Origin: Brachybacterium alimentarium
GTDB lineage: Bacteria; Actinomycetota; Actinomycetes; Actinomycetales; Dermabacteraceae
Direction: 5' to 3'
Assembly: GCF_002332425.1 (NCBI RefSeq)
Contig: NZ_NRGS01000022.1
Coordinates: 86,187-150,186 of the forward strand
DNA length: 64,000 bases
Made by a program: the position numbers and the translations under genes. The notes under the pieces are model-generated. The model was not told the DNA's origin, ran no database searches, and was given only the letters and a program-made list of their open reading frames with translations. Below are positions 1-64,000 of this stretch, piece after piece (positions within the stretch are counted from its first letter, which is position 1; every line of letters starts with the position of its first letter).

Positions 1-68
1 CCGGGGCGGACGTCTGCATGAAGCTCGCGTGAGCTCAAGAGCTCAAGAGTTCAAGAGCTGGAGAGGTG

Positions 69-1559
69 TCAGGCGCCGTCCGTGCTCGGTGCCGTCTTCT
101 CGGCGTCCTTCTTGCGATGACCCAGCTGCAGGTCGTCCATGTCTTCGAGCTCGCGGTTCTTCGTCTCGGGGACCCAGAGGAAGACGAACAGCAGACTGAT
201 CAGTGCGAAGGCCGCGTACAGTCCGTACGCGAAGCTCAGACCGATGTTGGACAGCGCGGGGAAGGTTGCGGAGACCGCCCAGTTCGCGGCCCACTGCGCG
301 GCGGCCGCGACCGCGAGCGCCGAGGCACGGATCCGGTTGGGGAACATCTCTCCCAGCAGCACCCAGACCAGCGGACCCCAGGTGGTTCCGAAGAACATCA
401 CGAAGGCGTTCGCGGCGACCAGCGCGACGGTGGACCACGGATCCGGGAGGGTGATGGAATCGGCGCCCGGGGCGATCTCGCCGAAGGAGAACGCGAGCGC
501 CATCAGACCCAGGGAGACGGTCATTCCGGCCGAGCCGACCAGCAGCATCAGCCGGCGACCGACCTTGTCCACCAGCAGGATCGCGATGATCGTCGCGACG
601 ATGTTCATCACCGAGGTGATCGTGCTGGTGAGCAGCGCCTGGGACTCGTCGAAGCCGACGGACTGCCACAGCGTGGTCGAGTAGTAGAAGATGACGTTGA
701 TGCCGACGAGCTGCTGGAACAGGGACAGCAGCACGCCGATCCACACGATCGGCTTCAGCCCGAATCGGCCGCCCAGCAGGTCCCGCAGGCTCCCCTTGTC
801 CTCGCGCTCGAGAGTGCGGCGGATCTGTTGGATCTTCAGGTTGACGTCAACCTCACCGGTGAAGTCGTAGAGCACGCGCGACGCCTTGTCGAGGTCTCCC
901 TTGCCGATCAGATAGCGGGGCGACTCCGGCAGGAACAGGGCCATGATCCCGTAGACGGCGGCGGGCACCGCCTCGATCATGAACATCCAGCGCCAGGCGT
1001 CCACGCCGAACCACAGGGATTCAGCGGCGCCGCCGGCGGTGTTGGCCAGCAGAGCGTTGGACAGCAGCGCGGTGAAGATCCCCAGCACGATCGCGAGCTG
1101 CTGGAGCGAGCCCAGGCGACCGCGGAACTTCGCCGGGGCGACCTCGGCGATGTAGGCCGGGGCGATGACGCTCGCGGCGCCCACGCCGAGCCCGCCCACC
1201 ACGCGCCAGATGATGAGGTCCCACACGCCGAAGGCCAGGCCGGAGCCGATCGCGGAGGCGAAGAACAGGATGGCGGCGATCACCATGACCGGGATGCGGC
1301 CGTAGCGGTTGGACAGGGCGCCGGCGAACCAGGCGCCGACGGCGCAGCCGATCAGCGCGGAGGAGACGGCGAAGCCGGTCAGCCCGGCGCCGAGGGCGAA
1401 CTCGTCCGACAGTGCGTTGACGGCGCCGTTGATGACGGAGGTGTCGAAGCCGAACAGGAACCCGCCGATAGCAGCAGCGATGCTGATGACCAGGACTTTC
1501 GGGTTCAGACGTTGGATCTGGTGGGCCGAGGCGTCGGCGGGCGTCGCGGACGAGGACAT
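69..1559 (-). CDS. MFS sugar porter (sugar:proton symporter)
   Basis: A 496-residue inner-membrane transporter of the major facilitator superfamily, sugar porter family, which typically couples proton entry to uptake of a monosaccharide or polyol. Visible family signatures are the loop 2-3 motif NRYGRIPV near residue 84, PESPRYLIGKG near 212, QQLVGINVIFYYS near 286, the loop 8-9 motif DKVGRR near 331 and PETKNRELEDM near 466. Twelve hydrophobic segments can be counted. A purine-rich GAAGGCGAG stretch lies just upstream of the ATG. The gene stands alone in front of a 397-bp spacer that carries two small palindromes (1828-1858). The exact sugar cannot be read from the sequence. Confidence 0.93.
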   Translation of the reverse strand: MSSSATPADASAHQIQRLNPKVLVISIAAAIGGFLFGFDTSVINGAVNALSDEFALGAGLTGFAVSSALIGCAVGAWFAGALSNRYGRIPVMVIAAILFFASAIGSGLAFGVWDLIIWRVVGGLGVGAASVIAPAYIAEVAPAKFRGRLGSLQQLAIVLGIFTALLSNALLANTAGGAAESLWFGVDAWRWMFMIEAVPAAVYGIMALFLPESPRYLIGKGDLDKASRVLYDFTGEVDVNLKIQQIRRTLEREDKGSLRDLLGGRFGLKPIVWIGVLLSLFQQLVGINVIFYYSTTLWQSVGFDESQALLTSTITSVMNIVATIIAILLVDKVGRRLMLLVGSAGMTVSLGLMALAFSFGEIAPGADSITLPDPWSTVALVAANAFVMFFGTTWGPLVWVLLGEMFPNRIRASALAVAAAAQWAANWAVSATFPALSNIGLSFAYGLYAAFALISLLFVFLWVPETKNRELEDMDDLQLGHRKKDAEKTAPSTDGA

Positions 1560-1956
1560 GGGAAGCTCGCCTTCGTTGAGGGACGGGAACTCCTGCCACG
1601 CTATACCTGGTCCGCCAGGCGGGCATTACCGCGCAGTCACCCCAACAGTGGATCTCATCGGGGCCGACGCGTCCGAGCATTCACGCGCCGCGCTCGTCTC
1701 CCCGGCAAGATCCCTCTCGACCAGCAGCGTCGGCCTCGACGAGCAGGCTACGCCGTCGCTACGCCTCGAGGCCGCACAGCCGTCCCGCACGCGGAGGATC
1801 CCGGAATGCTGCCGCACCCGGTGGCGCGACCGTCCGGTCGTCCCGACCGCCCGGTCGTATCCTGAAGGATGCCGGGCGCGGAGAGCGGGGCGCGGGCAAC
1901 GCGGCGCGCATCGTGCCGGAGCAGGCACGTCAGGAGCCGTCGGAGCGAAGTCCGCC
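1560..1956. other. Intergenic spacer between metG and the sugar porter
   Basis: This 397-bp non-coding stretch lies downstream of metG and upstream of the sugar porter, both on the minus strand. No ORF in it resembles a protein I know. It contains a TATAGC hexamer on the minus strand near 1600, about 40 bp from the porter start, that could be a -10 box, and a small inverted repeat CCTGG-N4-CCAGG at 1606-1619. Two 14-bp near-identical palindromic units lie at 1828-1858 and are listed separately. Confidence 0.5.
1828..1858. promoter_or_regulatory. Pair of palindromic 14-bp direct repeats (operator or terminator candidate)
   Basis: GACCGTCCGGTCGT at 1828-1841 and GACCGCCCGGTCGT at 1845-1858 differ at one base. 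The first 12 bases of each form a perfect palindrome with a 2-nt centre. Their centres are 17 bp apart. They sit about 100 bp past the metG stop and about 270 bp before the sugar porter start, so they could be a regulator binding site or part of the metG 3' end. Confidence 0.35.
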
Positions 1957-3795
1957 TCAGTCGTCGGCCACGGCGTCGGCGTCGGCCGCTGCGGCAGCAG
2001 CTTCCGCCTCGGCCTCCAGCCGCTCGAGCTCCTGCTCGGCGACCTCGGGGTCGAGCTTCACGAAGATCGGGGTGGGCTTGACGACGGTCTGGCCCACCGG
2101 GACCGGACGGTGCTCCCAGGCAGGGACTCCCGTGTAGTCACCGGTGATGACCGGGTAGCCGGGGCCGCCGTCGAGATCCTCGACCTCGTCGATGCGCGGC
2201 ATCGGGGCAATCATCAGGTCGCCGCCGAGAGCCTTCTCCACGGCGTTCGAGGACTCGGGGAGGAAGGGCGCCATCATCGTGTTGAGGTCGGTGACGGCCT
2301 GCGCGAGCACATGCAGCACGGTCAGCAGCCGCGGACGCTGCTCCTCGGCCTTCAGCTTGAAGGGCTCGGTCTCGGAGACGTATCGGTTCGCCTCGCCCAC
2401 CAGGTGCATGACCTCGGCGATCGCCGCGCGCTGGCGGTGCGCCTCGATCAGGGATCCGACCACGCCGAAGCCGTCGCGGATGGCGCTCAAGAGCTTCTCG
2501 TCGACCGGCTCGAGCTCGCCGGCCTCCGGGATCTCGCCGACGTTCTTGGCGATCATGGCGGCGGTGCGGTTGACGAGGTTTCCCCAGCCGGCCACCAGCT
2601 CGTTGTTGGTGCGCGAGATGAAATCGCTCCAGGTGAAGTCGGCGTCCTGGGTCTCCGGGCCGGCGGCCGAGATGTAGTAGCGCAGCGCGTCGGGCTGGTA
2701 GCGCTCCAGCATGTCCCGCACGTAGATGACGACCTTCTTGGAGGAGGAGAACTTCTTGCCCTCCATGGTGAGGAACTCGCTGGAGACCACTTCGGTGGGC
2801 AGGTGCAGCTCGCCGAACTTCCCGGGCTCGCCGCCCTTGTCGCCCTTGCCGTTCTGGGCGATCATCTCCGCCGGCCAGATCTGGGAGTGGAAGACGATGT
2901 TGTCCTTGCCCATGAAGTAGTAGGCGAGGGCGTCCGGGTCGTTCCACCATGCGCGCCACGCGTCCGGGTCGCCACTGCGCCGCGCCCACTCGATGGAGGC
3001 GGAGAGATAGCCGATCACCGCGTCGAACCAGACGTACAGGCGCTTGTTGGGCTGGTCCTCCCAGCCCGGCACCGGGATGCCCCAGTCGATGTCGCGGGTC
3101 ATCGCGCGCGGCTTGATGTCGTCGAGGATGTTCTGGCTGAAGCGGATGACGTTGGGGCGCCACAGTCCGGTGGCCTCCCGCTCGTCGAGCCAGCGGCCCA
3201 GCTCGCCCGCCAGGGCCGGGAGGTCCAGGAACCAGTGGGACGTCTCGACGAACTGCGGAGTCTCACCGTTGATGCGGGAGATGGGATCGAGGAGATCCGT
3301 GGGGTCCAGCTGGTTGCCGCAGTTGTCGCACTGATCGCCGCGGGCGCCGCCGGCGCCGCAGATCGGACAGGTGCCCTCGATGTAACGGTCCGGCAGGGTA
3401 CGACCGGTCGACGGCGAGATCGCGCCGGAGGTCGTCTGCTCCACCATGTAGCCGTTGTCCCGCACGGAGACGAACATGTCCTGCACCACCTGGTAGTGGT
3501 TGCGGGTCGTGGTGCGGGTGAAGAGATCGTAGGAGAGTCCGAGCGCGACGAGGTCCTCGACGATGAGGCGGTTGTTGCGGTCGGCGAGCTCTCGGGCGGT
3601 GATGCCCTCGGAGTCGGCCTCCACCAGGATCGGGGTGCCGTGCTCGTCGGTGCCGGAGACCATGAGCACGTCGTGGCCGGCCATGCGCATGTACCGGGAG
3701 AAGACGTCGGAGGGGACGCCGAAACCGGCGACATGACCGATATGGCGGGGACCATTGGCGTACGGCCAGGCGACCGCGGACAGGACTGTGCTCAT
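1957..3795 (-). CDS. metG: Methionyl-tRNA synthetase
   Basis: A 612-residue class I aminoacyl-tRNA synthetase that charges tRNA-Met in the cytoplasm. The HIGH motif is at residues 18-21. The zinc knuckle has paired Cys motifs (CPIC and CDNC) near residue 145, and the KMSKS-type loop reads KKFSSSKK near residue 345. The C-terminus ends in an Ala/Glu-rich tail. The ATG at 3795 was chosen because [15 protein letters not shown] is the usual family N-terminus; the frame stays open upstream but that extension is not MetG-like. A TAGAAT box ends 8 nt before the ATG with no obvious ribosome-binding site, which suggests a near-leaderless message. It lies 58 bp downstream of the HAD gene on the same strand. 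Confidence 0.97.
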
Positions 3796-3853
3796 GGGAG
3801 TCGATTCTAGGGGAGAGCGGGCGTGTTCTCCGACGGGACCGGGTTTCGCGTTC

Positions 3854-4501
3854 TCACTCGGTGTGGTGGAGCACCGCATGCCACCCGTAGGCAGCGGCAC
3901 CGCGCACGTGCCGCGGGGAGTCGTCGAGGAACGCGACCTGCTCGGCGCGCAGGTCCTCGCCCAGCTCGTGCTCGATCCGCGCATGCGCGAGGGCATAGGC
4001 CTCGCGGTCCGGTTTGGCTGCGCCGAGATCCGCCGTGTTCAGCAGGAAGCGTCGGCCCGGACCGAGGAAGGGCGTGATCCCCAGGTCGTCGAGCTCCTCA
4101 GGCACCCGGTCGGTGCCGTTGGTCAGGATGAACACCGGGATCCCCGCGCCGCGCAGTGACTCCAGCTCGTCCAGGACCTCTCGATCGATCCGGGCGGGGG
4201 AGGACAGCCAACCGCGGATCACGGCGTCGGCGCCCTCCGGGGTGCTGCCTGCCGCCACCAGCGCGGACGCAGCCTGCTCGCGCCATTGGCGGTGAGTGCC
4301 GCGGCCTCGCACCACCTCGTCGAGGAAAGGGTGACCGAGCACCGCCTCGTAGACCGTGCCGTCGGGGACCTCGGCGACCGCATCGAGCTCGCCCCACAGG
4401 GACGGGTCGAAGCGCCGCAGCACCCCGTCGAGGTCCGACACCACCGCTCGGAGGTCGTGATCGTGCACGAGACCGCGCAGCTGAGTCAGGGAGGTGCTCA
4501 T
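3854..4501 (-). CDS. HAD-superfamily hydrolase (phosphatase)
   Basis: A 215-residue cytosolic haloacid-dehalogenase-type hydrolase, probably a phosphatase of a small phosphorylated metabolite. Motif I is DLDGVLR near residue 24 (nucleophile and acid Asp), motif II is TNGT near 127, motif III is the Lys of AAKPDREAY near 162, and motif IV is FLDDSP near 191. A small helical cap lies between motifs I and II. The ATG at 4501 is favoured over 4597 because a TACGAT -10 box (4513-4508) ends exactly 6 nt upstream, giving a leaderless start, and because the extra N-terminus would be Pro/Arg-rich and unlike the family. The substrate is unknown. Confidence 0.88.
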
Positions 4502-4507
4502 CGCGCC

Positions 4508-4513
4508 ATCGTA
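4508..4513 (-). promoter_or_regulatory. -10 box for the HAD gene (leaderless)
   Basis: Read on the minus strand this is TACGAT followed by 6 nt and then ATG, so transcription would start at or next to the start codon. Confidence 0.5.
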
Positions 4514-4587
4514 CGGAGGGCGGCGCCGAGGAGCGGGAGCGGCGCTGAGCAGACGATGCGGCGCGATGGTGGCACTGGAGTATTCGC

Positions 4588-4616
4588 GTGACGCCACGCC
4601 GCGGGTGCTCTACGGT
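4588..4616 (+). promoter_or_regulatory. Promoter of the uORF and ABC-F gene
   Basis: GTGACG at 4588-4593, a 17-bp spacer and TACGGT at 4611-4616 give a well-spaced housekeeping-type actinobacterial promoter. The ATG of the upstream ORF is 7 nt after the -10 box, so the transcript should begin on that ATG. A short AT-richer patch (AGTATTC, about 4579-4585) lies just before the -35. WhiB7-dependent promoters of ABC-F genes have AT-rich sequence in that place, but this patch is too short to claim WhiB7 control. Confidence 0.6.
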
Positions 4617-4623
4617 CGGCGGC

Positions 4624-4683
4624 ATGTCGTTCTCCTGCCTGTGCTTCGCGACCATCGCGCCGCGCCCCCGCGCCCGCCGCTGA
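4624..4683 (+). CDS. Putative leaderless leader peptide upstream of the ABC-F gene
   Basis: A 19-codon ORF, MSFSCLCFATIAPRPRARR, that starts 7 nt after a TACGGT -10 box and ends 95 nt before the ABC-F start. It has no ribosome-binding site and would be read from a leaderless 5' end. The peptide begins Ser/Cys-rich and ends in alternating Pro/Arg codons. The last codons and the stop lie in a GC-rich hairpin (4674-4689). ABC-F resistance genes are often controlled by ribosome stalling on such leaders, which makes an antibiotic-sensing attenuator the leading guess. The ORF is short, so chance cannot be excluded. Confidence 0.5.
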   Translation: MSFSCLCFATIAPRPRARR

Positions 4684-4689
4684 CGGCGG
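4674..4689 (+). promoter_or_regulatory. Hairpin over the leader peptide stop codon
   Basis: CCGCCG at 4674-4679 pairs with CGGCGG at 4684-4689 around a CTGA loop that contains the leader's TGA stop. A ribosome that stalls on or finishes the leader would cover this stem. Further GGCGCC-containing segments at 4688-4693 and 4735-4740 could pair alternatively. No terminator U-tract is seen. Confidence 0.4.
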
Positions 4690-4778
4690 CGCCACAGCAC
4701 CCTTTCTCGCGCCGTCGTCCGGAACCCGACCGGGCGGCGCCCCGCCATGCCCGGTGACCTCCCACCGGAAGGCACGAC

Positions 4779-6308
4779 ATGACTTCGCACATCTCTGTCC
4801 GCACCACCACCGGCACCGCGCACCTGCGCGCCCGGGGCCTCCACCTCGCCCGCGGCGGCCGCGTGCTGCTGCGCGGGGTGGATCTCACCCTCGCTCCGGG
4901 CGACCGCCTCGCCGTGGTCGGCGAGAACGGACGTGGCAAGACCACTCTCCTCGCGGCGCTCGGCGGCGACCTCGACCCCGATGCCGGGACGATCGAACGA
5001 CACGGCAGCCTCGGCATCGTGCCTCAGGAGCTGGCCGTGGACGACTCGGGCCCGCGCACCGTCGGCGCGCTGCTCGACGTCCTCCTGGCGCACCCGCTCG
5101 GCGTGCTGCACGTCCTCGACGAGGCCGCCGCAGCGCTCGGCGAGGACACCGGCGCCGCCGCGGCGCAGCGCTACGACGACGCCCTCGCCGCGGCGACCGC
5201 GATCGATGCCTGGGATGCGCCCCGCCGCCTCGAGGTCGCTCTCGAGGAGGTCGGCGCGATCACCGACCGGGGGCGCCGGCTCGACACGATGTCCGTGGGC
5301 CAGCGCTACCGGGTGCGCCTGGCCGGGGTGATCGCCGCCCGGGCCGATCTGCTCCTGCTCGACGAGCCGACGAACCATCTCGACGCCCGGGCGCTCGACC
5401 ACCTGACCCAGGCGATGCGCGAGCATCCGGGGGCGGCCGCGATCATCTCCCACGACAGGGCTCTGCTCGCCGAGATCGCCACCGCATTCCTGGATCTGGA
5501 CCCCACCAGCGACGGCGAACCGCTGCTGGTCAGCGGCGGCCTGGAGCAATGGCAGGAGGCCAGACGCCGTCATCGGGCCGCATGGGAGGACGCGCACCGC
5601 GCGCAGCAGGAGGAGCACGAGCGGCTGCGGTCCCAGGCCGACGCAGCACGTTCCCGTCTCTCCACGGGATGGCGACCCGACAAGGGCACCGGCAAGCATC
5701 AGCGGCAGAGCCGTGCCCCGGGCGCGGTGCGGGCGCTGAACGATCGGATCGATCGTCTTCAGGAACATCGGCTCGATGTGCCGACGCCGCCTCCGCGGCT
5801 CCGGCTCCCCGCCTCCGACACCCGGGCGGGGGCACCTCTGCTGCGCGTCGAGGAGGTGGAGATCGAGCGGGGAGCAGGGCTGCCGCCGCGTCTGCCCGCG
5901 ACCTCCCTGCGCCTCGAGGGCGGCGACCGCCTGCTGGTGGTGGGGCCGAACGGCGCCGGCAAGACGACGCTCCTGCGCGTCCTGGCCGGGGACCTGGCCC
6001 CTATGAGCGGATCGGTGCGGCGCCTGAGCGATGCGCGCATCGGACTGCTCGAGCAGGAGGACGACCGGGCGAGGTCACCCCATCGGGGCAGCCCGGGGGA
6101 GCGGCGACGGCGGGCGCTGGCCGCTGTGTTCACCGCTCGGCCTGACATCGTCCTGCTCGACGAACCCACCAACCACCTGGGGATCAGCGGCGTCGACGAC
6201 CTGCTCGACGCGCTCGAGAGGACGCCGTCTGCCGTGGTGCTCGCCACCCACGATCGGTCCGTGCTGCGCGCGCTCGCACACTGGCCGCGGCTCGAGCTGG
6301 GCGGCTGA
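4779..6308 (+). CDS. ABC-F family ATPase (ribosome-associated, possible antibiotic resistance)
   Basis: A 509-residue soluble protein with two ABC ATPase domains and no membrane segments, the ABC-F layout. Members bind the ribosomal E site and either assist translation or displace antibiotics. Domain 1 has Walker A GENGRGKTT near residue 48, signature MSVGQ near 170 and Walker B LLLLDEPTNHLD near 190. A charged Arg/Gln-rich linker follows (about 255-340). Domain 2 has GPNGAGKTT near 389, a degenerate signature GSPGE near 433 and IVLLDEPTNHLG near 452. GGAAGG ends 6 nt before the ATG. The upstream promoter and small ORF suggest attenuation control. A resistance role is inference; a housekeeping role is also possible. 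Confidence 0.88.
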   Translation: MTSHISVRTTTGTAHLRARGLHLARGGRVLLRGVDLTLAPGDRLAVVGENGRGKTTLLAALGGDLDPDAGTIERHGSLGIVPQELAVDDSGPRTVGALLDVLLAHPLGVLHVLDEAAAALGEDTGAAAAQRYDDALAAATAIDAWDAPRRLEVALEEVGAITDRGRRLDTMSVGQRYRVRLAGVIAARADLLLLDEPTNHLDARALDHLTQAMREHPGAAAIISHDRALLAEIATAFLDLDPTSDGEPLLVSGGLEQWQEARRRHRAAWEDAHRAQQEEHERLRSQADAARSRLSTGWRPDKGTGKHQRQSRAPGAVRALNDRIDRLQEHRLDVPTPPPRLRLPASDTRAGAPLLRVEEVEIERGAGLPPRLPATSLRLEGGDRLLVVGPNGAGKTTLLRVLAGDLAPMSGSVRRLSDARIGLLEQEDDRARSPHRGSPGERRRRALAAVFTARPDIVLLDEPTNHLGISGVDDLLDALERTPSAVVLATHDRSVLRALAHWPRLELGG

Positions 6309-6321
6309 GCTTCGCCGGGTG

Positions 6322-6359
6322 ATCGGGACGGACGCAGCAGAGCACGCGCCCGTCCCGAT
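6322..6359 (+). terminator. Hairpin terminator after the ABC-F gene
   Basis: ATCGGGACGG at 6322-6331 pairs perfectly with CCGTCCCGAT at 6350-6359 around an 18-nt loop, starting 13 bp after the ABC-F stop. The right arm ends on the first base of the putative galU -10 box. Confidence 0.55.
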
Positions 6360-6364
6360 ACCCT
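6359..6364 (+). promoter_or_regulatory. -10 box for the UDP-glucose pyrophosphorylase gene
   Basis: TACCCT followed by 6 nt and then ATG, consistent with a leaderless start. No good -35 element is seen, and the box touches the upstream terminator stem. Confidence 0.4.
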
Positions 6365-6370
6365 GGTGGC

Positions 6371-7756
6371 ATGAGCATTGAAGGACTTGCCGCAGCGCAG
6401 CAGAAGATGGCCGATGACGGGGTGGCCCAGACCGCGATCGACGTCTTCTCCCACTACTACGGGCAGCTCGAGGACGGCGTCACCGGGTCCATCCCGGAGG
6501 ACACCATCGAGCCCTACCTCGACCCGCCGAAGCTCGAGGACGTCTCGATCGATCCCGGTCACGCCAAGCAGGTCTTCGACCAGCTGGCGATCATCAACCT
6601 CAACGGCGGCCTGGGGACCTCGATGGGGCTGGACCAGGCGAAGTCCCTGCTGCCGGTGCGTGAGGGCAAGAGCTTCCTGGACATCATCGTCGAACAGGTC
6701 CTCGCGGCCCGTCGGGGCACCGGGTCGCGCCTGCCGCTGATCTTCATGAACTCCTTCCGCACCCGCGAGGACACCCTCGAGGTGCTCTCGAAGTACGAGG
6801 ACCTGCCCGTCGGCGACCTGCCGCTGGACTTCCTGCAGAACAAGGAGCCCAAGCTCCGCCAGGACGACCTCACCCCCGTGACCTGGGACGAGGATCCGGC
6901 GCTGGAGTGGTGCCCGCCCGGCCACGGCGACATCTACACCGCGCTGCAGACCTCCGGTCTGCTCCGGCAGCTGCTGGACGCCGGCTTCAAGTACGCCTCG
7001 GTCTCCAACTCGGACAACCTCGGCACGGTCCCGAACCCGGTGATCGCCTCGTGGTTCGCGAGCACCGGCGCCCCGTACGCCGCGGAGCTCTGCCGCCGCA
7101 CCCCGGCGGATCGCAAGGGCGGTCACCTCGCCGTGCGGAAGTCCGACGGCCGACTCATCCTGCGTGACACCGCGCAGACCCCGGCCGAGGAGATGGACTA
7201 CTTCACCGACGAGCACCGTCATCCGTTCTTCCACACCAACAACCTGTGGTTCGACCTCGAGCAGATCGACGCGGTGCTCAAGGAGCGCGAGGGCATCATG
7301 GGCCTGCCCCTGATCCGCAACGAGAAGACGGTGGATCCGGCCGACAAGGCCAGCACGCCCGTGTACCAGATCGAGTCCGCGATGGGCGCGGCGATCGAGG
7401 TCTTCGACGGCGCCACCGCGATCGTCGTGGGCCGCGACCGCTTCCTCCCGGTGAAGGCCACGAGCGACCTGCTGCTGGTGCGCTCGGACGCCTACACGCT
7501 CGATGGACGGGGAGCGCTCGTGCAGCAGGTCGACACGCTGCCGGCCGTATCGCTCGCCCCGAACTCCTACAAGCTCATCCAGGACTTCGAGCCCCGGTTC
7601 TCCCACGGCGTGCCGTCCCTGCGCGAGGCCGCGACCCTCGATGTGCAGGGCGACTGGACCTTCGGCGCCGACGTCACCGTCGTCGGCGATGCGGTGCTCG
7701 GCGAAGAAGGCGGGGAGGTGCCCGAGGGCGCCCGCGTCGGGACCGCCACGTCCTGA
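6371..7756 (+). CDS. UTP-glucose-1-phosphate uridylyltransferase (UDPGP family)
   Basis: A 461-residue cytosolic nucleotidyltransferase of the UGP2-like UDPGP family, which makes UDP-glucose from UTP and glucose 1-phosphate for glycan, glycolipid and trehalose synthesis. The nucleotide-binding loop LNGGLGTSMG is near residues 77-86, followed by the family Lys of LDQAKSLLPV. A second block, SNSDNLG near 213, fits the metal and sugar site, and HTNNLWFDL lies near 288. The C-terminus carries a left-handed beta-helix-like stretch. This is the eukaryote-like type found in many actinobacteria, distinct from the shorter GalU. It is transcribed alone, converging on the GH76-like gene. Confidence 0.92.
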   Translation: MSIEGLAAAQQKMADDGVAQTAIDVFSHYYGQLEDGVTGSIPEDTIEPYLDPPKLEDVSIDPGHAKQVFDQLAIINLNGGLGTSMGLDQAKSLLPVREGKSFLDIIVEQVLAARRGTGSRLPLIFMNSFRTREDTLEVLSKYEDLPVGDLPLDFLQNKEPKLRQDDLTPVTWDEDPALEWCPPGHGDIYTALQTSGLLRQLLDAGFKYASVSNSDNLGTVPNPVIASWFASTGAPYAAELCRRTPADRKGGHLAVRKSDGRLILRDTAQTPAEEMDYFTDEHRHPFFHTNNLWFDLEQIDAVLKEREGIMGLPLIRNEKTVDPADKASTPVYQIESAMGAAIEVFDGATAIVVGRDRFLPVKATSDLLLVRSDAYTLDGRGALVQQVDTLPAVSLAPNSYKLIQDFEPRFSHGVPSLREAATLDVQGDWTFGADVTVVGDAVLGEEGGEVPEGARVGTATS

Positions 7757-7884
7757 CCTGCTGACCTGTCGTGGGGCGGGCTGAACCCGCTGCCCGTGGC
7801 CTGCAGCCCGTCGCCCGCAGCCTGCTGCCTCCCGCTCGGCGTTGTACGCGTCGGGCGGGAGGCGGCGCTCTGTGCGGGCGAGAC

Positions 7885-7903
7885 CTCCCGGGAAGCCCGG
7901 GAG
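7885..7903. terminator. Bidirectional hairpin terminator
   Basis: CTCCCGGG at 7885-7892 and CCCGGGAG at 7896-7903 form a perfect 8-bp stem with an AAG loop, lying between the convergent uridylyltransferase and glycosidase genes. A second GGGAGCCCGGGG run follows directly and could extend or compete with the stem. Confidence 0.6.
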
Positions 7904-7952
7904 CCCGGGGAACCCGGACATCACGGAGTGTTCGGGGAGCTCGCCGGATCGG

Positions 7953-9230
7953 TCAGTTCAGGTGCGTCCACTGGGCTCGCGGCATGGCGGCCAGAGCGAG
8001 GGTGCGGGCGAATCCGGCCTGGTCGAGCAGGTGGGTGCCCTCGTCGGTCTCGCGGGATCCGTTGATGAGATCGGTCTCGGGATCCCGTCGGTTCTCCCAC
8101 AGACGCTGTGCGTAGGACTGCGTGATCTTCCGGCCCGGGATGTGCCCGCCCAGGATCGATTCCGCCATCAGCAGGTTCGACAGCAGGATCGCGTTGAACT
8201 GGATCGGCTGGTCATCGAACGCCGAGTCCTCGACGAACGGCGAGTAGTGCGCGATGACCGCGTCGGCCAGGGCGGCGGCGCGCTCGCGGTGGACGGGATC
8301 GCCGGTGATCTCGAAGGCGAGTGCCTCGCAACCCAGCGGCACGCCCTGGTTGTAGGTCCAGAACGTCTTGTCGACAGTGCCGTCGAGATCGATGTTGTCC
8401 CAGAACAGGCCCTTCTCCGGATCGAGCAGGGTGTCGCGGCCCCAGTCCATCCAGCGCAGGGCGTCCTCGAGGGCCTGGTCCTCGCCGGTGATCTGGTGCA
8501 GCCGCAGGGCGACCTTGGCGGAGGGGAAGGTGGAGACGGTGTTGCGGCAGGTGTTCCAGTCCCCCTGCGTCCAGAAGATGCCGCCGGGGCAGGGGAGCGA
8601 CGGATCGGTGGACTCCCCGGAGCGGAACAGCTGGAGCAGCGTGCCGGCGCGCTCGAGATCGCCGGCGTCGGCGCCGGTGAGGAGGTGCTGCTCGATCTCC
8701 AGCAGCGCGATCCAGTCGTTGTCGTCGTAGAAGAAGTCGCCGTTGGCGCCCTGTGCCGAGTCGGTGGCGGCGGTGTAGCCGGGCAGGCCGGTGGTGCCGC
8801 CCTGCGGGTACCAGTAGTGCTCCTGCGCCCGGATCAGTGCGGCGTCGGCGGCGGCCAGATCTAGCTCCCCTGAGTCGTGCTCGCCCCGGGAACCGCTGAC
8901 CGCTGCGATCAGCTCGGTCACGGCGGCGCGCGCCTGGGAGAGCGGCCAGACGTAGGTGAACTCCGGGTCCTCCTCCTGGCGCGGCACGCGCTCGATGAGC
9001 ATGTCCGGATCGGTCTCGGCCCGGAAGCTCTCCAGCAGCGCCTTCGCTGCGGCGAGGGCACGGGAGGTCGCCTCGTCGGCAGGGAGCGGGCGGGAGGGCT
9101 GGTTCTCGGTCATGGCGGGTTCGGTCCTCTCACCGGGGGCGGCGACGGCGGGCGATACGGCCAGCCCGCCACCTCCCAGGGCAGTGGCGGCGAGGACGCC
9201 GCGGCGGGACGGACTGTGCGGAGCGGTCAT
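7953..9230 (-). CDS. Tat-exported glycoside hydrolase, GH76-like (alpha-1,6-mannanase type)
   Basis: A 425-residue predicted secreted glycosidase. The N-terminus has a twin-arginine signal, SRRGVLAATALGGGG, followed by Ala-rich cleavage-type sequence near residue 30. The mature part is an alpha-barrel-like repeat. YDDNDWIA near residue 160 matches the adjacent catalytic Asp pair typical of GH76, and GGIFWTQGDWNTCRN near 212 matches a further family block. GH76 enzymes cut alpha-1,6-mannan of fungal walls or bacterial lipomannan. The ATG at 9230 has GAGGTG 8 nt upstream and begins the Tat signal; the open frame upstream looks non-coding. It lies 86 bp after the acyltransferase on the same strand. 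The substrate is inferred from family only. Confidence 0.8.
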   Translation of the reverse strand: MTAPHSPSRRGVLAATALGGGGLAVSPAVAAPGERTEPAMTENQPSRPLPADEATSRALAAAKALLESFRAETDPDMLIERVPRQEEDPEFTYVWPLSQARAAVTELIAAVSGSRGEHDSGELDLAAADAALIRAQEHYWYPQGGTTGLPGYTAATDSAQGANGDFFYDDNDWIALLEIEQHLLTGADAGDLERAGTLLQLFRSGESTDPSLPCPGGIFWTQGDWNTCRNTVSTFPSAKVALRLHQITGEDQALEDALRWMDWGRDTLLDPEKGLFWDNIDLDGTVDKTFWTYNQGVPLGCEALAFEITGDPVHRERAAALADAVIAHYSPFVEDSAFDDQPIQFNAILLSNLLMAESILGGHIPGRKITQSYAQRLWENRRDPETDLINGSRETDEGTHLLDQAGFARTLALAAMPRAQWTHLN

Positions 9231-9316
9231 GACGGGGGCACCTCGATGTGCACTCGGGAGTCGGCCGCCCTCACGGTAGTCCCAGCCGGCGGGCCGCGCA
9301 CGGCATTCCGCTGAGC

Positions 9317-10501
9317 TCAGGCCCCGACCGGGCGGGAGGCCTTGGGCTCCTCCGGCTTGACCAGGAGGTTCCCGATCGGCGGATCGGTCAGCCAGCGGGT
9401 CAGCTTCCCGACGATGCCGCTGCCCAGGACAGCGGTGAGCACGACGGCCGCGGCGATCAGGCCGAGCGTTCCCCACCAGGTCGACGTCACGTCCGGCACC
9501 TCATCGGCGTAGCGGAACGGCATCAGGAAAAGGGGATGCAGCAGATAGATGGTCAGCGAGCGCTCGCCCAGGGCCGTCAGCGGGGAGCGGCCGCGGGGCG
9601 AGACGAGCAGCAGCGCGACCGAGGCGATCACGCCCACGACCAGCACGGCCACACGCAGGGCCATGCTCATCAGGATGCCGGAGTCCTCGCCGTAGGCCGA
9701 GCGCAGGAAGAAGATCGAGGTGCGGAAGTCCTCGCGCAGGAGGAAGGCGCACGCCAGCGCCGCCAGCAGCACGACGCCGCCCACCCAGCGATGGCGGAAG
9801 GCCTTCAGCCGTTCGAGGGCCTGCGGCGTGGTCACGAGCCCGAGCACGAAGAACGGGAGCATCCCCACCAGGCGGCCCAGGGTGAAGGTCGAGTCCAGAT
9901 CGGCATCCAGGGGAGAGATCACCGCGATCGCGACGGCGAACACCAGCGGGTAGCGCAGCTGGCGCAGCACCGGGGTGGCCAGGCGCCACAGCAGCAGCGC
10001 GAGGAGGAACCACAGGGTCCATGCCGGCAGGAAGAGCTGGAGGTGGAACTCGTGGCCCTGCAGCAGCATCTTGGCGAGCTCATGGATCACCTGGAAGATC
10101 AGGTACGGCACGACCATCGCCGTGAGCAGACGGCGCACCTGGCGCGGCTCGTTGCGGTAGGAGCGCGAGAGATAGCCCGAGATCAGGACGAACGCTCCCA
10201 TGTGGAACGAATAGATCCACGTGTACACGGTGTCGGGGAAGACCTGGGAGCTCTGGAAGAAGCACTCGATGGTGTGCGCGACGACCACGAGGGTGATGAG
10301 GATGCCGCGGGCGTTGTCGAGGAACGGATCGCGGGGCCGACGTGCGGTCGAGGGCGGGCCCTCGGGGGTCGCCTCGCCTGACCCCGCGCCCGACGGGGCA
10401 GCGATCCCCGAGGAGCCGGTGGAGTCGGCGGAGTCGGAGGAGCGGGGGCGGCGACTGCGCGGGGTGCCGCGCCGCCGGGTCGTCGAGTCTCCGTCGGGCA
10501 T
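9317..10501 (-). CDS. Membrane acyltransferase, acyltransferase-3 / fucose 4-O-acetylase-like
   Basis: A 394-residue integral membrane protein of the acyltransferase 3 type, which O-acetylates sugars of surface glycans or peptidoglycan. An N-terminal 60-residue Ser/Arg/Pro-rich cytoplasmic tail precedes about ten hydrophobic helices. The family core DNARGILITLVVVAHT near residue 63 holds the conserved Arg and His. RSLTIYLLHPLF near 310 is the usual late-helix motif. The ATG at 10501 has AAGGAG with 6-7 nt spacing; the frame is open further upstream but runs into the putA stop region. It lies 73 bp downstream of putA and 86 bp upstream of the GH76-like gene, so the three may share a transcript. 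The acceptor is unknown. Confidence 0.85.
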   Translation of the reverse strand: MPDGDSTTRRRGTPRSRRPRSSDSADSTGSSGIAAPSGAGSGEATPEGPPSTARRPRDPFLDNARGILITLVVVAHTIECFFQSSQVFPDTVYTWIYSFHMGAFVLISGYLSRSYRNEPRQVRRLLTAMVVPYLIFQVIHELAKMLLQGHEFHLQLFLPAWTLWFLLALLLWRLATPVLRQLRYPLVFAVAIAVISPLDADLDSTFTLGRLVGMLPFFVLGLVTTPQALERLKAFRHRWVGGVVLLAALACAFLLREDFRTSIFFLRSAYGEDSGILMSMALRVAVLVVGVIASVALLLVSPRGRSPLTALGERSLTIYLLHPLFLMPFRYADEVPDVTSTWWGTLGLIAAAVVLTAVLGSGIVGKLTRWLTDPPIGNLLVKPEEPKASRPVGA

Positions 10502-10574
10502 GAGGCTCCTTCGAGTTCGAGCGTGATCTGGGGGCGGACCCGAGCAGAGTACGACGTCGGACCGAGGCGAGCGC

Positions 10575-13500
10575 TCAGGCGGTGCCGCGCAGCCAGCCCT
10601 TTCCACCGGTGAGGTCCATCGGGTGGGGCAGCGGGTTCCCGTAGCGATGGTCGGTGGCGCTGATCGCCTGCTCATGCAGGAAGGCCAGCTGCTCCACGCG
10701 TCCGCTCCTCACGACAGCGCCGGTGAACAGGGCGACCTCGATCCGGTCCGCGATCGCGTGTCGCAGGGCGTCGTCGGCCGTACCGATCAGACGGATGCGG
10801 GCCTGCTCGACCTGGGGGACACGGCTCGAGAACTCCTCGGCGTCCTCGATCTGCACGTCACCCGCCTCGAACCCGCTCGCGGTCGCGGCCTCCATGAGCT
10901 CGGCGTCGGCGAGGGACACCTCCACCTCGGCACCCACCGTGGCCGCCGCATGCAGCACCCGGGTCAGTTCGGCGGCGGTGGCGTCCGCAGCGGCACGCAC
11001 CAGAACCGGCAGCGGGAGGTGCCGCAGCACGTTGACCTCGCCCTGGAGGTCCTGCACGTCGCGGGGCGCGAAGGTCGAGGACCAGTGCTCGCGATCGGAG
11101 TGCCGGGCGGCGGCCAGCCACTCCTGCGTCGCGTCCGCGCCCGCGGTGCGGTCGACGGCCTCGGCCTCGGGATCGGAGGCATCCATGAGATGCACCAGGT
11201 AGTTCGGGCCGCCTGCCTTGGCGGTCTGGCCGATCGCGGAGCGCTTCCAGCCGCCGAAGGGCTGGCGCTGCACGATCGCACCGGTGATGCCGCGGTTCAC
11301 GTAGAGGTTGCCCGCCTCGGCGCCCTCGGTCCAGCAGGCGATCTCCTCCGGGTCCAGGGAATGCAGGCCCGCAGTGAGCCCGAAGTCGGTGCCGTTCTGG
11401 ATCCGTATCGCCTCCTCGAGGCTGCCGGCGTGCATCATGCCCAGCACCGGGCCGAAGTACTCCGTGAGGTGGAAGGCGGAACCCTCCGCGACCCCGGTGC
11501 GCACGCCGGGGGAGTAGACACGCCCCTCCTCGTCGAGCTGATGCGGCCGTGCCAGCCAGGACTCCCCGTCGCCGAGCTCCGTGAGGCCCGCGGTGAGCTT
11601 CTCGCCGGGCTGCTCGATCACCGGACCCATCTGGACGGTGGGATCTGTCGGCTCGCCGACATGGAGACTGAGGACGGCGTCGGCGAGCTGTGCGGAGAAC
11701 CGCCTCGAGTGGGAGACGGATCCGACGGTGATCACGAGGGAGGCTGCCGAGCACTTCTGGCCGGCATGGCCGAAGGCGCTGGCGGCGACATCGCGGGCGG
11801 CGAGATCGAGATCCGCGTGCGGGGTGACGATGATCGAGTTCTTGCCGCTGGTCTCCGCGAGGATCCGCAGCTCGGGCCTCCAGGACGCGAACAAGGCCGC
11901 GGTGTCCGAGGCGCCGGTGAGGATCAGCTGGTCCACGCGCGGATCCGAGATGAGCGCCCGACCCACCTCGTTCTCGGGCACGTCCACCAGGGTGAAGACC
12001 CCCTCGGGCACCCCGGCCTGCCGCAGGAGGCCGCCGATGTAGGCGCCGCAGCGGCGAGCCTGCGGGGCGGGCTTCATGATCACCGAGCTGCCGGTGACCA
12101 GCGCGGCCAGCGCGCCGCCGGTGGGGATCGCGACGGGGAAGTTCCAGGGCGGGGTGACGAGAGTGAGCGCCCGTGGGGTGAAGGAGACCTCGTCGAGCGA
12201 TGCGAGGCGCTCGGCCTGCTCGGCGTAGTACAGCGCGAAATCGATCGCCTCGCTGACCTCGGGGTCCCCCTGCTCGAGGGTCTTGCCGGTCTCCGAGGCC
12301 ATCACCTCGAGGATCTCGGCGCGGTGCGCGGCGAGCGTGCCGGCGACCCGGCGCAGCACCAGTGCCCGCTTCTCCACGCCGAGCCCGGCCCAGCCGGGCT
12401 GCGCGTCCAGGGCGGCGGTGATGAGCTCGTCCACGCCCTCGACGCTGTCGACCCGGGCCGCGCGGATCTCCTCCTCGCCGAGCACGGAGCCGCGGATCCG
12501 GTGGGTGACCTGCTCGGCCCAGGCCTGGTTCGCCGGGGTGGACAGGTCGGTGTCCGGGGTGTTGCGGAAGGCGCCGGGCACGGCGGGCAGGGCCGGGCTG
12601 CCCAGCGGGATCATGCCGCCGCGGGACTCCGTCGACCGGTCCTGATCGCGATGAGTGGGCACGGAGCTCTCGCGCAGGGCACGGTCCAGGGCGCGAGCGA
12701 AGCGCTGCTCCTCGCGCTCGAAAAGGTCCGGGGCGGTCTCGAGCTCGAAAGCTGCGGAGAGGAAGTTCTCGGAGGAGGCGTTCTCCTCGAGCCGGCGCAC
12801 GAGATAGGAGACCGCGACGTCGAAGTGACGCGGATGGACGACCGGGACGTACAGCCGCATCGTGCCCGTCGCCTCGCGCACCACGGCCTGCTGACCGGGA
12901 GCCATGCCGGCGAGCATCTCGAACTCGACCCCGCTGCCCTCGCCCGCGGAGATTCCGCGCTCGCCCATCAGCAGGTGCGCGAAGGCGACATCGAAGAGGT
13001 TGTGGCCGGCCACGCCCATGTGCACGGCCTCGAGCTGCTCGGGATGCAGGGCGTCGAGCAGGATCCGCTTGTACTGCGCGTCCGTCTCCTCCTTGCTCAT
13101 CAGCGGCGCCTGGGTCCAGCCGTGCACAGAGGCCTCGACCTGCTCCATGGCGAGGTTCGCGCCCTTGACCAGACGCACCTTCACCGGCGCTCCGCCCGCG
13201 GCGACGCGTCGTTCTGCGAAGCGGCGCACCCGGGCCATCGCGGAAGGGGCGTCGGGCAGGTAGGCCTGCAGCACGATGCCGGCGTGGAGCTGCTCGAGCT
13301 CGGGACGGTCCAGGAGCTTCTCGAAGACCTGCAGCGTCAGCTCGAGATCCTGGTACTCCTCCATGTCCATGTTCAAGAAGGTGGGTCGGTCCGAGCGGGC
13401 GGAGTCCAGGTACAGCGGGAGCAGGGTCTCCACGATGTGGTCGACGGTCTGGGCAGCGGCCCAGAGCGGGAGATGGTCCACGATCGAGGACACCTTGATC

Positions 13501-14015
13501 GAGGCATAGTCGACATCGTCGCGGGCCACGATCTCCCGCACTCCCTGGAGCCGACGGCTCGCCTCCTGCGCACCCAGCACGGCTTCGCCCAGCAGATTGA
13601 TGTTCAGCGTCGTCCCGTCCGCGGTCAGTCGGCTGATCGACGCGGTCAGCGGTGCGCTGCGGGCATCGAGGATCAGGTGGGAGACCATCCTGCGCATCGC
13701 GGCCTGGGCAGTCGGGACCACGAGGGACGGGGCGACCCGCGAGGTCATGCCGCCGAGGGCGACGACGCGGCGCAGCGCGCGGGGGAGGAAGGCGGGCGGG
13801 TCCTGCGCGAGGCGACGCAGCTCGACAGCGGCGGCGTGCGGGTCCTCGGGGCGGACCACCCGGTCGACGAAGCCCAGCGTGAAGTCCAGACCCTGAGGAT
13901 CCTGCAGCAGGTCCGACAGCATCTTCGCCGGTCCCGGCACGGGCCGGGTCGCGGCCGCGTCGACCCAGGCGTGCACCTGTGCGGAGACGTCCTCGAGGGA
14001 CAACGTGGTGGTCAT
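10575..14015 (-). CDS. putA: Bifunctional proline dehydrogenase / L-glutamate gamma-semialdehyde dehydrogenase
   Basis: A 1146-residue enzyme that oxidises proline to glutamate in two steps, passing electrons to the quinone pool through FAD and then to NAD. Residues 1-450 form the proline dehydrogenase barrel (KVSSIVDHLPLW, VRLVKGAN, EFEMLAGMAPGQ). Residues about 540-990 are the aldehyde dehydrogenase, with catalytic Glu in LAETSGKNS near 720 and catalytic Cys in FGHAGQKCSAAS near 755. A roughly 150-residue C-terminal domain follows. No N-terminal ribbon-helix-helix domain is present, so it should not repress its own gene. The ATG at 14015 starts the conserved protein; the ribosome-binding site is weak. 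A 1226-codon open frame on the opposite strand is a GC-skew shadow. Confidence 0.95.
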   Translation of the reverse strand: MTTTLSLEDVSAQVHAWVDAAATRPVPGPAKMLSDLLQDPQGLDFTLGFVDRVVRPEDPHAAAVELRRLAQDPPAFLPRALRRVVALGGMTSRVAPSLVVPTAQAAMRRMVSHLILDARSAPLTASISRLTADGTTLNINLLGEAVLGAQEASRRLQGVREIVARDDVDYASIKVSSIVDHLPLWAAAQTVDHIVETLLPLYLDSARSDRPTFLNMDMEEYQDLELTLQVFEKLLDRPELEQLHAGIVLQAYLPDAPSAMARVRRFAERRVAAGGAPVKVRLVKGANLAMEQVEASVHGWTQAPLMSKEETDAQYKRILLDALHPEQLEAVHMGVAGHNLFDVAFAHLLMGERGISAGEGSGVEFEMLAGMAPGQQAVVREATGTMRLYVPVVHPRHFDVAVSYLVRRLEENASSENFLSAAFELETAPDLFEREEQRFARALDRALRESSVPTHRDQDRSTESRGGMIPLGSPALPAVPGAFRNTPDTDLSTPANQAWAEQVTHRIRGSVLGEEEIRAARVDSVEGVDELITAALDAQPGWAGLGVEKRALVLRRVAGTLAAHRAEILEVMASETGKTLEQGDPEVSEAIDFALYYAEQAERLASLDEVSFTPRALTLVTPPWNFPVAIPTGGALAALVTGSSVIMKPAPQARRCGAYIGGLLRQAGVPEGVFTLVDVPENEVGRALISDPRVDQLILTGASDTAALFASWRPELRILAETSGKNSIIVTPHADLDLAARDVAASAFGHAGQKCSAASLVITVGSVSHSRRFSAQLADAVLSLHVGEPTDPTVQMGPVIEQPGEKLTAGLTELGDGESWLARPHQLDEEGRVYSPGVRTGVAEGSAFHLTEYFGPVLGMMHAGSLEEAIRIQNGTDFGLTAGLHSLDPEEIACWTEGAEAGNLYVNRGITGAIVQRQPFGGWKRSAIGQTAKAGGPNYLVHLMDASDPEAEAVDRTAGADATQEWLAAARHSDREHWSSTFAPRDVQDLQGEVNVLRHLPLPVLVRAAADATAAELTRVLHAAATVGAEVEVSLADAELMEAATASGFEAGDVQIEDAEEFSSRVPQVEQARIRLIGTADDALRHAIADRIEVALFTGAVVRSGRVEQLAFLHEQAISATDHRYGNPLPHPMDLTGGKGWLRGTA

Positions 14016-14344
14016 GCGCTCATCGAGCGGGAACTGCGACGGGGACAACGTAGGTCTTCTCCTCGGTCGCCGTGCAGGACGGCGGTGACGGCGGTGCGGG
14101 CTTCTTCGCCCTTCCCTGATCGTAGAGCCTGCGGGACGCCGCGGAGCCCACGAACCGGGGTTCGTCCGGCGTCGGACCCGAGGACGGTCCGAGGTCGCCG
14201 ACGACGGAGGATCGACCGAGGCGAGAGGGCGCCGACCCTGCGGCCAGTGCCGCGAGGTGGACCGCTCGGTAAGGCAGAACCGGTGATCGTGATGCGGCTG
14301 TGACACGATGCCGTCCACGACACCGACGTTCCCTGGAGGCAGTG
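14016..14344. other. Divergent intergenic region between putA and the YtxH-like gene
   Basis: This 329-bp spacer must hold the promoters for both genes. On the minus strand a TACGAT hexamer near 14120 could serve putA. On the plus strand GTGACA at 14300-14305 and CACGAT at 14304-14309 are weak candidates for the small gene. I see no ORF with a recognisable product and no clear inverted repeat. Confidence 0.4.
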
Positions 14345-14728
14345 ATGAAGAAGCTCATTTTCCTGACCGGACTCGCGATCGGCTTCGTGGTCGGCTCTCG
14401 CGCAGGCCGTGGGCCGTACGAGTCGCTCGAGCGCACCGCACGGCAGGTGGCCGATGACCCCGAGGTGCAGCGACGCGCCTCCGAGGCGAAGGAGAAGGCG
14501 AGCCAGACCGCTCGTGACACGGCGTCGACCGTGAAGGAGAAGGCCCCTGAGGTCGCCTCCGCCGCGCAGGGCGCGGTGGCCGGAGCGGCCTCGAACGCCA
14601 AGGACCGTCTCAGCGGCGACCAGGACGAGCTCGACGAGGACGCCTCGGCCCTCGCCGGGAAGTCCGAGGACACCGCGAGCACCGGCGGCGACGCCGCGGT
14701 CGGCGAGGATCATCCCCTCAGCTCCTGA
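14345..14728 (+). CDS. YtxH-like small membrane-anchored protein
   Basis: A 127-residue protein with one N-terminal membrane helix (KKLIFLTGLAIGFVVGSRAG, residues 2-21) followed by a long, highly charged amphipathic region rich in Ala, Glu and Lys. Its heptad-like pattern (ARQVADDPEVQRRASEAKEKA) resembles LEA/YtxH stress-associated proteins. The GSRAGRGPYE motif right after the helix is common in actinobacterial members. The ATG follows a strong GGAGG at 5-nt spacing. It probably sits at the cytoplasmic membrane; no enzymatic motif is visible. It is transcribed alone and ends before a strong terminator. Confidence 0.78.
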   Translation: MKKLIFLTGLAIGFVVGSRAGRGPYESLERTARQVADDPEVQRRASEAKEKASQTARDTASTVKEKAPEVASAAQGAVAGAASNAKDRLSGDQDELDEDASALAGKSEDTASTGGDAAVGEDHPLSS

Positions 14729-14781
14729 GAGCCGCGGGCCGCGCGGCGCGTGAACGCCACCGCGTGGACCCCATGACGTAG

Positions 14782-14818
14782 CGGGCACCGTGCCTCCCCT
14801 CGGGGAGCGCGGTGCCCG
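14782..14818. terminator. Strong nested hairpin terminator
   Basis: CGGGCACCG at 14782-14790 pairs with CGGTGCCCG at 14810-14818, and an inner CTCCCC/GGGGAG stem (14794-14807) closes on a 2-nt loop. It lies between the convergent YtxH-like gene and thymidine kinase gene, and can serve both. Confidence 0.75.
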
Positions 14819-14904
14819 TTCAGGTGGCGCGGCTCGTCGAGTAATCCGCACCGGGCGCCTTGAGGCGCCGGGGCCGGCCGACGGAAGATCCCGGCACGAT
14901 CACC

Positions 14905-15516
14905 TCAACCGAGCAGGCTCACCCCGGCGTGCTCCTGCTCCTGCATGAAGCAGGGGCCGCACAGCGACACATAGCTGACATCCCCCACCTCGTCGATCGC
15001 GACCTGAGCGCCCTCGAACACATGGCGACCGTCCACGACGCGTCGGTTGAACTCGGCCTGCGAGCCGCAGCGGCACATCGTCGGCAGCTTCTCGACGTTG
15101 TCCGCCAGCTCGAACAGGCGCCGTGCCCCGGGGAACATCTCGGTGCGGAAGTCGGTGCGCAGCCCGTAGCAGATCACCGAGATGCCGTCGCGCTTGGCGA
15201 TCGTGAAGAGATGGTCGATCTGGAGCGGCTCGAGGAACTGCGCCTCGTCGACCAGCACACAGTGCAGCGGGCGCAGGTCTCGCTGGTCGGCCATCGCGGG
15301 GATCCGAACGCTGAGGTCCTCCCCGGGGTGGGCGAGCACGTCCACCCGGCGCCGGGCACCGCCCCGCGCGACGACCCAGCTCTCGCCCTTGGTGTCCAGG
15401 GCGGGCTTCACGGTGAGGGTGGCCAGGCCCCGCTCGTCATAGTTGTACGCGGTCTTGATGAGCGTGTCGGACTTCCCGGAGTTCATCGCTCCGTACTTGA
15501 AATGCAGCTTGGCCAT
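14905..15516 (-). CDS. tdk: Thymidine kinase (type II)
   Basis: A 203-residue cytosolic enzyme that phosphorylates thymidine with ATP for nucleotide salvage. The P-loop GAMNSGKS is at residues 9-16. VLVDEAQF near 87-94 supplies the catalytic Glu91. Zinc ligands are visible as CRC (148, 150) and CGPC (186, 189). The lasso-loop region RRVVDGRHVF lies near 158. The length is normal for type II enzymes. CGGAG lies 10 nt before the ATG. It sits downstream of the acetyltransferase gene with a 222-bp gap that holds a short tandem repeat. Confidence 0.95.
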   Translation of the reverse strand: MAKLHFKYGAMNSGKSDTLIKTAYNYDERGLATLTVKPALDTKGESWVVARGGARRRVDVLAHPGEDLSVRIPAMADQRDLRPLHCVLVDEAQFLEPLQIDHLFTIAKRDGISVICYGLRTDFRTEMFPGARRLFELADNVEKLPTMCRCGSQAEFNRRVVDGRHVFEGAQVAIDEVGDVSYVSLCGPCFMQEQEHAGVSLLG

Positions 15517-15649
15517 GCGAGGGAACTCCGAGGTCGGTGGGCTGGGGCCGGGTGGGACGGCCGCCCCAGGGTACGGGGCCTGCGGCGGCGATGCTGAGTG
15601 CCTGGAGACGGAAGCTGCGGAAGCCGCGGCTGCGCCGAACGCCGGTGCC

Positions 15650-15694
15650 GCAGACGCCGCAGACGCTGCGGATGCCGCGGACGCAGCAGATGCC
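15650..15694. repeat. Short tandem repeat, five 9-bp units
   Basis: Five consecutive units fit GCRGAYGCN (GCAGACGCC, GCAGACGCT, GCGGATGCC, GCGGACGCA, GCAGATGCC), followed by a decayed copy. They lie in the non-coding gap upstream of thymidine kinase. The plus-strand translation would be an Ala-Ala-Asp run, but the surrounding frame is not a convincing gene. Confidence 0.6.
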
Positions 15695-15738
15695 GACGGA
15701 GCGGACGGCCTCGTGCGCTCCGTGCGGCAGAGCGCGCC

Positions 15739-17028
15739 TCAGAAGGCGTCCAGCACGCTCGGTCGAGGGCCGGCCAGCAGCGCATCCAGGAACTGCTCCG
15801 CGGCGGGGTCGGCGATCGCGGAGAGCCCGAGACGACGCGCATCGGCCAGCGTCCGCCCGCCCATCAGCAGCAGACCGGCGGCGTGGATGTCCCACCGGGC
15901 GGTCCCGAGCACCTCGGCGGCTTCCCCGCCCGGCGAGCTCGCCGCATCGGGGACGCCCGTGTCACCCGGGATGCTCCCGTCCTCGGGAGCGCTCCCCTCA
16001 TCGGGGGATGCGGCGACCCTCCCGTCGGCCGCCGAGAGCAGCCACGACCCCGCAGACCGGCAGGTGCCCTCGGGCACGGTGTCGTCCTCGACGACGAGGC
16101 GCACCGCGCCGGCGAGCCCGGCCGGAGCACGACGTGCCTCGAAAGCCGCAGCGGTGTCGATCACCCGCATCATCACCAGCGGCAGGCCGTCGACAGGCCG
16201 GGCGCCGGACCCGGGAAGCACATCGAGCACGGGATCCTCGGTGCGCACCCGCAGCACGACGCTCTCGGTCACCGTCGACCAGGAGCCCAGCGACCGCAGC
16301 AGGGCGAGGCGATCCTCGCGGGTGCGACCCAGGATCTCGTGCACCTCGAGGCCGGCTCCACCGTTCTCGCCAGCGGTGCGGGTCCAGGACACGTAGCCGT
16401 GCGCGATCCCGTCATGATCCTCCAGCAGCAGCGCGGACCATCCTCCGGAGGGCAGGCCGGCCGGGAACAGCGGCCCCTCCCTCGTGAGCATCCCGTTGTC
16501 CTCGGCGGTCAGCTCGCGGTAGAGGCCGTGCAGGCGCGGCATCGAGGCCCCGGTCACGGGCACCAGACGACGGTCCGGCATCTTCGGCAGATGCTGCAGA
16601 TCCACGATCGGGACGAGCAGCCGCTGCACCGAGGCGACCACCTGGTACCCGGCGCGGCGATAGATCGCGGGGTGCGAGGGATACAGCATCGACATCGGCA
16701 GCTGCTCCTGGGCGCAGCGCGCGATGGTCGCGGTGATCAGTTCCCGGAACAGGCCGTCACCGCGGTGCGCGGGGTGCACCGCGAGCCCGCTGATCCCGCC
16801 GCAGTCCACGACCCCGCCGCCGAGCGTGATGCGGTCATGGCGGATGCGGGCGCCGGCCGCGACCACACCCGGGGCACCGCCGGGCAGCTGCTCGGAGCCG
16901 ATGCCGATGGCGGTCTCCCCGGCGGAGAACGGTCTGCTCTCGACCGCCTCGAACCCGCCGCCGAAGGCTCCGGCGCTGAGGGATCGGTAGGCCACGTTGT
17001 CATCGACGGTGAGTTCTCGGACGCGCAT
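15739..17028 (-). CDS. GNAT acetyltransferase, Eis-like
   Basis: A 429-residue protein with an N-terminal GNAT fold and a second GNAT-like plus sterol-carrier-type C-terminus, the three-part plan of Eis (enhanced intracellular survival) acetyltransferases. The acetyl-CoA loop is ISGLAVHPAHRGDGLFREL near residues 78-96, and SMLYPSHPAIYRRAGYQV near 110-127 matches Eis. An unusual Glu/Asp/Pro/Gly-rich insert (ASPDEGSAPEDGSIPGDTG) lies near residue 345 in the C-terminal domain. Eis proteins acetylate amine groups of aminoglycosides or proteins; the substrate here is unknown. A TAGACT -10 box lies 7 nt before the ATG at 17028, so the gene looks leaderless. An upstream in-frame ATG at 17073 is less likely. 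Confidence 0.85.
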   Translation of the reverse strand: MRVRELTVDDNVAYRSLSAGAFGGGFEAVESRPFSAGETAIGIGSEQLPGGAPGVVAAGARIRHDRITLGGGVVDCGGISGLAVHPAHRGDGLFRELITATIARCAQEQLPMSMLYPSHPAIYRRAGYQVVASVQRLLVPIVDLQHLPKMPDRRLVPVTGASMPRLHGLYRELTAEDNGMLTREGPLFPAGLPSGGWSALLLEDHDGIAHGYVSWTRTAGENGGAGLEVHEILGRTREDRLALLRSLGSWSTVTESVVLRVRTEDPVLDVLPGSGARPVDGLPLVMMRVIDTAAAFEARRAPAGLAGAVRLVVEDDTVPEGTCRSAGSWLLSAADGRVAASPDEGSAPEDGSIPGDTGVPDAASSPGGEAAEVLGTARWDIHAAGLLLMGGRTLADARRLGLSAIADPAAEQFLDALLAGPRPSVLDAF

Positions 17029-17035
17029 GATCGAG

Positions 17036-17041
17036 AGTCTA
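17036..17041 (-). promoter_or_regulatory. -10 box for the Eis-like gene (leaderless)
   Basis: On the minus strand, TAGACT is followed by 7 nt and then ATG. No ribosome-binding site is present. Confidence 0.5.
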
Positions 17042-17092
17042 GGGTGCCCCTGTTGCATACTGGCACCGCCCATCCGATGCCGAGGAGATGCC

Positions 17093-18223
17093 GTGACGCC
17101 ACGCCGTGACCGTCAGTCGACGAGTGCGCCGCGCAGCGGTGCGCGCAAGCCGCTGACCCGCCCGAACCGTGCTCAGCGCACCAGCCGGGAGACGCTCTCC
17201 AGGCGCCTGTCGGCCGGGGACCCGCGCAGCGAGCAGCATCCTCAGCGGAGGATCCCGGTGGGTCTGTCGACCTCGTCGGTGTTCCCCGCCGGGGTCGAAG
17301 AGGCGTTCCGGCTGGCGGATCTGATCGGGTATGACGGCATCGAGGTGATGGTGTCCTATCCCAAGGACAGCCAGGACCCGGAGATCCTGCGCGAGTACTC
17401 CGAGCGGTACGACCAGCCGATCCTCTCCCTACACGCGCCGACGCTGTTCTTCCTGCAGGGGCTGTGGGGCCGCGACGCCTGGGTGAAGGTCGAGCGGACG
17501 GTGCAGATCGCGCAGGAGCTCGGTGTTCCCACCGTCGTCGCGCATCCGCCGTTCCGCTGGCAGGGGAGCTATGCGCGCGGCTTCGTCGACGGGGTGGCGG
17601 CGCTCGAGGAGAAGTACGGCGTCGCGATCGCGGTCGAGAACATGTACCCCTGGCGGCTGGGCGTGCGCGAGCTGCTCAACTACCTGCCCGACCACGACCC
17701 CACCGATGAGGACTACTCCCATGTCACCGTCGACCTCTCCCATGCGGCCACCGCGGGCGACGATGCGCTGGAGATGATCGACCGGCTCGGGGACCGGCTC
17801 ACCCACCTGCATCTGGCGGACGGCTCGGGCCGCACCACCAAGGACGAGCACCTGCCGCCGGGGGAGGGCAACCAGCCCTGCGCGGAGGTGCTGCGGCGGC
17901 TGTCCAATCGCGGATGGCAGGGATCGGTGCTGCTCGAGGTGAGCACGAGCGGGAGCGCCGAGACCCGTGAGCAGACCCTGCGTCAGTGCCTCCTGTTCGC
18001 CCGCCACCACCTGGGGCATCACCTCGACGACGACGACCTGGGTGCGGACCTGGACAGCGGTCGCGTGGACGCCGGGGACGCCGGGGGTCCCGTGGACGAC
18101 GTGGACGACGTGGATGACGGAGCCGGCGGCACCGTCTCCGACGCACCGGGCCCTGATCAGACGTCGGGATCCCCGGAGTCGCGGGACCAGGGGCCGGCAG
18201 ACGCCGACCGCCCCGCCCCATGA
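17093..18223 (+). CDS. Sugar phosphate isomerase/epimerase-like TIM-barrel protein (AP endonuclease 2 family)
   Basis: A 376-residue protein with a xylose isomerase-like TIM barrel. An Arg-rich N-terminal tail of about 50 residues precedes the barrel. Likely divalent-metal ligands follow the family pattern: SLHAPT, VAHPPF, VENMYP, VDLSH, HLHLADGSG and LLEVS. The last 60 residues are an acidic low-complexity tail with VDDVDDVDD. The GTG at 17093 was chosen because GAGGAG lies 5 nt upstream. Family members include isomerases, epimerases and endonuclease IV-like enzymes; I cannot assign a reaction. It ends about 200 bp before oleA on the same strand, so it might be co-transcribed, but no functional link is known to me. 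Confidence 0.82.
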   Translation: MTPRRDRQSTSAPRSGARKPLTRPNRAQRTSRETLSRRLSAGDPRSEQHPQRRIPVGLSTSSVFPAGVEEAFRLADLIGYDGIEVMVSYPKDSQDPEILREYSERYDQPILSLHAPTLFFLQGLWGRDAWVKVERTVQIAQELGVPTVVAHPPFRWQGSYARGFVDGVAALEEKYGVAIAVENMYPWRLGVRELLNYLPDHDPTDEDYSHVTVDLSHAATAGDDALEMIDRLGDRLTHLHLADGSGRTTKDEHLPPGEGNQPCAEVLRRLSNRGWQGSVLLEVSTSGSAETREQTLRQCLLFARHHLGHHLDDDDLGADLDSGRVDAGDAGGPVDDVDDVDDGAGGTVSDAPGPDQTSGSPESRDQGPADADRPAP

Positions 18224-18426
18224 GATGCTGGTTCCTGGGTGAGCGCTGGACCGACGTGGGATCCGCCACCCGAGCAGGCAGCCCTCAGGTGCCGGTGGGA
18301 CAATGGCGACCGCATGTGCCGGACCCCGAACTCGAGAGAACCTTCGGAGCCAGGCAGCCCGCGACGGCCTCGGCCAGCGGTCATGCCACCACGAAACGTC
18401 CACGATGAACGAGGTAGCGCACGCAG

Positions 18427-19464
18427 ATGGCGAACGGGAACGGGAACACAGGATTCGTCCACCGGAATGCCTCCTTGCTCTCGGTCGAGATGACCCTCCC
18501 GCAGGTCACGGTCACCTCTGACGAGATCGACGAGATGCTCTCCCCGGCCCGCAAGCGACTGCGGCTGCCCAAGGGAGTGCTGCAGAGGGTCGCCGGCGTC
18601 TACGAGCGCCGCTGGTGGCGCGATCCCCAGAACGGATGGAAGCAGGGCGTGGTGCTCGCCGCCGAGCGGGCGATGGCCAAGGCCGGGATCATGCGCGACC
18701 AGGTCGGTCTGCTGATCAACGCCTCCGTCTCCCGTCAGCACCTCGAGCCGGCGGTGTCCACCGGCATCCATCATTCGCTCGGCATGCCCTCCAGCTGCAT
18801 GAACTTCGACATCACCAACGCCTGCCTGGGCTTCGTCAACGCGATGACGATGGCGGCGGGCATGATCGATGCGGGCCAGATCCAGTACGCCCTGATCGTG
18901 GGTGCCGAGGACGTCGAGCAGGTCCAGCGCGGGACCATCGACCGCCTCAACGCGAAGAACTCGACCCGGGCCGACTTCAACAACCAGTTCGCCTCCCTGA
19001 CCCTGGGGTCCGGGGCGGCCGCCGCGGTCATCGGCCCGACGGACAAGCATCCCGAGGGTCACCGCCTGAAGCACACCCAGTCCCGTGCCGGCACGGAGCA
19101 TCACGAGCTGTGCGTCGCGGACATGCAGGACATGCGCACCGACTCCGCCGGGCTGCTGGAGAACGGGATCCAGCTGATCCTGGACACCTGGAAGGGCGCG
19201 AACGAGGACGGCCTCGACTTCAAGAGCATCCACCACGTGATCCCGCATCAGGTGTCGATGGTCTACACCCGCAACTTCTCGAAGATCACCGGCGTGGGCA
19301 TGGAACGCATCCCGGTGACCTTCCCCGACTGGGGGAACGTGGCCGCCGAGGCGGTCCCGATGACCCTGGCCAGCATCCAGGACGACGTGAAACGGGGTGA
19401 GCGCGTGCTCCTGATGGGAGTCGGCTCCGGCTTGAACACCGCGATGATGGAGGTCGAGTGGTGA
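18427..19464 (+). CDS. oleA: OleA-type thiolase (beta-ketoacid-forming acyl-CoA condensing enzyme)
   Basis: A 345-residue thiolase-fold enzyme close to FabH. OleA joins two fatty acyl-CoAs head to head to give a long beta-keto acid. The catalytic triad is visible: Cys133 (ITNACLGF), His274 (IPHQVSM) and Asn304 (WGNVAAE). Glu107 in SVSRQHLEP matches the glutamate that distinguishes OleA from FabH and acts as the base. The length is normal. A GAGG lies about 10 nt before the ATG. The stop overlaps the GTG of the next gene (GTGA), so translation is coupled. With oleBC and oleD it forms the standard actinobacterial long-chain olefin operon. Confidence 0.92.
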   Translation: MANGNGNTGFVHRNASLLSVEMTLPQVTVTSDEIDEMLSPARKRLRLPKGVLQRVAGVYERRWWRDPQNGWKQGVVLAAERAMAKAGIMRDQVGLLINASVSRQHLEPAVSTGIHHSLGMPSSCMNFDITNACLGFVNAMTMAAGMIDAGQIQYALIVGAEDVEQVQRGTIDRLNAKNSTRADFNNQFASLTLGSGAAAAVIGPTDKHPEGHRLKHTQSRAGTEHHELCVADMQDMRTDSAGLLENGIQLILDTWKGANEDGLDFKSIHHVIPHQVSMVYTRNFSKITGVGMERIPVTFPDWGNVAAEAVPMTLASIQDDVKRGERVLLMGVGSGLNTAMMEVEW

Positions 19465-22157
19465 ACGCCGCCGCCAAGGGCCGCCGCCGCGCCGCCACCC
19501 CCGAGGTGCCCGGCATGCCCGGCGTCGACCCTCGTATCAGCCGCACCGTGGAGGTGCGTGATCACGCCGGCGAACTGCGCCGCTGGCACCTGCTGGACTC
19601 CGGTCCGCTGCTGGCCGAACGGGGCATCACCCCGCAGGGCACGCTCCTGGCCGTGCACGGGAACCCGACGTACTCCTTCCTGTTCCGCTCCCTGGTGCGC
19701 GAGGACATCCCCTGGCGCCTGATCGCGGTGGACCAGCTGGAGATGGGCTGGTCCGAGCGCACCGGCACCAACCGTCGCCTGCAGGACCGCATCACCGACC
19801 TGTCGCTGCTCACCGACGCGCTCTCCGTGCGCGGCCCGGTGGTGACCGTGGGCCACGACTGGGGCGGCATCGTCTCCGTCGGCTGGGCCCTGGACAACCG
19901 CCATGACCTGGCCGGGATGATCCTCACCAATACGGGCATCCATCAGGAGCTGGGGGAGAAGCTCCCCAAGGCGCTCCAGCTGGCCACGGCTCCTGCCTTC
20001 CTGCCCGCCTCGACCTCGCTCACCGACGGGTTCCTGCGCACCACTCTCGCGCTGTCGCGGCCGCCGCTGCCCCGCGAGGTCCAGGACGCCTATCTCGCGC
20101 CGTACCGGTCCCGTGCGCGCCGCAAGGGCATCGAGCACTTCGTCGCCGACATCCCGGCCGAGGCGACGCACCCCTCGCGCCCCACGCTCGAGCGGCTCGC
20201 TGCCGGCATCGGCGATCTCCAGGTCCCCACGCTCCTGGCCTGGGGCCCGCGCGACGTCACCTTCTCGGACCGCTATCTGCGCGATCTGATCTCCCGCGTC
20301 CCCCACGCCGACGTGCATCGCTTCGAGAAGACCTCCCACCTCGTCTGGGAAGATGCCGACGTCGCCGGACTCGTCTCCGACTGGCTGCGTGAGCGGTTGG
20401 ACCCGTCGGCCGCCCAGAAGGAACCCGCCGAGCGGATCGCGAGCCCGCGCCCGGTCTCGTCGTTTGCGGAGCAGGTCCCGGAGCGTCATGTGGGCGCACC
20501 GATCGCCCGCCTGGCCTCGGACCCCGCCCACGCGCACCGGCCCGCCGTGGTCGAGATGTCAGGGCCCGACGGCGAACGCCGCGAGATCTCGTGGTCGCTG
20601 CTGAACCGTCGCGTGGACGACATCGCGGCCGGCCTGCTCGGCCACGGCGTGCGTCCCGGTGATCGCGTGAGCATCCTGATCACCCCGGGCGCCGACCTCA
20701 CCGGCGTGCTCTACGCCTGCCTGCGCATCGGGGCCGTCGCCGTGATCGCGGACGCCGGACTCGGCATCCCCGGGCTCACCCGCGCCGTGGTCGGGTCCCA
20801 TCCGGACTGGTTGATCGGCATCAAGACCGCCCTGGTGGGCGCCCGCGCCATGGGCTGGCCCGGCCGACGCCTCAGCGTCGAGCAGCTGCCCACCGTGGAC
20901 CGCGCCGCCCTCGGTGTGGAGAGCTCGATCGCGCAGCTGGCGACCTCCGGCTCGCTGATGCGCGACCTCGGTGCACCGCTGGACGCCCCCTGGCCCGATG
21001 CCGACGCGGATGCCGCGATCCTGTTCACCTCCGGCTCCACCGGACCCGCCAAAGGCGCCGTGTACACCCATCGGCAGATGAGCGCAATGTTCACCGCGGT
21101 GGGCGACACCCTGCAGCTGGACCCCGAGCGCGGCCTCGTGGCCGGGTTCGCGCCCTTCGCCCTGCTGGGCCCCGCCCTCGGCGCGCCCACCGTCGTCCCG
21201 GACATGGACATCACCCGTCCCGGTGAGCTCACCGCCCCGGCTCTCGCCGAGGCGATCGACGCTCTCGGCGAGCCCGCCGTGTTCACCGCCCCTGCGGCGC
21301 TGCGCAACATTCTGGACACCTCTGCCCAGCTGGACGAGTACGGGCGCGCCGCCATCGCGAGCGCGGCCAGCTTCTTCTCCGCCGGTGCCCCGATCCCCGC
21401 GCACCTGCTGCGCGAGCTGCGCACGCTCATGCCGCATGCCCGGGCGCTCACGCCGTACGGGATGACGGAGTGCCTGGCCGTGGCCGCCATCGATCTCGAG
21501 GGGATCGAGGCGGCCGGCGAAGGCTCCGGCGTGTGCGTGGGCAGGCCCGTTCCCCGCGTCGAGATCGCCATCGCCGAGATGGACGGGGAGGGTCGCACCA
21601 CCGGCGAACTCTCCGACGTCCCCGGACGCAGCGGGGAGATCCTCGTGCGGGCACCGCATGTGCGCGACCGCTACCTGATGCTCTGGGGCACCACGCACCA
21701 CTCGATGCGCTTCGAGGGCTGGCACGCGACCGGCGATGTGGGCCATCTCGACGCCGAGGGCCGGCTCTGGGTGGAGGGCCGCGCGGACCATGTTCTCGCG
21801 ACGGCCGACGGGCTGTTCACCCCGGTGCAGATCGAGGAGGCCGCGGAGACCGTGCCGACGGTGCGGCGTGCCGGCGCGGCCGCCGTCGGGCCCCGTGGCA
21901 CCCAGCAGGTCGTCGTCGTCCTCGAGACCGAGGAGGGCTATAGGCCCGGCAGGCCCGGCAAGCCGCGCGCCGCCTCCACGTCCCTCCAGGAGGCCGTGCG
22001 CCGCAGCGTCCGTGAGCGCTCCGGCGCCGAGGTGGTGGCCGTGTTCACGACCAGCGCTCTGCCCACCGACATCCGGCACAACTCGAAGATCGATCGGGCG
22101 GCGCTGTCCCGCTGGGCGGGCCAGACGCTGCGCGGCGAGAGGGCCGACGCCCTGTGA
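19461..22157 (+). CDS. oleBC: OleBC fusion: beta-lactone decarboxylase and beta-lactone synthetase
   Basis: An 898-residue fusion. Residues about 40-315 are the OleB alpha/beta-hydrolase, haloalkane dehalogenase-like, with HGNPTYSFLFR near the oxyanion region, nucleophile Asp133 in VGHDWGG and His293 in KTSHLVWED; it decarboxylates the beta-lactone to a cis-olefin. Residues about 325-890 are the OleC AMP-forming ligase, with ILFTSGSTGPAKG near 520, YGMTE near 658 and WHATGDVGHLD near 755; it closes the beta-hydroxy acid to a beta-lactone. Such fusions are known in actinobacteria such as Micrococcus. GTG at 19461 overlaps the oleA stop with GGAGG 7 nt upstream; GTG 19458 is an alternative. Confidence 0.92.
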   Translation: MNAAAKGRRRAATPEVPGMPGVDPRISRTVEVRDHAGELRRWHLLDSGPLLAERGITPQGTLLAVHGNPTYSFLFRSLVREDIPWRLIAVDQLEMGWSERTGTNRRLQDRITDLSLLTDALSVRGPVVTVGHDWGGIVSVGWALDNRHDLAGMILTNTGIHQELGEKLPKALQLATAPAFLPASTSLTDGFLRTTLALSRPPLPREVQDAYLAPYRSRARRKGIEHFVADIPAEATHPSRPTLERLAAGIGDLQVPTLLAWGPRDVTFSDRYLRDLISRVPHADVHRFEKTSHLVWEDADVAGLVSDWLRERLDPSAAQKEPAERIASPRPVSSFAEQVPERHVGAPIARLASDPAHAHRPAVVEMSGPDGERREISWSLLNRRVDDIAAGLLGHGVRPGDRVSILITPGADLTGVLYACLRIGAVAVIADAGLGIPGLTRAVVGSHPDWLIGIKTALVGARAMGWPGRRLSVEQLPTVDRAALGVESSIAQLATSGSLMRDLGAPLDAPWPDADADAAILFTSGSTGPAKGAVYTHRQMSAMFTAVGDTLQLDPERGLVAGFAPFALLGPALGAPTVVPDMDITRPGELTAPALAEAIDALGEPAVFTAPAALRNILDTSAQLDEYGRAAIASAASFFSAGAPIPAHLLRELRTLMPHARALTPYGMTECLAVAAIDLEGIEAAGEGSGVCVGRPVPRVEIAIAEMDGEGRTTGELSDVPGRSGEILVRAPHVRDRYLMLWGTTHHSMRFEGWHATGDVGHLDAEGRLWVEGRADHVLATADGLFTPVQIEEAAETVPTVRRAGAAAVGPRGTQQVVVVLETEEGYRPGRPGKPRAASTSLQEAVRRSVRERSGAEVVAVFTTSALPTDIRHNSKIDRAALSRWAGQTLRGERADAL

Positions 22158-23149
22158 GCGCCCCGACGATCCTGGTCACCGGCGCCTCCGGAATGCTCGG
22201 GGGCGCTGTGGCGACGACCCTGCGTGACCGCGGTGCCCGCGTGCGCGCCTTCCAGCGCCGCCCCGCGGGGATCCCCGGCGTCGAGGACGTCACCGGTTCC
22301 CTCACCGCGCCCGACGAGGTGCGGCGCGCGGTCGAGGGGGCCGACGCCGTCGTCCATCTCGCGGCGAAGGTGTCGATCTCCGGACCCGAGCACGAATACC
22401 GCGCGATCAACATCGACGGCACCGCCAACGTCCTGGACGCCCTGCGCGCCCAGGGCGGCGGCTCGCTCGTGAACGTCTCCTCGCCGTCCGTCGCCCATCT
22501 CGGACGGGCGATCGAGGGACTCGACGCCGCCCCGGCCGACCCGGAGCGCGCTCGCGGCCCCTACTCGCGCACCAAGGCCTCGGCCGAGCTGCTGGCCATG
22601 GCGGCCGATGGCGAGGACGACCTGCTGGTGACCACCGTGCGCCCGCACATCGTGTGGGGCCCGGGGGACACCCAGCTGGTGGGGCGCATCGTGGATCGTG
22701 CCCGCAGTGGCCGGCTGCCGCTCCTCGATGAGGGCATGGCCCTGATCGACACCACCTACGTGACCAATGCCGCCGAGGCGATCATCGCCGCCTACGACCG
22801 CATCGAGGACGTCCACGGCGAGAGCTTCGTGATCACCAACGGTGAGCCGCGCACGGTGCGCGACGTGTTCAACGGCTGGTGCGACGCCGCCGGCGTGCGT
22901 CGTCCCACCCTGCGCGTCCCCGGTTCCGTCGGCCGCTTCGCGGGCCGCGTCGTGGAGAAGATCTGGGAGAAGCGCCCCGGCTTCGACGAGCCGCCGATGA
23001 CGGAGTTCCTCGCCGAGCAGATGTCCACGGCGCACTGGTTCGATCAGCGCCGTACCCGCGAGCGCCTGCAGTGGACGCCCCGCGTCACGATGGACGAGGG
23101 CAATGAGCATCTCGCCGCCTGGTTCCGCGAGCACCCGGTCACCGACTGA
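22154..23149 (+). CDS. oleD: OleD: NAD(P)H-dependent 2-alkyl-3-ketoalkanoic acid reductase
   Basis: A 331-residue short-chain dehydrogenase/epimerase-type enzyme that reduces the OleA beta-keto acid to a beta-hydroxy acid. The Rossmann loop GASGMLG is at residues 10-16. The catalytic set is Ser110 (VNVSSPS), Tyr137 and Lys141 (YSRTK). VRPHIVWGPGD near 158 is typical of the extended SDR group. GTG at 22154 overlaps the oleBC stop (GTGA), so it is coupled to the operon. OleA, OleBC and OleD together complete the conversion of two acyl-CoAs to a long internal alkene, likely as a membrane-associated complex. Confidence 0.92.
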   Translation: MSAPTILVTGASGMLGGAVATTLRDRGARVRAFQRRPAGIPGVEDVTGSLTAPDEVRRAVEGADAVVHLAAKVSISGPEHEYRAINIDGTANVLDALRAQGGGSLVNVSSPSVAHLGRAIEGLDAAPADPERARGPYSRTKASAELLAMAADGEDDLLVTTVRPHIVWGPGDTQLVGRIVDRARSGRLPLLDEGMALIDTTYVTNAAEAIIAAYDRIEDVHGESFVITNGEPRTVRDVFNGWCDAAGVRRPTLRVPGSVGRFAGRVVEKIWEKRPGFDEPPMTEFLAEQMSTAHWFDQRRTRERLQWTPRVTMDEGNEHLAAWFREHPVTD

Positions 23150-23200
23150 GCACTCGCGGCGCCGCACGAACCCCTCCGCACGGAAGATTCGGGAACCGAC

Positions 23201-24031
23201 ATGAGCCAGCACGACGCCGCCTCCGACCGTGACAGCACCCGTGACGACCTGCCCGACGACAGCACGGAGCACGTCGCCGGCCGGGGGTCGCGTGGGTCGA
23301 GCTCCGGACCCGACGGAGCTGACGGAGTCGACGGATCCGTCGTAGTCGCCGGATCCTCCGGCTCCGGGGGGACGACTGGACCCACGGACGACGAGCTCCT
23401 CGCGGAGATCGACGCCGAGCTCGCCGCGGAACGGGCGGCCGTGCGCCGGGCCGGGCCCCGACGCACCGGGGCCGTACTGCTGATCGGCTCGCTCCTGGGA
23501 TGGATCGCTGCACTCGCACTCCTGCTGGACAAGGAGGTGCTGCTGGAGAACCCCGGAGCTTCGCTCTCCTGCGACATCAACCCGTTCATCTCCTGCGGGA
23601 ACGTGATGATGACCTGGCAGGCCTCCGCGCTGGGGCTGCCCAACCAGGCGATCGGACTGGCCGGGTTCGCGATCATGGGCGTCGTCGGGGCCCTCATGCT
23701 CAGCGGCACGCAGCTGCCCGGCTGGTTCCGCTGGGCTCGGCTGGGCGGGGTGACCTTCGCCTTCGGCTACGTCCACTTCCTCGCGATCTCCGCGATCTTC
23801 TTCATCCGCGCGCTGTGCCCATGGTGCATGGTCGTCTGGACGGTCAGTGCGCCGATGTTCTTCGCGACCCTCGCGCGCACCGTGGAGAGCGGCGACCTGC
23901 GCCCGCCCGCCGGCGTCGCGGCAGTCCTGCGCCACTGGGTGGTGCTCTCCGTGGTCTGGTACCTGCTGGTGATCGTCGCGATCCTGGCCCGGTTCCGGCA
24001 CCAGTGGCTGGCCATGATCGGGATCGGCTGA
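23201..24031 (+). CDS. VKOR-family thiol oxidoreductase
   Basis: A 276-residue membrane protein related to vitamin K epoxide reductase. Bacterial members reoxidise a periplasmic DsbA-like partner and pass electrons to quinone. The first 88 residues are hydrophilic, Asp/Gly/Ser-rich and probably disordered. Four or five membrane helices follow. Both redox Cys pairs are present: Cys124/Cys132 in the loop, and Cys206/Cys209 as CPWC. No DsbA-like partner is encoded nearby. It begins 51 bp after oleD on the same strand and may be read from the olefin operon; this is proximity only. Confidence 0.88.
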   Translation: MSQHDAASDRDSTRDDLPDDSTEHVAGRGSRGSSSGPDGADGVDGSVVVAGSSGSGGTTGPTDDELLAEIDAELAAERAAVRRAGPRRTGAVLLIGSLLGWIAALALLLDKEVLLENPGASLSCDINPFISCGNVMMTWQASALGLPNQAIGLAGFAIMGVVGALMLSGTQLPGWFRWARLGGVTFAFGYVHFLAISAIFFIRALCPWCMVVWTVSAPMFFATLARTVESGDLRPPAGVAAVLRHWVVLSVVWYLLVIVAILARFRHQWLAMIGIG

Positions 24032-24088
24032 CAGCGGCCGGGACCTTTCCTCCCCAGGGGTCCTGCATCCCCACTCGCCCGCCCGGGA

Positions 24089-24118
24089 GTGACCGGTTCG
24101 CCGGCCGCTCCCTAGGGT
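24089..24118 (+). promoter_or_regulatory. Promoter of comEA (leaderless)
   Basis: GTGACC at 24089-24094, an 18-bp spacer and TAGGGT at 24113-24118, then 7 nt to the ATG. It is one of the clearest promoters in the window and predicts a leaderless comEA mRNA. Confidence 0.65.
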
Positions 24119-24125
24119 CGCGGGC

Positions 24126-25034
24126 ATGGGAGAGCACGAGGGGTCCTCGAGAACGCCGCGCGGCACGGCGGCGCGCCATCGGCGCACCGGACAGGCGCTG
24201 ATCGAGCGGCGCGATCACACGGCGCAGAAGCCGTCCCGGCGCCTAGCGCTGCCGGCTCCAACGCCCTCGGCATTGGTGGGGATCGCCGTGCTCGTGCTGA
24301 TCGCGGTGGGCGTCATCCACCTCTCCAGCACCGGATCGGCGGTCCCGGTCGATGACCCGGGCAGCGTCGTCGCCGTGCCGTCCGGTGCCTCCGGAGAGCC
24401 CGACGCGGAGACTGCGGAGGCCGCGGGCGGCGCGCCGATCGGCAGCAGCGATGACGACGCCGACGGGGCGGACGGGGCCGGAACGAACGGCTCCGCCTCC
24501 GCCGGCGCGTCGCCCGATACGGGCGGCGCAGGTGCTCCGGGTGACGCCGACGGACCGGAGGAGCTCGTCGTGCACGTCTCCGGAGCGGTCGCTGACCCCG
24601 GTGTGGTCCGCCTTCCCCCCGGCGCACGCGTGGACGACGCCCTGAGCGCTGCCGGCGGCCCTCGGGACGACGCTGATCTGGAGTCGGTGAACCTCGCCCG
24701 TCCACTGGCCGACGGCGAGCAGATCCACGTGGCGGTGCCCGGTGAGGACCCGCCGGCCGGAGCGGCGCCTGCGCCCGGAGCCGCTCCACCACCCGCGTCC
24801 GGGGGCGCACCGGAGACGTCGTCGTCGACCGGCGGCGACGGCGCACTGATCAACCTCAACACCGCTGATGCCGCCCAGCTCGAGGAGCTGCCCGGGGTGG
24901 GGCCGGCGATCGCCCAGCGGATCCTCGAGCACCGAGAGAAGAACGGCCCGTTCACGTCGGTCGATGGACTGCTCGAGGTCTCGGGCATCGGCGCAGCGAC
25001 CCTCGAGAAGATCCGGGACCAGGCGACGGTATGA
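24126..25034 (+). CDS. comEA: ComEA-like DNA-binding protein
   Basis: A 302-residue membrane-anchored protein. One membrane helix lies near residues 44-64, followed by a Gly/Asp/Ala-rich linker. An SLBB domain (ELVVHVSGAVADPGVVRLPPG, residues about 142-200) precedes a C-terminal pair of helix-hairpin-helix motifs (LEELPGVGPAIAQRI and LLEVSGIGAATLEKI, residues about 241-302) that bind double-stranded DNA. ComEA captures exogenous DNA outside the membrane for delivery to ComEC. A promoter with no leader sits directly upstream. It is followed by comEC, the usual pairing. Confidence 0.92.
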   Translation: MGEHEGSSRTPRGTAARHRRTGQALIERRDHTAQKPSRRLALPAPTPSALVGIAVLVLIAVGVIHLSSTGSAVPVDDPGSVVAVPSGASGEPDAETAEAAGGAPIGSSDDDADGADGAGTNGSASAGASPDTGGAGAPGDADGPEELVVHVSGAVADPGVVRLPPGARVDDALSAAGGPRDDADLESVNLARPLADGEQIHVAVPGEDPPAGAAPAPGAAPPPASGGAPETSSSTGGDGALINLNTADAAQLEELPGVGPAIAQRILEHREKNGPFTSVDGLLEVSGIGAATLEKIRDQATV

Positions 25035-25058
25035 ACCTCGCAGCCTCCGCACCACTCG

Positions 25059-27431
25059 ATGGACCGCCCGGTGCAGCGCGCTGATCTGCGGCTGCTCCCC
25101 GCTGCCGCCTGCATCTGGGCGCTCGCAGTGCTCGGGGTGGCCGCCGGCGCAGCTGCCGCTGTCGCCGCAGGGGCGCTGCTGATCTCCCTCGCGCTCACCG
25201 TGATCGTGCTGGCGGGCCACGGGCCTCGTCAGGCCCTCTTCGCCCATGTGGGAATCGTGGTGCTCGCCGGGGTGCTCCTGTTCCCGGCCCTCCTGCGCCA
25301 CGGCGACGCCGCACAGACTCTCGAGGACGCCGCTGCCGAGGGCGTGGTCGTGGAGCTCACGGTCATCGCAGGAGGTGACCCCTCGCCCCCTGCGTCCGGC
25401 CCCGCCTGGTCGCAGGGCGGTCTCCAGGTGATGGCTCGTACCGAGCGCGGGCCCGCACGCCTCGGTCGCGAGCAGGTCACGCTGCCCGCCTCGTTGCCGC
25501 TCCTGGTGCGCGCCCAGGGCGAGGCGGCACCCGGTCTCGCGCGCGCTCGTGATGGCGACCCGATCCGGATACGAGGAGTGCTCCGCACCAGCGGTTCGCT
25601 GGTGGTGCTGTCCGCTTTTGAGGCGACACCGCTGCACGGGAGCGGACCGGGAGCCTGGGCCCAGACCGCCCGGCATGCTCTGCGACAGCAGGCCCGCGCC
25701 GCGACCGACCACCTGCCCGCCGATGAAGCCGCCCTCGTGCGCGGGATGACCAGCGGCGACACCACCGGTCTCAGCGAGGAGTCCGAGGAGATCATGCGTC
25801 GCGCCGGGATCTCCCACCTGGTCGCGGTCTCGGGCGCGAACATCGCCCTCGTCCTGGCCGCCGTGCTCGGCCCGCTGCTGCTTGCCGGAGTGCGCCGACG
25901 CCCGCGGATCGTGATCGCAGGGGCAGTGGTCGCCGGGTACGTCTGGCTGGTGGGGGACGAGCCCAGCGTGCAGCGCGCCGCCACGATGGCCGTTCCGCTG
26001 CTCGCTGCGCGGTTCGCCGGAGTGCGTGCCTCGCCGGTCGCAGTGCTCGCGCTCACGGTGGCCCTGTGGTCGGTCCTGGATCCGGTGACCGCGGCGTCGG
26101 TCGGCTTCCTGCTCTCCGCCCTCGCCACCGCAGCCATCCTCATCGCGGCCCCGCCGCTCGCCTCCGCGATCGCGGAGGCGAGCGGGCAGCGGCTGGGGGA
26201 GGGGCTGTCACTGGTCATCGCCGTTCCGCTCGTCGCCCAGCTCGCGTGCACCCCACTGCTGATCCTGCTCACCCCCGAGATCTCGCTCTGGGCGGTGCCG
26301 GTCAACATGCTCGTCGGCCCGTTGGTCGGGCCCTCCACCGTGGTCGGGCTCCTCGCCCTCGTCGTCGGCACGCTCTGGCCCGCTGCCGCCCGCCTGCTCG
26401 ACACCGTCGCCGCCGGAGGCGCCCATCTGGTGCTCCTGATCGCCCGTACCGCTGACGCCCTGCCCGGGTCCCGGATCACCGTGCCGGCCGGTGCCACCGG
26501 CGTTCTGCTGGCGATCTCGGCGATCCTCGCGCTCACGATCGCGATCGCCGCGCGCCGAGCACCGCTCGTGCGCTGGGCGACGGCCGCCGTCCTGGTCGCA
26601 GCACTGGCTCCCGGACTCGCGCGGCACCTTCCCACGCACGGCGCGCCCGAGTGGACGATGGCCGTCTGCGCTGTCGGCCAGGGCGACGCGATCCTGCTGC
26701 GGTCGGCGGACGGCACCGCGGAGCAGACCACCGTGCTGCTGGACACGGGCCCGGACCCAGCGGCCCTGCGCGACTGCCTGGACCGACTCTCCGTGCACCG
26801 TCTCGATCTGCTCGTGCTGACGCACCCCCACGCCGACCACACCGGAGGTCGGGAGGCGCTGACCGGGAGCAGGGCGCCGGATGAGCAGTGGATCTGCCCG
26901 CTGCCCGACGCGGCCCGCTCCGTGGTGCCGGACGTACCCGTCACGGTCGCCACCACGGGGCACTCCTGGCAGCGCGAGGGGCTGGCGCTCGAGGTGCTCT
27001 GGCCGGGGTCCGCGCAGGATGCGATCGTCGCGACCGCCCGGGAGGACGGATCCGGCGAGGGGGACGCGGCCAACGACTGCTCCGTCGTGGTCGCGGCGAC
27101 CTGGCCGGACGGGACCCGGATGGTCTCCCTGGCGGACCTCGAACCCGCCGCGCAGGAGCAGGTGGCTGCCGCGGGTCCGGGACGGGCCGACGTCGTCAAG
27201 GTCGCCCATCACGGCTCGCGGCGCCAGCACGAGGAGCTCTACGACCTGCTGGGCGCCGATCTGGCCCTGATCACGGTGGGGCAGGACAACACCTTCGGGC
27301 ACCCCACCGACGACGTCCTGCAGCTCTTGCGGGAGGACGGCACCGCTGTGATCCGCACCGATCAGCACGGCACTGTCGTGCTTCCCTCGGCGGATCCAGC
27401 CGCGGCTCGCGCTGTCGGCCCCGCCCGATAG
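25059..27431 (+). CDS. comEC: ComEC/Rec2 DNA uptake channel protein
   Basis: A 790-residue polytopic membrane protein. The N-terminus has hydrophobic helices and an OB-like domain (residues about 60-200). The Competence channel domain (about 225-480) includes ISHLVAVSGANIALV. The C-terminal metallo-beta-lactamase domain has LTHPHADHTGG near 588-597 and VKVAHHGSRRQH near 712, both active-site-like, so it may keep nuclease function. ComEC moves single-stranded DNA into the cell. The ATG at 25059 lacks a ribosome-binding site and lies 24 bp after the comEA stop. A 17-codon ORF that overlaps the comEA stop (ATG at 25031) spans this start and could help re-initiation. Other competence genes are not in view. 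Confidence 0.92.
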   Translation: MDRPVQRADLRLLPAAACIWALAVLGVAAGAAAAVAAGALLISLALTVIVLAGHGPRQALFAHVGIVVLAGVLLFPALLRHGDAAQTLEDAAAEGVVVELTVIAGGDPSPPASGPAWSQGGLQVMARTERGPARLGREQVTLPASLPLLVRAQGEAAPGLARARDGDPIRIRGVLRTSGSLVVLSAFEATPLHGSGPGAWAQTARHALRQQARAATDHLPADEAALVRGMTSGDTTGLSEESEEIMRRAGISHLVAVSGANIALVLAAVLGPLLLAGVRRRPRIVIAGAVVAGYVWLVGDEPSVQRAATMAVPLLAARFAGVRASPVAVLALTVALWSVLDPVTAASVGFLLSALATAAILIAAPPLASAIAEASGQRLGEGLSLVIAVPLVAQLACTPLLILLTPEISLWAVPVNMLVGPLVGPSTVVGLLALVVGTLWPAAARLLDTVAAGGAHLVLLIARTADALPGSRITVPAGATGVLLAISAILALTIAIAARRAPLVRWATAAVLVAALAPGLARHLPTHGAPEWTMAVCAVGQGDAILLRSADGTAEQTTVLLDTGPDPAALRDCLDRLSVHRLDLLVLTHPHADHTGGREALTGSRAPDEQWICPLPDAARSVVPDVPVTVATTGHSWQREGLALEVLWPGSAQDAIVATAREDGSGEGDAANDCSVVVAATWPDGTRMVSLADLEPAAQEQVAAAGPGRADVVKVAHHGSRRQHEELYDLLGADLALITVGQDNTFGHPTDDVLQLLREDGTAVIRTDQHGTVVLPSADPAAARAVGPAR

Positions 27432-27465
27432 GATCATGCAGGTCCCCGAGCAGTGAGGAGCTCCC

Positions 27466-28452
27466 GTGAGCGATGTCGAGTGGCACAGTGTCGCCCTCGC
27501 ACCGATCGTGCTCGTCCACGGCACCGAGGCGCTGATCGCCGACCGTGCCGTGCAGCGACTGCGAAAGCTGGCCAAGGCGGCGGATCCGTCCGTGGCGATC
27601 CATGAGCTCTCCGCCGATGCCGCCGGTGTCGGCGCGCTGTCGCAGGTCGCCAGTCCGTCCCTGTTCGGAGAACCGCGCTTCGTGCTGGTGCCCGATCTGC
27701 AGTCCGCTCCGGACGCCCTGGTGCTCGAGCTGCTCGAGTACGTGAAGAGCCCCGAACCCGAGGTGGCTCTGGTCCTGGTGCACCGGGGCGGCAACCGGGG
27801 CAAGAAGCTGCTGGACGCCTTGAAGAAGGCCGGCGTGCCACGGGTCGATGCCAGTCCGGTCAAGCGTGCGGGGGACAAACAGGCGTTCGTGGCCGCCGAG
27901 TTCGCCCGCGCCGAGCGTCGGATCCAGCCCGATGCGGTGACGGCGCTCGTCGACGCCTTCGGGACGGACCTGGCCGAGCTCGCCGCCATCAGCCGTCAGC
28001 TCATCGAGGACACCACGCCGGACGAAGGGGAGCAGGCCACTCCGATCACCAGCTCCGAGGTGCATTCGGTGACCGCGGGTCGCGTGGAGTCCACCGCCTT
28101 CGCCGTGGCGGACGCCGCGATCGCCGGGCGCGAGCAGGAGGCGCTCCAGCTGCTCCAGCAGGCCCAGCTCGCGGGTGCCGATCCGGTGCCGATCGTCGCG
28201 GCCATCGCATCGAAGATGAGGTCGCTCGCGAAAGTGACTGCTCCCGGTGCGAATGCGCGCACCCTCGGCATGCCCGACTGGATGCTGCGGAATCTCTCGC
28301 GCGAGGCCCGGAACTGGAGCAGTCGCTCCTTGGCTCGCGCGCTCGAAGCAGTGGCCCGCGCCGATCACGAGGTCAAGGGCGCAGGTCGAGATCCGCGCTG
28401 GTCCGTGCAGCGCATGGTGATGGAGATCTGCCGAGCGCGCCGCGCGCGCTGA
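27466..28452 (+). CDS. holA: DNA polymerase III, delta subunit
   Basis: A 328-residue clamp-loader subunit that opens the sliding clamp ring during replication. The N-terminus (PIVLVHGTEALIADRAVQRL) is the P-loop-less AAA+ domain. PVKRAGDKQAFVAAEFARA near 127 and DLAELAAISRQLI near 168 are typical, and the C-terminal collar domain follows. The GTG at 27466 has GAGGAG 5 nt upstream. It is 34 bp after comEC, the standard comEA-comEC-holA order of many bacteria. It converges on rpsT across a long terminator. Confidence 0.93.
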   Translation: MSDVEWHSVALAPIVLVHGTEALIADRAVQRLRKLAKAADPSVAIHELSADAAGVGALSQVASPSLFGEPRFVLVPDLQSAPDALVLELLEYVKSPEPEVALVLVHRGGNRGKKLLDALKKAGVPRVDASPVKRAGDKQAFVAAEFARAERRIQPDAVTALVDAFGTDLAELAAISRQLIEDTTPDEGEQATPITSSEVHSVTAGRVESTAFAVADAAIAGREQEALQLLQQAQLAGADPVPIVAAIASKMRSLAKVTAPGANARTLGMPDWMLRNLSREARNWSSRSLARALEAVARADHEVKGAGRDPRWSVQRMVMEICRARRAR

Positions 28453-28475
28453 GCCCAAGGGGGCAGGCATAGACA

Positions 28476-28511
28476 AAGGGCCCGACGCGGATCATTCCGC
28501 ATCGGGCCCTT
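28476..28511. terminator. Bidirectional terminator between holA and rpsT
   Basis: A 16-bp stem (28476-28491 with 28496-28511) has one mismatch and a TCAT loop. Left arm begins AAGGGCCCGA and right arm ends TCGGGCCCTT, so both strands end in a T-rich tail, which suits both convergent genes. Confidence 0.8.
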
Positions 28512-28550
28512 CCTCATGCTGTCAGGCGGGGGTGCCGCCGACGAGCATCG

Positions 28551-28817
28551 TCACTTGGCGGAGCCGGCGACCAGCTTCGCGAGACCGGACTTGCGGTTCG
28601 CAGCCTGGTTCTGGTGGATGACGCCCTTGGAGACAGCCTTGTCGAGCTTGCGCGAGGCGGCCTGGAGCGCCTTGTCGGCAGCGTCGGCGTCACCGGTGGA
28701 GACGGCGGCCTTGACCTTGCGAATGTAGGTCTTCAGCTCGGACTTGACGGTGCGGTTGCGCAGACGCGCCTTCTCGTTCGTCTTGTTCCGCTTGATCTGG
28801 GACTTGATGTTTGCCAC
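28551..28817 (-). CDS. rpsT: 30S ribosomal protein S20
   Basis: An 88-residue basic protein that binds 16S rRNA in the small subunit. [21 protein letters not shown] at the N-terminus and [19 protein letters not shown] at the C-terminus are diagnostic. The GTG at 28817 is chosen because the processed protein starts ANIKSQ in the family and AGAAGAG lies upstream; an in-frame ATG at 28853 would add 12 unusual residues. Confidence 0.97.
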
Positions 28818-29005
28818 GAAAGACTCTTCTCTAGTGCTGCTGAGGTGGATCATCCATGGCGGCCGAGGAACGGAACCGACGGGGACGGCGGTGGGGATTC
28901 GCCTGGAGACGTCGATACCGGGGTCGCTGCCACGGGTACTCGCCCGGGTCGCACCGCCATCACCCCCTGAGACACAACGGGATCACGGCATGCGCACACC
29001 GAACG

Positions 29006-29036
29006 GTATGTCACACATACGAGGTAAGACCTTACC
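29006..29036. promoter_or_regulatory. Two adjacent inverted repeats upstream of rpsT
   Basis: GTATGT-CAC-ACATAC (29006-29020) and GGTAAG-AC-CTTACC (29023-29036) are perfect palindromes with centres about 16-17 bp apart. They are AT-rich against the local GC background and lie about 190-220 bp upstream of rpsT and about 195 bp downstream of the PemK-like gene. They could be a double operator or the end of a small transcript. Confidence 0.45.
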
Positions 29037-29128
29037 AGAGCAGCTTCCTCGCACGCACCCGGTGTGCGCGGTGTCTCGTCGTCGTACGGACCGACCTCTC
29101 CTGCGTGCCGTGGAGGGGCGAAAGCCGA

Positions 29129-29230
29129 GGTCAGCCATGACCAGCCGAGGTCAGTCAGGGTCAGTCCTGGTCAGGCGAGGCGGGGCGAGGCCTGGCCTGG
29201 CAGGGTGAGCGCAGGTGAGCGCAGGTGAGC
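29129..29230. repeat. Ten-base-pair phased short repeats
   Basis: GGTCAG occurs at 29129, 29149, 29159 and 29169, that is at multiples of 10 bp, and GCAGGTGAGC is repeated in tandem at 29211-29230. Between them GGTCA-GCCA-TGACC (29129-29142) can fold as a hairpin. The array lies directly after the stop of the PemK-like gene. The rest of the 413-bp gap from 28818 shows no gene. Confidence 0.5.
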
Positions 29231-29881
29231 TCAGACGGGCCAGCCGTGCGTGGAGCGCACCGCGTCGGCGACCCGGTCGAAGCGCGACCGGTCCAGCCGT
29301 CCGCCCTCCCGCCGCACGGTCGCTGGGTCCAGCCGCAGCAGTCGGTCCGCGCGCACCTCGGAGGGCCGTCCCTTGCGGTCCCAGTCACCGGCACCGATGT
29401 CCACCCAGGTGGAGCCGTACTCATCGGTCGTGATCTCGCCGGCCCTCGCCCGGTCCCGCGAGGTGAGCATGAGCGCCACCAGCACCTGGCCGGAACCGTC
29501 GGCGCCCCCGGCGGCTGCCGCCTCCTCGGCGAGCACGAGCACGGGTCGGTCCTTGCCCTGGCCCAGGTCCTCCTCGTAGTGGACCCACGCCCACACGACC
29601 TCGCCCGGATCGGGGCGGTCATCGGCGTGCGGGGAGTAGCTGATCGCGACGGGGCTCGAGGGCTTCCGGTCCTGGAGCACCTGATCAGAGACCGCAGCGC
29701 TGGAGCGGGACGCATCGGAGCGGTGCCCGTCAGCGGGGGACCGGGTGCCGGACTCGCCGCGTCGTCCGGTGGTCGACACCGCGCGGACGGCGGCACGACC
29801 CAGGTCGCGCGCCCCACGACGAACTGCGGGAGAGCGGGCTGCGAAGCGCAGCACGGAGGACAACCGGGAGGACAGGGACAT
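29231..29881 (-). CDS. PemK/MazF-family toxin-like protein, orphan
   Basis: A 216-residue protein. Residues about 80-216 look like the PemK/MazF endoribonuclease fold: PGEVVWAWVHYEEDLGQGKDRPVLVLAE is the typical first strand pair and basic loop, and ALMLTSRDRARAG is the next block. The first 80 residues are Arg/Ser-rich and not part of the family, so the protein is about twice normal toxin length. No antitoxin-like small gene lies beside it; the neighbours are rpsT and a divergent ATP-grasp gene. It may therefore be a domesticated member rather than an active toxin. ATG 29881 is chosen over 29908; no clear ribosome-binding site is seen. Confidence 0.75.
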   Translation of the reverse strand: MSLSSRLSSVLRFAARSPAVRRGARDLGRAAVRAVSTTGRRGESGTRSPADGHRSDASRSSAAVSDQVLQDRKPSSPVAISYSPHADDRPDPGEVVWAWVHYEEDLGQGKDRPVLVLAEEAAAAGGADGSGQVLVALMLTSRDRARAGEITTDEYGSTWVDIGAGDWDRKGRPSEVRADRLLRLDPATVRREGGRLDRSRFDRVADAVRSTHGWPV

Positions 29882-29922
29882 GATTCTCGATTCCAGGATG
29901 CAGCACACCCCGTCGGCGCGGG

Positions 29923-29928
29923 TACGGT
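29923..29928 (+). promoter_or_regulatory. -10 box for the ATP-grasp gene (leaderless)
   Basis: TACGGT followed by 6 nt and then ATG, with no ribosome-binding site, the same arrangement as at the ABC-F leader. Confidence 0.5.
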
Positions 29929-29934
29929 GTATCG

Positions 29935-31632
29935 ATGGTAGGCATGCACGCTAACTCGCTGTTCCAGCGCGCCGAGACCGGATCGACCGGCGACGAGATG
30001 TTCGCTCCCGATGGCTCGGTGCGTCCCACCTATGCCGCGCTGCACGACGCCTTGTCGGGACTGGGCCACGAGGAGTTCCGGACACGCTCGGAGTCTCTCG
30101 CCCGCAGCTATCTCGACCAGGGCATCACCTTCGACTACGCGGGAGAGGAGCGCCCCTTCCCCGTCGACGCGATCCCTCGCGTCATCGCCGCCGAGGAGTG
30201 GTCCCGGGTCTCACGCGGCATCGCCCAGCGGGTGCGCGCACTGGAGTGCTTCCTGGACGACCTCTACACCGAGCAGTCCGCCGTCACCGACGGCGTGATC
30301 CCTGCCGAGCTGATCAGCTCCTCCACCTACATCGTGGACGAGATGCGGGGCTACCGGCCGCCCAACGGCGTGCGCATCCACATCTCCGGGATCGATCTGG
30401 TGCGCGACGGTGACGGTGAGTTCCGGGTGCTCGAGGACAACGTGCGTACCCCCAGCGGGGTCAGTTACGTGCTCTCGAACCGCAGGGCGATGGCGCAGAC
30501 CTTCCCCGAGCTCTTCGGCGACCGTCCTGTGCGGCGGGTGGGCGAGTATCCCGGTCGTCTGCTGGCCGCGCTCCAGGCCGCCGCTGCGGAGATCGCCGAC
30601 GAGGATCCCACCGTCGTGGTGCTGACGCCCGGGCGCTACAACAGCGCCTACTTCGAGCACTCCCTGCTCGCACGGACCATGGGCGTCGACCTGGTGGAGG
30701 CCGGCGACCTGGTCGAGCGCAACGAGCGCATCTACATGCGCACCACCGCCGGGCTGCGCCGGGTCGACGTGATCTACAAGCGCACCGATGACGATTTCAT
30801 CGACCCGGAGGTGTTCCGGCCCGATTCGATGCTGGGAGTGCCGGGTCTGGTGCGCGCGGTGCTCGCCGGCAACGTGGTGCTCGCCAACGCCATCGGCAAC
30901 GGGATCGGCGACGACAAGCTGACCTACACCTACATGCCCGATCTGATCCGGTACTACATGAACGAGGAGCCGGCGCTGCCCAACGTCGACACCTGGCGTC
31001 TCGAGGAGCCGGATTCGCTCACCGAGGTGCTCGACCGGCTCGACGAGCTCGTCGTCAAGCCCGTGGACGGCTCCGGCGGCAAGGGCATCGTGATCGGCCC
31101 GTCGGCCTCTCGCCGAGAGCTCGACGGGCTGCGGGATCGCCTGCTCGCCGATCCTCGCGGTTGGATCGCTCAGCCGGTGGTGCAGCTGTCCACGATCCCC
31201 ACCCTGGTCGAGTCCGGGCCCGAGCCGCGCCACGCGGATCTTCGGCCGTTCGCGCTGAACAGCGGCGACGACATCTGGGTGCTTCCCGGCGGACTCACCC
31301 GCGTGGCGCTCCCCGAGGGCGAGATGATCGTGAACTCCTCGCGCGGAGGCGGTTCTAAGGACACGTGGGTGCTCGCGCGTCCTGCGGGTTCCGGACCTGC
31401 TGCAGCGCCTGCGGAGACCTCCGGGACTGAGGACGAGCGGATCGAGGATCCGCTGGACGACGACTACGACGAGTTCGACGACCTGCCCGAGGACCATTCC
31501 GAGGAGCCCACGCGGGAGCCCGATCCCGTGACCGCGGCGATCCGGATCCTGGATGATCAGGACGTCGACGTTCCCGAGACGCACGACACCGCCACGACGA
31601 AGGGGGCCGATGATGCTCAGCCGGATCGCTGA
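29935..31632 (+). CDS. Circularly permuted ATP-grasp protein (type 2)
   Basis: A 565-residue predicted ligase of the circularly permuted ATP-grasp group (COG2308 type). Conserved blocks are YRPPNGVRIHISGIDLVRD near 139, FRVLEDNVRTPSGVSYVL near 161, VDVIYKRTDDDFIDP near 277, NAIGNGIGDDK near 318 and the ATP loop KPVDGSGGKGIVIGPS near 371. The last 85 residues are an acidic low-complexity tail. ATP-grasp ligases form amide bonds; the substrate of this family is not established. It overlaps the following alpha-E gene by 20 bp, the usual partner in many genomes, so the two likely act together. Confidence 0.88.
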   Translation: MVGMHANSLFQRAETGSTGDEMFAPDGSVRPTYAALHDALSGLGHEEFRTRSESLARSYLDQGITFDYAGEERPFPVDAIPRVIAAEEWSRVSRGIAQRVRALECFLDDLYTEQSAVTDGVIPAELISSSTYIVDEMRGYRPPNGVRIHISGIDLVRDGDGEFRVLEDNVRTPSGVSYVLSNRRAMAQTFPELFGDRPVRRVGEYPGRLLAALQAAAAEIADEDPTVVVLTPGRYNSAYFEHSLLARTMGVDLVEAGDLVERNERIYMRTTAGLRRVDVIYKRTDDDFIDPEVFRPDSMLGVPGLVRAVLAGNVVLANAIGNGIGDDKLTYTYMPDLIRYYMNEEPALPNVDTWRLEEPDSLTEVLDRLDELVVKPVDGSGGKGIVIGPSASRRELDGLRDRLLADPRGWIAQPVVQLSTIPTLVESGPEPRHADLRPFALNSGDDIWVLPGGLTRVALPEGEMIVNSSRGGGSKDTWVLARPAGSGPAAAPAETSGTEDERIEDPLDDDYDEFDDLPEDHSEEPTREPDPVTAAIRILDDQDVDVPETHDTATTKGADDAQPDR

Positions 31633-32527
31633 TTCCATGTTCTGGATCGGCCGCTACGTGGAGCGCGCGGACCAGACGGCCCGGATCCTCGACGTCACGC
31701 TCCAGTCGATCACCGAGGACGCCTCGGAGGACGTCGAGCTCGCCTGCGCCGGCGTGTACGAGATCTTCGGCATCACCGATGACGCGAGCGCCGACCTCAG
31801 CGTCCAGGGCGTCATCGACCGTCTGGTGACCGATCGCCAGAACCCCTCGTCGGTCTCCGGAGCGCTGCAGACCGCTCGCGAGAACGCCCGCGGAGCCCGT
31901 GAGGTGCTCTCGACCGAGGTGTGGGAATCCCTGAACACCACCGCGCTGGGGATGCCGCGCGGCGTGCGCCCCTCGCGCATGCACGGCGCGTTCCAGCTCG
32001 CCAAGGACCGGTGCGCCGTGGTGAGCGGTCTGGTGGACGCGTCGATGACGCGTGACGAGGCCTGGCTGTTCCTGCGCATCGGCATGCTCCTGGAGCGGGT
32101 CGACATGATCGCCCGGATCCTGCAGGCCCACGATCTGGAGGACAAGTCCGACGGAGCGACCGTGATGCTGCTGCGCAGCTGCAGCGCCCACGAGGCGTAC
32201 ATCCGCTCCTACCGGGGCCGGGTGCGTGCCGCACAGGCGATCGAGTTCCTGCTGCTGGACTCGATCTTCCCGCGGTCGGCCGCCTATTGTCTGCTGGAGA
32301 TCGACGAAGCGCTCGAGACGCTCGCCAAGCTCCACGGCAGCAGCTTCGACCGCATGGGCACGTCCGAACCGGGCCGACGGATCGTCGGCCGCGCCGCCGC
32401 GAGCCTGCGCTTCCGCTCGCTGGACGACATCGTCGCGGACTTCGAGGACGAGATGGAGCAGCTGCAGAAGGTCACCGGCGCGGTGACCCGAGCGCTCGGC
32501 ACGACCTACTTCAACCCCGCCGCCTAG
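31613..32527 (+). CDS. Alpha-E domain protein
   Basis: A 304-residue mostly helical protein of the alpha-E family (COG2307), almost always beside a circularly permuted ATP-grasp gene. The N-terminal signature MLSRIADSMFWIGRYVERADQ-type block and RIGMLLERVDMIARIL near 158 are typical. The ATG at 31613 has AGGGGG 6 nt upstream; ATG 31610 is one codon longer. No catalytic motif is visible. In other genomes a transglutaminase-like protein is often the third partner; none is present here, and an M23 peptidase follows instead. Confidence 0.88.
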   Translation: MLSRIADSMFWIGRYVERADQTARILDVTLQSITEDASEDVELACAGVYEIFGITDDASADLSVQGVIDRLVTDRQNPSSVSGALQTARENARGAREVLSTEVWESLNTTALGMPRGVRPSRMHGAFQLAKDRCAVVSGLVDASMTRDEAWLFLRIGMLLERVDMIARILQAHDLEDKSDGATVMLLRSCSAHEAYIRSYRGRVRAAQAIEFLLLDSIFPRSAAYCLLEIDEALETLAKLHGSSFDRMGTSEPGRRIVGRAAASLRFRSLDDIVADFEDEMEQLQKVTGAVTRALGTTYFNPAA

Positions 32528-32542
32528 ATCAGGAGGCACGAC

Positions 32543-32869
32543 GTGCGACGTGGACCGCTGGTCACCGCTGCCGCGGCCGGAGTGCTCTGCGCCAACTCCC
32601 TGCCGCACCTGGCGACGGCCGCTGCAGGCCGGACGATGCTCACCCCTCTGGCGGGTCGTGACTCGCCCGCAACGGTGAACGCCCTCTGGGGGGCGACGAA
32701 TCTCCTCGCGGGGCTCGTGCTGATGCGGGCGGCCTCAGGGCGGTCCGCCGAGGCGGGAACTGCGCGCGAGGCGTTCGGGATCGGCGTCGTCGCCTTCTCG
32801 GCCTGGGCCGTGATGGGGGAGCGGCTGCTCGGGTTCAACAGCGCTCCGCATCCTGACGGTCCTCCGTGA
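32543..32869 (+). CDS. Small membrane protein of unknown function
   Basis: I do not recognise this 108-residue protein. It has three hydrophobic segments (about residues 6-26, 46-63 and 77-98) and a short Pro-rich C-terminus. The GTG start has a strong AGGAGG at 6-nt spacing. It begins 15 bp after the alpha-E gene and its stop overlaps the M23 gene start (GTGA), so all four genes from the ATP-grasp onward look like one transcript. Confidence 0.75.
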   Translation: MRRGPLVTAAAAGVLCANSLPHLATAAAGRTMLTPLAGRDSPATVNALWGATNLLAGLVLMRAASGRSAEAGTAREAFGIGVVAFSAWAVMGERLLGFNSAPHPDGPP

Positions 32870-33510
32870 CCGGGGCGGACGAGCCGACCCGCGTCATCGG
32901 TCTCCAGCTGCCCATGCGGGGGCTCATGGTCGCCAGGAACAGCCCTGCCAGCCGCGTGCCCAGTCACGGCACCGAGCTGTTCGCCACCGCGCAGGCCCTG
33001 GACCTCGTGCCGGTCGACGACCGGGGGCGCACCGCGCCCGTCGGCCTCCGCGCGCTTCTCGTCCCGCAGCGCCCCGAGGAGTTCCCCGGGTTCGGCCGGG
33101 AGGTTCTCTCCCCAGCTCCGGGGATCGTCCACGCGGTGCACGACGGGGAAGCGGACCATCCTGCCCACCGCGGCCTCCCATCGCTCCGCTACGCCCTCAC
33201 GCAGTCCCGGCGCGCGGCCGCGGGATGGGCCTCCCTGGCCGGCAACCACGTCCTGATCCGACTGGGCCCGCCGCAGGACCGCGTGTTCCTCGCGCTGTGC
33301 CATCTGCGCCGAGGCAGCATCGAGGTCGTGCCCGGGGAGACGGTCGAGACGGGTCGACTGCTGGCGAGATGCGGGAACTCGGGCAACAGCACGGAGCCCC
33401 ATCTCCACCTGCAGCTGATGGATCACGCGGATCCGGTCACGGCGACACCCGTCGCGTTCGACCTCCCCGGAGGGCTTCCCCGCGACGGCGGGCTCCTCGG
33501 GGAGCCGTGA
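32866..33510 (+). CDS. M23-family (LytM-like) metallopeptidase without signal peptide
   Basis: A 214-residue lysostaphin-type peptidase. Predicted zinc ligands are His34 and Asp46 (PSHGTELFATAQALD) and His181 (EPHLHLQL), with His146 (LCHLRRG) and His179 as catalytic histidines. GETVETGRLLARCGNSGNS near 157-175 is the classic M23 turn. There is no signal peptide or membrane helix, which is unusual for an enzyme family that normally cuts cell-wall or secreted peptides. The GTG overlaps the preceding stop. The position in an ATP-grasp/alpha-E operon suggests it may act on a cytosolic peptide product; this is inference. Confidence 0.85.
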   Translation: MTGADEPTRVIGLQLPMRGLMVARNSPASRVPSHGTELFATAQALDLVPVDDRGRTAPVGLRALLVPQRPEEFPGFGREVLSPAPGIVHAVHDGEADHPAHRGLPSLRYALTQSRRAAAGWASLAGNHVLIRLGPPQDRVFLALCHLRRGSIEVVPGETVETGRLLARCGNSGNSTEPHLHLQLMDHADPVTATPVAFDLPGGLPRDGGLLGEP

Positions 33511-33585
33511 CCCCCGGTGTGACGTCGGCCCCCGCACGGCGGCGTTGCAGGAACGCATCGCGGCCCCATGAGACGATGAGCCGAT

Positions 33586-33605
33586 GCTCCGCGCGCCCGC
33601 GGAGC
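33586..33605 (+). terminator. Hairpin terminator after the M23 gene
   Basis: GCTCCGCG at 33586-33593 pairs with CGCGGAGC at 33598-33605 around a CGCC loop, 75 bp after the M23 stop and 31 bp before lepA. It could end the ATP-grasp operon. Confidence 0.45.
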
Positions 33606-33636
33606 GGAATACGCACGGACGAGAGGACGTAAGCCG

Positions 33637-35511
<1,875 letters not shown>

Positions 35512-35577
35512 CGACGCGCGGCGGCATGACCGCCGCATGATCGCGCTCGGGACCGACCCTCGAGGAGGACCGGACAG

Positions 35578-36330
35578 ATGACCGCACCCACCACCCTCAG
35601 CGTCGACATCGACCGCACCGCACCGGGGCGCATCGCCGCCGTCTGCACCGTCGCGCAGCTGTTCCCCGTCGAGGCCAGCGGCCTGATGAGCGGGATCGAC
35701 AAGCGTCCCGTCGATCAGCCGATCCGTCTGCTCACCCATGGCGTCCTGGGGGATGTCCAGGGCGACCGCGAGCATCACGGCGGACTGTTCAAAGCCGTCT
35801 ACGCCTTCTCCCGCGAGGTGCGCGAGGCCCACGCCGCAGCACGCGAGCTCGATCTGCCCGACGGTTCCTTCGGCGAGAATCTCGTGACCCTCGGCCATGA
35901 CACCGACGAGACCGTGATCGGAGAGCGCTGGCGGATCGGCTCGGCGCAGATCGAGGCGACCACACCGCGCAATCCGTGCGGCACCTTCGCCGCCTGGATC
36001 GGTGATCGTCGTTGGGGTCGACACTTCACGGCCGCCGGCCGGGCCGGGGCCTACTTCCGCATCGTGGACGAGGGCGAGGTCTCCGCCGGCGACGAGATCG
36101 AGGTCCTCCATCGGCCCGAGCACGGGGTGAGCATCGGGGACGCCTTCCGCGGACTCACCGCGGAGCAGGCGCACGCACTGCTGGACTGGGCGCAGGAAAC
36201 GGAGACCGTGCTGTACGACTCGCTGGTGGCCTCGGCTCGCACCGTGCTGTCCCGCGCCGGGGAGCAGAACGACTTCCCTGAGCGCCTGGCGTCGACCGGT
36301 CGCGGGCTCGGACTGGGGATGGGGCTGTGA
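35578..36330 (+). CDS. MOSC domain protein (YiiM-like)
   Basis: A 250-residue protein with a MOSC beta-barrel, a fold that handles sulfur or molybdenum-cofactor chemistry such as reduction of N-hydroxylated compounds. PRNPCGTFAAW near residue 126 carries the conserved Cys129-type position, and HHGGLFKAVYAFSREV near 63 plus DGSFGENLVT near 96 are YiiM-like. GAGGAGG lies about 10 nt before the ATG. Its stop overlaps the hemW start, so the two are coupled. Confidence 0.85.
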   Translation: MTAPTTLSVDIDRTAPGRIAAVCTVAQLFPVEASGLMSGIDKRPVDQPIRLLTHGVLGDVQGDREHHGGLFKAVYAFSREVREAHAAARELDLPDGSFGENLVTLGHDTDETVIGERWRIGSAQIEATTPRNPCGTFAAWIGDRRWGRHFTAAGRAGAYFRIVDEGEVSAGDEIEVLHRPEHGVSIGDAFRGLTAEQAHALLDWAQETETVLYDSLVASARTVLSRAGEQNDFPERLASTGRGLGLGMGL

Positions 36331-37475
36331 AGGACCTCTCCGTCTACGTCCATGTCCCGTTCTGCGCGGTGCGCTGCGGATACTGCGACTTCAACACCTA
36401 CACCGCGACAGAGCTCGGCGGCGGCGGATCCCAGGCGGAGTACCCCACCAATGCGATGCGCGAGATGGATCTGACCCTCGCCGCCGATCGCGCCGCGGGC
36501 TACGACTACGACCAGATCTCGACCGTCTTCTTCGGCGGCGGCACTCCCACGCTGCTGCCGGCCGACGATCTCGTCGCGATGCTCACCCATCTGCGCACCC
36601 TGCTCCCGCTCGCGGAACGCGCCGAAGTCACCACCGAGGCGAACCCGGACTCCGTGACGAAGGACTCGCTGCAGCAGCTGGCAGACGGCGGGATCACCCG
36701 CGTCTCCTTCGGCATGCAGTCCGCAGTGCGCTCGGTCCTGCGCACTCTGGATCGCACTCATGATCCCGAGCGGGTCCCACAGGCCGTCGCCTGGGCGCGT
36801 GAGGCGGGACTCGCGGTGAGCCTGGACCTGATCTACGGCACGCCGGGGGAGACCCTCGCCGATGTCGAGACCTCGGTGAAGGCCGCGCTGGCCTGCGGCG
36901 TCGACCATATGTCCGCGTACTCCCTGATCATCGAGGGCAACACTGCGATGGCCCGTCAGTTGCGTCGGGGCGAGCTCGAGGCTCCCGACCCGGACGACAT
37001 GGCAGACAAGTACGAGCTGGTCGACGATCTCGCAGCGGCCGACGGACTCTCCTGGTACGAGGTCTCCAACTGGGCGCGCACCGAGGAGCATCGCTCGCGG
37101 CACAACCTCGCCTATTGGCGCGGGGGCGACTGGTGGGGGATCGGACCCGGGGCGCACCGTCACCGCGACGGCCTGCGCTCCTGGAACGTGAAGCACCCCA
37201 GCCGGTACGCGGCCGCGATGACCGACGGCAGCCTCCCGGTCGCAGATTCCGAGCGGCTGAGCGCTCAGGACCGTCTGCTCGAGAGGATCATGCTCGAGCT
37301 GCGCATCGCCGACGGTCTGCCCGTGCACGAGGTGCCCGAGGAGACCCGCTCGATGCTCGCCGTGCACCGCGAGCGTGGCCACCTGGACGCGGTCGCCCTG
37401 GACGCCGGGCGCGCGGTGCTGACCCGGGAAGGCCGGCTCTTGGCTGATGCGGTCATTCGCGACCTCGTGCCCTGA
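36327..37475 (+). CDS. hemW: Radical SAM heme chaperone HemW
   Basis: A 382-residue radical SAM protein that binds heme and is thought to deliver it to target proteins. The cluster motif is Cys13-X3-Cys17-X2-Cys20 (PFCAVRCGYC). FFGGGTPTLL near 71, TTEANPDSV near 106, FGMQS near 130 and LIYGTPGE near 170 are typical. It lacks the extra Cys residue found just after this motif in coproporphyrinogen dehydrogenase HemN. The GTG overlaps the MOSC stop. Two hairpins follow the stop. Confidence 0.92.
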   Translation: MKDLSVYVHVPFCAVRCGYCDFNTYTATELGGGGSQAEYPTNAMREMDLTLAADRAAGYDYDQISTVFFGGGTPTLLPADDLVAMLTHLRTLLPLAERAEVTTEANPDSVTKDSLQQLADGGITRVSFGMQSAVRSVLRTLDRTHDPERVPQAVAWAREAGLAVSLDLIYGTPGETLADVETSVKAALACGVDHMSAYSLIIEGNTAMARQLRRGELEAPDPDDMADKYELVDDLAAADGLSWYEVSNWARTEEHRSRHNLAYWRGGDWWGIGPGAHRHRDGLRSWNVKHPSRYAAAMTDGSLPVADSERLSAQDRLLERIMLELRIADGLPVHEVPEETRSMLAVHRERGHLDAVALDAGRAVLTREGRLLADAVIRDLVP

Positions 37476-37508
37476 GCCCGTCGACGAGCTCGCCTCGTCC
37501 GAGGCCGA

Positions 37509-37533
37509 CCAGGGCAGCGTGACGCTGCCCTGG
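37509..37533 (+). terminator. Hairpin terminator after hemW
   Basis: CCAGGGCAGCG and CGCTGCCCTGG form a perfect 11-bp stem with a TGA loop, 33 bp after the hemW stop. Confidence 0.7.
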
Positions 37534-37736
37534 GGATCGAGGTCCCTACCGAGCTGCTGCCGCGGAGGATCGCTCCCCGGATCCGGCAGTGCGAGGACGA
37601 CGGCGTGACGTGGATGCCACGGGCAGCTGTCGTCCCTGCGCTCCCGAGGAGAGGTGCACCCCCGAGGGAGCGGACGGCGTCGAGAGGAGCTGAGGCGCTG
37701 ACGGCATCGAGGCTCGTCGAACGCCGGAGGGGGACG

Positions 37737-37776
37737 GACGAGGGCCCTGCGATCCACGGATCGCAGGGCCCTCGTC
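37737..37776. terminator. Bidirectional 19-bp hairpin terminator
   Basis: A perfect 19-bp inverted repeat (37737-37755 with 37758-37776) with a 2-nt centre lies between hemW and the minus-strand DUF4870 gene, just 27 bp past the latter's stop. The 200 bp between this and the hemW terminator shows no gene. Confidence 0.8.
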
Positions 37777-37803
37777 GACCAGGTGCTCCCGGGGGAGCTC
37801 AGA

Positions 37804-38820
<1,017 letters not shown>

Positions 38821-39028
38821 GATTCCTCTTTCGGGTCGGGCCGACCGCAGGGGCCGACGACAGCTGATGCAACCAGCCTAGTCAGCCCGGCGTGCCGGGT
38901 CCCCAGGGGGAACCGCAGACTCGAGCGGGGGATTACCCCCATGCCCGTCCGGTGCAGGAGCGTCGCAGGGGGCACGCGACAAGTGATGCGAGAGAACGAG
39001 GAAGCGACGGAGCAGGTCCAGGGCAGGG

Positions 39029-39931
39029 TCAGGCGGGGTCCATGGTCACGAAGTCGATGAGCTCCTCGATCCGGCCGGAGAGGGAGGGCTCGACGTCGGC
39101 ATATGAGCGCACGGTCGACAGGATCCGCTTCCATCCCAGCCCGATGTCGGCCTGGTCCTCGTGAGGCCAGCCGAGCGCGGCGAGGGAGCCGACCTTGATG
39201 TCGGTGCCCTTGGGGATGTGCGGCCATGCCTCGAGGCCCACCCGGGCCGGGCGCACGGCCTGCCAGACATCGACGTACGGGTGGCCGAGCACGGTCACGT
39301 TGCCGCGGGCGCCGGGCAGCCGCATCACGTCCGCCGCGATGCGGGACTCCTTCGAACCGGGGACGAGGTGGTCCACGAGGATTCCGAGCCGCCTGCCGGG
39401 GGCGGGGGAGAAGTCCTGGACGCGTTCGACGAGATTGTCGGCGCCCTCCAGCTGCTCGACCACGATGCCCTCGATACGCAGATCATGGCCCCACACCTTC
39501 TGGACCAGCTCGGCATCGTGGGTGCCCTCCACCCAGATGCGGGAGGCGCGGGCGGTGCGTGCTTTCGCGCCCTCGACATAGACCGATCCGCTCGCGGAGC
39601 GTCTGCGCACCGGCGTCTGCGGAGCCGGGGCGGTGGCGCGGACGAGCACCACGGGCTTGCCGTCGATCATGTAGCCGGGGCCGAGCGGGAAGGTGCGGCG
39701 CCTGCCGCGCCCGTCCTCGAGCTCGACGATCAGCTCTCCGGCGATCTTCTCCACGCGCGTGATGGCGCCGGTGAAGCCGGTGGAGGCCTCCTCGACGACC
39801 AGGTCCCGCTGGGCGGGGACCTCACGGGCCGCGGGACGGCGACGGTGATGGGCGGGAGGACCGGAGGACAGCACGTCATGGCCGTACCGGTCGGGGAAGC
39901 TTCCGGATGCTGCAGGCACGCGCGACACCAT
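39029..39931 (-). CDS. DUF3097 family protein
   Basis: A 300-residue actinobacteria-specific protein. Visible blocks are TGFTGAITRVEKIAGELIVELEDGRG near 53, the GPGYMIDGKPVVLVR block near 84, RIWVEGTHDAELVQKVWGHDLR near 130 and GILVDHLVPGSKESRIA near 177. The central part has a Toprim-like look (VEGTHDAELV...LVDHLV), but I am not certain of it. The ATG at 39931 has GAGGG just upstream; the open frame continues further but is not family-like. It is divergent from hrcA with 94 bp between starts, so the CIRCE element there could affect both. Confidence 0.85.
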   Translation of the reverse strand: MVSRVPAASGSFPDRYGHDVLSSGPPAHHRRRPAAREVPAQRDLVVEEASTGFTGAITRVEKIAGELIVELEDGRGRRRTFPLGPGYMIDGKPVVLVRATAPAPQTPVRRRSASGSVYVEGAKARTARASRIWVEGTHDAELVQKVWGHDLRIEGIVVEQLEGADNLVERVQDFSPAPGRRLGILVDHLVPGSKESRIAADVMRLPGARGNVTVLGHPYVDVWQAVRPARVGLEAWPHIPKGTDIKVGSLAALGWPHEDQADIGLGWKRILSTVRSYADVEPSLSGRIEELIDFVTMDPA

Positions 39932-39952
39932 ACCCTCGTGGCGAACGCCTCC

Positions 39953-39981
39953 CTGCGAGCATCGCCGGGGGCGCGTAGGAT
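39953..39981 (+). promoter_or_regulatory. hrcA promoter
   Basis: CTGCGA at 39953-39958, a 17-bp spacer and TAGGAT at 39976-39981. The predicted transcript would begin near 39988, inside the CIRCE operator, leaving a leader of about 38 nt. Confidence 0.5.
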
Positions 39982-40007
39982 TGGCACTCGGCACGGGTAA
40001 GTGCCAG
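39981..40007. promoter_or_regulatory. CIRCE operator (HrcA-binding site)
   Basis: TTGGCACTC at 39981-39989, a 9-nt spacer and AAGTGCCAG at 39999-40007. This matches the CIRCE plan TTAGCACTC-N9-GAGTGCTAA at 8 of 9 and 6 of 9 positions, with the exact 9-nt spacing. It overlaps the end of the -10 box, ideal for repression of hrcA-dnaJ by HrcA. Confidence 0.8.
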
Positions 40008-40025
40008 CCGCACGCAACGCAGGAG

Positions 40026-41036
40026 GTGAGGGACACGGACGCCCGGAAACTGCAGATCCTCGGTGCGATCGTCGAGGACTATGTCTCCACCCGTGAGCCC
40101 GTCGGCTCCAAATCGCTGCTGGATCGCCATGAGCTCGGCGTCTCGGCCGCTACCGTTCGCAACGACATGTCCTCGCTCGAGGAGGAAGGGCTGATCCATC
40201 AGCCCCACACCTCGGCCGGGCGCATCCCGACGGACAAGGGCTACCGCGCCTTCGTGGACCACGTCGCGACGGTCAAACCGCTGTCGGCACCCGAACGTCG
40301 CGCCATCCAGACCCTGCTGGAGGACTCCGGTGACGTCGAGGAGCTGCTAGGCCGGACCGTGCGTCTCACGGCGCAGCTCACCCAGCAGGTCGCGATGGTG
40401 CAGTATCCGGCCCGTCGGCAGGCGCGCATCCGCCACGTGGAACTGGTCAAGGTCGCCGAGTCCCTGCTCCTGGTCGTCCTGATCACCGAATCGGGTCGGG
40501 TCGACCAGCGCACCGTCCCGGTGATCTCCGGCCAGCCGGTCGAGTTCTACGCAGATCTGCGCGATCAGCTCAACCGCGCTGTCGCCGGCCGCGAGGTCAC
40601 CGATCTGCGGCGTCCTCTCGCGGATCTCTGCGAGACCCTGCCGCTGTCGGAGCGCCCGGCCGCCGTCGAGGTGGTCGATGCTCTCTCCGCGCTCGCTGCG
40701 ACCCGCACCGAGGACCGGATCATGCTGGCCGGCACCGCCAACATCGCCCGCGCCGCGCAGGATTTCGCACGCGACGTCGAGCCGCTGCTGGACGTGCTCG
40801 AGGAGCAGCTGGTGCTCATGCGCCTGTTCACCGAGATGCATGCCTCCCCGGGCGCGGTCGAGGTGCGCATCGGCGCCGAGCTGCAGGATCAGGCGCTGCA
40901 TCAGGCGGCGCTCGTCGGCGCCGGGTACGGTGCGGGATCGCACCTGGCGATCCTCGGCCCCAGCCGCATGGACTACGTCTCCGGCATCTCGACCGTGCAG
41001 GCCATCGCGCGCTACGTGTCGCGATATCTCGAATGA
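40026..41036 (+). CDS. hrcA: Heat-inducible transcription repressor HrcA
   Basis: A 336-residue repressor of class I heat-shock genes that binds CIRCE when folded by GroEL. The N-terminal winged helix (ARKLQILGAIVEDYVSTREPVGSK then VSAATVRNDMSSLEEEGLI) spans residues 6-70, with PHTSAGRIPTDKGYR at the end of it. The C-terminal domain ends HLAILGPSRMDYVSGISTVQAIARYV. The GTG at 40026 is the only sensible in-frame start, but AGGAGG (40021-40026) abuts it, so initiation may be weak or use another codon. dnaJ follows after 140 bp. Confidence 0.92.
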   Translation: MRDTDARKLQILGAIVEDYVSTREPVGSKSLLDRHELGVSAATVRNDMSSLEEEGLIHQPHTSAGRIPTDKGYRAFVDHVATVKPLSAPERRAIQTLLEDSGDVEELLGRTVRLTAQLTQQVAMVQYPARRQARIRHVELVKVAESLLLVVLITESGRVDQRTVPVISGQPVEFYADLRDQLNRAVAGREVTDLRRPLADLCETLPLSERPAAVEVVDALSALAATRTEDRIMLAGTANIARAAQDFARDVEPLLDVLEEQLVLMRLFTEMHASPGAVEVRIGAELQDQALHQAALVGAGYGAGSHLAILGPSRMDYVSGISTVQAIARYVSRYLE

Positions 41037-41176
41037 CACCGCGGGCACCGCGCCGCTGCGCGCATGCGCCCGCACCGTCAGGTCCTCTCGGACCGTCCCA
41101 CCCATCCGTCAGCATCACACCGCGTCCGCCCGCCACGGCTCCTGACGCCCCGACTCACCGGTAAGGATCCTCCACC

Positions 41177-42307
41177 GTGAACGACGACTACTACGAACTC
41201 CTCGGCGTCTCCCGAGAGGCCTCCACCGAGGAGATCAAGAAGGCGTACCGGAAGCTCGCCCGCAGCCTCCACCCGGACGTCAACCCCGACCCCGAAGCCG
41301 CGGAGCGGTTCAAGAAGGTCTCCCAGGCCTACGAGACGCTCTCCAATGCCGACAAGCGCCGTCAGTACGACATGGGCGGCGGCCCCGGCATGGGCGGGGG
41401 CGGCTTCGGCGGCTTCAGCGGCGGCGCCGGTTTCGACGTCAACGACATCTTCGACATGTTCGCCGGCGCCGCCGGGATGCGCGGGCGCAACCAGGGCCCC
41501 GTGCCCCGCCAGCGCCGCGGCGGGGACGTCCTGCGTCGCGTGAAGATCGACCTGCGCGACGTCGTCTTCGGCACCGAGCAGGAGGTCAACTTCCGCACCG
41601 CAGTGCTGTGCGAGCATTGCGGCGGCGCCTGCGCCGAGCCCGGCACCAGCCCCACGCGCTGCACCGCCTGCAACGGCAGCGGCCACGTCCAGCGCGTCGC
41701 CCAGTCGCTGCTGGGCCAGATGGTGACCATGGCGCCGTGCCCCACCTGCGAGGGCCACGGCGACGTCATCGAGACGCCCTGCACGAGCTGCGCCGGCCAC
41801 GGCCGCACCCCGTCGGACCGCTCCGTCACCGTCCGCATCCCCTCCGGCGTGGAGAACGGCACGCGCATCCAGCTGCGCGGCGAGGGCGAGACCGGCGAGG
41901 CCGGCGGCCCCTCCGGCGACCTGTTCGTCGAGCTGGCCGTGGCCGACCACGACGTCTACGTGCGCGACGGCGACGACCTGGTGATGACCATGGCGGTCCC
42001 GATGACCTCCGCTGCGCTCGGCGCGACCATCCCGCTGGAGACCTTCGACGGCGCCCAGGAGATCGACGTGAAGCCGGGCGCCCAGCCCGGCGACGAGATC
42101 ACTCTCAAGGGCCTCGGTGTGACCCCGCTGCGCCGCGAGCGCCGGGGCGACATCCGCGTCGTCCTCGACGTCGCCGTGCCGAGCTCGCTGACGGACGAGG
42201 AGCGCGAGCTGCTCGAGCAGTTCGCCGCCCTGCGCGGCGACGAGAGCACCCGCCGCAAGGGTCACGGTCCGTTCTCCAAGCTGCGTGACCGCCTGCGAGA
42301 CCTCTGA
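41177..42307 (+). CDS. dnaJ: Chaperone DnaJ (DnaJ2 type, hrcA-linked)
   Basis: A 376-residue Hsp40 co-chaperone that stimulates DnaK ATPase. The J domain has HPD at residues 32-34. A Gly/Phe-rich stretch (about 70-100) leads to the four CxxCxGxG-type zinc repeats ([32 protein letters not shown], residues about 147-210). Two substrate-binding beta domains follow. The GTG start is preceded by AAGGAT and CTCC-rich sequence; the ribosome-binding site is moderate. Its place behind hrcA suggests shared heat-shock control. Confidence 0.95.
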
Positions 42308-42344
42308 GCCGACGTCCGCATCCCCTGACCGCACTGGAGCCGAC

Positions 42345-43133
42345 ATGCCCACCACCCCGCCCGGGTTCCTGATCCTCGACGATTCTCTGAGCTTGGCGCG
42401 CGAGGGCGATCTGCTCACCCTGGACGGGGAGGAGGGCCGCCACGCGGCGAAGGTCGCCCGGATCGGTGTGGGGGAGAACCTCCAGCTCACCGACGCTCCC
42501 GGGCGCCAGGTGCTCACCGAGGTGGTCACTGCCCGCAAGGAGGCGCTGGACCTGCGGCTGCTGGCGGACCCGTCTGCGGCGATCCAGCGGCTGCCGAAGC
42601 TCACGCTGGTGCAGGCGCTGGCGACCGGCGGTCGCGACGAGCAGGCCGTGGAGTCGGCGACCGAGCTCGGGGTGGACCGCGTGGTGCCGTGGATCGCCGA
42701 GCGCTCCGTCTCCGTCTGGCGCGGGGAGAAGCTCACCAAGGGCCGTGCCCGCTGGGAGGGCACCGTGCGCGCCGCCGTGAAGCAGTGCCGCCGGCCCGGC
42801 ATCCCGTCCGTCGACCCGGCAGCGACGAGCAAGCAGCTCGTCGGGGCGCTTGCGGAGGCCGCAGCCGACGGCGCACTCGTGCTGGTCCTGCACGAGCAGG
42901 AGCACGTGGGCCTCATGAGTCTCAGCGACGAGCTGCGCACAGCCAGCGCGGACGATGTCGCCGAGATCATCGTGGTCGTCGGCCCCGAAGGCGGCGTCAG
43001 CCCCGACGAGCTCGCCGCCCTGCAAGGGGCGGGCGCGCGCTCCGTGCTGCTGGGCCCGGAGGTGCTGCGCACCTCGACCGCGGGACCCGCCACGATCGCG
43101 GTGCTGAGCTCGCTGATCGGCCGTTGGGGTTGA
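42345..43133 (+). CDS. rsmE: 16S rRNA (uracil-1498-N3)-methyltransferase
   Basis: A 262-residue SPOUT-fold enzyme that methylates U1498 of 16S rRNA. EEGRHAAKVARIGVGENLQL near 30 is the N-terminal PUA-like block. VQALATGGRDEQAVESATELGVDRVVPWIAERS near 88 and the knot region VVVGPEGGVSPDELAAL near 214 with VLLGPEVLRTSTAGPATIAVL near 237 are diagnostic. The ATG at 42345 has GGAG 6 nt upstream; an earlier in-frame ATG inside dnaJ is unlikely. It starts 37 bp after dnaJ. Confidence 0.95.
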   Translation: MPTTPPGFLILDDSLSLAREGDLLTLDGEEGRHAAKVARIGVGENLQLTDAPGRQVLTEVVTARKEALDLRLLADPSAAIQRLPKLTLVQALATGGRDEQAVESATELGVDRVVPWIAERSVSVWRGEKLTKGRARWEGTVRAAVKQCRRPGIPSVDPAATSKQLVGALAEAAADGALVLVLHEQEHVGLMSLSDELRTASADDVAEIIVVVGPEGGVSPDELAALQGAGARSVLLGPEVLRTSTAGPATIAVLSSLIGRWG

Positions 43134-43399
43134 CCGGCCCCGAAGGCTGACCGGCCCTGGAGGCTGCCTGGCCTCCGGCGTCGGCCGTCGGTCGGCCGCT
43201 CGTGCTGACCAGGACCTGGTTCGGGTGGGGGCACGGGCCCCGCGGGACGTGCGACTGACGGACAGAGGTCGCTGACGGAGACGGGCCGCTGACGGACGAT
43301 GCGGTCCGACCAGTCGTCGAGTCCGGCTGGCACCCTGCGATGCACTGTCTCGGTGAAAGCGTGTGACCGGCGGCACTCCTGCTTGTAGAGTCGTCCACC
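43134..43399. other. Spacer between rsmE and the ABC exporter leader
   Basis: This 266-bp gap has an rsmE-proximal hairpin (GGAGGC-TGCCTG-GCCTCC, 43159-43176) that may end the hrcA-dnaJ-rsmE transcript, a partial direct repeat (TGACCGGCCC twice, near 43132 and 43148), and the promoter of the exporter at its right end. I see no gene. Confidence 0.45.
43363..43391 (+). promoter_or_regulatory. Promoter of the ABC exporter leader ORF
   Basis: GTGACC at 43363-43368, a 17-bp spacer and TAGAGT at 43386-43391. The upstream ORF's ATG lies 8 nt after the -10 box, so its 5' leader would be 0-2 nt. Confidence 0.6.
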
Positions 43400-43465
43400 A
43401 TGATCTCCGACTCCTTCCTGCCCGTTCTCGGACTGGCGGGCCCCGGCGTCGGGATGCGGCGATGA
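43400..43465 (+). CDS. Putative 21-residue leader peptide coupled to an ABC ATPase
   Basis: A 21-codon ORF (begins MISDSFLPVLGL, ends GVGMRR) that starts 8 nt after a well-formed promoter and ends in an ATGA overlap with the ATP-binding protein gene. It is moderately hydrophobic, with a Gly/Pro-rich middle. The ATPase gene has no ribosome-binding site of its own beyond the uORF codons, so its translation probably depends on ribosomes finishing this ORF. The peptide could be a regulatory leader or simply a way to start a downstream gene on a leaderless message. Conservation is untested. Confidence 0.5.
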   Translation: MISDSFLPVLGLAGPGVGMRR

Positions 43466-44457
43466 TCCGGGCCGAGACCCTCGTCAAGGAGTTCACGCGC
43501 CCGCAGCGCGTGCAGGGACGCTTCTCCGGGCTGCGCTCCTTCCTCAGCACCAGGACCGTCACCACACGGGCCGTCGATGACGTCTCCCTGCGCATCGACG
43601 ACGGCGAGATCGTCGGCTATCTGGGCCCCAACGGCGCGGGCAAGTCGACCACGATCAAGATGCTCACGGGCGTCCTCGTGCCGACCTCCGGGCACGTCGA
43701 GGTCGAAGGGATCGTCCCCTGGAAGGATCGCCGCGCCAACGCGCGCAACATCGGTGCGGTCTTCGGCCAGCGCAGCCAGTTGTGGACCGATCTGCCGCTG
43801 CGGGAGTCGTTCGACCTCATCGCCTCGCTGTACGGCCTGGATCCCGTCGACTACCGGCGTTCCCTCGACGGATTCGTGGACCTGTTGGAGATGGGCCCCT
43901 TCCTGGACACCGCCGTGCGCTCACTGTCGCTCGGACAGCGGATGCGCGGGGACATCGTCGCGGCGATGCTCTACCGCCCGCCGGTGCTGTACCTCGACGA
44001 GCCGACCGTCGGCCTCGACGTGGTCGCCAAGGCGCGGATTCGGGACTTCATCGCGGAGCAGAACCGCACCGAGGGCACCACCGTGCTGCTGACCACGCAC
44101 GACATCTCCGACATCGAGCAGCTCGCGCGGCGGGTGGTGATCATCGACGACGGGCGGATCCTCTACGACGGCGGCCTGGAGAGTCTCCGCGACCGCTATG
44201 CACCCTTCCGCGAGATCGTGGTGAGCGCTCCGCGCATTCCGGACTCCACCGATGTCCCCGGGCTGACCCTGACGCGCACCGTCGCCGCCGGGGACGAGGT
44301 GCGCGCGACGTTCCGCTTCGATCCCGCCGACCTCTCGGCGCCCGCAGCGATCGGCCGTCTGACCTCGTCACTCGCGATCACCGACCTCTCCTCGCGGGAA
44401 CCCGACGTCGAGGACGTGATCCGCCAGATCTACACCGACCGCGGCGTGGTGGCATGA
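43462..44457 (+). CDS. ABC exporter ATP-binding protein
   Basis: A 331-residue ATPase of an ABC-2 type exporter. Walker A is GPNGAGKST near residue 55, the signature is SLGQRMRGD near 155 and Walker B is VLYLDEPTVGLD near 174, with switch His in LLTTHD near 212. An unusual N-terminal block (RPQRVQGRFSGLRSFLSTRTVTTRAVDD) precedes the Walker A, typical of ATPases paired with PF06182-type permeases. The ATG at 43462 overlaps the leader stop. Its own stop overlaps the first permease (ATGA). The substrate is unknown; related systems export drugs or lipids. Confidence 0.9.
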   Translation: MIRAETLVKEFTRPQRVQGRFSGLRSFLSTRTVTTRAVDDVSLRIDDGEIVGYLGPNGAGKSTTIKMLTGVLVPTSGHVEVEGIVPWKDRRANARNIGAVFGQRSQLWTDLPLRESFDLIASLYGLDPVDYRRSLDGFVDLLEMGPFLDTAVRSLSLGQRMRGDIVAAMLYRPPVLYLDEPTVGLDVVAKARIRDFIAEQNRTEGTTVLLTTHDISDIEQLARRVVIIDDGRILYDGGLESLRDRYAPFREIVVSAPRIPDSTDVPGLTLTRTVAAGDEVRATFRFDPADLSAPAAIGRLTSSLAITDLSSREPDVEDVIRQIYTDRGVVA

Positions 44458-45281
44458 GCACCGCCACGGCGCGGCTGCCCGCCCGGCGGGTACGCGCCGG
44501 GCTGCGGGCCTCTGTGCGGCACGCCGCACGCTCCCAGTTCGCTTTCCGTGCGTCGACCTGGACGGGGATCGTCGGCTGCGTGCTCCAGGTGATTCTCGTG
44601 CATCTCGTGTGGACCGCCGTCTACGGGGAGCGGACGGTCGTCTCCGGGGTGGCCCAGGGCGATGCGGTCACCTACGCGGTGCTCGGCGTGCTCACCACCA
44701 CGATCTTTCAACCGTTCATCTTCGATTCGCTGTTGGGCAGGCTCCGCACCGGAGCGATCGCGTTCGACGTGATGCGGCCGATCTCCGCAGTGCCGGTGGC
44801 GCTGGCCCGCCAGCTGGGCGGCACGCTCGCCCAGCTGCCGGCGGCCGGGGCAGCGCTGGTGGTGGGTCTCGCGCTCGGGGCGATCTCTCAGCCGGGGTCC
44901 TGGCTCTCGGGAGCCGCCTGCTTGCTCTCGCTCATGCTGGGCTTCACCATCGCCCTGATCGTGAACTTCACCGTGGGCCTGGTGGGCTTCTGGACCCTCG
45001 AGACGGGCGGAGCGTTCCTCATCTACCGGATGCTCGCCCAGTTCTCGTCAGGAGCGCTGATCCCGCTGTGGTTCATGCCCGCCTGGCTCCAGGATTCCCT
45101 GACGCTGCTGCCCTTCTCCGCGCAGGTGTTCGTGCCGCTGTCGATCTACGTGGATCAGGATCCCGGCTGGCACACCGTCAGGGCCCTCGGCCTGCAGGCC
45201 ATGTGGGTCGCGGTTCTGGTCGCCCTCGCGACGCTCGTATGGCATCGGGCGATCCGGAGGCTGGTGATCTTCGGTGGCTGA
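44454..45281 (+). CDS. ABC-2 exporter permease, subunit 1 (PF06182-like)
   Basis: A 275-residue membrane protein with about six helices. SQFAFRASTWTGIVGCVLQVILVHLVW near 26 and MRPISAVPVALARQLG near 107 are typical of the ABC2_membrane_6 family. FWTLETGGAFLIYRMLAQFSSGALIPLWFMP near 182 is another conserved block. The ATG overlaps the ATPase stop, and its own stop overlaps the second permease. It probably forms a heterodimer with that protein. Confidence 0.87.
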   Translation: MSTATARLPARRVRAGLRASVRHAARSQFAFRASTWTGIVGCVLQVILVHLVWTAVYGERTVVSGVAQGDAVTYAVLGVLTTTIFQPFIFDSLLGRLRTGAIAFDVMRPISAVPVALARQLGGTLAQLPAAGAALVVGLALGAISQPGSWLSGAACLLSLMLGFTIALIVNFTVGLVGFWTLETGGAFLIYRMLAQFSSGALIPLWFMPAWLQDSLTLLPFSAQVFVPLSIYVDQDPGWHTVRALGLQAMWVAVLVALATLVWHRAIRRLVIFGG

Positions 45282-46143
45282 CTCTTCCGCCCCCTCGTCC
45301 GCCCCGCAGGGGAGCCCGCGGCAGGGCACCCTCGCCCGGCCCGTCCCGTCCTGGCGCACCTACGCGATCCTGCTCGGGGCGACCTGGCGGAGCATGCGCG
45401 TGCACCGGATGAATCTCGTGCTCACCTTCCTCGGCAGCGCCGCGCTCCAGGGCACGCAGCTCGCCTTCATCGGCGTGCTGCTGAACGCTTTCGGCACCAT
45501 CGCCGGCTGGGACGTGGCAGAGGTCGCCTTCCTGTACGGACTGCGCCTCACTGCCCACGGGGTGTGCACGATCAACTTCGGCCAGCATCGCGCGAGCGCG
45601 CTCGCGGTGCGCAACGGGGACTGGGACCGCTACCTGCTGCGCCCGGCACCTCCGTTGATGCAGCTGCTGACCAGGTTCTTCAACCCCGGCACCCTGGGCG
45701 ATCTGGTGCTCGGTGCGGCGATCCTGCTCGCCGCCGCGTCCCGGGTGGACATCACCTGGTCGGCGTGGTCCGTGGTCTACGTGGCGCTTGCGGCGATCGG
45801 CGGAGGATTGGTCGAGGCAGGCCTGCAGATCGGGGTCTCCGGGCTCGACTTCCGGATGGGACCCACCACCCGCGTGAAGGACACCATCGACCGCGTGCTG
45901 ACCGATTTCGGTGCCTATCCGATGACGATCTTCGGGACGGTCGGCACCTGGCTCCTCACGTTCCTGCTGCCGTTGGCCTTCATGGCCTACCTGCCGGCCA
46001 CCGTCGTGCTCGGACACACCGAGGGCCTGGTCGTGCCGTTGTGGCTCGCTCAGCTCTCACCGCTCGCAGGACCCGTGATCCTGGTCGCCGGCGTGGCCGT
46101 GTTCCGGTACCTCTCGCGCTGGTACGCGAGCCCGGGGCACTGA
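45274..46143 (+). CDS. ABC-2 exporter permease, subunit 2 (PF06182-like)
   Basis: A 289-residue membrane protein with about six helices after a 25-residue Ser/Pro-rich N-terminal tail. HGVCTINFGQHRASALAVRNGDWDRYLLRPAPPLMQLL near 95-130 is the family core. The GTG at 45274 overlaps the end of subunit 1, so all three exporter genes are translationally coupled. The operon ends before the convergent flavin reductase gene. Confidence 0.87.
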   Translation: MADSSAPSSAPQGSPRQGTLARPVPSWRTYAILLGATWRSMRVHRMNLVLTFLGSAALQGTQLAFIGVLLNAFGTIAGWDVAEVAFLYGLRLTAHGVCTINFGQHRASALAVRNGDWDRYLLRPAPPLMQLLTRFFNPGTLGDLVLGAAILLAAASRVDITWSAWSVVYVALAAIGGGLVEAGLQIGVSGLDFRMGPTTRVKDTIDRVLTDFGAYPMTIFGTVGTWLLTFLLPLAFMAYLPATVVLGHTEGLVVPLWLAQLSPLAGPVILVAGVAVFRYLSRWYASPGH

Positions 46144-46247
46144 CGGCGTGGGCCCCGTCGGCAGCTCGCCGGCGGGGACCACGGGCCAGAGCGCCTGGAG
46201 GAGCGCACGGGCAACGGACGGACCAGCAGGTCCGCCGGATCGGGTGG

Positions 46248-46790
46248 TCACGCGGCGGGGGTGAGCACCTTCTGCTCGATCGTCTTCAGAGCGGTCTGCA
46301 GCGCGGCGACCTTCTCCTCGGTGACGAACAGCTCGCCCTCGACCGAGAGGTCGTCGCGGAAGCCGAGCCCCACGCTGCCCACCACATCGGCATCCAGGCG
46401 CAGCATCAGACGTTCCAGCATCGGCAGCACCTCGTTCGCGGCGCCCCAGCCGTAGCCGACCAGCACAGTGGGCAGGTTCTGCCATTCGGCGTAGAGGAAG
46501 TCGATCGCGTTCTTGAGCGCGCCGGGGTAGGCGCCGTTGTACTGCGGGGTCAGGATCACCACGGCGTCCAGGGCGCCGATGCGCTCCCCCCAGGTCCGAC
46601 CGTGATCAGTGGTCTTGTCCGCACCGGACTTCGGGCTGCTGGGCTCGTCGAAGCTGGGCAGAGCGACCTCGCGGAGGTCGATGAGATCGATCTCGAACTG
46701 GTCCGAGGCGGAGGCGGCGACCCACCGGGCCACCTTCTCGCCGACGCGGTTCGGGCGGGCACTGCTGAGGATGATTCCAAGCTTTGTCAT
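46248..46790 (-). CDS. NADPH-dependent FMN reductase-like flavoprotein
   Basis: A 180-residue flavodoxin-fold protein that binds FMN and reduces quinones, azo compounds or chromate with NAD(P)H in its relatives. The N-terminal phosphate loop SSARPNRVGEKVARW is at residues 9-23. The TPQYNGAYPGALKNAIDFLYAEW block near 81 is the isoalloxazine-binding signature. The length is normal. It is divergent from the HIT gene with 78 bp between starts. The electron acceptor is unknown. Confidence 0.9.
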   Translation of the reverse strand: MTKLGIILSSARPNRVGEKVARWVAASASDQFEIDLIDLREVALPSFDEPSSPKSGADKTTDHGRTWGERIGALDAVVILTPQYNGAYPGALKNAIDFLYAEWQNLPTVLVGYGWGAANEVLPMLERLMLRLDADVVGSVGLGFRDDLSVEGELFVTEEKVAALQTALKTIEQKVLTPAA

Positions 46791-46855
46791 GATGGCTGAA
46801 ACTTCTCATACTTCTGGGGGAGTTCCCAACCCTCTTGTGCCGAGTCTCGCTCCCG

Positions 46856-46861
46856 TAGACT
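46856..46861 (+). promoter_or_regulatory. -10 box for the HIT-phoH-ybeY operon (leaderless)
   Basis: TAGACT followed by 7 nt and then the HIT ATG. It is identical in sequence and spacing to the box before the Eis-like gene at 17036-17041 (minus strand). Confidence 0.55.
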
Positions 46862-46868
46862 TCGGAGC

Positions 46869-47231
46869 ATGGGAGACACCGCCACCGACAGCCGCGACCC
46901 GGACTGCCTCTTCTGCAGGATCGTCGCGGGAGAGATCCCCTCCGAGCGCGTCCACGAGGACGACCAGGTGATCGCCTTCAAGGACCTGCATCCGCAGGCC
47001 GCGGTCCACGTGCTCGTGGTGCCGCGGGAGCACCGGCGGGACGTGCGCGAGCTCGCCGAGCGGCCGGAGCTGCTCGGCCATGTCGCGTCCGTCGCCGGAG
47101 ACATCGCCTCTGATCTGGGCGATGGTGACTTCCGTTTGATCTTCAACACCGGCGAGAGCGCCGGACAGACCGTGTTCCACGTGCATGCGCACGTCCTGGC
47201 GGGCGGGCCGCTCGCAGAAGGAGAAATGTGA
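46869..47231 (+). CDS. HIT family protein (HINT-like nucleotide hydrolase)
   Basis: A 120-residue histidine-triad protein. CLFCRIVAGEIPSERVHEDD near 14 is the HINT N-terminal block with a CxxC pair, and HVHAHVLAG near 105 is the catalytic triad. HINT enzymes hydrolyse AMP-linked phosphoramidates. It appears leaderless and heads a run of genes (phoH, ybeY, corC, era) with very short gaps. The gene order HIT-phoH-ybeY is typical of actinobacteria. Confidence 0.93.
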   Translation: MGDTATDSRDPDCLFCRIVAGEIPSERVHEDDQVIAFKDLHPQAAVHVLVVPREHRRDVRELAERPELLGHVASVAGDIASDLGDGDFRLIFNTGESAGQTVFHVHAHVLAGGPLAEGEM

Positions 47232-47237
47232 CTGATC

Positions 47238-48287
<1,050 letters not shown>

Positions 48288-48290
48288 CAC

Positions 48291-48752
48291 ATGACCATCG
48301 AGATCCGCAACGAGACCACCTACACCGTCGACGAGACCGAGTTCGTCGACTGCGCGCGCTCCGTGTTCGAGGCGATGCACCTGCACCCTGCGACCGAGAT
48401 GTCGATCCTCTTCGTCGACGAGGACGCGATGGAGAAGCTGCACGTGCAGTGGCTGGATCTGCCCGGCCCGACCGATGTCATGAGCTTCCCGATGGACGAG
48501 CTCATCCCCGGCACGGCCGAGCACCCGGCGCCGGAGGGGCTGCTCGGCGACGTCGTGCTGTGCCCGAGCGTCGCGGCGAAGCAGGCGGCCGAGGCCGGTC
48601 ACAGCGCCATCGAGGAGATGCTGCTGCTGACCTGCCATTCGATCCTCCACCTCCTGGGCTACGACCACATGGAGGAGGATGAGCGGAAGGTCATGTTCGA
48701 CCTCCAGCGCACCCTGCTGCTGACCTTCCTCGCCTCCCGGGGGAAGAGCTGA
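48291..48752 (+). CDS. ybeY: Endoribonuclease YbeY
   Basis: A 153-residue metal-dependent RNase that matures 16S rRNA 3' ends and takes part in ribosome quality control. Zinc ligands His116, His120 and His126 lie in [26 protein letters not shown] near 58 is the other conserved block. It starts 3 bp after phoH. Confidence 0.95.
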
Positions 48753-48798
48753 GCGCCCTCGCCATGCCTGCGGCGCGGCCTGACCGGAACGGTCGATC

Positions 48799-50157
48799 AT
48801 GCTGAGCACAGCCCTGATCGTCCTGGTGCCGCTGGGCCTCGTGGCGCTCGTCGTCGCGGGCGTGCTGATGGCCGTCGACGGCGCCTACCTCTCCGTCTCC
48901 CGCGGCTCCCTCGAGAAGGTCCTCGCCGAGCAGCCCGAGGCGGTCCGCTCCCAGGTGCTCGCCCAGCACTCGGACGCCGCTCGCACGCTGCTGTCCGTCT
49001 CGCTGGGCCGCATGCTCGCCGAAGCGGTGACCGTCACCTCGATCGCCGGCGTCGCCTTCATGGCCGCCGATCAGCTGGGCATCGGCGCCAGCTGGCTGGC
49101 CCCGACCGTGGTGACGGTCGTCGGCGCCGCCCTGCTGCTGCTGGTGATCCTCGTGATCTCTCCGCGCACCATGGGGCTCAGCCGACCCGAATCGGTGCTG
49201 ATCTCGTGCCGTGCCCTGGTGGGCGCGGTGCGTGTGGTGCTCTGGCTGCCGACGACGGCGCTGACCAGCGTGGGTGCGAATCTCGCGGCCCGCCCGGGGT
49301 CCCAGGACGGCACCGATGACGGTGCGGAGAAGGCCCGTCAGAACGTGGACCGGGCCCTGGAGGACGAGCACGTCCACGACGGCGAGCGGGACATGATCCA
49401 GGGGGTCTTCGATCTGCGCGGCACGATGGTGCGCGAGCTGATGGTGCCCCGCACCGACATGGTGGCGATCTCGGCGGAGTCCACCGCCGCCGACGCGGTC
49501 CAGCTGTTCGTCCGCTCCGGCTTCTCCCGGGTCCCGGTGATCGGGGAGAGCGTCGACGACCTGCGCGGCATGCTGTACGTGAAGGACCTCATGAAGGCGA
49601 TCCACTCGCCCTGGGATCCGCGACCGGACCGCCCCGTCGGCGAGATCCTCCGTCCCGCTCGTTTCGTGCCGGAGTTCGTCACGGCCGACGAGGTGCTGCG
49701 CCAGATGCAGACCAGCCACGTGCACATCACCGTGGTGGTCGACGAATACGGAGGGGTCTCCGGGATCGTCACGATCGAGGACATCCTCGAGGAGATCGTC
49801 GGCGAGATCGCCGACGAGCACGATCCCGTCGAGCCCGAACCCGAGGACCTCGGCGACGGACGCTTCCGGGTACCCGCCCGAGCAGGCCTCTCGGAGGTGG
49901 GCGAGCTGTTCGACCTCGACCTCGAGGACGACGACATCGACAGCGTCGGAGGCCTGCTGGGCAAGGTGACCGGCCACGTGCCGATCGTCGGATCCCGGGC
50001 CGAGGCGTTCGGACTGGTGCTCGAGGGCGAGGCGACCTCGGGGCGCCGCAGACGACTGTCCACCGTGATCGTGTCGCGGGTCCAGGACGCACACGACGCG
50101 CAGGATGAGCACGACGACATGCAGGACACTGACCAGGAGACCCGCGATGACCGATGA
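48799..50157 (+). CDS. CNNM/CorC-type transporter-associated protein (hemolysin C family)
   Basis: A 452-residue membrane protein. Residues 1-150 hold a DUF21/CNNM-type membrane part with about three helices. A tandem CBS pair follows (VRELMVPRTDMVAIS near 212 and ILRPARFVPEFVTADEVL near 284, with VVVDEYGGVSGIVTIEDILEEIVGEI near 313). The C-terminal CorC_HlyC domain (about 350-425) ends in an Asp/Gln/His-rich tail. Relatives act in magnesium or cobalt efflux. The CBS motif VDEYGG is typical of actinobacterial neighbours of era. It overlaps era by 11 bp. Confidence 0.9.
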   Translation: MLSTALIVLVPLGLVALVVAGVLMAVDGAYLSVSRGSLEKVLAEQPEAVRSQVLAQHSDAARTLLSVSLGRMLAEAVTVTSIAGVAFMAADQLGIGASWLAPTVVTVVGAALLLLVILVISPRTMGLSRPESVLISCRALVGAVRVVLWLPTTALTSVGANLAARPGSQDGTDDGAEKARQNVDRALEDEHVHDGERDMIQGVFDLRGTMVRELMVPRTDMVAISAESTAADAVQLFVRSGFSRVPVIGESVDDLRGMLYVKDLMKAIHSPWDPRPDRPVGEILRPARFVPEFVTADEVLRQMQTSHVHITVVVDEYGGVSGIVTIEDILEEIVGEIADEHDPVEPEPEDLGDGRFRVPARAGLSEVGELFDLDLEDDDIDSVGGLLGKVTGHVPIVGSRAEAFGLVLEGEATSGRRRRLSTVIVSRVQDAHDAQDEHDDMQDTDQETRDDR

Positions 50158-51160
50158 CCTCGACCCCACCACCGCCGCCGCACCCGACCCGTCGACCGGA
50201 GCCGCGGGGGGCGGCGAAGGCGCCGAGCGCCCCGCCCACCGCTCGGGCTTCGTGGCCCTGGTGGGCCGGCCCAACGTCGGCAAGTCGACGCTGACCAATG
50301 CACTGGTGGGGGAGAAGGTCGCGATCACCTCGAGCAAGCCGCAGACCACCCGTCGGGCGATCCGCGGCATCGTCACCGGTGAGGACTCCCAGATCATCCT
50401 CGTGGACACCCCGGGAGTGCACCGTCCGCGCACGCTGCTCGGCGAGCGGCTGAACGACCTGGTGCGAGAGACCCTCGGCGAGGTCGACGTGGTGGGATTC
50501 TGCCTCCCGGCGGACCAGAAGGTCGGCCCCGGCGACCGCTTCATCTGCGAGGACCTGGTCGAGATGCGCACCGGCCGCCGCGGCCCCCGCGTGGTCGCGA
50601 TCGTCACCAAGACGGACCTGGTGAGCCGTGATCGCCTGGCCGAGCACCTGATGGCCGTGGATCAGATGATGGACTTCGACGAGATCGTGCCGATCTCCGC
50701 CGTACGCGGGGACCAGATCGACGTGCTGCTCGAGGTGATCGCGAAGCAGCTGCCCGAGGGTCCGCAGCTGTACCCCGATGACCAGCTGACCGAGGAGTCC
50801 CGCGACGATCGGATCTCGGAGCTCATCCGGGAGGCCGCGCTCGAGGGCGTCCGCGAGGAGCTCCCGCACTCGATCGCCGTGGTCGTCGAGGAGGTCGTGG
50901 AGACGGATCCCGACGACCCGTTCGCCGACGTCGCCCCCGGCGAAGGGCGGCTCGTGGTGCGGGCGACGCTGTTCGTCGAACGCGACAGCCAGAAGGGCAT
51001 CATCATCGGCAAGGGCGGTTCCCGCCTCAAGGAGGTCGGGTCGCGGGCCCGTGCCGAGATCAATCACCTGATCGGCCGCAAGGTGCACCTCGACCTGCGC
51101 GTCAAGGTCGCCAAGGAGTGGCAGCGCGATCCCAAGCAGCTGGGCCGCCTCGGCTTCTGA
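50147..51160 (+). CDS. era: GTPase Era
   Basis: A 337-residue GTPase that binds 16S rRNA and helps 30S maturation. G1 is GRPNVGKST at residues 40-48, G3 DTPGVH near 88 and G4 TKTDLV near 152. The KH domain shows GIIIGKGGSRLKEVGSRAR near 286. The first 35 residues are a low-complexity Ala/Pro/Gly tail. The ATG at 50147 has AGGAGA upstream; an earlier ATG at 50105 inside corC is less likely. It closes the HIT-phoH-ybeY-corC run. Confidence 0.95.
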   Translation: MTDDLDPTTAAAPDPSTGAAGGGEGAERPAHRSGFVALVGRPNVGKSTLTNALVGEKVAITSSKPQTTRRAIRGIVTGEDSQIILVDTPGVHRPRTLLGERLNDLVRETLGEVDVVGFCLPADQKVGPGDRFICEDLVEMRTGRRGPRVVAIVTKTDLVSRDRLAEHLMAVDQMMDFDEIVPISAVRGDQIDVLLEVIAKQLPEGPQLYPDDQLTEESRDDRISELIREAALEGVREELPHSIAVVVEEVVETDPDDPFADVAPGEGRLVVRATLFVERDSQKGIIIGKGGSRLKEVGSRARAEINHLIGRKVHLDLRVKVAKEWQRDPKQLGRLGF

Positions 51161-51230
51161 GCGCCGAGCTGCGTCTCCTGGCCGGACTGTTCGCATCGTG
51201 AGCGGCCCCGAGGAGCCGGAGCGACGGTGT

Positions 51231-51236
51231 TAACGT
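51231..51236 (+). promoter_or_regulatory. -10 box for the leuA leader (leaderless)
   Basis: TAACGT followed by 6 nt and then the ATG of the leucine leader peptide. No convincing -35 hexamer is seen at 17-18 bp. Confidence 0.5.
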
Positions 51237-51242
51237 TGCGGC

Positions 51243-51287
51243 ATGCGTGGATCGCTGCTCCTGCTTAGCCGCCGCGACGGGACCTGA
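51243..51287 (+). CDS. leuL: leuA leader peptide
   Basis: A 14-residue ORF, MRGSLLLLSRRDGT, with four consecutive Leu codons (CTG CTC CTG CTT). It is the classic sensor of a leucine attenuator: a ribosome that lacks charged tRNA-Leu stalls in the run and changes the fold of the RNA downstream. Leader peptides of this type are predicted upstream of leuA in other actinobacteria. It appears to be translated from a leaderless 5' end and stops 69 nt before leuA. Confidence 0.8.
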   Translation: MRGSLLLLSRRDGT

Positions 51288-51288
51288 A

Positions 51289-53171
<1,883 letters not shown>

Positions 53172-53238
53172 TCAGCGATCCCGCACCTGGCCAGCAGGCT
53201 GCCGTGCAGGGGGTGCAGGGGTGCAGGACGTGCAGGGC

Positions 53239-53302
53239 GAACGGGGCGTGAGCAGCAATCCTGCGATGACAGTCGTCAGCAGGTGCCGCTCACGCCCCGT
53301 TC
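53239..53302. terminator. Bidirectional terminator between leuA and the EamA gene
   Basis: GAACGGGGCGTGAGC at 53239-53253 pairs perfectly with GCTCACGCCCCGTTC at 53288-53302 around a 34-nt loop. The right arm ends at the base before the EamA stop codon. TGCAGG-type short repeats (53203-53236) precede the left arm. Confidence 0.7.
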
Positions 53303-54400
53303 TCATTCCGCCGCGCGCGGTCCGTCCTCGGCCGGCTGGCCGTCCGCGACCAGATCCTCCGCGATGAGATTCTCAGCGATGAGATCCTCCTCGGTGAGCA
53401 TCGGCATCTCCCCGGTGAGCGTCGCGTGCGTGGGCGTGGGGAGCTCCCATCCCGGAGCCTCGTCGACCGGCTGCGGCTCACCGGGCGCCGTGCTGCGAGC
53501 GGTGAGTGTGATGCCGACGCTCGCACCGACGACCAGCACAGCCGCGGCGACCCGCAGGGCGGTCGCCTCCTGCCCGATCAGCAGCACGCCGGCGAGCAGG
53601 GCGATCACGGGCTCGAGGCTCAGCAGGATCCCGAAGACATGGCGCGGCAGTCGCCGCAGCGCGGCGAGCTCGAGCGTGTAGGGGAGCACCGAGGCGAGCA
53701 GAGCGGTGCCGACCGCGAGCGCCAGCAGGTGCAGGTCCAGCACACCGGTGACAGCCCCGGAGGCCCCGAAGGGCAGCACCAGGAGAGCACCGACGGCCAT
53801 CGCGACGGCGAGACCGTCCTGACCCGGCACGAGCTTGCCCACCCGTGCGCTGGTGAGGATGTACGTGCCCCAGAACACCGCGGCGACGAGAGCGAAGAGC
53901 ACCCCGAGCCCGTCCAGCGCGGCCGCACCCGTGAAGGACTCCACGCCGAACAGGCCGACGCCGCCGAGAGCCAGAACCACCCACAGCAGGTCGGAGCGCC
54001 GCGTCGAGAGCAGGGCGGAGACGGCCAGCGGCCCCAGGAACTCGATCGCCACCGCCGTGCCCAGCGGTATGCGTGCGATGGCGGCGTAGAAGCTGCCGTT
54101 CATGGCTCCGATCGCCCCGCCGAACAGGAGCACGGCGATCCACTGCTGACGGGTGAAGCGGTGCAGTTTCGGGCGCACGATCACCAGCAGCACGATCGCG
54201 GCGATGCCGAGGCGCAGTGCAGTGGTGCCCCAGGACCCGAGCGCGGGGAAGAGCTGGGTGGCCAGAGCTGCGCCGAACTGCAGGGATATGCACGAGCCGA
54301 GGATGAACAGGACCGGGGTGAGCGGCACACCGGAGCCGCCGCGGGAAGCGACCGCGACGGGCGCCTGAGCGGTGGGAGCGGAGGAAGCGGAAGTCGTCAC
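53303..54400 (-). CDS. EamA-family transporter (RhtA-like exporter)
   Basis: A 365-residue membrane protein with ten predicted helices in two EamA repeats. PLGTAVAIEFLGPLAVSALLSTRRSDLLWV near 111 and ALRRLPRHVFGILLSLEPVIALLAGVLLIGQ near 244 match RhtA-type amino acid or metabolite exporters. The last 55 residues are an acidic tail with an imperfect repeat (EEDLIAENLIAEDLVADG). The GTG at 54400 is assigned; an ATG at 54475 would start inside the divergent operator region and is unlikely. It is divergent from a LysR gene that probably controls it. The substrate is unknown. Confidence 0.85.
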   Translation of the reverse strand: MTTSASSAPTAQAPVAVASRGGSGVPLTPVLFILGSCISLQFGAALATQLFPALGSWGTTALRLGIAAIVLLVIVRPKLHRFTRQQWIAVLLFGGAIGAMNGSFYAAIARIPLGTAVAIEFLGPLAVSALLSTRRSDLLWVVLALGGVGLFGVESFTGAAALDGLGVLFALVAAVFWGTYILTSARVGKLVPGQDGLAVAMAVGALLVLPFGASGAVTGVLDLHLLALAVGTALLASVLPYTLELAALRRLPRHVFGILLSLEPVIALLAGVLLIGQEATALRVAAAVLVVGASVGITLTARSTAPGEPQPVDEAPGWELPTPTHATLTGEMPMLTEEDLIAENLIAEDLVADGQPAEDGPRAAE

Positions 54401-54458
54401 GGCTCTACTCTGGGGCCTCGCCTCCAGCCGGGTCCAGTGAATGTTCGCGACCTGTACC

Positions 54459-54475
54459 GTGAAGCAGAACTTCAC
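54459..54475. promoter_or_regulatory. Palindromic operator candidate between EamA and LysR genes
   Basis: GTGAAG-CAGAA-CTTCAC is a perfect 6-bp inverted repeat with a 5-nt centre, a T-N13-A arrangement close to a LysR box. It lies 18 bp before the LysR start and about 60 bp before the EamA start. Confidence 0.55.
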
Positions 54476-54492
54476 ATTACTCGGAGGTCGAC

Positions 54493-55419
54493 GTGCTGAA
54501 CCTGCACCGGTTGTTCCTGCTGCACGAACTGCACAGGCTGGGGACGATGTCGGCGATCGCGCGAGCGCATTCGATGTCGCCCTCTGCCGTCTCCCAGCAG
54601 CTCTCGCTGCTGGAGCGGGAGACCAAGGTCACCCTGTTCGAGCAGGTGGGGAGGCGGGTCGTGCTCACCGAACCCGGGGTCCGGCTCGCCCGTCGCGGCG
54701 AGGAGATGCTCGCTCTGTCGGAGACCGCCGAGGCCGAGCTCGTGCTCGCGCAGGGCGAGGCCTCCGGAGTGCTGCGGGTCGCCTCCTTCCAGACTCCGAT
54801 GATCGCGCTCGCCCCGGCCGCGGTGGGCGTGCTCGCCCAGCACCACCCGCTGCTGCAGCTGGAGATGGCGCAGCAGGAGGTCGGCGATGCCTATGACGGT
54901 CTGCTCGCGCATCGGCACGACGTGATCCTGGGGGAGGACTATCCGGGCGGACAGCGCGTGGTGCGGCGCGGGACCGACCGCGAGGCGCTGCTGCGCGATC
55001 CGCTCCTGCTGGTGCTGCCGGATGCGGGCCAGTGGTCGCAGGCGGGCGCGCTCGGCGACCTCGTCGAAGCGCCGTGGGCGCTGGACCCGTCCGCCTCCCG
55101 CACGGGCATCTGGGAGCGCACCTATCTGCGCTCGGCGGGCATCGAGCCGCGCACCCGCTTCACCACCCCGGACCCGCTGCTGCAGGTGCACCTGGTCCGC
55201 TCCGGGCACGCGGTCGCCATCGTCCCGGGAATCATCGCTGCGGAGCACCTCGGCGGCACTCGCGTGCTGCGCCTGCCCGGCGACCCCCACCGCTCCCTCT
55301 ACACCGCGGCCCGCGCCGGGGCGGCGAGCCATCCCTCGCTGCTGGCCTTCCGTGCGGCCCTGCTCGAGGCGGCCGGACGCGTCTCCGACCTGCAGGGGCT
55401 GGAGACCCTGGGGCGTTGA
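54493..55419 (+). CDS. LysR-family transcriptional regulator
   Basis: A 308-residue regulator. The N-terminal winged helix-turn-helix (LHRLFLLHELHRLGTMSAIARAHSMSPSAVSQQLSLLERE) spans residues 4-43, and the effector-binding domain starts near 90 (GVLRVASFQTPMIALAPAAV). The GTG has GGAGG at 5-nt spacing. It is the divergent partner of the EamA exporter, so export control by an amino acid-like effector is the likely role. An ArgP/LysG-type role is possible but not shown. Confidence 0.9.
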   Translation: MLNLHRLFLLHELHRLGTMSAIARAHSMSPSAVSQQLSLLERETKVTLFEQVGRRVVLTEPGVRLARRGEEMLALSETAEAELVLAQGEASGVLRVASFQTPMIALAPAAVGVLAQHHPLLQLEMAQQEVGDAYDGLLAHRHDVILGEDYPGGQRVVRRGTDREALLRDPLLLVLPDAGQWSQAGALGDLVEAPWALDPSASRTGIWERTYLRSAGIEPRTRFTTPDPLLQVHLVRSGHAVAIVPGIIAAEHLGGTRVLRLPGDPHRSLYTAARAGAASHPSLLAFRAALLEAAGRVSDLQGLETLGR

Positions 55420-55525
55420 GAGAGCCTCCTGGGCGCGTGCAGGCCGCGCGGCCCGTGCCCTGCTTGTGGGGCATCCCTGCGCAAGGTACCTTGGTCTCAA
55501 GATACTTTCGGTGGGAGAGGTCGCG

Positions 55526-56293
55526 ATGACGCACAGCTGGAGCCCGGAGCAGTACCTCCGCTACGAGGACGAGAGGGCGCGTCCGTTCCTCGAGCTCACC
55601 GCGAGGATCCACGCCGACGCTCCGCGACGCGTGGTGGACCTCGGTGCCGGCCCCGGCACCCTGACGTCGCTGCTCGCCGAGCGCTGGCCGGACGCCGAGG
55701 TGACCGCCGTCGACTCCAGTCCGGAGATGATCGAGCGAGCCCGAGGGATCGCCGGGATCTCCGCCGTGCGAGCGGATCTCCGCTGCTGGGAGCCGTCCGC
55801 ACCCGTGGACGTGCTCGTGTCCAACGCGGCCCTGCAATGGGTGGACGACCATCTCACGCTGCTTCCGCGCCTGGTGGGGATGCTCGCACCAGGTGGCTGG
55901 CTCGCGATGCAGGTGCCGGGCAACTTCGAGGAGCCCAGCCATCGGATCCGGCGCGATCTGGCCGCGCAGGAGCCCTTTGCCCAGCACGTGCGGGACGTGA
56001 CCGTGCCCTCCTCGCACGATGCGGCGACCTACCTGCGCACCCTGCAGGGTCTCGGACTGGAGACCGACGCCTGGGAGACCACCTACCTCCACGTCCTGCA
56101 CGGGGAGGACCCGGTCTTCGAGTGGGTCAGCGGCACCGGAGCCCGCCCCACGCTCCAGGCACTGCCGGCCGATCTCCGTGCAGCCTTCGAGCAGGAGTAT
56201 CGCGACCGACTGCGCACGGCCTACCCGGACTCCGGCCACGGAGTCGTGCTGCCCTTCCGGAGGGTCTTCGCCGTCGGCCGTCGTCCACGCTGA
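55526..56293 (+). CDS. tam: Trans-aconitate 2-methyltransferase-like SAM enzyme
   Basis: A 255-residue class I methyltransferase. The SAM site is RRVVDLGAGPGTLTSLLAERWP near 33, with AVDSSPEMIERAR as motif II. SNAALQWVDDHLTLLPRLVGMLAPGGWLAMQVPGNF-type sequence near 95 is characteristic of Tam, which methylates trans-aconitate to relieve aconitase inhibition. The length matches Tam. The ATG follows GGGAGAGG. It begins 106 bp after the LysR gene and converges on the EcsC gene with an 8-bp gap. Confidence 0.85.
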   Translation: MTHSWSPEQYLRYEDERARPFLELTARIHADAPRRVVDLGAGPGTLTSLLAERWPDAEVTAVDSSPEMIERARGIAGISAVRADLRCWEPSAPVDVLVSNAALQWVDDHLTLLPRLVGMLAPGGWLAMQVPGNFEEPSHRIRRDLAAQEPFAQHVRDVTVPSSHDAATYLRTLQGLGLETDAWETTYLHVLHGEDPVFEWVSGTGARPTLQALPADLRAAFEQEYRDRLRTAYPDSGHGVVLPFRRVFAVGRRPR

Positions 56294-56301
56294 GGCCCGC
56301 C

Positions 56302-57018
56302 TCAGCGGACCGGCGGGAAGCTCTGCCGCGCGGCCGTCGCGATCCGGTTCAGCTGCGAGCGGTCCGAGAGGGCGCCGAGCACCGCACCGAGACCCGGGAT
56401 CGCCTTGCCGAACAGTCGGGTGGAACGCAGCCCGAAGCGACGCACCAGGCGCGCGCCGATCGCGCCGACGACCTCCGACTGCGGGTTCTTCGGCAGCCTC
56501 CCGGCCACGCCGCGAGCCGCAGCGCCGGCGACCGGCCCCAGGCCCACGCTCTTGAGCACGTCCCCGGACTCCTCGCCGACCAGCGCGGCCAGGACCCGCA
56601 CCCTCACCTCCTCGTCGTCGAGGTCGTAGCCGCGCACCGCAGCGATGGCGCCGACCATGCGCGTGGCCTGCACGTAGAACTCGAGCACATTGGTGGGCAG
56701 CAGGATCGGCAGGGTGACGAAGCCGCCGAGACCGGTGACGAAGCCGCCTGCGGTCACGCCCCGGCGGTGGCGGCGCACGAGGCGGCGCACGGCCACCTCG
56801 GGCCGACGCCTGCCGTGGCCCCGCTGCGCCCGTCGGGCGGTGTCCGCGGCGGAGGAGTACGTGAGCTTCCCGTCCAGGCCGATGTTGCGGATCATGGTGA
56901 CCGTACGCTCGAGGGCGCCGCCTGACGGCGCGTCCTCCCCCTTGCGCGCCTCCTTCATCGCGTCGCGCGCCGTGGACTTCGCGGATTCGTCGCTGCGCAG
57001 CATCGAGAAGATCCCCAT
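56302..57018 (-). CDS. EcsC-family protein
   Basis: A 238-residue protein of the EcsC family, of unknown biochemical role. A charged N-terminus with an Arg-rich stretch (QRGHGRRRPEVAVRRLVRRHRRG, near 65-87) leads to the core GGFVTGLGGFVTLPILLPTNVLEFYVQATRMVGAIAAVRGYDL (about 91-133), which is the family signature. Two hydrophobic segments may embed in the membrane. GAGGGA lies upstream of the ATG. It ends only 8 bp from the convergent methyltransferase stop, with no room for a separate terminator. Confidence 0.82.
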   Translation of the reverse strand: MGIFSMLRSDESAKSTARDAMKEARKGEDAPSGGALERTVTMIRNIGLDGKLTYSSAADTARRAQRGHGRRRPEVAVRRLVRRHRRGVTAGGFVTGLGGFVTLPILLPTNVLEFYVQATRMVGAIAAVRGYDLDDEEVRVRVLAALVGEESGDVLKSVGLGPVAGAAARGVAGRLPKNPQSEVVGAIGARLVRRFGLRSTRLFGKAIPGLGAVLGALSDRSQLNRIATAARQSFPPVR

Positions 57019-57213
57019 GGCCGGCCTCCCTCGTTCTGGTGCGCCGCGTCGAGAGCGGCGCTGCGGATGATGCGCCCATCATGCCGTGCCGCGCCCGCTG
57101 GGCACCGGCTGCCGACCGCTCGGTGGGGCGGCGCGGTGCGTGACGGACCTCCTGCTCGACACCGAGGTCTCCTGCCTCCGGTCGTCCGGCCTGCGCCGTA
57201 GGCTCAGGGCACC

Positions 57214-57948
57214 ATGCAGCAGAAGCTCTATCGAGACGATGCGATCGTCCTGCGCACCCATCCGCTGGGCGAGGCCGACCGCATCATCACGCTGCTCACG
57301 CGACGCCACGGCAAGGTGCGCGCGGTGGCCAAGGGAGTGCGGCGCACGGGAAGCCGGTTCGGCGCCCGCTTGGAGCCGTTCACCCTCGTGGACGTGCAGC
57401 TGCACGCCGGGCGGAATCTCCACACGGTCACCCAGGTGGTCACGATCGAGGCCTTCGCCGTCGGCATCACCGCGGATTACGGGCGCTTCACCTCTGCCAG
57501 CGCGATGCTGGAGACCACCGATCGCCTGACCGACGAGATGGTCGACCCTCACCAGCGCGGCTTCCTGATGCTGGTCGGTGCGCTGCGCGCGATGGCCGAG
57601 GGCCGGTATGCGCCCCCGCTGGTCCTGGACTCCTTCCTGATCCGCACCCTCGCCATCTCCGGCTGGGCCCCGGAACTGCGCGTCTGCGCGACCTGCGGCG
57701 CGCCCGGGCCCCACCACGCCCTGGACATCCGTGCCGGCGGGCTGGTGTGCACCGCATGCCGACGCCCCGGAGCCGTCGCGCTGCGGCAGGCCACGATCGA
57801 GCACATGATCTTCCTCCTCGCCGGGGACTGGGAGAATGTGGTCGACGCCGACGAGACCGTCATGCAGGAAGCGGGCCGTCTCATCTCCGACACCATCACC
57901 TGGCATCTCGAGCGCTCCGTGCGCTCGATGAGCTACGTCGAACGCTGA
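57214..57948 (+). CDS. recO: DNA repair protein RecO
   Basis: A 244-residue protein that loads RecA with RecFR on single-stranded DNA. The OB fold at the N-terminus ([39 protein letters not shown]) and the zinc motif CATCGAP...CTACRRPG (about residues 156-187) are clear. A TAGGCT box lies 9 nt before the ATG, so its message may be near-leaderless. uppS follows after 53 bp. Confidence 0.94.
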
Positions 57949-58001
57949 CCCCGCCCGCCGTCACCCACGAGCCGCCCTCATCCACACGACCTGGAGGATC
58001 C

Positions 58002-58808
58002 ATGTCCGGTGCATCCGCGATCGCCTATCGGGAGCCGTTCGAGCACCCCAGCGGTGCTCGGCCTCCGCAGCTGCCGGCCCCTACCGTCCCCGGCCATGTC
58101 GCTGTGGTGATGGATGGCAACGGTCGCTGGGCGAACCGGCAGGGTCTGCCGCGCACGGCCGGCCATGAGGCCGGGGAGGCAGCGCTGCTGGACGTGGTCG
58201 CCGGAGCGCTCCAGATCGGGGTCACCCATCTGTCGGCGTACGCCTTCTCCACCGAGAACTGGAAACGGTCGCCGGAGGAGGTCCGCTTCCTCATGGGGTT
58301 CTCCCGGTCGGTGCTGCGCCGCCAGCGCGACACCCTGAACTCGTGGGGCGTGCGGATCGTGTGGATCGGTCGCGAGCAGCGGCTGTGGGGGAGCGTCATC
58401 AGGGAGCTCAAGGAGGCCGAGGAGCTCACACGCTCCAACACCTGCATGACGCTCTACATGTGCGTGAACTACGGCGGCCGGGCCGAGATCGTCGATGCGG
58501 TGCGGGAGCTCGCCGTGGAGGTCCGCTCGGGCAGGCTCAGCGGGAGGGCGATCACCGAGAAGTCGATCGCGCGGCATCTGACGGACCCGGACATGCCTGA
58601 CGTGGACCTGTTCCTGCGCACGAGCGGCGAGCAGCGCACCTCGAACTTCCTGCTGTGGCAGTCCGCCTATGCCGAGCTCGTGTTCGTCCCTGAGCTGTGG
58701 CCGGACGTGGATCGCGTGGTCCTGTGGCGTGCGATCACCGAGTATGCCCGTCGTCACCGGCGCTACGGGGGAGCGGTCGACGCTCCCGATCAGCCCTCCG
58801 AGGCCTGA
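58002..58808 (+). CDS. uppS: Isoprenyl transferase (undecaprenyl/decaprenyl diphosphate synthase)
   Basis: A 268-residue cis-prenyltransferase that extends prenyl diphosphates with isopentenyl units to make the lipid carrier for wall synthesis. Asp38 in [11 protein letters not shown] is the catalytic Asp. [17 protein letters not shown] near 82 and [21 protein letters not shown] near 206 are diagnostic. GGAGGA gives a good ribosome-binding site for the ATG at 58002. The 3' end overlaps the convergent DedA gene by 19 bp. The product chain length cannot be read. Confidence 0.95.
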
Positions 58809-59368
58809 TCCGCGGGACGAGAGTGATCGGCGGGAAGCTGCCCGGACGGGGCAGGCTCGGAGGCGGTCGGTTCGTCGCCGACACCCTGCGGGGTGAGTGT
58901 GCCCCCTCCCGTGCGGCGACGGTGCCGCAGCAGCACGGCGACCAGGACCACCAGGAGTCCGAGCACGGCGACAGCGGCCCACGGGGAGCGCAGGAACAGC
59001 TCGAACCAGGCGGCGAAGGCGACGAGGCCGATCGTGGCGTAGATGACCGCCCAGGCGAGGCCTCCGACGGCGAGTGCCGGCAGGTAGCGGCGCAGCGGCA
59101 TGCCGGTGAGTCCGGCGGCCGCGTTGGCGGCGGTCTGGAACCCGATGGTCAGGAAGCTCAGGGCCACGACGGGCGCGCCCCAGCGGTTGACGATCTTCGT
59201 GGCCCGTGCGACCCGCGGTGAGGCGAGGAACGCGGCGATCCTGCCGCGGTTGGCGGCTTTGCGAGCGGCGCGGCCCAGCGCGTACGTCGAGCCGGCACGC
59301 AACCAGATCACGAGGTAGAGCAGCGCGATCCCCTGCAGCAGCGGGAGCGACTGCACCCAGTCCATCAC
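58790..59368 (-). CDS. DedA/SNARE-associated-like membrane protein
   Basis: A 192-residue membrane protein related to DedA flippases, shorter than most. [19 protein letters not shown] near 24 and [55 protein letters not shown] near 60-115 are the core. Relatives help recycle polyprenyl carrier lipid. The C-terminal 45 residues are hydrophilic and Pro/Gly-rich. Start is GTG 59368 (next codon ATG), overlapping the regulator stop, so it is coupled to it. It overlaps uppS at its 3' end. Confidence 0.8.
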
Positions 59369-59778
59369 CGCGCGTCACCGCCGTCGTCGGCGGCGAGCTG
59401 CGCATGCTCGGCGCACAGGCCGAAGACTTCGAGCGTGTGGTCCAGATCGGTGAAGCCGTGCTCCTCCGCGATCGCGGTCATGGCGTTCTCGAGCTTGGGG
59501 GCGAGGAACTCGACGGTGCGGCCGCACTCCCGGCACACGAGGTGATGGTGATGCCCGGTGTCCTCGCACTGGCGGTACAGGGCCTCCCCGTCGGCGGCGA
59601 TGAGGACGTCCAGCCGACCGGAGGAGCTGAGCGCCTGCAGGTTGCGGTACACGGTCGCCAGGCCCACGGTCTCGCCGTCGGACCTCATCTGCTCGTGGAT
59701 CTGCTGGGCGCTGCGGAATTCCGCCTGCTGGGCCAGCGTCTCGAGGATCGCAGCTCTCTGGCGGGTGTTCCGTTGCAT
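59365..59778 (-). CDS. Fur-family metalloregulator, probable Zur
   Basis: A 137-residue repressor. The winged helix lies in the first 70 residues (TRQRAAILETLAQQAEFRSAQQIHEQM, GLATVYRNLQALSSSGRLD). The metal site is GHHHHLVCRECGRTVEF (His76-79, Cys82, Cys85). The second structural pair reads Cys122-X2-His125 (LCAEH) where Fur-family proteins often have CxxC, so one ligand may be His. It follows the znu genes and a Zur-like box precedes znuA, so zinc is the likely signal. GATAAT lies 6 nt before the ATG at 59778, a leaderless start. Confidence 0.85.
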   Translation of the reverse strand: MQRNTRQRAAILETLAQQAEFRSAQQIHEQMRSDGETVGLATVYRNLQALSSSGRLDVLIAADGEALYRQCEDTGHHHHLVCRECGRTVEFLAPKLENAMTAIAEEHGFTDLDHTLEVFGLCAEHAQLAADDGGDAR

Positions 59779-59784
59779 GCCTCG

Positions 59785-59790
59785 ATTATC
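59785..59790 (-). promoter_or_regulatory. -10 box for the Fur/Zur gene (leaderless)
   Basis: On the minus strand GATAAT is followed by 6 nt and then ATG. It lies in the 64-bp gap after znuB, so the regulator can be expressed apart from the transport genes. Confidence 0.5.
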
Positions 59791-59842
59791 CACCATCGCG
59801 AGCGGGACCTCTATCCTCCGTGAGGGGATCGACGGTGCTGGA

Positions 59843-60757
59843 TCAGCGGACCCGGAGGGTCGTCTCCCCGGCGGGCGCCCGCGTGCTCTCGGCGACCTGG
59901 TCCGTGCGGACGGCACGCCTCTGCAGCAGCGGTCGGGAGAGCAGAGCGAGCACGTAGACCGCGATCGTGGCCAGCACGATCACGCCTCCGGGCGGCAGGT
60001 CGACGTAGACGGTGACCAGGAGTCCGCCGAGGGAGCACACGACGGCGATCACCATGGCGGTGCGCATGGTGCGGGTGAAGCCGACGACGAGCTGCTGGGC
60101 GGCGGCGACCGGCACGATCATGAGCGCCGAGACCATGAGTGCGCCGACGATCCGCATCGAGAGGGTCACGGTCAGCGCGGCCATCACGGCGATCAGCACG
60201 TTGACGGTGCGCACCGGCAGGCCGGAGGCCCGGGCGAACTCCTCGTCGCCGGTGACGGCGGCGAGCAGCCCGCTGAGGCCGATGCCGATGCCCAGGACGA
60301 CGACGGCGAGCACCAGGGCGATGACCAGATCCGGCGCCGTCACCGTGGACAGCGAGCCGAAGAGGTATCCCATGAGGTTCTGGGAGGTGCCGCCGGCGAG
60401 CTGGATGATCACGACGCCGCCGGCGATGCCCCCGTAGAACATGATCGCCAGCGCCACGTCGCGGCTGGTGTGGCTGACCTCGCGCACGTACTCGATGGCC
60501 AGGGCGGCGAGGACGGAGGCCGCCAGCGCCCCGGGGATCGCGAGCAGGTCGGCGGGGGTCGCCGTGACCCAGGCGCCCACCAGCCAGCCCACGGCGACGC
60601 CGGTGAGCGCGACATGGCCGAGCCCGTCGCCCAGCAGCGAGAGCCGCTTCTGGACCAGATAGGTGCCGACCACGGGAGCGGTCAGCCCGATGAGCACCGC
60701 GATGATGAGCGGGTAGCGCAGCAGGTCGGAGGTGAGGATGTCGAGGGGGGAGATCAT
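59843..60757 (-). CDS. znuB: Zinc ABC transporter permease
   Basis: A 304-residue membrane permease of the metal ABC-3 family with about eight helices. RLSLLGDGLGHVALTGVAVGWLVG near 38 and RIVGALMVSALMIVPVAAAQQL near 202 are family hallmarks. The ATG at 60757 overlaps the znuC stop (ATGA); an earlier ATG at 60784 is possible. It pairs with znuC and znuA. Confidence 0.92.
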   Translation of the reverse strand: MISPLDILTSDLLRYPLIIAVLIGLTAPVVGTYLVQKRLSLLGDGLGHVALTGVAVGWLVGAWVTATPADLLAIPGALAASVLAALAIEYVREVSHTSRDVALAIMFYGGIAGGVVIIQLAGGTSQNLMGYLFGSLSTVTAPDLVIALVLAVVVLGIGIGLSGLLAAVTGDEEFARASGLPVRTVNVLIAVMAALTVTLSMRIVGALMVSALMIVPVAAAQQLVVGFTRTMRTAMVIAVVCSLGGLLVTVYVDLPPGGVIVLATIAVYVLALLSRPLLQRRAVRTDQVAESTRAPAGETTLRVR

Positions 60758-61518
60758 GCCGGGTGGATCTCCTGTCCGAGGCATTCGTCGAGCGGGGCGG
60801 CGTCTTCGGGATGGCCGTGCCCCGGGTCGAGGTGGGGGCGGTCCTTGGCGGGGCCGTCGTGCACCACGTGACCGTGGTCCAGGACGACGGCCCGGTGGAT
60901 GTCTCCCTCCAGGGAGCCGGTCTCGTGCAGGACGACCAGGATCGTGGTGCCGCGGGCGGAGAGCTCGCGGAAGAGGACGGAGATGAGCTGCTGGGTGGGC
61001 AGGTCCACCCCGGAGAACGGCTCGTCCAGGACGAGGAACTCGGGATCACGCACGAGGGCACGGGCGATCATCACCCGCCGACGCTGGCCGCCGGACATCC
61101 GGGTGATGGGGCGCCCGGCGAGATCCTCGAGGCCGACGGCGCGCAGGGCGTCGGAGACGCGCGAGTCGCGCGTGCGCGGCCACCATGACCGCGATCCCAG
61201 CAGTCCGGCCGCGACGGTCTCCCGCGCGGTGGCGGGGATGGACCCCGCCTCGGCGGAGTCCTGGGGCACGTAGCCCATGCGGTCGTGAGCGCGGGCCTGC
61301 TGCACGGGGGAGCCGAAGAGGCGGGCCGTCCCGGTCTCCACCGGCAGGACGCCGACGATGGCGCGCAGCAGCGTGGACTTGCCCGACCCGTTGGCTCCCA
61401 GCAGGGCGACCAGCTCACCGGACTCGATCGTGAGGTCCACGTCGTGCAGCACGCGCATGCTGCCGCGGCTGACGGAGATCCCGGAGACCTCGACGACCGT
61501 GGTCCGCTGTCCGCTCAT
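60754..61518 (-). CDS. znuC: Zinc ABC transporter ATP-binding protein
   Basis: A 254-residue ATPase. Walker A is GANGSGKST near residue 41, the signature MSGGQRRRV near 141 and Walker B FLVLDEPFSGVD near 162, with HET switch (VVLHETGS). The C-terminal 30 residues are His/Asp/Pro-rich (PHLDPGHGHPEDAAPL), fitting a metal role. It overlaps znuA by 4 bp and znuB by 4 bp. Confidence 0.93.
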   Translation of the reverse strand: MSGQRTTVVEVSGISVSRGSMRVLHDVDLTIESGELVALLGANGSGKSTLLRAIVGVLPVETGTARLFGSPVQQARAHDRMGYVPQDSAEAGSIPATARETVAAGLLGSRSWWPRTRDSRVSDALRAVGLEDLAGRPITRMSGGQRRRVMIARALVRDPEFLVLDEPFSGVDLPTQQLISVLFRELSARGTTILVVLHETGSLEGDIHRAVVLDHGHVVHDGPAKDRPHLDPGHGHPEDAAPLDECLGQEIHPA

Positions 61519-62471
61519 GCCCAGCTCTCCAGGAGCTTGCGGCTGTTCTCTCGCATCACGGCAGGATAGTCGGAGTCCGCGGACAGCTGGGTCTCGAGGT
61601 TGTCGAGCTCCTCACTGGTCACGCCGGCGTTCTGGGCGAGGGTCTTGGCGACCTTCGGCGAGGCGGTGGTCTCGAAGAAGATTGTGCTGACGCCCTCCTC
61701 CTCGATGACCTTCTCGAGCTCGAGGAGCCGCTGCGGGGACGGCTCGGTCTCCGGATCGACACCGGCGATGCCGACCTGGTGGAGGTCGTACCGATCGGCG
61801 AGGTAGGCATACGCCGCGTGGCTCGTGATGAAGGTGCGTTCCCCGTCGACCGACCCGAACTGCTCGGCGAGCTCGGCATCCAGGGCCTCCAGGTCGCCGC
61901 GCACCTCGGCGGCGGCAGTGGTGAAGGCCTCGGCGCTCTCGGGCTCGAGCGCTCCGAGACGATCGGCGATCGCGTCGCCGATGTCGGCCATCCGCAGCGG
62001 GTCGTGCCAGAGGTGAGGGTCGGTCGGGCCATGGTCGTGGTCATCGTCCGTCTCGTCGGCGCCGTCCTCCTCATGGGTGTGGCCGTCGGTGGGGAGCAGC
62101 TCGATCACCGAGGTGACGTCCAGTGCGTTGTCGCCGTCGCCGGAGGAGATCGCGTCGTCGAGGGAGGCCTGGTAGCCGGGGATCTGCAGCACCAGGGCCG
62201 CCTCCTGGACCGCGAGCACCTGACGCACGGAGAGCTCGAGGCCGTGCGCGTCGGCCCCCGGCGTCGCGAAGTCGGTCACGTCCACCCGGTTGCCGCCGAT
62301 GCGGGTGACCAGGTAGGTGAGCGGATAGTTCGAGGTGGCCACCGTGAGCCCGCCGCTGCCGCTCTCGGCCCCGTTCCCGTCGTCACCGCAGGCAGCGAGC
62401 ACGACAGCGCCCGCGCCGAGACCGGCGAGGGTGAACAGGGAACGGCGGGAGGTGTGCGGCAGCAACGACAT
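61515..62471 (-). CDS. znuA: Zinc ABC transporter substrate-binding lipoprotein
   Basis: A 318-residue lipoprotein that captures zinc (or manganese) outside the membrane. The N-terminus has RR in TSRRSLFTLAG and the lipobox LAAC with Cys28. Likely metal ligands are His76 (ADAHGLEL), His153/His156 (DPHLWHDP) and His in ITSHAAYAYLADRYDL. A His/Asp-rich loop (HTHEEDGADETDDDHDH, residues 131-147) is typical of ZnuA-type zinc binders. ATG 62471 is chosen because a Zur box and GAGAAT -10 lie directly before it; an open frame to 62549 is rejected. Confidence 0.93.
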   Translation of the reverse strand: MSLLPHTSRRSLFTLAGLGAGAVVLAACGDDGNGAESGSGGLTVATSNYPLTYLVTRIGGNRVDVTDFATPGADAHGLELSVRQVLAVQEAALVLQIPGYQASLDDAISSGDGDNALDVTSVIELLPTDGHTHEEDGADETDDDHDHGPTDPHLWHDPLRMADIGDAIADRLGALEPESAEAFTTAAAEVRGDLEALDAELAEQFGSVDGERTFITSHAAYAYLADRYDLHQVGIAGVDPETEPSPQRLLELEKVIEEEGVSTIFFETTASPKVAKTLAQNAGVTSEELDNLETQLSADSDYPAVMRENSRKLLESWA

Positions 62472-62485
62472 GACAATGATTCTCA
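62471..62485. promoter_or_regulatory. Zur box at the znuA start
   Basis: TGACAATGATTCTCA is a 7-1-7 imperfect palindrome of the form TGANAATNATTNTCA, close to actinobacterial Zur sites. It begins at the first base of the znuA ATG and covers a GAGAAT -10 box (7 nt before the ATG on the minus strand), so bound Zur would block both polymerase and the leaderless start. Confidence 0.75.
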
Positions 62486-62563
62486 CCAGCGCGCGGGGTG
62501 CGCGCAAGTCGAACTGCTCACTCGACCCCACTTCCGTGCGCACGGTCACAGCAGTGCCGTCGC

Positions 62564-62569
62564 TATGCT
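62564..62569 (+). promoter_or_regulatory. -10 box for glyS
   Basis: TATGCT at 62564-62569 is 39 nt before the glyS GTG, giving an ordinary leader of about 32 nt with a TGGATC-C-GATCCA palindrome at 62574-62586 and an AGGAG ribosome-binding site. No glycine riboswitch fits in this space. Confidence 0.45.
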
Positions 62570-62608
62570 GGGGTGGATCCGATCCATCCCGTCACCAGGA
62601 GTCTCCCC

Positions 62609-64000
62609 GTGGCCAAGGCCCCCGCCAGCACGCTGGACAACGTCATCGCTCTCACGAAGAAGCGCGGCTTCGTGTTCCCGGCGGGAGAGATCTATGGCGG
62701 TACCCGCTCCGCATGGGACTACGGACCGCTCGGAGTCGAGCTCAAGGAGAACATCAAGCGCCAGTGGTGGCGGACCTTCGTGCAGTCCCGTGCCGACATG
62801 GTGGGCCTGGACTCCTCGATCATCCTGCCCAAGCGCGTCTGGGAGGCCTCCGGTCACGTCGCCACCTTCACGGACCCGCTGGTGGAGTGCAAGAGCTGCC
62901 ACAACCGCTTCCGCGAGGACCACCTGATCGAGGGCTTCGAGCAGAAGAAGGGCCGCGCCCCCGAGGGCGGCCTGGCCGAGGTGCCCTGCCCCAACTGCGG
63001 CACCCGCGGCGAGTACACCGACCCCCAGCAGTTCTCCGGCCTGATCAAGACGTATCTCGGCCCGGTGGACAGCGAGGCCGGCCTGACCTACCTGCGCCCC
63101 GAGACCGCACAGGGCATCTTCGTGAACTTCCTCAACGTCGTCACCGCGACCCGCCAGAAGCCGCCCTTCGGCATCGGCCAGGTCGGCAAGGCGTTCCGCA
63201 ACGAGATCACCCCCGGCAACTTCATCTTCCGCACCCGCGAGTTCGAGCAGATGGAGATCGAGTTCTTCACGCCGCCCTCCGAGGCGGACGCCTTCTTCGC
63301 CTCGTGGGTCGAGGAGTGCTGGAACTGGTTCATCGACCTCGGCATGAACCCGGACAACCTGCGTCGCTTCGACGTGCCCGAGGACGAGCGCGCGCACTAC
63401 AGCGCCGGCACCATCGACTTCGAGTACCGCTTCGGCTTCCAGGGCAGCGAGTGGGGCGAGCTGATGGGCATCGCCAACCGCACCGACTACGACCTGGCCA
63501 GCCATACCGAGGGTTCCGGCACGAAGATGCAGTACTTCGACCAGGCCGCCAACGAGCGCTACACGCCCTATGTGATCGAGCCGAGCTTCGGCCTGACCCG
63601 CTCGATGATGGCGTTCCTGGTGGATGCGTACACCGAGGACGAAGCCCCCAACGCCAAGGGCGGCGTCGACAAGCGCACCGTGCTCAAGCTCGACCCGCGC
63701 CTCGCGCCGATCAAGGCCGCGGTGCTGCCGCTGTCCAAGAGCGAGGAGCTGATCCCGCAGGCCACCCGCCTCGCGGACCAGCTGCGCAAGCACTGGAACG
63801 TCGAGCTGGACGTCACGCAGGCCATCGGTCGCCGCTACCGCCGACAGGACGAGATCGGCACGCCGTTCTGCATCACGGTGGACTTCGACACGGTCGACGA
63901 CCTGGCCGTCACGATCCGCGAGCGCGACACCATGGCGCAGGAGCGCGTGGCCCTCGACCAGGTGGAGTCCTACCTCGCCGCTCGCCTCATCGGCGTCTGA
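62609..64000 (+). CDS. glyS: Glycyl-tRNA synthetase
   Basis: A 463-residue class II synthetase of the single-chain alpha2 type. [22 protein letters not shown] near 21 is the N-terminal block. A Cys-rich insertion, CKSCHNRF...[10 protein letters not shown], near 98-140 may bind zinc. Motif 2 is [22 protein letters not shown] near 194 and motif 3 is [15 protein letters not shown] near 329. The GTG has AGGAG at 7-nt spacing. The gene is complete: the TGA is the last codon of the window. Confidence 0.96.

Follow-up and report, generated by a model that had tools for sequence, protein, structure and literature searches.

The ABC-F ATPase gene considered here (509 amino acids; positions 4779..6308 of the window, that is, the 64,000-nt stretch of Brachybacterium alimentarium DNA that was analyzed, with all features of the locus on the + strand) is probably controlled by an erm-type translational attenuator in which a leaderless upstream open reading frame (uORF) encodes an arrest peptide. 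As judged by sequence comparison, the leader combines a conserved uORF, a conserved spacing between promoter and start codon, an arrest-type motif at a fixed position, and mutually exclusive helices, of which d:e displays covariation. Only its leader and its nearest relatives justify calling the ABC-F protein macrolide-type, since its scores are below the cut-offs of the named resistance families: the nearest curated models are those for ribosomal protection-like ABC-F proteins (NF000355; 275.7 bits against a curated cut-off of 380) and for TlrC/CarA/OleB/SrmB (NF000171, ARE4; 250.6 bits against a cut-off of 800), the latter representing the nearest named resistance family.

The leader region is intergenic because the upstream neighbor gene is divergent. 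The predicted leaderless uORF, MSFSCLCFATIAPRPRARR followed by a stop codon (4624..4683), is preceded by the -35 hexamer GTGACG (4588-4593), a 17-nt spacer, the -10 hexamer TACGGT (4611-4616) and 7 nt that lead to the ATG at 4624. The stop codon TGA (4681-4683) sits in the loop of a hairpin formed by CGCCGC (4675-4680) and GCGGCG (4686-4691), and 95 nt separate the uORF from the ABC-F ATG (4779), which has its own Shine-Dalgarno sequence (SD), GGAAGG (4767-4772). This layout of promoter, 7-nt gap, TGA within a 6-bp GC stem and 95-nt interval had been put forward in the original prediction, and every coordinate was found to be correct on direct reading. An Rfam scan of the window yielded no match.

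In this genome and 37 congeners, 14 loci, including the one in the window, encode close ABC-F orthologues (62-100% identity), and the uORF is conserved in 14/14 of these, which, together with the stability of the predicted fold, makes the layout more than a chance occurrence. In each case, it comprises 17-19 codons, starts 6-7 nt after a TAnnnT hexamer, ends with RPR[AVST]RR immediately before the stop and places its TGA in the same hairpin, with N-termini that vary freely (MSVIMSSAAQVARPRVRR, MTTCFLGICAIARPRARR, MLSTSAGASMMARPRTRR). Beyond the genus, orthologues found at the levels of family, order and class, with identities of about 42-54%, have MRHTGIASMRLRTRR, MYLGTAFMRLRFAA, MNFGMPSRRLRSRR, MYSGIASMKLRSVR, MARCCWPIWSQRLRSAR, MYTGIASMRLRSCR and others that likewise start 6-7 nt after TAnnnT, and plasmids of Micrococcus, Streptomyces and Prescottella bear copies with MYRGIASMKLRSAR, MARGIWSQKVRSAR and MYASTGFMKPWSLR, the gap between the -10 hexamer and the start being 8 nt in the Prescottella plasmid leader.

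The peptide of the window contains the +X+ arrest motif Arg14-Pro15-Arg16 (4663..4671), three codons before the stop. All 32 intact class-I uORFs have [R/K]-X-[R, rarely W] at exactly three codons before a TGA located in a GC hairpin; the motif is strict +X+ in 30/32, the window's uORF included, and the other two have W. In 30/30 class-I leaders examined, 6-7 nt lie between a TAnnnT hexamer and the uORF start codon. The respective background frequencies, 4.8% of stops for [RK]x[RK]xxx-stop and 0.7% of ATG/GTG codons for TAnnnT at that gap, are descriptive only because the related sequences are not independent. Both +X+ and XPW are macrolide arrest motifs, +X+ is also a ketolide arrest motif, and R-L-R is where ErmDL stalls the ribosome, Leu then occupying the P site (PMC8298421). 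Conservation in relatives had been named beforehand as the main point on which the original prediction would stand or fall, and the uORF, the leaderless spacing and the Pro/Arg end are all kept. The Pro/Arg-rich end had been suggested as the stalling region; this end is indeed conserved, with R-L-R, a macrolide arrest motif that has been studied in depth, at the same codons in more distant orthologues, but the informative part is +X+ at a constant number of codons from the stop rather than richness in these residues. The initial interpretation was largely right; the pattern extends throughout the class and is no peculiarity of the locus in the window.

According to the protein tree, the +X+ clade, in which leaders of the R-L-R type form the background, gave rise to R-P-R twice and to x-x-W leaders four times. 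Three of the four W leaders, KPW in L182 and L186 and RPW in L191, fit the published erythromycin motif XPW; the fourth, KLW in L153, matches no known motif. In the leader L162 (2794-2939, - strand), a 1-nt deletion frameshifts the uORF, which points to either a sequencing error or a decayed leader; an internal ATG would give MPSRRLRSRR followed by a stop. A DNA-pattern search for the uORF end returned mostly chance matches outside the ABC-F family, the exception being genus g12, where AGGCTCCGCAGCCGCCGCTGACGGCGGC matches just upstream of ABC-F orthologues. A distant ABC-F subfamily (L168, L170-L175; 37-41% identical) appears to be devoid of the uORF, and at several of these loci, the ABC-F gene itself appears to be leaderless (TAnnnT-N6/7-GTG CATCTCGTC).

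Six leader segments would constitute the RNA switch: arm a, the last two Arg codons (4675..4680); arm b, GACGGCGGCGC (4682..4692); arm c, GCGCCGUCGUCCGG (4709..4722); arm d, ACCGGGCGGCG (4729..4739); arm e, GCCCGGUG (4749..4756); and arm f, CACCGG (4763..4772), which overlaps the SD. Arm b can pair with a as long as no ribosome is stalled, or with c once one is stalled at R-P-R; c can pair with b or d, and d with c or e. Pairing of e with d would correspond to the on state of the switch, and pairing of e with f to the off state. Under the proposed mechanism, RNA synthesis from a WhiB7-type promoter would start at the uORF AUG, and the uORF would therefore be translated leaderlessly. Without drug, ribosomes would reach the TGA and the leader would adopt the a:b, c:d, e:f state, in which the ABC-F SD is kept within or next to hairpin e:f. 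When a macrolide-type drug occupies the exit tunnel, the ribosome would stall at R-P-R while Pro15 is in the P site, such that its front edge (about nt 4681) covers arm a and frees arm b; formation of b:c and d:e would then release f and allow the ABC-F protein to be made. By rescuing ribosomes, this protein would limit its own induction.

Structure predictions are broadly consistent with this scheme. The usual toeprint distance is 16 nt, and with Pro15 placed in the P site as in ErmDL, the front edge of the ribosome falls at 4681. In the RNA masked to this position, the predicted minimum-energy fold contains an 11-bp b:c helix starting at 4682, followed by d:e, whereas the unmasked leader is predicted to fold as a:b, c:d, e:f; the e:f hairpin, CCGGUG/CACCGG, appears in both the no-ribosome and the stop-codon folds. 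Mutually exclusive structures at the ABC-F ribosome-binding site are accordingly predicted. The stop hairpin, with a folding energy of -14 kcal/mol (z -2.2, compared to -2.8 for the whole leader), had been pointed out originally; the hairpin is present, but the predicted switch consists not of this hairpin alone but of a chain of exclusive helices reaching the ABC-F SD. Among 29 aligned leaders, helix d:e is 93.1% paired, with two compensatory positions (A-U/G-C and G-C/A-U) and a covariation score reached by 0/500 shuffles that rests on about two evolutionary events. In the same 29 leaders, 88.8% of the c:d cells are paired, mostly with G-U/G-C alternation, and neither a:b nor c:d showed covariation above shuffles; the RNAalifold consensus on A1 recovers c:d alone. 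The energetics lend modest support, since the computed mean SD accessibility in 30 leaders rises only from 0.24 to 0.33 upon masking to the edge of the stalled ribosome, and the gain is missing in several leaders (L004, L005, L160, L162). The uORF start (ATGTCGT) is complementary to the ABC-F start (ACGACAT) over 7 bp, and this pairing closes the minimum-energy fold obtained for the window's leader, but it is unconserved (L002 and L006-L009 differ) and was rejected as a switch element.

The alternative that survives best, although we consider it unlikely, is that the same uORF sensor has a transcriptional output, with the alternative hairpins terminating or releasing RNA polymerase in an intrinsic or Rho-dependent manner, as in msrD, vmlR and lmrC. 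Transcriptional control is common among the known attenuators of ARE-ABCF genes (PMC10314930, PMC8546547), and hairpin c:d is strong and GC-rich. However, no terminator-like stem with a T-run was found in the region 4400-4900, no U-tract follows c:d, and the last helix sits on the ABC-F SD. Given that no intrinsic terminator was found, translational attenuation appears to be the favored output.

The start of transcription is predicted at or adjoining A4624: throughout the genus loci, the gap of 6-7 nt between the -10 hexamer and the ATG is the spacing that leaderless transcripts need, and GTGAC(A/G) at the -35 position is kept in most genus orthologues, with spacers of 17-18. WhiB7/WblC promoters consist of GAAAWY, 3 bp, the -35 element, 16-19 bp and TANNNT (PMC7157823). 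The leader promoter has the AT motif, the 3-bp gap, the spacer and TANNNT, the box here being AGTATT (4579..4584), not an exact GAAAWY; the 6-mer at this position has an AT content of 82% in the 14 orthologues of the genus and of 77% in the paralogues vs a background of 28%. The genome encodes a WhiB7 with the AT-hook RGRGRPRK, and the AT-rich box is a putative activator site through which WhiB7 may bind and control the leader. The whiB7 gene itself (L180, G000:C5:520572) is preceded by a leadered uORF that reads VIIIRNLAGAGLRPVGAPSLLQRERGYAPAVPSLS up to its stop, and an A/T-run lies upstream of the whiB7 promoter. Conceivably, regulation could be essentially a matter of the WhiB7-type promoter, with the uORF being a by-product of the leaderless start, in line with the presence of WhiB7 and the conservation of the AT-box, 3-bp gap and -35 element in the genus. 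This is very unlikely, however, in view of the more distant orthologues, in which the box is often absent and the uORF is nonetheless kept (L152, L153, L160, L161).

The codon usage of the peptide bears on the notion that the uORF merely loads ribosomes for ABC-F by coupling or reinitiation, with RNA structure accounting for the conservation and the peptide being irrelevant. Although the last uORF codons do form a conserved hairpin, the ABC-F start is 95 nt away and has its own SD, and the + positions are encoded variously by CGC, CGG, CGT, AGG and AAG, such that Arg/Lys at both positions survives AGG/CGN/AAG changes outside the hairpin arms while the N-terminus is free to vary. Because the codons vary among synonyms and the amino acid is kept, selection acts on the peptide, and simple ribosome loading is highly improbable. 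Least probable of all is the sensing of arginine or charged tRNA-Arg shortage via the run of Arg codons, as in amino-acid leader peptides: four of the last six codons are Arg in this genus, and leaderless poly-Cys uORFs of mycobacteria sense cysteine (Canestrari 2020, as cited in PMC9031893), but the same gene in other clades is preceded by only two Arg (RLRSAA) or none (MHLYFL) and is not metabolic.

A second type of leader, namely leaderless MHLYFL, MQYLYFL, MQYLFFL, MNLPLYL, MHLPLYL, MIQSVLYL or MCQSQLYL, occurs in a sister clade within this ABC-F subfamily; the 16 loci of this type (L015, L163-L165, L184, L185, L187, L188, L192-L199) form one group in the protein tree, with moderate support (89/83). 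No leaderless uORF was found before three other ABC-F genes of the genome; C14, a fourth ABC-F gene that shows about 39% identity and has relatives in most of the congeners, is preceded by the leaderless 3-codon uORF MLL (leader L176; G000:C14, upstream of 44814), and its relatives by MRL, MSI, MWI, VKL and others (L016-L030, L113, L114). In the C14-type leaders, the stop region TGATC(A/G)GC pairs with GC(T/C)GATC just before the ABC-F ATG; this 7-bp helix is 94.6% paired, with two compensatory positions and a covariation score reached by 0/500 shuffles. Leaderless uORFs therefore precede two separate ABC-F lineages. On the Prescottella equi plasmid, erm(46) (L182:5439-5739) is preceded by TAGGGT-N6-GTG and a leaderless-looking uORF, VGNTNIAVTEFRRF, with its stop in a CCGCCGC/GCGGCGG hairpin, so that a methylase gene has the same layout. 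Only tentatively could these leaders be viewed as a general, interchangeable actinobacterial sensor module, in which the peptide is encoded from nt 1 of the mRNA and which drives both ABC-F genes (with three types of peptide) and erm genes, erm(46) being an example. In this view, initiation by 70S ribosomes on leaderless mRNA would be a component of the sensor and might, for instance, ensure that the leader continues to be translated under conditions that impair normal initiation.

Leaders of the leaderless kind occur class-wide and also on plasmids, among them the Prescottella/Rhodococcus equi plasmid with erm(46). They seem to couple intrinsic resistance at two levels, that of a WhiB7-type promoter and that of a peptide attenuator. 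Whether macrolides arrest ribosomes alike on leaderless and ordinary mRNA becomes testable. A literature search, with most subscription papers outside its reach, yielded no description of a drug-sensing leader that is leaderless; leader peptides that sense drugs are usually sought by their SD sites, and a leaderless class would therefore be overlooked. Among the closest parallels is ErmDL-ermD, with its +X+ arrest motif, exclusive hairpins and predicted SD release of the resistance gene. ErmD is a methylase whose leader is translated from an SD, whereas here the uORF is leaderless, the controlled gene encodes an ABC-F protein and the motif keeps a constant distance to the stop. In streptococci, the macrolide-sensing leader MsrDL (MYLIFM) likewise controls an ARE-ABCF, msrD, and is comparable to the MHLYFL and MQYLYFL leaders of the sister clade; however, MsrDL acts via an intrinsic terminator, of a kind not found here, and is not described as leaderless (PMC10314930). 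Short uORFs and exclusive helices also precede the ARE-ABCF genes of CplR, VmlR, VmlR2, Are5sc and LmrC, and the CplR uORF MR[I/M] (PMC10201436) is resembled by the MRL/MRI/MSI uORFs of the other ABC-F of this genus. None of these five uORFs is called leaderless in the cited literature: a ribosome binding site occurs naturally at L1 of Are5sc (PMC12421871), and the tool that found several such uORFs, uORF4u, includes an SD search (PMC10219788). Finally, the poly-cysteine attenuators of mycobacteria provide a precedent for leaderless regulatory uORFs in actinobacteria, although they sense the supply of cysteine rather than a ribosome-bound drug.
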